From a virus, in the IMG/VR virus record IMGVR_UViG_3300010354_000861, positions 1-20,681 of that record: 20,681 nucleotides of DNA. One strand, given 5' to 3'. Shown one piece after another: positions 1 to 20,681 of the stretch. The notes under the pieces are model-generated. The model did no database searches. It was not told the origin of the DNA and worked only from the letters and a program-made list of their open reading frames with translations. Positions within the stretch are counted from its first letter, which is position 1; each line of letters starts with the position of its first letter. Both the position numbers and the translations under genes were made by a program.

Positions 1-267
1 CCATATATGGGCATAGTTTTCAACAGTTACATCTGGTATAGCCAAAAAACTACTATATGTTGTAACTGTTGCTGGAATAAATGTTAACGCAGTTTCTCTG
101 CTGCTTATTGTAGAGGCGATACTGGATGGATTAACATCATTAGTATACATATCTGGTCTAATGGAATTTGGATCATAAACTATTAATACATTCTTAGACT
201 TTGTTATGCTTCGATCCATAACTCTTCGATTTGACCAAAACCCTATATGTGCGCCACCAATCGGCAT
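1..267 (-). CDS. N-terminal part of a second IGGxxxGF tail protein
   Basis: The frame is open from the ATG at 267 to the window edge, giving 89 residues of a longer protein. It starts MPIGGAHIGFWSNRRVMDRS, clearly like the start of the preceding protein (MFIGGSRLGF). The rest (VLIVYDPNSIRPDMYTNDVN, then TALTFIPATVTTYSSFLAIP) is beta-type and not recognised. The ATG has a good GGAG ribosome site six bases upstream, formed by the last codons of the previous gene, and lies one base after its stop. By position it is another fibre-tip or adhesin component. The family cannot be named from this fragment. Confidence 0.75.
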   Translation of the reverse strand, partial: MPIGGAHIGFWSNRRVMDRSITKSKNVLIVYDPNSIRPDMYTNDVNPSSIASTISSRETALTFIPATVTTYSSFLAIPDVTVENYAHIW

Positions 268-268
268 A

Positions 269-994
269 TCAATCTCCAGTAAAAATATATTTACGCAATT
301 TTACGTTATCAACTAACAATGAAGAGCCAACAACAGTACCATATGTTTGATCCCACGATCCACAAACAAACACAAAGTAGTAAGCACCTTCTTCTCCAGC
401 AGCAATAGTTCTTTCATATTTTGTCCAAGAAGTAGCAGTTCCACGAACTGCTGCTGAATCATTCAAAAGAAAAATAATGTTTCCAAAAGTGTTAAAAGCA
501 TACGCTCTAGCAGCATATGCGTCATTAAGTGAGGGGTTTGGGTCGCTATATGCTCTCCAATAAAATTCTATTGTATCTCCAACATTTGCAAAAACAGCAT
601 TATTGGAGTAGAAATATGGTCCATAAAGACTGCCACCCTCGCCACCCTGAACTGCATAACTTTGCAAGGCTACGCATTTTAATCCGCCATCTGGAGGTGG
701 AGAACCAATACCACCACCTTCATTATGTAGAGCTATCCTTCCATTGTAACTTTGAGAATTATTACCATAAACATCTCCTGGACTACCGTATGGATTTGGA
801 TTTGGGTTCGCTGGTGCTGCTATACCATTAATAACTGTTGGACTTCTTCCTGAACTATTAAAGAAAAATCTATTATTGACCATAGTCCATTCAGTTAAAT
901 TGTCCTCAAACCCTCCATTTGGATACTGATCAGCGCCAGGTTGTCCACCAGGATAACGAAATCTAAATCCTAATCTAGAACCACCAATAAACAT
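269..994 (-). CDS. Jelly-roll-like tail tip or adhesin protein
   Basis: This 241-residue protein begins MFIGGSRLGFRF and then has a carbohydrate-binding-module-like domain: PNGGFEDNLTEWTM at 25-38, a Gly/Pro/Asn-rich loop region (about 60-104), VGDTIEFYWRAYSD at 138-151, SWTKYERTI at about 189-197 and a closing strand SSLLVDNVKLRKY at 224-236. The 'NGxFE...W' opening and 'xxVDNVxL' ending are typical of CBM4/9- or DUF642-like jelly rolls that bind sugars. Being next to the fibre gene, it could be a fibre-tip or decoration protein that contacts the cell surface. It starts in a TAATG overlap and ends one base before the next ATG. The fold is inferred from motifs, and the ligand is unknown. Confidence 0.8.
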   Translation of the reverse strand: MFIGGSRLGFRFRYPGGQPGADQYPNGGFEDNLTEWTMVNNRFFFNSSGRSPTVINGIAAPANPNPNPYGSPGDVYGNNSQSYNGRIALHNEGGGIGSPPPDGGLKCVALQSYAVQGGEGGSLYGPYFYSNNAVFANVGDTIEFYWRAYSDPNPSLNDAYAARAYAFNTFGNIIFLLNDSAAVRGTATSWTKYERTIAAGEEGAYYFVFVCGSWDQTYGTVVGSSLLVDNVKLRKYIFTGD

Positions 995-3702
995 TACGCA
1001 TATCCAGTGGTCATCACAGAATAATATGTTGTTCCATCATAGAATATGCTTATTAAATCAATAGCGTTAGCTGTAGTGCTAAGTGTTTTAAATCCTACTG
1101 CAAATTTATATGCAGCATTAGCAGTCATAACTTTACTTCCTGTACCATCCTGCTGAATGATAAGTGTCATACTTTGACCAGCAACCATACCAGTAGCTGC
1201 GTTTAGTGTGAAGTTAGAGTTTGCAATATATTTCTGTACGCTGCCGTTGTCGAAGTTTGGCGTAATAGCTGTACCAGTATTTCCTGCGTCAAGATAACTA
1301 TCAACGAACTCAGCGTTAACAGTCATTGAAAGGTTTCCAGTATCAGTAAAGTTTACGCTACCAGAACCTGTTAGATTTCTACCGAGATTGACTGTCAGTG
1401 TTGGTTTGTTTACTAGAGTTGCCCAGTTAGCAACAACTGCCTCTTCAGCAGAAGCAGTAAGTCTACCATAAGCATCAACAGTATAACGTGGCACATTAGT
1501 TGCAACAGATGCAGTTCCAGCGTCTCCGTATGAACCTGCTGTTACTCCAGTTGCAGGAAGATCGATATTAACGATAGTAGTTTCTTTAGAAACAACAGCA
1601 TACGCAGTAGCACCCACTCCTGGAGTAACGTGAGAATCAACGATTGTTACTGTTGGCTCTGTTCTATAGCCAGTACCAGCATTCGTTAGAGTAATTCCAA
1701 CTACAGTATGTGTTCCGATAGTTGATGTCACAACTGCATTAGTTCCACCGCTTGGTGCGGTATCAGTAATTGTTACAGTTGGCGGCAACAGATATCCAGA
1801 GCCAGCATTATTAATCGTTACTCCTGTTATTGTTCCGCCAGTAATAGCTGCAGTTGCAGCTGCGTTGCTTCCATCTCCACCGATAGTAACAGATGGCGCA
1901 GTTAAGTAACCTGATCCTGCATTAGTGATAGTAATCGAAGCGATACCAAACTGCCCTATGGTACACGATGCAGTTGCATTAGTTCCGCTTCCTGTAATTG
2001 TTACGGATGGTGCACTTAAGTATCCAGAACCTGGATTGGTTAAAACAATTCCAGTTACTGTTGAGGTTCCAATTGTTGCACTAGCAGAAGCATTTGTGCC
2101 ACTGCCAGAGAGTCTATTGATCGTTACAGTTGGTGGCGAGAGATATCCAGATCCTTGGTTTAATACGTCAATACCAATAATGCTTGACGTTCCAATAGTA
2201 GCGGATGCTGTAGCTGATACGCCATCGCCAGAGATTGTTACAGTTGGAGCAATCAAATAACCAGAACCAGCATTAGTTAGATTAATACTCTCTACAGTAA
2301 ATTTACCAATAATAGCAATAATTTGCGCACCGACACCTGGATTTGGATCTGTGTCTAAAATTGTAACAGATGGTGGATTTAAATATCCAGAACCTGCGTT
2401 TGTAATATTGACATCAATAATTACACCAGAAGAAATAACTGGGACGCCAGTGGCAGTGACACCACCTGGTTTTTCTGGAGCAGAGAAAGTAATAGTAGTT
2501 GTTGCTGCGTGATATCCAGAACCACCAATAAGACCAACGTAACATTGGATAACTGGTGAACCAGAGAATACTACTGTACCAGTGGCAGTAACGCCACCTG
2601 GTTTTTGCGGTGCTGAAAAAGCAACAGTTCCGTTGGTATAAGCAGCACCTATGTTGGTGATTGTTGTTCCAGTAACAGCAGCTCCAGACAACTCTGCTTG
2701 GGCAGTAGCGTTAACTCCACCAGCAACTTGTGGTGCAGAAATTGTAACTGTTACGTTTCCATTGGTATATCCAGAACCACCAATTAAGTTAGTAATTGCA
2801 GTGATTGGAGAACCTGACAGAGAAACAGTACCAGTAGCAGTAACGCCACCTGGTAATGTTGGAGCAGAAAATGCTACGTTAGCATTACCAAATGTATATC
2901 CAGATCCTGCGTTAGTTACTGTTACTGTTTGAACTCCATTGCCAGTAAAGTTTGCAGTTCCTGTTGCAGTAACTCCACCAACAACCTGCGGGGCAGAGAA
3001 TGTAACAGGAGCAGTTGTATATCCAGTACCCTGTGCTGTGATAGAAACACCGCTGACAGATCCACCAGATAGTGTTACGTTAGCAGTTGCTTGAACACCT
3101 CCAACTTTATCTGGAGCGGAAAGAGTTGCTGTTGTAGTTGGGTGACGATATCCAGTACCAGCATTAGTGATAGTAAATCCAGTAACCGCAGCACCAGAAA
3201 GTACAACTGATGCAGTTGCTTGTGTGCCACCAGCATCATCTGGAGCAGAAATTGTTACTGTTGTATTTGGATAATGGTAACCTGATCCATTGGTTTGTAA
3301 AAATAGTCTCCAAATTGCACCGAAAGGATCGATAGGATCTGGCGGCATTAATGTAATGTCAACTGTTTCTAGTGGCGAATAAACTGCAGAAACATAGTCA
3401 CCCTCAGTGTCGATACCAAGAACAACTGCGTTATGGACAACAGTTGTTGGCAGAGTTATGTTTCCCTCACCATCAAATGTTACGTTTCCGCTAACGTCCC
3501 CAGTTAGCGTCAATGTTCTATTTGCATTTAATGCATTAAGAGCTGCTACTATGTTTGCTTGAGTACTGGTAGTAAGAAGTGCAAGATCACCAACATTTAA
3601 TACCGTCTGATTAGACTGGGTTATTGTACCGTTAGTTTTTTGTCTCCACTGGTCAAACGTATCAGTTTGGGGGACTGTGATAACTGGAGTTTGAAGAGCC
3701 AT
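994..3702 (-). CDS. Fibre-like protein with GSGY repeat array
   Basis: This 902-residue protein probably forms an elongated trimeric fibre or appendage. Residues 1-60 (TDTFDQWRQKTN, LNVGDLALLTTS) resemble the attachment end of tail-fibre proteins in T4-like marine phages, and GDVSGNVTFDGEGNITLPTT at 68-87 is a common fibre motif. Residues 135-705 are fourteen GSGY repeats. Residues 706-805 (YTVDAYGRLTAS, ATLVNKPTLTV) are typical of fibre shafts, and residues 806-902 form a separate C-terminal module (VQKYIANSNFTLNAATG, MTLIIQQDGTGSK, LISIFYDGTTYYSV), probably for trimerisation or tip function. The start shares one base with the previous stop (TAATG) and has a TAGGT ribosome site. The stop shares one base with the next start. 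The receptor-binding part could lie here or in the downstream proteins. Confidence 0.85.
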   Translation of the reverse strand: MALQTPVITVPQTDTFDQWRQKTNGTITQSNQTVLNVGDLALLTTSTQANIVAALNALNANRTLTLTGDVSGNVTFDGEGNITLPTTVVHNAVVLGIDTEGDYVSAVYSPLETVDITLMPPDPIDPFGAIWRLFLQTNGSGYHYPNTTVTISAPDDAGGTQATASVVLSGAAVTGFTITNAGTGYRHPTTTATLSAPDKVGGVQATANVTLSGGSVSGVSITAQGTGYTTAPVTFSAPQVVGGVTATGTANFTGNGVQTVTVTNAGSGYTFGNANVAFSAPTLPGGVTATGTVSLSGSPITAITNLIGGSGYTNGNVTVTISAPQVAGGVNATAQAELSGAAVTGTTITNIGAAYTNGTVAFSAPQKPGGVTATGTVVFSGSPVIQCYVGLIGGSGYHAATTTITFSAPEKPGGVTATGVPVISSGVIIDVNITNAGSGYLNPPSVTILDTDPNPGVGAQIIAIIGKFTVESINLTNAGSGYLIAPTVTISGDGVSATASATIGTSSIIGIDVLNQGSGYLSPPTVTINRLSGSGTNASASATIGTSTVTGIVLTNPGSGYLSAPSVTITGSGTNATASCTIGQFGIASITITNAGSGYLTAPSVTIGGDGSNAAATAAITGGTITGVTINNAGSGYLLPPTVTITDTAPSGGTNAVVTSTIGTHTVVGITLTNAGTGYRTEPTVTIVDSHVTPGVGATAYAVVSKETTIVNIDLPATGVTAGSYGDAGTASVATNVPRYTVDAYGRLTASAEEAVVANWATLVNKPTLTVNLGRNLTGSGSVNFTDTGNLSMTVNAEFVDSYLDAGNTGTAITPNFDNGSVQKYIANSNFTLNAATGMVAGQSMTLIIQQDGTGSKVMTANAAYKFAVGFKTLSTTANAIDLISIFYDGTTYYSVMTTGYA
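1588..3300 (-). repeat. Array of fourteen GSGY beta-repeats, two subtypes
   Basis: GxGY-type motifs fall at residues 138, 181, 224, 265, 308, 351 (degenerate, IGAAY), 393, 436, 478, 516, 557, 595, 633 and 675 of the fibre-like protein, that is every 38-43 residues. Copies 1-7 share SAPxxxGGVxATGT between GSGY motifs. Copies 8-14 share P[ST]VTIxGxGxNAxAxATIG instead. The DNA has matching imperfect direct repeats, for example around CCAGAACCAGCATTAGT. The regular spacing suggests one short beta unit per repeat. Confidence 0.9.
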
Positions 3703-3905
3703 TATTGTTTACCTATTAAAGTAGCGAGCATCTCTTTTATTTCTGACATATCTTTTTTAAGACTATCAATTTCTTGTTTTTGTTTAGCCATCATATTACG
3801 TTTCTCAACGTAGTTCTGATATTCTTTGCTATTAGTATTTATGATAGCCTTACTAGAGACATCTCTAACAAGACTATCATTACCTTCAACTTTGTAGTAT
3901 TCCAT
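3702..3905 (-). CDS. Small coiled-coil protein between DUF4815 and fibre genes
   Basis: This 67-residue protein starts MEYYKVEGNDSLVRDVSSKA, then IINTNSKEYQNYVEKRNMM. Its C-terminal half is a coiled coil with regular 3-4 spacing of hydrophobics at I46, L49, M53, I56, L60 and L63. An ATG nine bases upstream in the same frame is possible, but 3905 forms a TAATG overlap with the DUF4815 stop, the same arrangement as at the two junctions downstream, so it is preferred. Its own stop overlaps the fibre gene start by TAATG. Small proteins of this form occur in tail and neck regions of T4-like marine phages, but I know of no assigned function. A trimeric adaptor or assembly factor for the neighbouring large proteins is a reasonable guess. 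Confidence 0.8.
   Translation of the reverse strand: MEYYKVEGNDSLVRDVSSKAIINTNSKEYQNYVEKRNMMAKQKQEIDSLKKDMSEIKEMLATLIGKQ
3831..3843 (-). promoter_or_regulatory. Candidate late promoter, CATAAATACTAAT, inside the 67-residue gene
   Basis: On the minus strand the bases CATAAATACTAAT differ from the extended T4 late promoter TATAAATACTATT at only two of thirteen positions. It would start transcription roughly 125 bases before the fibre-like gene at 3702 and allow extra expression of the fibre genes. It lies within codons for IINTN, so coding constraint may explain it. Confidence 0.4.
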
Positions 3906-6900
3906 TATGCACAAGCAACTATTCTAAGATCTTTAATACGTGGAACTCTACAATTATTTGTACTTCTAAAGACTATCTTAATTTGTATAGCATCAAAAGA
4001 AGGCAGATCTTTAAGACTGTAAACTCCATCAGTGAAATCTAATCCTGTATTTGACTTAACTAATGGCGTGTCAGGAGTTGCTTTAATATAAGGTGTTTCC
4101 TCGAATGCTGTAGTTGCACCAACTTTATTCAATCTATAATATACATCAATATCTGAAGATGTTGGAACACAATATGCAAATCTTATATTGAAGAACGTAG
4201 ATGGATTTGCTAAGTTAACACGCTTAGAAATATATTTGCTATATTGCGATCCACTACGTGAAGCAATTTCGTCAACAAAGTTATTTAAGACGTTAACATC
4301 TATAGTTCCAGCAGTTCCTGCTCCAGCTGCTGCAACGGTAAATGTTTTATTAACCTTAACATAAGAACCATCAGGTGCAACTTCAGTAACTAGAGCGATA
4401 CCACTGTTACCAGTTGCTAATGCTCCATCAATTCTGATATATCTTCCAACTGGAATAAACGATAGTTTCTGTCTGTCACCAGAATTAGCTGTAGTTATTC
4501 TATCAGCAGCAAATGCTATAGTAACACTATTATCGACTAAAAGAACATCGTCTACTGGACTTATATTCATATTTAACGGTGTAGCATTATTTACCTTATT
4601 GTGTATTGCAATCAACGAGGTTCTATGAGTGTCAATGACAGGCGAAACCGAATCATTTGTAGAACTCATAACGGCAGCTAGTTCAAAGGATCTAGATCCA
4701 CTTAATAACTGCTGTTCGTTTAGTTCAGAAGCAATAATTTGAGGTTCATCAAAGTTTGTTACATCATTAATTGTGACAGGAATAGGAATAACACTCTGTA
4801 TAAATGGTGTTTCAGTTCCATCAACAGACTGCCCTGAAGTAGTTGTTGCCTCCCATGTTAAAGATGCATCTGGGAATGTTTGAACTTGAGAGTTTGCTTG
4901 GATAGAAGTTAATAAAATATTATCACTAGCATAAACATTCTCACCACCAGCAAATCCAGTTAAATTAGCAGTGCTTGATGTACCAGTTAATGTTATCGTA
5001 TATGAGTCTAAATCTGCTGCTGTAACAGTATGCACGGCATTAAATCTAGCACCTAATATTCCGTTATATAACTGGGTTGCATTAAATCCAGAAAGTTGTA
5101 CCTTAGAGCTAACTGGCATATTATGATTCTCATGCCACACTCTAACTACAGAACTTCCATTTGTAGTTTGAATTGGATTAACATCTAATTTAGTTCTTGG
5201 AAGAACATCATTGTTAAATTCAACTCTACCAGTTACTTGAGTATTAAATTTTGCTCTGTTAATAATAAAGCAAAGATCTTTATAATCATCTGGCGTCCAC
5301 GTGGAAGCATTTTGAGATTTAAAGAAAACTCCTTGATATGGTTGTTCAGATACGAAACGATCTGTTCCTGGAATCTTATCCCCTAAATGAGAAACCCATA
5401 CGTTATAATTGTTAGAGTCTGATATGATAACAATACAATATTCTGTTCCGTCTTGAACATATACTGGACTAGAGAATGTAAATCTTGTCGCTATGTCTGG
5501 AGCAGAAGCAAGTTTATTATTCATAGATGGTATTGCAACTTTTCTAGAAGCAATATTTACATCCTCAGGATTTTTAACTACCTGGCTAAATGGAAGGATT
5601 TTCTTTCCTGGATAGCCGTTGACAACTTCACGAATCTCGATCTTTACTGGGATATTTTCATCTTTAGTAGCAAAGAAAAGATCTACTGAAGTTAGGAAAG
5701 CACCACCTTTTTGCTGCACCAAGAAAGTTTGCGCCAGCGGATCATACCAACCTGTGTCACTGACAACCCTAGTGGAAGTGTCAACAATTGTTCTTGACTC
5801 CTGAACTGTTTCTTGAGCAATAACTCCGTTTCTCACAGCTTCAATTGTTGCTTGTTTAACTTGCAATATACCTTCTGCTTTATAGTCAGCTACTCCATAA
5901 GAATTATAATCATCTTCATAACCAGTAGAGTCTATTAATCTAAACTCTCTAGTGCCAGTTCTAAATCGAACAGCTTCTGTGTTTGGAATATTAAACAAGC
6001 CATATAATGACCCATTGAAGTTAGTTACTAATTGCTGACCTTGTGTTTTTGGAGTAACTGTTGCATTAATCTTTCCTCGAGCACCTGAGATATTACCAAC
6101 AACGACTTCGTTAACTTGGAATATGCCTTTTATATTAAGGACATAAATTGCTCTGGCACCAGTTTCATTACTAAGTTCTGTTCCAACTACTACAGCTGTA
6201 GCACCTGAAGTTTGACCAGTAATAACATCCCCTCGATTTAATCCAACTTGTGGAGTATCCGATGGATCTCCATTTATTCTTCTTGCTGGATCGCTGGCAG
6301 TTGAGCCAGCATTTTTCTTAGATTCAAAATCTGAAGAAAACCCAGTAACAACATCAAATGAAATTTTAGTTGCTGGCGTTATATACTTTGAAACTGCTGA
6401 CGAGTCAAAAAAGGCATAAAATTTAGTAGAAGGTTTTAATCCAGTAACTTGGAATAATACATTTCTACTTCTGATATATGGAATAACAGCAGTAGAAAGA
6501 ACTCTATCTTCAACCAAACGTCTGTCTATTTGTACTGCTACAGTTGTTCTTGTTCCAGTTCTTGTTTGCCCGATATCTGTTGCAGTAACTTCTGCGGTAA
6601 CTCTTCTAAACGCCCAACCACCTCGATCTCGTGGACCTGTACCAAACGTAGCATCTAACCAGGCACCTTGATCGCCAAATCTTCGATCTGCTGTAAATGT
6701 TTGAAGACCAGTGCTTCTAGGCTGACCAGACCATTGCGTCTGCCAGGAATTCCAAACTGTTCCTAAAACTCCTGCTTTTTCTGCTAAGGTTTTGATACTA
6801 TTGAAATTACCCTCAACGTTGACAATGACATCAGGTCTTCTCTCAACTTCAAACCAATCATCTGATGAGGGGTTTAAATCTATTCTTCCAATAAAAGTAA

Positions 6901-9900
6901 AAACTGCAAATGGATTGACGTTTTCTGTTCTTGAAGATATATTTTGCTTAATGAACGCAAGTTCTGTATATGGAAGAGTTATTATATCTCCAGTAGCTTG
7001 GTAATTATTAAGTGTTCTCTGTCCATCATTAGATGCCTTCTCAACTAAATTGACATTCTCCATTCTAAAAAATGGACGAAGTTCTTTTTTATCTAAATCA
7101 ATAGAGCACTTATAGTCTGGATCTTCAGCATTACCTATTCCATGTCCTGAAAATGAATCTACTAAAAATCCATTTTTAAATCTATCTAATCCATTCTCAT
7201 CAGTTATCTTAGAATTAGCAGTTTCTGTTTCTAACATATTAAGAGTTGTATAATATTCTAAGTTATCGATACGTTTCTCTAACTTACCGATATCTCTCAT
7301 TGTATATCTCTTATTGTCAACAGGAATTAATGTGACATCTGGAGATTTTGTCGTATATGTATATGGATATAGATTAATTCCATATAACAACATAGCATTT
7401 TGAGGAGTTTCTGGCTCTACTGGAGCTAAAGAAGGAATTCCTCTTGTCGCAAAAAACTTTCCTCTAAAATCAATAGAAATTTTATCACTTCTTGCTAGGT
7501 AATAAGATAGATCTAATTCTACATTGTCACCACGTTTTGGTAACTCTGACAATACTGCACCCAAATTTATATTAAAAGTGTTAGAAGAATCAACTCTAGG
7601 TCTAAAGTCTAATACATCTCGTGAAGGAAAATTTCCATATTTTGGAAGATCTTCAAATTTAATACCAGAACCAACATATGAATCTACAGAGAAATAATCT
7701 CCAGGTCCATGCTGGAAATAATCAAAAACGACTTCAATTGAACCTGTTGGTAAAGGATATCCTTGTTTTAACAATAACTTTGATGTACCATAAAAAGAGT
7801 CAGTTATATTAAAGTCTAACTCATAATAATCAAGTATATCGATATTTGCAGGATTTTGCTCATCTATGTTGCCAAACGCATTAGCCATTTTTATAGAAAC
7901 TAAGTTATAAACGTCTGCTTTACCTAAAATAATTTCTTTAGCCTGAGCAGCTGCCTGTGTTTCTACTTGAATAGTTTCAAATGTAACTGAAGTTTTAGTT
8001 TTTTCTTTTGCTCCGTTGCCTGTTTTTCTAACGGCAGCATAAACAACAAACTGATTATTTGCCTGAGAACTTGGTAACGTAAATTCAACCTGACGTAATT
8101 CTGGGGTAACTACGTTTATATTTGTAGGTATAACTGGAAGACCAGTAGTAGTGTTTATTAACACATAGTTTTGTGGATCGCTAGCTGGCAAAAATGTTTC
8201 GTTATTTCTCTTGCTATCGATAACTACATAAGAATTTCCATTTGTGACTGCACTAGAAGCCACAGTAAATACTTGTGTTACATTATAAGAAGTTCTTACG
8301 GTTGTATCATCATCGCTTCTTATTTTTCTAATATTTGAATATGGCAGTTCAAACAATAATGAAGAATATTGAGGTTCCTGAAGAGTAGTTAGAACTTTGT
8401 AAATAACTGTTCCAGTGACTGTAACATTAGAATCTACTACTATTGTGTTATCATTTGTTATAGAAACAATTCTTCTCAATGTGCTAGCATTGCCAAGAGC
8501 AATATAATCGCCAGGATTGAAATCGGTATCAAATGTCGTTCCATTTCCAGTAACAGTTGTTGAGTTTGATGCTGTTGCTGATCCTGTTAGTTTAGCCAAT
8601 AAAGGAGATATATTTGCAGTAAAATTAGAATTATGAAATCCTTTCAAATCATTATCTAATGACTTTCCAGCTATTAAATTAATATCAAATAACATCAACT
8701 CATAAACATCTTCAGAAACAGTATTCTGACGATCGAAAAGATTTAATCCGCGAACTCTTGCAGTACCAATTTTAGTTGCACCAGATGGTGCAGATCCAGG
8801 TGTTGTTACCAGTCGATCATATAAATCTACTGTTTCAAACAAATTAATTCTAGGTGCACCAAATATATTCTTCACATAGATGTAATTACCAACTATACTT
8901 TGACACTGTGCGTCCTGCGCTCTTGAGAAATCTCTTGCTTTATCTACAGGCAAATACTGTACACCAACTTTTTCAATCTCATAGCCACGGACATACGCTT
9001 TGCCTGGCTCCATGGCGATAGCAAGTTTAGCCTCATTGCCACCATCTTCTGGTGAATAAACTCCACGATTATAGAATGGATTTTTATTGTATAGCCAGGT
9101 CACACCAGTTTCTGCATCTTTTTTCTCACCTGTTGTATGAATTGGAGGAGAGCCTCCTGATATTGCATTATTTTTAGCAACATACTTTTGTTCAATACCG
9201 CCAAAAGTATAAACTACAACATCGCCTTGTAAATATACAGTGTTTGTTTTCCACTCGCCTCGATCATTATTTCTATGCTCTCTGACTTCAACATTAAAAT
9301 TGTTCACGACGTAATCGCCAGACTCATCAAACGTGCGTCTAGCTAATGTCTGTTCTATAATTGAATAATCTGTAGTTCTTGTTTTGTAAATAATTTTACC
9401 TTCTTCTAAACGAAGAAGTTCTACAAAGTTTTTATCATCCTCAGAGTTTAATGATCTTTTGGAAAGAACTAATTCAATCTTATATCGATGCGCTCCTGGA
9501 GCTGTATAATTAGAAGAACCAATAGCATTATCTAATAGATCGGCATTATCTTCTGGTGTCACCAATGTTTCTACGACATTTAAGCCAACACGATATGATG
9601 GTGTTGCAGTATATTTGTCAAGAGTAATTTTCTGTGCTTCAACTATGACAAAGAATTTATCAACGTAATAAACTCCAGACTCAATAGAAGCACCAGTACC
9701 TAAACCAGTCGCAGATATTGCAACTGATCTAAATGCTCTTGGAACTGCTAGTGTTTCGCAACTAATAATCTCGTCATTTTGGAAAACCTTAACATCTGTT
9801 GGATTTCCGTCAGCATCAGCACCAGATTTATTATAACGAACATATACAGTTGGTGGGTCTTCATCTGTTTGTTTTTCAACATGAAGAACGAATGCCTTAA

Positions 9901-10213
9901 CTCCAGATGATTGCCCGATAATTTCTTGCCCGACAATCTCATTAAGGTAAGTATTTACATCAACACCATTGTAAATAGACTGAAGTTTAACATATTTAAA
10001 ATCATCTTCATACGAAACCTGTCCAGGAATAACCATCGATCCCTGCTTAAATACATGCTCAGCGTGTTTTGAAATCTGATTTTGTAAAAGAGATTGTATC
10101 TGAGTTAGTTCTCTTGCTTGGACAGGATATCCTGGACGGAACAATAAACGATAAAATTTATCGTTCTCGTCATAATCGTCAAAATATGGATCTATGTTAA
10201 AATTTAGTGCCAT
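3905..10213 (-). CDS. DUF4815-type giant virion structural protein
   Basis: The longest gene here encodes 2,102 residues. The N-terminus carries the DUF4815 signature: FDDYDENDKFYRLLFRPGYP, then VQARELTQIQSLLQNQI and HVFKQGSMVIPG. Near residue 1490 is DPLAQTFLVQQKGGAFLTSV, followed by VNGYPGKKILPFSQV, a block I associate with large structural proteins of marine T4-like phages. The end (YISKRVNLANPSTFFNIRFA, VYYRLNKVG, VPRIKDLRIVACA) is beta-rich. TSGA-type modules occur near residues 95-108, 1327-1338 and 1374. By position after gp8 it probably takes the place of the outer baseplate pin and fibre-attachment proteins (T4 gp9, gp10, gp11), none of which I find here. No signal peptide or transmembrane segment is seen. 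The exact place in the virion is inferred. Confidence 0.88.
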   Translation of the reverse strand: MALNFNIDPYFDDYDENDKFYRLLFRPGYPVQARELTQIQSLLQNQISKHAEHVFKQGSMVIPGQVSYEDDFKYVKLQSIYNGVDVNTYLNEIVGQEIIGQSSGVKAFVLHVEKQTDEDPPTVYVRYNKSGADADGNPTDVKVFQNDEIISCETLAVPRAFRSVAISATGLGTGASIESGVYYVDKFFVIVEAQKITLDKYTATPSYRVGLNVVETLVTPEDNADLLDNAIGSSNYTAPGAHRYKIELVLSKRSLNSEDDKNFVELLRLEEGKIIYKTRTTDYSIIEQTLARRTFDESGDYVVNNFNVEVREHRNNDRGEWKTNTVYLQGDVVVYTFGGIEQKYVAKNNAISGGSPPIHTTGEKKDAETGVTWLYNKNPFYNRGVYSPEDGGNEAKLAIAMEPGKAYVRGYEIEKVGVQYLPVDKARDFSRAQDAQCQSIVGNYIYVKNIFGAPRINLFETVDLYDRLVTTPGSAPSGATKIGTARVRGLNLFDRQNTVSEDVYELMLFDINLIAGKSLDNDLKGFHNSNFTANISPLLAKLTGSATASNSTTVTGNGTTFDTDFNPGDYIALGNASTLRRIVSITNDNTIVVDSNVTVTGTVIYKVLTTLQEPQYSSLLFELPYSNIRKIRSDDDTTVRTSYNVTQVFTVASSAVTNGNSYVVIDSKRNNETFLPASDPQNYVLINTTTGLPVIPTNINVVTPELRQVEFTLPSSQANNQFVVYAAVRKTGNGAKEKTKTSVTFETIQVETQAAAQAKEIILGKADVYNLVSIKMANAFGNIDEQNPANIDILDYYELDFNITDSFYGTSKLLLKQGYPLPTGSIEVVFDYFQHGPGDYFSVDSYVGSGIKFEDLPKYGNFPSRDVLDFRPRVDSSNTFNINLGAVLSELPKRGDNVELDLSYYLARSDKISIDFRGKFFATRGIPSLAPVEPETPQNAMLLYGINLYPYTYTTKSPDVTLIPVDNKRYTMRDIGKLEKRIDNLEYYTTLNMLETETANSKITDENGLDRFKNGFLVDSFSGHGIGNAEDPDYKCSIDLDKKELRPFFRMENVNLVEKASNDGQRTLNNYQATGDIITLPYTELAFIKQNISSRTENVNPFAVFTFIGRIDLNPSSDDWFEVERRPDVIVNVEGNFNSIKTLAEKAGVLGTVWNSWQTQWSGQPRSTGLQTFTADRRFGDQGAWLDATFGTGPRDRGGWAFRRVTAEVTATDIGQTRTGTRTTVAVQIDRRLVEDRVLSTAVIPYIRSRNVLFQVTGLKPSTKFYAFFDSSAVSKYITPATKISFDVVTGFSSDFESKKNAGSTASDPARRINGDPSDTPQVGLNRGDVITGQTSGATAVVVGTELSNETGARAIYVLNIKGIFQVNEVVVGNISGARGKINATVTPKTQGQQLVTNFNGSLYGLFNIPNTEAVRFRTGTREFRLIDSTGYEDDYNSYGVADYKAEGILQVKQATIEAVRNGVIAQETVQESRTIVDTSTRVVSDTGWYDPLAQTFLVQQKGGAFLTSVDLFFATKDENIPVKIEIREVVNGYPGKKILPFSQVVKNPEDVNIASRKVAIPSMNNKLASAPDIATRFTFSSPVYVQDGTEYCIVIISDSNNYNVWVSHLGDKIPGTDRFVSEQPYQGVFFKSQNASTWTPDDYKDLCFIINRAKFNTQVTGRVEFNNDVLPRTKLDVNPIQTTNGSSVVRVWHENHNMPVSSKVQLSGFNATQLYNGILGARFNAVHTVTAADLDSYTITLTGTSSTANLTGFAGGENVYASDNILLTSIQANSQVQTFPDASLTWEATTTSGQSVDGTETPFIQSVIPIPVTINDVTNFDEPQIIASELNEQQLLSGSRSFELAAVMSSTNDSVSPVIDTHRTSLIAIHNKVNNATPLNMNISPVDDVLLVDNSVTIAFAADRITTANSGDRQKLSFIPVGRYIRIDGALATGNSGIALVTEVAPDGSYVKVNKTFTVAAAGAGTAGTIDVNVLNNFVDEIASRSGSQYSKYISKRVNLANPSTFFNIRFAYCVPTSSDIDVYYRLNKVGATTAFEETPYIKATPDTPLVKSNTGLDFTDGVYSLKDLPSFDAIQIKIVFRSTNNCRVPRIKDLRIVACA
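6059..6256 (-). repeat. TSGA-type beta module in the DUF4815 protein
   Basis: Approximate residues 1320-1385 contain GLNRGDVITGQTSGATAVVV and, about 40 residues on, FQVNEVVVGNISGARGKINA. The paired 'G/N-[DE]-x-[IV]-x-G-x-[TI]-SGA' turns match the module in gp8 at 10372-10614. A single related copy (GQEIIGQSSGVKAF) lies near residue 95 of the same protein. Confidence 0.6.
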
Positions 10214-10243
10214 GTTCGTTATCTCTTATTAGTTTATTTTAAT

Positions 10244-10251
10244 TATTTATT
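10244..10251 (-). promoter_or_regulatory. Candidate phage late promoter, AATAAATA
   Basis: On the minus strand the 38-base gap between gp8 and the DUF4815 gene contains AATAAATA, seven of eight bases of the T4 late -10 element TATAAATA; NATAAATA is also the form described for T4-like cyanophages. Initiation about six bases downstream would leave a leader of some 25 bases with a weak AAGAGA ribosome site before the ATG at 10213. It is the only promoter candidate mostly outside coding sequence. The region is AT-rich, so chance is possible. Confidence 0.4.
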
Positions 10252-11667
10252 TTACATCTCAACGATAATTTTGATATCCTCAATTTGATCTGGTGCGCGA
10301 TTGATCAGTCTGCGGTTCTCGACGTAAAGAACATCGCCACTAAATGGCTCGACTTCTGGATTAGACAGAGCAGAAATTGTTCCAGTCGACAGTGATGTAG
10401 TTCCAGTGATAACTTCAGCAGTTGCAAAATCAGCACCGTTCACGTTACCAGCATCTGCGCTCAGTTGGATATAACGGATTGTTGTCGTACTTCCACCGAC
10501 AGCGATATTGATAATTCTACCAACTGCGCCAGATGTTCCGCCAGTGATAATCTCGTCTTCTAAGAAAGTGCTAACTGCAGTATTAATTGTCAGTTCTTTT
10601 GTTGCTTTTAAGGTTGTAGCAGTAGATACAACTGTTGTTCCAAAGTTAAATGGATCGCGAATCAGCATAATACGACGATAGTCGTTATCAACTGGGAAGT
10701 CGCCTGTGCCGTCATCATACTCGAGGCGCACATTCATCATAACATAATAGCCACCCAACTCTTCTACTGGATTAAAACCATGTCCTCTTTGTGGTGGGAG
10801 AATAGCTCTTCCAGCTGCGTTAGTTCCGTTACCACCTTGCAGTGTTACTGTTGCATACGTATAACCAGTACCGCCATTGGTAATATTGATTTTAACAACT
10901 CGACCAGAACCAACATCGATAACTGCGGTAGCAGTAGCGCCAGTTCCGTCACCAAGAACAGCAACAGTTGGAGCTGTTGTATAACCAGATCCGCCGTTGG
11001 TAACTACAATGGTGTCAACTTTTCCACCAACTGCAGCTTCACGAACTGACCACTGATCGATATAAGCATCGTACTGTCCTGGGTTAGAAGTAACTTCTTT
11101 AACTGGCATAAAGTCAGTTGAAATAAACTTGATAACATCAGAAGGAGCAATGGTATACATGTATTTCCAAACATAACCGTCAGCTGTAGTAATAGCACTG
11201 GTAGATTTACCTGTTGGCTTAACTGTAGATGCAACTACTTGATTGCTGGAGTTTCTGTTATATAAGCATTTATAAACATTGTACTCATCAGTTACAACGA
11301 AAAATGCTGCATCGAACAGAGAGTTTCTAATTACTGTTGCACCAGTAGTAGTGTTTACACCAATGGCTCCAGCAGAAGCAGAATAGTCTTGACGATACAT
11401 GTCATAATACTGTCCGCTTGTCCAGTTGCGACGGATAACGGAAAGAGTTACATCACTGGCAGTGCAGCGTTTAACTGCAAGCATATCTTGCCAGTAAAGG
11501 TACTCTTGCTCTAGAGTATCGACTGGAGCAGGTGGAACCTTTTCGTTAGTCCATGGGTATGGACGTCCGATACCAAGATACATCTTAGTACTTGCGGTCT
11601 CGCCAAAACTCTCAACAAGTTGCTCTGCATTGTTAATGCGGAATTTTGAAGTGATAATTGCGGGCAT
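10252..11667 (-). CDS. 8: gp8-like baseplate wedge protein with inserted beta modules
   Basis: This 471-residue protein is well over T4 gp8 (334). The ends match gp8: AIITSKFRINNAEQ at the start (T4 has AIVTSKFR), GRPYPWTNE (T4 GRSEPWSS), RRNWTSGQYYDMY, DGYVWKYMYTIAPSD (T4 DGYVWEYLFEIPPD) and the C-terminal block SGDVLYVENRRLINRAPDQI (T4 SGEMIYMENRPPIIMAMDQT). gp8 dimers link gp10 and gp7 on the outer wedge. The extra length comes from two GSGY repeats (about 216-288) and a second module (about 352-432) containing IITGGTSGAVGRI and VITGTTSLSTGTI. A clear AGAGGA Shine-Dalgarno sequence lies upstream of the ATG, in the 22-base gap after the previous gene, which marks an independent translation start. 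Confidence 0.93.
   Translation of the reverse strand: MPAIITSKFRINNAEQLVESFGETASTKMYLGIGRPYPWTNEKVPPAPVDTLEQEYLYWQDMLAVKRCTASDVTLSVIRRNWTSGQYYDMYRQDYSASAGAIGVNTTTGATVIRNSLFDAAFFVVTDEYNVYKCLYNRNSSNQVVASTVKPTGKSTSAITTADGYVWKYMYTIAPSDVIKFISTDFMPVKEVTSNPGQYDAYIDQWSVREAAVGGKVDTIVVTNGGSGYTTAPTVAVLGDGTGATATAVIDVGSGRVVKINITNGGTGYTYATVTLQGGNGTNAAGRAILPPQRGHGFNPVEELGGYYVMMNVRLEYDDGTGDFPVDNDYRRIMLIRDPFNFGTTVVSTATTLKATKELTINTAVSTFLEDEIITGGTSGAVGRIINIAVGGSTTTIRYIQLSADAGNVNGADFATAEVITGTTSLSTGTISALSNPEVEPFSGDVLYVENRRLINRAPDQIEDIKIIVEM
10372..10614 (-). repeat. Second beta module (TSGA type) inserted in gp8
   Basis: Residues 352-432 hold two copies of a motif with acidic/hydrophobic lead and a 'GxTSGAxGxI' turn: FLEDEIITGGTSGAVGRIIN and ATAEVITGTTSLSTGTISAL. 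Similar motifs occur in the DUF4815 protein (GDVITGQTSGATAVV; NEVVVGNISGARGKI). It lies just before the conserved gp8 C-terminus and appears to be an insertion relative to T4 gp8. Confidence 0.65.
10804..11022 (-). repeat. Two GSGY beta-repeats inserted in gp8
   Basis: Residues 216-288 of the gp8 homologue contain VVTNGGSGYTTAPTVAVLGD, with GATATAVI after it, and then a second copy NITNGGTGYTYATVTLQGG with NAAGRAIL. They share pattern and about 40-residue spacing with the array in the fibre-like protein at 1588-3300. T4 gp8 has no such segment at this place. Confidence 0.85.
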
Positions 11668-11689
11668 TTTATAATCCTCTATTTGTTAA

Positions 11690-14257
11690 TTAATCTTGAT
11701 TGCTAGGTGCATAAGGGTAAGTTAAATCATTAGTATAACTTGTACTATCGTAAGTAGTTGTAGTGCTATCATAGGTGTATGGAAGAGGTCTGATAATATT
11801 AATCCATGAGTCTACGCAGAAATTGATTTTTCTATAAGGATTATTTATTACGTCGCTAATAACAATATTGGCAAAATGTCCGTTTTGCGTGTTGCCGTAG
11901 TACTCATTTGGATCTCTCCAATAATAATAATTAAATGTTCCCTCTTGCCAAACGTCTTCGATTCTTGGCGTATTTCCCCAGTGTCCTTTAATACCAGCTT
12001 CGAACGGGGCAAGAGTGAATTTAAATCTCTCTAAAGATTCCCAGCATGGTCCGAATCCTCTTACATTCAGATCTAGATGACCAACTGGCTCCATAATAAT
12101 TTCTGTCTGACGATGAATCTGACATTGCATATCCAGGTATAACAAAATATAGAACCATTCGTCGCCGTGAGCAGCATCTACTCGCAGATCCATCATGTGA
12201 ATTTCTTCTGGTGTAAATCTTGGAACTTCGATCTCTGGTAGGAACTCTGGATTCGTTGGAATCAGAGTCATATGTCCACCAGCACGCTGCAAGAAATCTA
12301 CAATAATGAGTGTAAACTCAGACTTCAATATATCTGGGAATGTTTGACCATCGGCATAGTAATTACCCATGGCTTTAATCTTGTTGCTAATGAAAGATCG
12401 AATAACTGCTCTCAAGAAAGATATACTCAATGGTGCTCTTGGAATAACTTGACCGAATCCTTCATGCAATAAAGATCCCCAAAGAGCCATACCAACTGGA
12501 TGTAAAAGTTTTCTTACAATGTCGCGATAGTCATTGATTGACTGGAACGATCTAAGTTGATAAGAATATTCTTGATAGAATGCACTGTCTTGTATTTTCT
12601 TGGAAGAGTCGCTGATCTTACCATCAGCATTGATAAAGTTTCCTGGTGTTCTGTAAACAGCAGATAGATTCCCTTTAGCAAATGCAGAACCAGTGCTTGT
12701 TCCAGGTGCAACTTTACCAATTGCTCCTGTTGCTTGACCGACGAGAGTCATGTTCGGTCTCAATGGTCCAGAGTTTTCTAAAACAAAAATATCACCATCT
12801 TCATCTATCAATCTGTCGCCTGTCTCTAACGACATCTCAAATCTAACAGATGCTGGATCCAAACGATAAAAGTTTCTATCTTTATCAATAAACGAAATAT
12901 ATCCAAAGGTTTCTTCTTGCTTCTCTAAAAGAAACTTAGAACCATCTTCTAGTGACAGTTCAACATCATAACTTGTTTCTAATGCTATTGATTGTGGTTC
13001 GGCAGTTACTAATTCTCCAAGAGCGAACTCGCCATCAACACGTTTGAAAATTAAGTTGGTTGGGAAGAAACCTAAAGAGTTGTTCTGGTAATCGATTCCT
13101 GGATTGTAAATAGAAACGCCAAGAACTTTACCAATGTCTTCGCTGATTGCAACTATCTTTGCTTCTTCGCCAAGTAACTGTGTAGGTTTACACGAAACTA
13201 CTGGAAGTTTCTTATAGTTCTGACCAGAGTCTGTCACTTTAACTGTTTTAATACCGCCAGTCAAAGTTCCTTCGAACAAAAATTCTGTTGCGTCTTCTTT
13301 TAATAGGAAATCTCCGTTCTCAAGTAACAGAGAGTTACTATCCAATGCAGTAACGATGGCTTTTGCTGTTTGCAACGAGTCGCCAAGTCCAGTGCCTGCA
13401 TCTGTGTTATCAAATACTATCTCTTGATTTAATTGGTAACCACTTCCTGGAAACTCAACTTGAATATCTTTAACTCCACCAGTCGATGCTCGAGTAACCT
13501 GAGCAACTGCGAACTCACCACTTGTTGAAGATAATCTAATCTTGTCACCAATTTGATAATATAAACCTGGATCTTCAAGAGTTAACTCTGTTACGCCAGG
13601 TTTTACCTGTCCATAGATTAATCGTCCTGCAGTAATATTACTCTCGCCAAAGATATAACCAGTTGTATTGAATGTTCCTGTTACAGTTTTAGTTGCTAAC
13701 TTTAATTCTGTAATTGTTAGATTTTGGTACTGAAATTTAATTACATTTTCTACTTCAGCAGTAGCAGTATTTCCATTTTGAAATATTCTTTTACCGATCA
13801 ACTCGAATGTATCTACATTAAAGTTGTGAAACTGATTTGTTATGTCAACTATTCTGAGAACAGTATCTTTGTTGAATTTACCATCAGATGCTCTAAGGAT
13901 ATCATCTTTGGGATAATATATGTCTATAGGTTCATTATAAAGTAATCTAAACAGGAGAGTGAATGACTTCTCATTACCCTTTGAGAGATAAAGATCTTTA
14001 ATCCTTTTTGCAACAAGTCTTTTATCAGCAAGAATGGTCTGAGGAATTTGTATCATAACCTCATCAGAAATATACTGCACAAAACTGTTTAGAGTTTCGT
14101 CAATATCTTTTAGAGATTCTAAACTTCTGTCTTCAGTTTGACTGAGGAACTCGTAGTACGCTTCTAAGAATGACACGAATGTGCCATGGTCTTCCCTTAC
14201 AAACTCTGGGAACTGTTCGCTAACGACAGTTGATATTTTTGCTTTTACTACGCTCAT
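11690..14257 (-). CDS. Baseplate wedge protein in the gp7 position
   Basis: This 855-residue structural protein lies between gp6 and gp8, where T4 has gp7 (the wedge initiator, 1,032 residues). The N-terminus is helical (VSEQFPEFVREDHGTFVSFL, then AYYEFLSQ), followed by a helical hinge (RIKDLYLSKGNEKSFTLLFR). The centre, about 155-535, is beta-rich with degenerate GSGY-like motifs (PGLYY 230, PGSGY 270, SGQNY 344, PGIDY 386) and a TGAIGK motif near 510. A second conserved-looking block (FYQEYSYQLRSFQSINDYRD, then RKLLHPVGMALWG) spans about 560-594. The C-terminus is a Tyr/Thr/Asp-rich tail. Assignment to gp7 rests on gene order and style; I see no stretch that I can match directly to T4 gp7. 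Another wedge or virion protein specific to marine T4-like phages is possible. Confidence 0.75.
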   Translation of the reverse strand: MSVVKAKISTVVSEQFPEFVREDHGTFVSFLEAYYEFLSQTEDRSLESLKDIDETLNSFVQYISDEVMIQIPQTILADKRLVAKRIKDLYLSKGNEKSFTLLFRLLYNEPIDIYYPKDDILRASDGKFNKDTVLRIVDITNQFHNFNVDTFELIGKRIFQNGNTATAEVENVIKFQYQNLTITELKLATKTVTGTFNTTGYIFGESNITAGRLIYGQVKPGVTELTLEDPGLYYQIGDKIRLSSTSGEFAVAQVTRASTGGVKDIQVEFPGSGYQLNQEIVFDNTDAGTGLGDSLQTAKAIVTALDSNSLLLENGDFLLKEDATEFLFEGTLTGGIKTVKVTDSGQNYKKLPVVSCKPTQLLGEEAKIVAISEDIGKVLGVSIYNPGIDYQNNSLGFFPTNLIFKRVDGEFALGELVTAEPQSIALETSYDVELSLEDGSKFLLEKQEETFGYISFIDKDRNFYRLDPASVRFEMSLETGDRLIDEDGDIFVLENSGPLRPNMTLVGQATGAIGKVAPGTSTGSAFAKGNLSAVYRTPGNFINADGKISDSSKKIQDSAFYQEYSYQLRSFQSINDYRDIVRKLLHPVGMALWGSLLHEGFGQVIPRAPLSISFLRAVIRSFISNKIKAMGNYYADGQTFPDILKSEFTLIIVDFLQRAGGHMTLIPTNPEFLPEIEVPRFTPEEIHMMDLRVDAAHGDEWFYILLYLDMQCQIHRQTEIIMEPVGHLDLNVRGFGPCWESLERFKFTLAPFEAGIKGHWGNTPRIEDVWQEGTFNYYYWRDPNEYYGNTQNGHFANIVISDVINNPYRKINFCVDSWINIIRPLPYTYDSTTTTYDSTSYTNDLTYPYAPSNQD

Positions 14258-16089
14258 TCTCTACTTGCTGTGAAAATATACTCTGAAGAACCAGCACCTT
14301 GCGTGCCTGAAACTACTTTATCTACGATAGCGTTTACGCTAATTTTTTCTTCGTCAATCTGAACTAATTGATCTCTGACAGAAACTACGTCATTTGAAAC
14401 TGGTGTTACGAAGAAAGAAACCGTCTCAGTATTGACGATTGCAATATCGTTAACAGTAATAACACCTTTTTCGTAGTCAACTGTTCCTGCTGTTTCATTA
14501 ATGAATACTTTAACAGTTCCACTACTCTCATAATAGAATAAACCTAAGTTTTTATTGCCATCGTCAACTAGATAAAATGTCTCTGTTCTTCCAAAAAGTT
14601 TAAAGCCAGAAGTGATGATATGATTGCCACCCTCTGGATCTCTGTAAATTGGATTATCTAATCTAACAATATATTTGTATGGAGCTGAATCGCCAATCGG
14701 GTAAATGTCTCTACGCAATTTAATAGAAGTAATATTACTTAAGATCGCTTCGTCAGTATCATCCACCAAACCGCCAAGTTTAGAAAATCTAAACACGCCA
14801 CCAAACTTTTTAAGTTCTTCATCATTATACTCAATAATGGTATCTTTAACATTAGTAACTAATGTATTTGGATCGCTAGCAGTTCTGGTAGCATCATAAT
14901 AAACTGTTGTTTTAATTTCAATGTAAAGAATAGTTGGATCTACAATAACTGGCGTAATCGAAACAGTATTTCTTTGTTTCAGCAAGTCAACAATGTACTG
15001 TTTTGTTAATGCGCTAAGAATATCGCCAGAAATTGGTTTAATTGCTATGAAGACTTTACCGTATGCTGGTGGGACATTATTTTCTCCACCCCAAACGCTA
15101 ATTGATTGCACGTTTGGATAAAGTTTTGTAATAATTGATGAGTAATCTTCTGATGTGATTGTTCGTTGTTGCGCAGAAAATAAACGTGGGGCATTGGTTT
15201 TGATGGAATCAATACTTTCTATATCAGCACCACCGTCAGCTGATGAAAGAACAGTTACTGTTGGTATACCGTTTCCTACGTCAGAACTATTCCCAGAAAA
15301 TGTAAATGAAGAAGCACCATTGGCAGCAGCTTTTGCTGTAACAAAGTATTCAAGGATAATTTTTGATCCTGTTGGCGGTTCTTTACCCAGAACACCGTCA
15401 CCAAACTCTACCTCAAATAACTCGTCATCGATTTCTTTAAGATAGAAAACTCTGGTTGTATTTGTAACATCTGTGAGATACTGGGCAAATGTATATGTGT
15501 AATATTTGCCAAGAATCGGATCCTCTAGGACACGAACCTTTAACTTTGAAATATCTACGTTTTTATTTGGAAGGATGTAACGATTACCTGTTTTATATTC
15601 GTAGTTAAAAACTAAAGGAGTTCCTTCGTAAATACTAACTTGCTCAAATCTATAAACACCATTAATTGGAGAAATAGTTTTTGACTCAAGATTATAGAAG
15701 GTGTATGTTTTATTATCAATTTCTGTTTGGAATGGAGTTTTTTCTGGCAACGTTAAAGTCGCTGGTAATCCAAGAGGATTTGATACGTTGAGGTTAATAA
15801 CTGCCCTGGAAGAAGTTGCTGAATTTGGTAGATACCCTAAACTTTTGGCTAGAGAAACAACACTATTTCTTTTTCTAGCAGAGTCAAGAAACATCTCGTT
15901 GACAGCTAGGTTTGTATAAAGAGCATTGTAGTGAGTGTTATATGCAAGGATATCCAAAAGGATTGCCATTCCAGAACCTTCAAAGTCGTAGTCCTGAAAC
16001 TGCTCTTGTCCTTGCAGATATGTTTTTAGGTTAGCCTTAATCGCATCGAAGTCGAGTTCGCTAACTGATATGAATTTATTGGTTGCCAT
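14254..16089 (-). CDS. 6: gp6-like baseplate wedge protein (baseplate J family)
   Basis: This 611-residue protein is slightly shorter than T4 gp6 (660). The N-terminus reads FISVSELDFDAIKANLKTYL, then a helical block DYDFEGSGMAILLDILAYNT and NLAVNEMFLDSARKRNSVVS, typical of gp6. The middle holds the baseplate-J core: FEVEFGDGVLGKEPPTGSKI at about 225-244, GGADIESIDSIKTNAPRLFS at 286-305 and the RTITSEDYSSII strand at 309-320. gp6 dimers form the continuous inner ring of the baseplate and drive its change from hexagon to star. The start directly follows the gp25 stop codon, and its own stop overlaps the next start by four bases (ATGA). No strong Shine-Dalgarno sequence is seen, so coupling is likely. 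Confidence 0.95.
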   Translation of the reverse strand: MATNKFISVSELDFDAIKANLKTYLQGQEQFQDYDFEGSGMAILLDILAYNTHYNALYTNLAVNEMFLDSARKRNSVVSLAKSLGYLPNSATSSRAVINLNVSNPLGLPATLTLPEKTPFQTEIDNKTYTFYNLESKTISPINGVYRFEQVSIYEGTPLVFNYEYKTGNRYILPNKNVDISKLKVRVLEDPILGKYYTYTFAQYLTDVTNTTRVFYLKEIDDELFEVEFGDGVLGKEPPTGSKIILEYFVTAKAAANGASSFTFSGNSSDVGNGIPTVTVLSSADGGADIESIDSIKTNAPRLFSAQQRTITSEDYSSIITKLYPNVQSISVWGGENNVPPAYGKVFIAIKPISGDILSALTKQYIVDLLKQRNTVSITPVIVDPTILYIEIKTTVYYDATRTASDPNTLVTNVKDTIIEYNDEELKKFGGVFRFSKLGGLVDDTDEAILSNITSIKLRRDIYPIGDSAPYKYIVRLDNPIYRDPEGGNHIITSGFKLFGRTETFYLVDDGNKNLGLFYYESSGTVKVFINETAGTVDYEKGVITVNDIAIVNTETVSFFVTPVSNDVVSVRDQLVQIDEEKISVNAIVDKVVSGTQGAGSSEYIFTASRE

Positions 16090-16482
16090 TTATCGAGTTC
16101 TTTCTAATACTAGCTCTAGCGTAGCAGGTCTTTGTGTATTTAATATTCTGTAGTACAAGGTCACGGTTACGTAGTTTTCATCAGGGGCAGCTTTCACAAT
16201 AACATTGTCTAGGTTAACTCTCGGCTCAAAGGTATTAACCACGGAATAAATCGCCCTCTCAATCATTGTAGTCATCATTGGGCTGTATGGCTCAAATAAT
16301 ATCCCTTTTATTGGGGTTCCAATTTCGCTATGGAAAGGTCTCTCATAGTTATTGGTTAAAATTAGGTTTTTTAACGCAGCTTTTATAGCATTATCGTCAA
16401 ACCGACGAGAAATATCATTAGTTACTGGATGTGCAGTAAAATTGAGGTCTAAATCTGAGAAAGTTCTAGTAGAGCGAGCCAT
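16090..16482 (-). CDS. 25: gp25-like baseplate wedge protein
   Basis: This 130-residue protein belongs to the gp25/GpW family: YERPFHSEIGTPIKGILFEP at residues 46-65 is the family signature, followed by an amphipathic helix (MMTTMIERAIYSVV) and a beta hairpin ending VTLYYRILNTQRPATLELVLE. gp25 sits in the inner baseplate with gp6 and gp53 and helps start sheath polymerisation. The frame extends 17 codons upstream to another ATG at 16533, but that extension would overlap the PAAR gene by 37 bases and its residues are unlike the family. Homologues usually begin close to MARSTRTFSDLDLNF, so 16482 is chosen. The stop codon is directly followed by the gp6 ATG with no gap. Confidence 0.93.
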   Translation of the reverse strand: MARSTRTFSDLDLNFTAHPVTNDISRRFDDNAIKAALKNLILTNNYERPFHSEIGTPIKGILFEPYSPMMTTMIERAIYSVVNTFEPRVNLDNVIVKAAPDENYVTVTLYYRILNTQRPATLELVLERTR

Positions 16483-16487
16483 ATTAT

Positions 16488-16495
16488 TATTTATG
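16488..16495 (-). promoter_or_regulatory. Candidate late promoter element CATAAATA at the gp25 start
   Basis: The 14-base gap between the PAAR stop and the gp25 ATG is almost filled on the minus strand by CATAAATAATAAT. This matches 10 of 13 positions of the T4 late consensus TATAAATACTATT. Initiation six bases downstream of the octamer would fall on the A of the gp25 start codon, giving a leaderless message, and there is no Shine-Dalgarno sequence in the gap. It may equally be an AT-rich spacer. Confidence 0.25.
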
Positions 16496-16496
16496 C

Positions 16497-16793
16497 TTAT
16501 TCTATAAAAGAGTTGGGAGAACCTTGTCCACAAGTGTCTCCACAGGATATTGGGTCGCCTATTCTAGAGGCTGGATTGCCCTCTATAAAGGTTTTGCTAG
16601 CTCCAGATGCAACTGATCTGGACGGAGTAGGGTGGACGACTATTCCGCACACGTGAGTAGAATGCTGGCTTCCAACGACACACGCCAAAATACCATTGAA
16701 AAAAGTTTTACTTACAGAAGTAACAACCAGAGGAGTCGGTGGGAAACATCCATGTCCTGTGGAAATGTCCCCTAATCTACTAACTGCTGGCAT
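16497..16793 (-). CDS. PAAR-type spike tip protein
   Basis: This 98-residue protein has the PAAR layout: MPAVSRLGDISTGHGCFP at the start, VSKTFFNGILACVVGSQHSTH in the middle, then GASKTFIEGNPASRIGDPISCG. PAAR proteins fold into a small cone that caps the trimeric gp5/VgrG needle and forms the piercing point, held by a zinc ion bound by His and Cys side chains. Candidate ligands here are H14, H44, H47 and C84, and there are other cysteines at 16, 38, 49 and 88. T4 gp5.4 is the equivalent. The ATG lies inside the end of the previous gene and has a GGAG sequence 10 bases upstream, so it may be started both by coupling and by its own site. Confidence 0.92.
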   Translation of the reverse strand: MPAVSRLGDISTGHGCFPPTPLVVTSVSKTFFNGILACVVGSQHSTHVCGIVVHPTPSRSVASGASKTFIEGNPASRIGDPISCGDTCGQGSPNSFIE

Positions 16794-17295
16794 ACGATAC
16801 TAACTCCAAAAGTGATTGTTGCCCTGGTGTCCAGTTTCTGTCTCTGGCATAAATTGTAAAAACCTGAGAAGATCTAACTGTATTATTAACATTTAATGCT
16901 TCAGCCAAATATGATAATAATCTTTCTCTAGTCATATCTGGGGTGAACGAAATAACCTGAAACAAATTAGCTCTATCGACCTTAGTCCAAACACTACCTT
17001 CTGGCGCTCCTAAAGTTGTAACTGTAGACAACTTCAGATCATTAGAAAGCGTAGTCAAAGAGTCGTTAAATATTCCTTTGTAATAACCAGAAATACCCCC
17101 AGGATTTCCACTGGTAAATGTAACTGTTGGTCCATTCGGCTGCTGTGGAGTTATCCTTACATTATAGTAAGTACGAGCCTCTGCTTCGTCTTCTTCATAA
17201 TATGATATACTATAAGAAAAGTTTTGAAGTTCTGGATGTTCGCCCAAGTAAGATGAGGGTGACTCTTCATTTTGACCAGAAACTGCCCAACTCAT
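16780..17295 (-). CDS. Uncharacterised 171-residue protein between gp5 and PAAR tip
   Basis: I do not recognise this family. The protein is acidic near its N-terminus (YYEEDEAEA at about 32-40), has no signal peptide or membrane segment, and mixes beta-rich stretches (ARTYYNVRITP, PTVTFTSG) with a helical end (DMTRERLLSYLAEALN; WTPGQQSLLELVSYASS). Its ATG shares one base with the gp5 stop codon (TAATG), and its end overlaps the PAAR gene by 14 bases. That tight placement between spike and spike tip suggests a structural or assembly role at the hub, such as an adaptor or chaperone for the PAAR cap. This is inference from position only. It does not resemble gp53 or gp5.4 of T4. Confidence 0.8.
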   Translation of the reverse strand: MSWAVSGQNEESPSSYLGEHPELQNFSYSISYYEEDEAEARTYYNVRITPQQPNGPTVTFTSGNPGGISGYYKGIFNDSLTTLSNDLKLSTVTTLGAPEGSVWTKVDRANLFQVISFTPDMTRERLLSYLAEALNVNNTVRSSQVFTIYARDRNWTPGQQSLLELVSYASS

Positions 17296-20200
17296 TATGC
17301 TGCTCTTGGAGGTATTGTAGAAACTAAAACAAACCCATTTTTATCAAATGTTTTATCATTCACCATAGTAAATGCTGTTTTACGCCCACCGTTCACATTA
17401 AACGAAGAATGAATCCATATTTTATCTGGGTGTCGATACTCAAGAATCATTTGGTCATATGAGCAAACTTTTTCCATTTGCTGAATTATTTCGTAAGTTT
17501 TATTGTATCTATCTGGAACAAGCAATCCGATATCTACAGCTCTACCCTTACAATGGTCGGATGTTGGCGACTCATATGGGACAACTCCTTTTAAGCGATA
17601 GCCAGAAGTAATAGCCCATTGTTTATTATATCCACCGATACCACCTGGCAGAACTTCAAGAGCAGGTTCTAAAATATTCTGCACGGTATTTGCCAAATTA
17701 CATACAATTTCTTGAACTGTAAATGTTCTTTCGGCAGATTCTTTATTTTCTTTTAGTTGTTGATCTATAAGTTTATGCTTGCCGCCAAATCCGCCAGAGA
17801 TTAACATACCTAAAGTAAAGTTCTTAGATAAACGATAATCACCTGTAAATGATTTGGTGCTAAAAATTATAGAACAGTCTACCGATGTTTTTGCTGTAGC
17901 ACCACCTCTTGGTGCTGGAGCAGATTCTGATGCTTCTGGCGCAGGCGCTCCAACAATTCCTGTTTTTCTCTGATCTTCTGCCTGCTTTGCTCTTCCTTCT
18001 GGTGTCTCTAAATCATCAGGAGTTTCAACTACTGTTCTTTCTTCAAACTCACGCTCTGGCGGTATTAAGTAAGGAACTATAGGATTAATAGGATCACCAA
18101 GTGCTGGCGCTGGCAACTCAATAGCCTCAACATCATTAGCACCAGAAGCACCGTTACCAAAGTTACCAACTGAGTAGTCCATATTTGTTGAACCACCAGA
18201 AAGATAATTTGATGCCCCTTCTGCTTCAATATTTGTAGTTGCACCCTTTACGCTAATGCCACCTGTCGCTTGAGAATCGAAATCTCCTTCTGACTTAACT
18301 CTAATGTTAGCTGCTTGTATATCAAGATCACCAACGATCTTCATCTTCATGTCACCGCCAACTGCCAAAGTTGTATCCGTGGCAACACCTATTGATAAGT
18401 TATTTCTAACTTCAACTGTTGCGTTATTCTCAACTGCAATATTAGCATCTGTTCTGACGTAGATATTCGCGTTTCCCTCAACAGTCAAATTGCACTCACC
18501 CTTAACACTAATACAGCCGTTGCGCTCCATAACAACAAAGTTGTCGCCAACGATATAATTTACCTGCGTGCCGTTAGGATCTACTTCTTGGAATGTTCCA
18601 GATCTATGGAAAGTATGAATGCGCTCTTGTCCTGGCGTATCATCAAACTCTTGTACATGCCCAGATTCTGTTTCGAATACTTTGTTATATGGATACTTTG
18701 CACCAAATGGTGCTTCTGGTTGATCCCAGTTTCCTTGACCTAATGCCTTAGGAATTTGCTTAACTCTAGTGTTATCTTTCTTCTTAACAATTGTACCTTC
18801 AATAACACCGCGAGCCAATCTGTTTGTATCTGGTTCTCCCATATACTCACTTAGAGGATACTTGCTGTTTGGATCTCTAAATCCATAAAGAGCAGCGCCA
18901 GAGTTTATACTTTGCTCAGATGGTCTTGGAGTAGAAGAATCTCCATCTTGTGGTGGTTGCGAAGTTGGTGGACCAGCATTTTTTTCTTCGCTGCCAGTTC
19001 CAGACAAACCGTAAAAATACTCATAGTAGTTTTGCTTTAACGCTGCAATATCTGGTGTATTTACACCAACTGCTTTTTTAGCTGCAAGAAAATAACTTGG
19101 GTGATCATTTGGTGATACACCTTTAACTCGATCTTTGATGTACAAAGCTGCAACCAAAGCAGAAACATTTATATCAGCATCAAGAGAATCTGGATTGTTA
19201 ACAATATCAATATTCAATCCAGTTTGATTAGCAAGTTTCTGATACTTCTCATAATTAGCGCGACCAGTTAACTGAATAAATCCACGACCAAAATACTTAC
19301 CGCCATCAGCATCTGTTTTATTGCCAAGGAAATTTTTACCACGTTTGGTTGGACCATATGCCCATGAGAAAAACTCTTCTCTCGTCACACCCTTCTTAGT
19401 GGCGTTGCCATACTTTTGCACGTCTTCATCAGTTGCAAAAGAATAGACCTGTTTGAGTCGCGCCTCGCTATAATTAAAACTCTCCAACTGTGGGATCCAT
19501 CGAGATTCACCACCAGCAATACCAAGCAGTGCACACTTTTGTTCTTTAGTTGTCAAACCAACTTTATCACAAGCTGCAATAAGTGCTTTAATACCATCAG
19601 TAGACTTCGCTGGCTGCGGAGATGATTTTGGTGGAGGAACAGTCGGTATTGATGAATTTGACGATGCAGCAGAATTTGGTGTATCTGAAGAACCAGTTGT
19701 TATTGGTGTTCCGCTACCAGAAACAACAGGGTTACCAGAACCGTCAACTAATATACCAGTTTGGGCTACACTTTGTCTGACTGCATCTAGGTTACTAGGA
19801 ACTGCCTCAAATGTAATAATATTTTCTACATAATTAGATACTACGCTACTAATTGTAATTTCAGTACCGCTATTAATAGAAACAATAAATGTTTCTTTAG
19901 CAATATCATGGCCAAACACTTTCATGTTGGCTTTTAAATCTTTTGTTAGATCATTTCGACCATTCTCAGGATCATAAAATGTTAGTTTATTACCACTAAC
20001 TGGTCCAGGAATAGTTCTAAGTTTAAGATTGGAAAGTTTTGTAGATCCAGTTAGTGGAGCATTACCGTCTAACTCAATAATGCCTGGAGGTGTAGCAATA
20101 CCACCTAAAGTGCCAAGCATAATTGGCTGCTGCATGTCGTCATCAGCAAAAAATACAATAACTGATGTTCCTTCAACTGGACCAATTGGTGTATGACCAA

Positions 20201-20369
20201 TACCGTTCATAGCAGCAGAAATAACTGGCTGCATTGGATATGACCATGGCAGGTCATCTGTTGGTAATTGATTTTTGTCGTGTGTATGAACGCCAACTAT
20301 TCTTACTTGGCAACGTCCAAGACTTAACGGATCAATTCTGTTCTCAACTACACCTGTGTATAATTTCAT
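17295..20369 (-). CDS. 5: gp5-like baseplate hub spike with GH19-type lysozyme, beta-helix needle and M15 peptidase domains
   Basis: This 1,024-residue protein is the expected central spike of the baseplate. Residues 1-95 are a gp5/VgrG-type OB fold (MKLYTGVVENRIDPLSLGRC, later PIGPVEGTSVIVFFADDD). Residues 257-455 are a GH19-type glycoside hydrolase: GGESRW with likely catalytic E288, LESFNYS with E296, and GRGFIQLTGRANY at 361-373. T4 gp5 has an unrelated GH24-type lysozyme at the equivalent place. Proline/serine-rich linkers flank this domain (about 240-256 and 465-486) and could be cleavage sites. Residues 603-720 are octapeptide beta-helix repeats. After an acidic, Pro/Ala-rich linker, residues 831-1024 look like an M15 peptidase: TSGYRL, SDHCKGRAVDI (H939, D946) and WIHSSF (H987) give the three zinc ligands. 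It starts in an ATGA overlap with the upstream hub gene and ends in a TAATG overlap with the next gene. Activity of either enzyme is inferred from motifs. Confidence 0.93.
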   Translation of the reverse strand: MKLYTGVVENRIDPLSLGRCQVRIVGVHTHDKNQLPTDDLPWSYPMQPVISAAMNGIGHTPIGPVEGTSVIVFFADDDMQQPIMLGTLGGIATPPGIIELDGNAPLTGSTKLSNLKLRTIPGPVSGNKLTFYDPENGRNDLTKDLKANMKVFGHDIAKETFIVSINSGTEITISSVVSNYVENIITFEAVPSNLDAVRQSVAQTGILVDGSGNPVVSGSGTPITTGSSDTPNSAASSNSSIPTVPPPKSSPQPAKSTDGIKALIAACDKVGLTTKEQKCALLGIAGGESRWIPQLESFNYSEARLKQVYSFATDEDVQKYGNATKKGVTREEFFSWAYGPTKRGKNFLGNKTDADGGKYFGRGFIQLTGRANYEKYQKLANQTGLNIDIVNNPDSLDADINVSALVAALYIKDRVKGVSPNDHPSYFLAAKKAVGVNTPDIAALKQNYYEYFYGLSGTGSEEKNAGPPTSQPPQDGDSSTPRPSEQSINSGAALYGFRDPNSKYPLSEYMGEPDTNRLARGVIEGTIVKKKDNTRVKQIPKALGQGNWDQPEAPFGAKYPYNKVFETESGHVQEFDDTPGQERIHTFHRSGTFQEVDPNGTQVNYIVGDNFVVMERNGCISVKGECNLTVEGNANIYVRTDANIAVENNATVEVRNNLSIGVATDTTLAVGGDMKMKIVGDLDIQAANIRVKSEGDFDSQATGGISVKGATTNIEAEGASNYLSGGSTNMDYSVGNFGNGASGANDVEAIELPAPALGDPINPIVPYLIPPEREFEERTVVETPDDLETPEGRAKQAEDQRKTGIVGAPAPEASESAPAPRGGATAKTSVDCSIIFSTKSFTGDYRLSKNFTLGMLISGGFGGKHKLIDQQLKENKESAERTFTVQEIVCNLANTVQNILEPALEVLPGGIGGYNKQWAITSGYRLKGVVPYESPTSDHCKGRAVDIGLLVPDRYNKTYEIIQQMEKVCSYDQMILEYRHPDKIWIHSSFNVNGGRKTAFTMVNDKTFDKNGFVLVSTIPPRAA
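17298..17879 (-). other. M15-type zinc peptidase domain at the C-terminus of gp5
   Basis: These bases encode residues 831-1024. After a helical lead (LSKNFTLGMLIS, TVQEIVCNLANTVQNILEPAL) come ITSGYRL, SDHCKGRAVDIGL and KIWIHSSFN. The H-x6-D pair (H939, D946) and the downstream H987 are the usual M15 zinc ligands. Family members are D-Ala-D-Ala carboxypeptidases or L-Ala-D-Glu endopeptidases acting on peptidoglycan stem peptides. Which bond this one would cut cannot be read from the sequence. Confidence 0.82.
18210..18563 (-). repeat. gp5 octapeptide beta-helix needle
   Basis: These bases encode residues 603-720. Eight octads in clean register run from residue 620: ISVKGECN, LTVEGNAN, IYVRTDAN, IAVENNAT, VEVRNNLS, IGVATDTT, LAVGGDMK, MKIVGDLD. 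Two looser octads precede them (VNYIVGDN, FVVMERNG), and shifted copies such as ISVKGATT follow. This matches the VxGxxxxx repeat of T4 gp5, where three chains intertwine into a triangular needle. The register slips after about residue 688. Confidence 0.85.
19005..19601 (-). other. GH19-type muralytic domain within gp5
   Basis: These bases encode residues 257-455 of the gp5-like protein. The domain shows the GH19 layout seen in many phage and prophage endolysins: ALLGIAGGESRW with the first acidic residue, then ESFNYSEARL, then the GRGFIQLTGRANYEKY signature, and a helical end. GH19 members cut chitin or the glycan strand of peptidoglycan. In a tail spike the expected role is local cell-wall opening during DNA injection. 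Confidence 0.85.
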
Positions 20370-20681
20370 TTTGCATTTCTATTCAAGTTTATGTTTAATG
20401 ACTCTCTAATTAACTCAATACTACATTCATGTTTTTCTTTAGTCACGGTATGATTTATAGCTGCAATAAGATAGGTGCCAGAATATAGTTTGTCTTTTGT
20501 ATCTATATCTTCTTTAGTTAATGGCTCTATTCTTGTTAATTGCAAATTAACTTTCTTGCCAACTGTATAGTCCCATCTTCCAGGAACTACAATCTCTACT
20601 TTAAAACTTTCTGCCTGCTTCAGAAGAGAAATTCTTTTCTGTATAGAGTTGTTATTTGTAACATCACCGTATCCACTAAAA
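20366..20681 (-). CDS. gp27-like baseplate hub protein, C-terminal fragment
   Basis: The frame is open from the window edge and encodes the last 104 residues of a protein whose N-terminal part lies outside. Seen: GRWDYTVGKKVNLQL, then LYSGTYLIAAINHTV, then HECSIELIRESL. This strand pattern (a 'GRWDYxVGKxV' strand, 'GxYLIxAIxH', and a final 'xIELIRES' strand) resembles the C-terminal end of phage tail hub proteins of the gp27/gpD type. Those form the trimeric ring that holds the central spike. The stop codon overlaps the start of the gp5-like gene by four bases (ATGA), which suggests translational coupling and fits hub and spike being made together. The hub call rests on this short pattern and on being next to gp5. 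Another hub-associated tail protein is possible. Confidence 0.6.
   Translation of the reverse strand, partial: FSGYGDVTNNNSIQKRISLLKQAESFKVEIVVPGRWDYTVGKKVNLQLTRIEPLTKEDIDTKDKLYSGTYLIAAINHTVTKEKHECSIELIRESLNINLNRNAK

Follow-up and report, generated by a model that had tools for sequence, protein, structure and literature searches.

A gp5-type spike of an uncultured T4-like phage that ends in a predicted M15-type zinc peptidase domain, a candidate mobile cargo of the needle tip

The window analyzed here is the complete viral record IMGVR_UViG_3300010354_000861 of IMG/VR, a stretch of 20,681 bases from an uncultured T4-like phage. A megablast search of the whole window against phages gave no match, and no close relative was found among the named phages. 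The gene of interest encodes a homologue of gp5, and is followed downstream by the genes for a 171 amino acid protein, a PAAR tip protein and the baseplate wedge protein gp25 (Table 1); the rest of the window codes for baseplate and tail proteins. The separate PAAR gene reported in the first-pass annotation was confirmed. For gp25 a longer alternative reading frame, with a TTG start, begins at 16533. Within the run of baseplate genes, positions 3905-10213 of the window encode a 2102 amino acid protein that matches phrog_358, a family of unknown function, with an E value of 0.

From the N to the C terminus, the gp5 homologue is made up of an OB fold, a GH19-type lysozyme domain, a triple beta-helix, a linker and an M15-type domain. 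The whole protein matched phrog_430 of the PHROGs collection at 3.1e-91, and it has both the OB domain and the triple-stranded beta-helix of a T4-type gp5 spike, although the hit to Gp5_trimer_C (PF22178, E value 1.8e-4) lies below the cut-off of that family. The lysozyme domain in the middle had been taken for one of the T4 type, and this has to be corrected, since the domain found there is GH19-like (PF00182, phrog_181) and not GH24. Such a replacement does not exclude the protein from the gp5 group, because the lysozyme slot varies among relatives. It is occupied by GH19 in the window and in phage BUCT-ZZ01, by Phage_lysozyme2 in phage Cr30 and in L081 (one of the loci collected for comparison), by a VgrG3-like domain (PF21277) in L152, and by a VanY-like domain in the OB protein of phage Melnitz; no lysozyme-slot domain was seen in the gp5 of phage pf16. 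The match in the L152 gp5 (L152:4651-7275) is to the C-terminal domain of VgrG3-like proteins of the type VI secretion system (T6SS), with an E value of 1.3e-43. Melnitz (L007) has its gp5 in two proteins, one with the OB and VanY-like domains (2413-3453) and the other with the helix and M15 (3453-5456).

Table 1. Features of the gp5 gene, its domains and its neighbors in the window
Feature	Position	Strand	Evidence	Remark
gp5 homologue	17295..20369	-	1024 aa, single open frame; PF06714, PF00182, PF22178, phrog_430	baseplate hub spike, two predicted peptidoglycan hydrolase domains
Gp5 N-terminal OB domain, aa 1-95	20085..20369	-	PF06714, E 1.2e-23	
GH19-like lysozyme domain, aa 257-455	19005..19601	-	PF00182, E 2.4e-6, above its cut-off; phrog_181 endolysin, 2.4e-21	
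Triple-stranded beta-helix, aa 557-735	18165..18701	-	Gp5_trimer_C; local profile 557-701, E 5e-61	end at 735 approximate
Linker, aa 736-830	17880..18164	-	composition	Pro/Ala/Glu-rich second half
Conserved linker motif, aa 766-793, PYLIPPEREFEERTVVETPDDLETPEGR	17991..18074	-	linker alignment	
M15-type zinc peptidase domain (predicted), aa 831-1024	17298..17879	-	profile, homologue and fold evidence	
H939	17553..17555	-	69/69 conserved	predicted zinc ligand
D946	17532..17534	-	69/69 conserved	predicted zinc ligand
E977	17439..17441	-	68/69 conserved	candidate catalytic base
H987	17409..17411	-	69/69 conserved	predicted zinc ligand
171-aa protein between gp5 and PAAR	16780..17295	-	beta-sandwich model, phrog_1168-type family	possible tip accessory
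PAAR tip protein, 98 aa, unfused	16497..16793	-	PF05488, E 2e-9; NF033420, 2.5e-17	
gp25 baseplate wedge	16090..16482	-	PF04965, E 1e-11; phrog_261, 1.6e-44	ATG start

The first-pass annotation had placed an M15-type domain C-terminal to the gp5 beta-helix, and residues 831-1024 (17298-17879) were indeed found to form one. The zinc ligands it had named, H939, D946 and H987, are present at these positions. The profile search of residues 831-1024 that it had proposed as a check gave M15 matches at the level of the family, whereas Pfam stayed below its cut-off when given the window sequence alone: Peptidase_M15_3 (PF08291) was matched with an E value of 0.092 by the whole gp5 and of 0.0061 by the domain alone, which scored 17.1 bits against a curated cut-off of 23.2 bits. 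Because of this score the single-sequence test is only suggestive, and the family-level tests were taken as decisive. In PHROGs the domain matched the endolysin family phrog_894 at 5.7e-10, and 36 of the 69 relatives matched PF08291 (best E value 2e-7), with the domain of phage Astolliot above the cut-off. In an alignment of 69 M15 domains (A3), whose identities fall to about 27%, the three ligands are invariant together with R925 and W985, and E977 is present in 68; a chance match to the motif is ruled out by the conservation of the ligands. The ligand pattern H-x6-D ... H coincides in alignment with positions S/H/D/H of hedgehog proteins, and a profile-profile comparison with free M15 endolysins gave an E value of 1e-42 over 152 columns.

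Structure prediction agreed with this assignment. The AlphaFold2 model of the domain has a pLDDT of 96.2, and its best match in the PDB by Foldseek was 1lbu, the Zn DD-peptidase of Streptomyces albus (probability 1.00, E value 5.7e-3, with a TM score of only 0.43), followed by hedgehog proteins, ChiX, and endolysins or L-Ala-D-Glu endopeptidases. Among predicted viral folds the best match was a 1025 amino acid Gp5-OB protein of an uncultured phage (TM score 0.97). When the domain profile was searched against PDB sequences, nothing significant emerged, only weak matches to hedgehog and Ply500. In L012, the domain is 91% identical to that of the window and the dN/dS between the two is 0.125; with the one open frame of the gene, these values rule out a frameshift artefact in the window. 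Since the three-ligand pattern, the fold and the profile match of the M15 family were all found, we regard the C-terminal domain of this gp5 as a predicted M15-type zinc peptidase.

The Pro/Ala/Glu-rich composition ascribed to the linker was borne out (13 P, 11 A and 11 E among the 81 residues 750-830), but its description as a plain flexible tether was not, since the motif at 766-793 is conserved and the length is nearly constant. When compared with the closest full-length orthologues (L015, L016, L018, L099 and L104), 91-95 of the 95 linker residues align, at 52-61% identity, and the dN/dS of the linker against L012 is 0.136. The motif is also present in relatives that share only about a third of the residues of the M15 domain, and its profile, run against all ORFs of the collected loci, matched only M15-bearing gp5s or their truncated pieces, including the divergent L027 and L032, which were absent from the training set and were matched at about 1e-5. 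Another conserved block, in the L119/L121 family, remains on gp5 when M15 is a separate gene; in L121 the split comes at unconserved linker residues, and gp5 keeps the conserved part. The two genes of L121 lie 18 bases apart in different frames and could therefore reflect a frameshift. The split form shows only that the M15 domain can be separately encoded. We infer that the spike has a docking element in this motif and that the true spacer is the stretch of about 35 residues after it.

To see the M15 domain as an addition to gp5, as the first-pass annotation did, is correct as to its presence and incomplete as to its distribution. Eighty gp5s in IMG/VR contigs, three of them cut by a contig end, were sampled through the beta-helix and without regard to M15; of the 77 untruncated proteins in this sample, which is biased toward relatives of the window, 58 end in M15, five are followed by a gene for M15, and 14 are without it. 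The same gp5 C-terminal domain was found, in a search from the M15 domain, in the named phages Cr30 (Caulobacter), pf16 (Pseudomonas), BUCT-ZZ01 (Synechococcus) and Melnitz (Methylophilales), and it is also present in UniProt A0A6J7WXM8; Cr30, pf16 and Melnitz differ from the window in the lysozyme slot, and the annotations of all five proteins are automatic. The M15 family lies instead on PAAR in the Pseudomonas phages PA5oct and Voja-6, the Vibrio phages 1.244.A and 207E48.1, and in Astolliot and Milchi. A gp5-PAAR-gp25 neighborhood is seen in Voja-6, 1.244.A and 207E48.1, but not in PA5oct; in those of these four phages that have gp5 in the locus, it ends at or soon after the helix. The PA5oct record carries an ESI-MS/MS flag for the PAAR-M15 protein. 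In many enterobacterial T4-like phages gp5 ends at the helix.

Sorted by carrier, the distinct M15 domains number 82 on gp5 (with four more on contig-truncated gp5s), nine on PAAR, five on an adjacent gene and 40 elsewhere, the last being mostly free and endolysin-like. A gp5-type gene, in every case without M15, is seen in seven of the nine PAAR-M15 loci, while the other two have no gp5 in view; no locus carries M15 on both gp5 and PAAR. Among whole larger records, 21 of 23 contain M15, and 20 of these 21 have a single copy; BUCT-ZZ01 has a second, free copy beside its spike copy. The domain is missing from Vibrio phage K353 and from HTVC008M, and K353 matches 1.244.A in gene order, yet its PAAR is a bare protein of 100 amino acids. 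In the domain tree, which is a quick tree with many weak nodes, free endolysins form a group of their own (SH-aLRT 98) apart from the spike-borne domains, and the starred branches show at least two changes of carrier for PAAR and four for adjacent genes. L121, with M15 as the adjacent gene, is sister to the fused L119 with a support of 100. No PAAR match was found in the records of the M15-bearing gp5s of pf16, G006 and G007 (L004 and the records behind L040 and L044), so that coexistence with PAAR is not universal. From these sequence comparisons, the M15 domain appears to be a mobile cargo of the needle tip that is carried on gp5, on PAAR or on an adjacent gene.

Other domains occupy the same places. 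In the gp5s of L161 (3675-5903), L168, L169 (2545-4593) and L170 a CHAP/TIGR02594-type domain stands at the C terminus in place of M15, and in L150 gp5 ends with PG_binding_1 and M15 is the next gene; judged by their families, these occupants either act on peptidoglycan or bind it. In the free endolysins L063 and L065 a single chain combines GH19 with M15, the same pair of enzymes as in the window gp5; free M15 endolysins thus share the peptidase family and this pairing with the window, but lie outside any spike. The alternative cargo, the enzymes of the lysozyme slot and the GH19-M15 endolysins point to peptidoglycan as the probable substrate.

The 171 amino acid protein has homologues at the same position in about 19 loci. 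Among these are Vibrio loci that have PAAR-M15, for which the match is weak, and a single locus whose M15 is an adjacent gene. Relatives of the protein match phrog_1168, whose function is unknown. Its model (pLDDT 85.8) is a beta-sandwich that gave no significant fold match in the PDB. The protein could be an accessory of the tip or an adaptor.

In T4, the end of the gp5 beta-helix is locked by the PAAR protein gp5.4 (PMC4576200). The window shares with T4 gp5/gp5.4 the OB fold, the lysozyme slot, the triple-stranded beta-helix, and the PAAR and gp25 genes nearby, but the helix is the last part of T4 gp5, which stops at residue 575, whereas the window protein adds the linker and the M15 domain and has GH19 in place of the T4 lysozyme. 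Enzymes fused to VgrG or PAAR are found in T6SS (PMC6899460, PMC10433429), where members of a single metallopeptidase family are found fused to VgrG or to PAAR, or as free cargo (PMC6899460). The evolved VgrG and PAAR proteins, notably VgrG2b, resemble the window gp5 in having an enzyme fused past the spike beta-helix and in exchange of the carrier; the peptidase of VgrG2b is of another kind (HEXXH). An evolved VgrG has gp27-like and gp5-like parts in one chain and lies in a T6SS cluster, whereas the window protein starts at the gp5 OB domain, unfused to gp27, and lies among phage baseplate genes. The window gp5 probably works like an evolved VgrG without being a member of that group.

We consider it likely that this gp5 is a trimeric spike with two cell wall enzymes for penetration, GH19 beside the shaft and M15 at the tip. 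The domain order, the fold, the invariant ligands, the carrier exchange and the purifying selection were computed here; the trimeric display at the tip, the substrate, the order of action and the kind of bond are inferred. The GH19-type glycan hydrolase would sit beside the shaft, at the site of the T4 lysozyme, and the linker with its conserved, docking-like block would attach M15 to the C-terminal end of the beta-helix, at the tip. Since the C terminus of gp5 would lie, as in T4, at the end of the helix locked by PAAR, the M15 domains would surround the tip and be the first to meet the wall, ahead of GH19. On contraction of the sheath, the PAAR-capped tip would cross the outer membrane, the three M15 domains of the trimer would cleave stem peptides or cross-links where the needle enters, and the glycan would be cut by the GH19 domains as the shaft follows. 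Candidate bonds for M15 are D-Ala-D-Ala, D-Ala-mDAP and L-Ala-D-Glu, among which the sequence does not discriminate.

Release of the M15 domain from the tip, by cleavage or shedding at the linker, to act as a soluble periplasmic enzyme seems unlikely, and we know of no protease site in the gp5 linker. Such release would fit the Pro/Ala/Glu-rich stretch that precedes the domain, the five loci in which M15 is a separate gene together with the L121 break in an unconserved part of the linker, and the periplasmic site of action of T6SS spike metallopeptidases (PMC6899460); however, L121 may be a frameshift, and the purifying selection on the linker, with its almost constant length among close orthologues, speaks for docking rather than for a tether to be discarded. 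It is quite improbable that the domain has its role in assembly, by maturing the spike itself or as a C-terminal folding chaperone. T4 gp5 is cleaved during maturation. C-terminal chaperones, sometimes cleaved off, are frequent in fibrous proteins (PMC4576200), but the closest relatives of the domain are peptidoglycan endolysins, CHAP takes the same place in other gp5s, M15 is also found on PAAR, where chaperoning of the helix in cis is impossible, and relatives such as Vibrio K353 and HTVC008M lack the domain altogether.

Service mainly at lysis, with an endolysin made in cis with gp5, would agree with the profile similarity to endolysins and with the report that Melnitz has no lysin-like genes other than the candidate gp67 (PMC9004378), although in our analysis the Melnitz gp5 parts carry M15 and VanY-like domains. 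We hold it to be very improbable, as spike-borne and free endolysin domains are separated in the tree, BUCT-ZZ01 has one copy of each kind, and the domain is surrounded by the late structural genes gp5, PAAR and gp25. That M15 is a catalytically inactive, peptidoglycan-binding relic, as its weak Pfam score might suggest, is scarcely credible in view of ligands and an E977 kept down to about 27% identity and the low dN/dS. The M15 domain is most likely a second penetration enzyme.

More broadly, and as a tentative proposal only, T4-like phages may possess a general cargo slot at the needle tip, which each genome fills with a single M15 (or CHAP) enzyme borne by gp5, PAAR or a separate subunit; the motif PPER..E....ETP-D/E-D/E..TPEGR would dock the cargo or its carrier to the tip, and the exchange system might be shared with type VI spikes. 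A 2021 survey of jumbo phages described phage PAAR proteins as standalone, 'unfused to any effector domain', and took this state as ancestral (PMC7824862); the PAAR-M15 proteins, including that of the jumbo phage PA5oct, disagree with this statement. In the open-access literature we found no paper describing a gp5-M15 or PAAR-M15 fusion, and nothing relevant on M15 with gp5 in cyanophages or as a virion-associated hydrolase, which is weak evidence of absence.

Loading of enzymes onto the tip, which has been treated as a T6SS trait, thus appears to be common in a wide group of T4-like phages, and exchange among spike, PAAR and separate gene has until now been known mainly from bacterial type VI spikes. 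Natural pairs with and without the domain, such as 1.244.A and Vibrio K353, make a role in entry testable in culturable phages.
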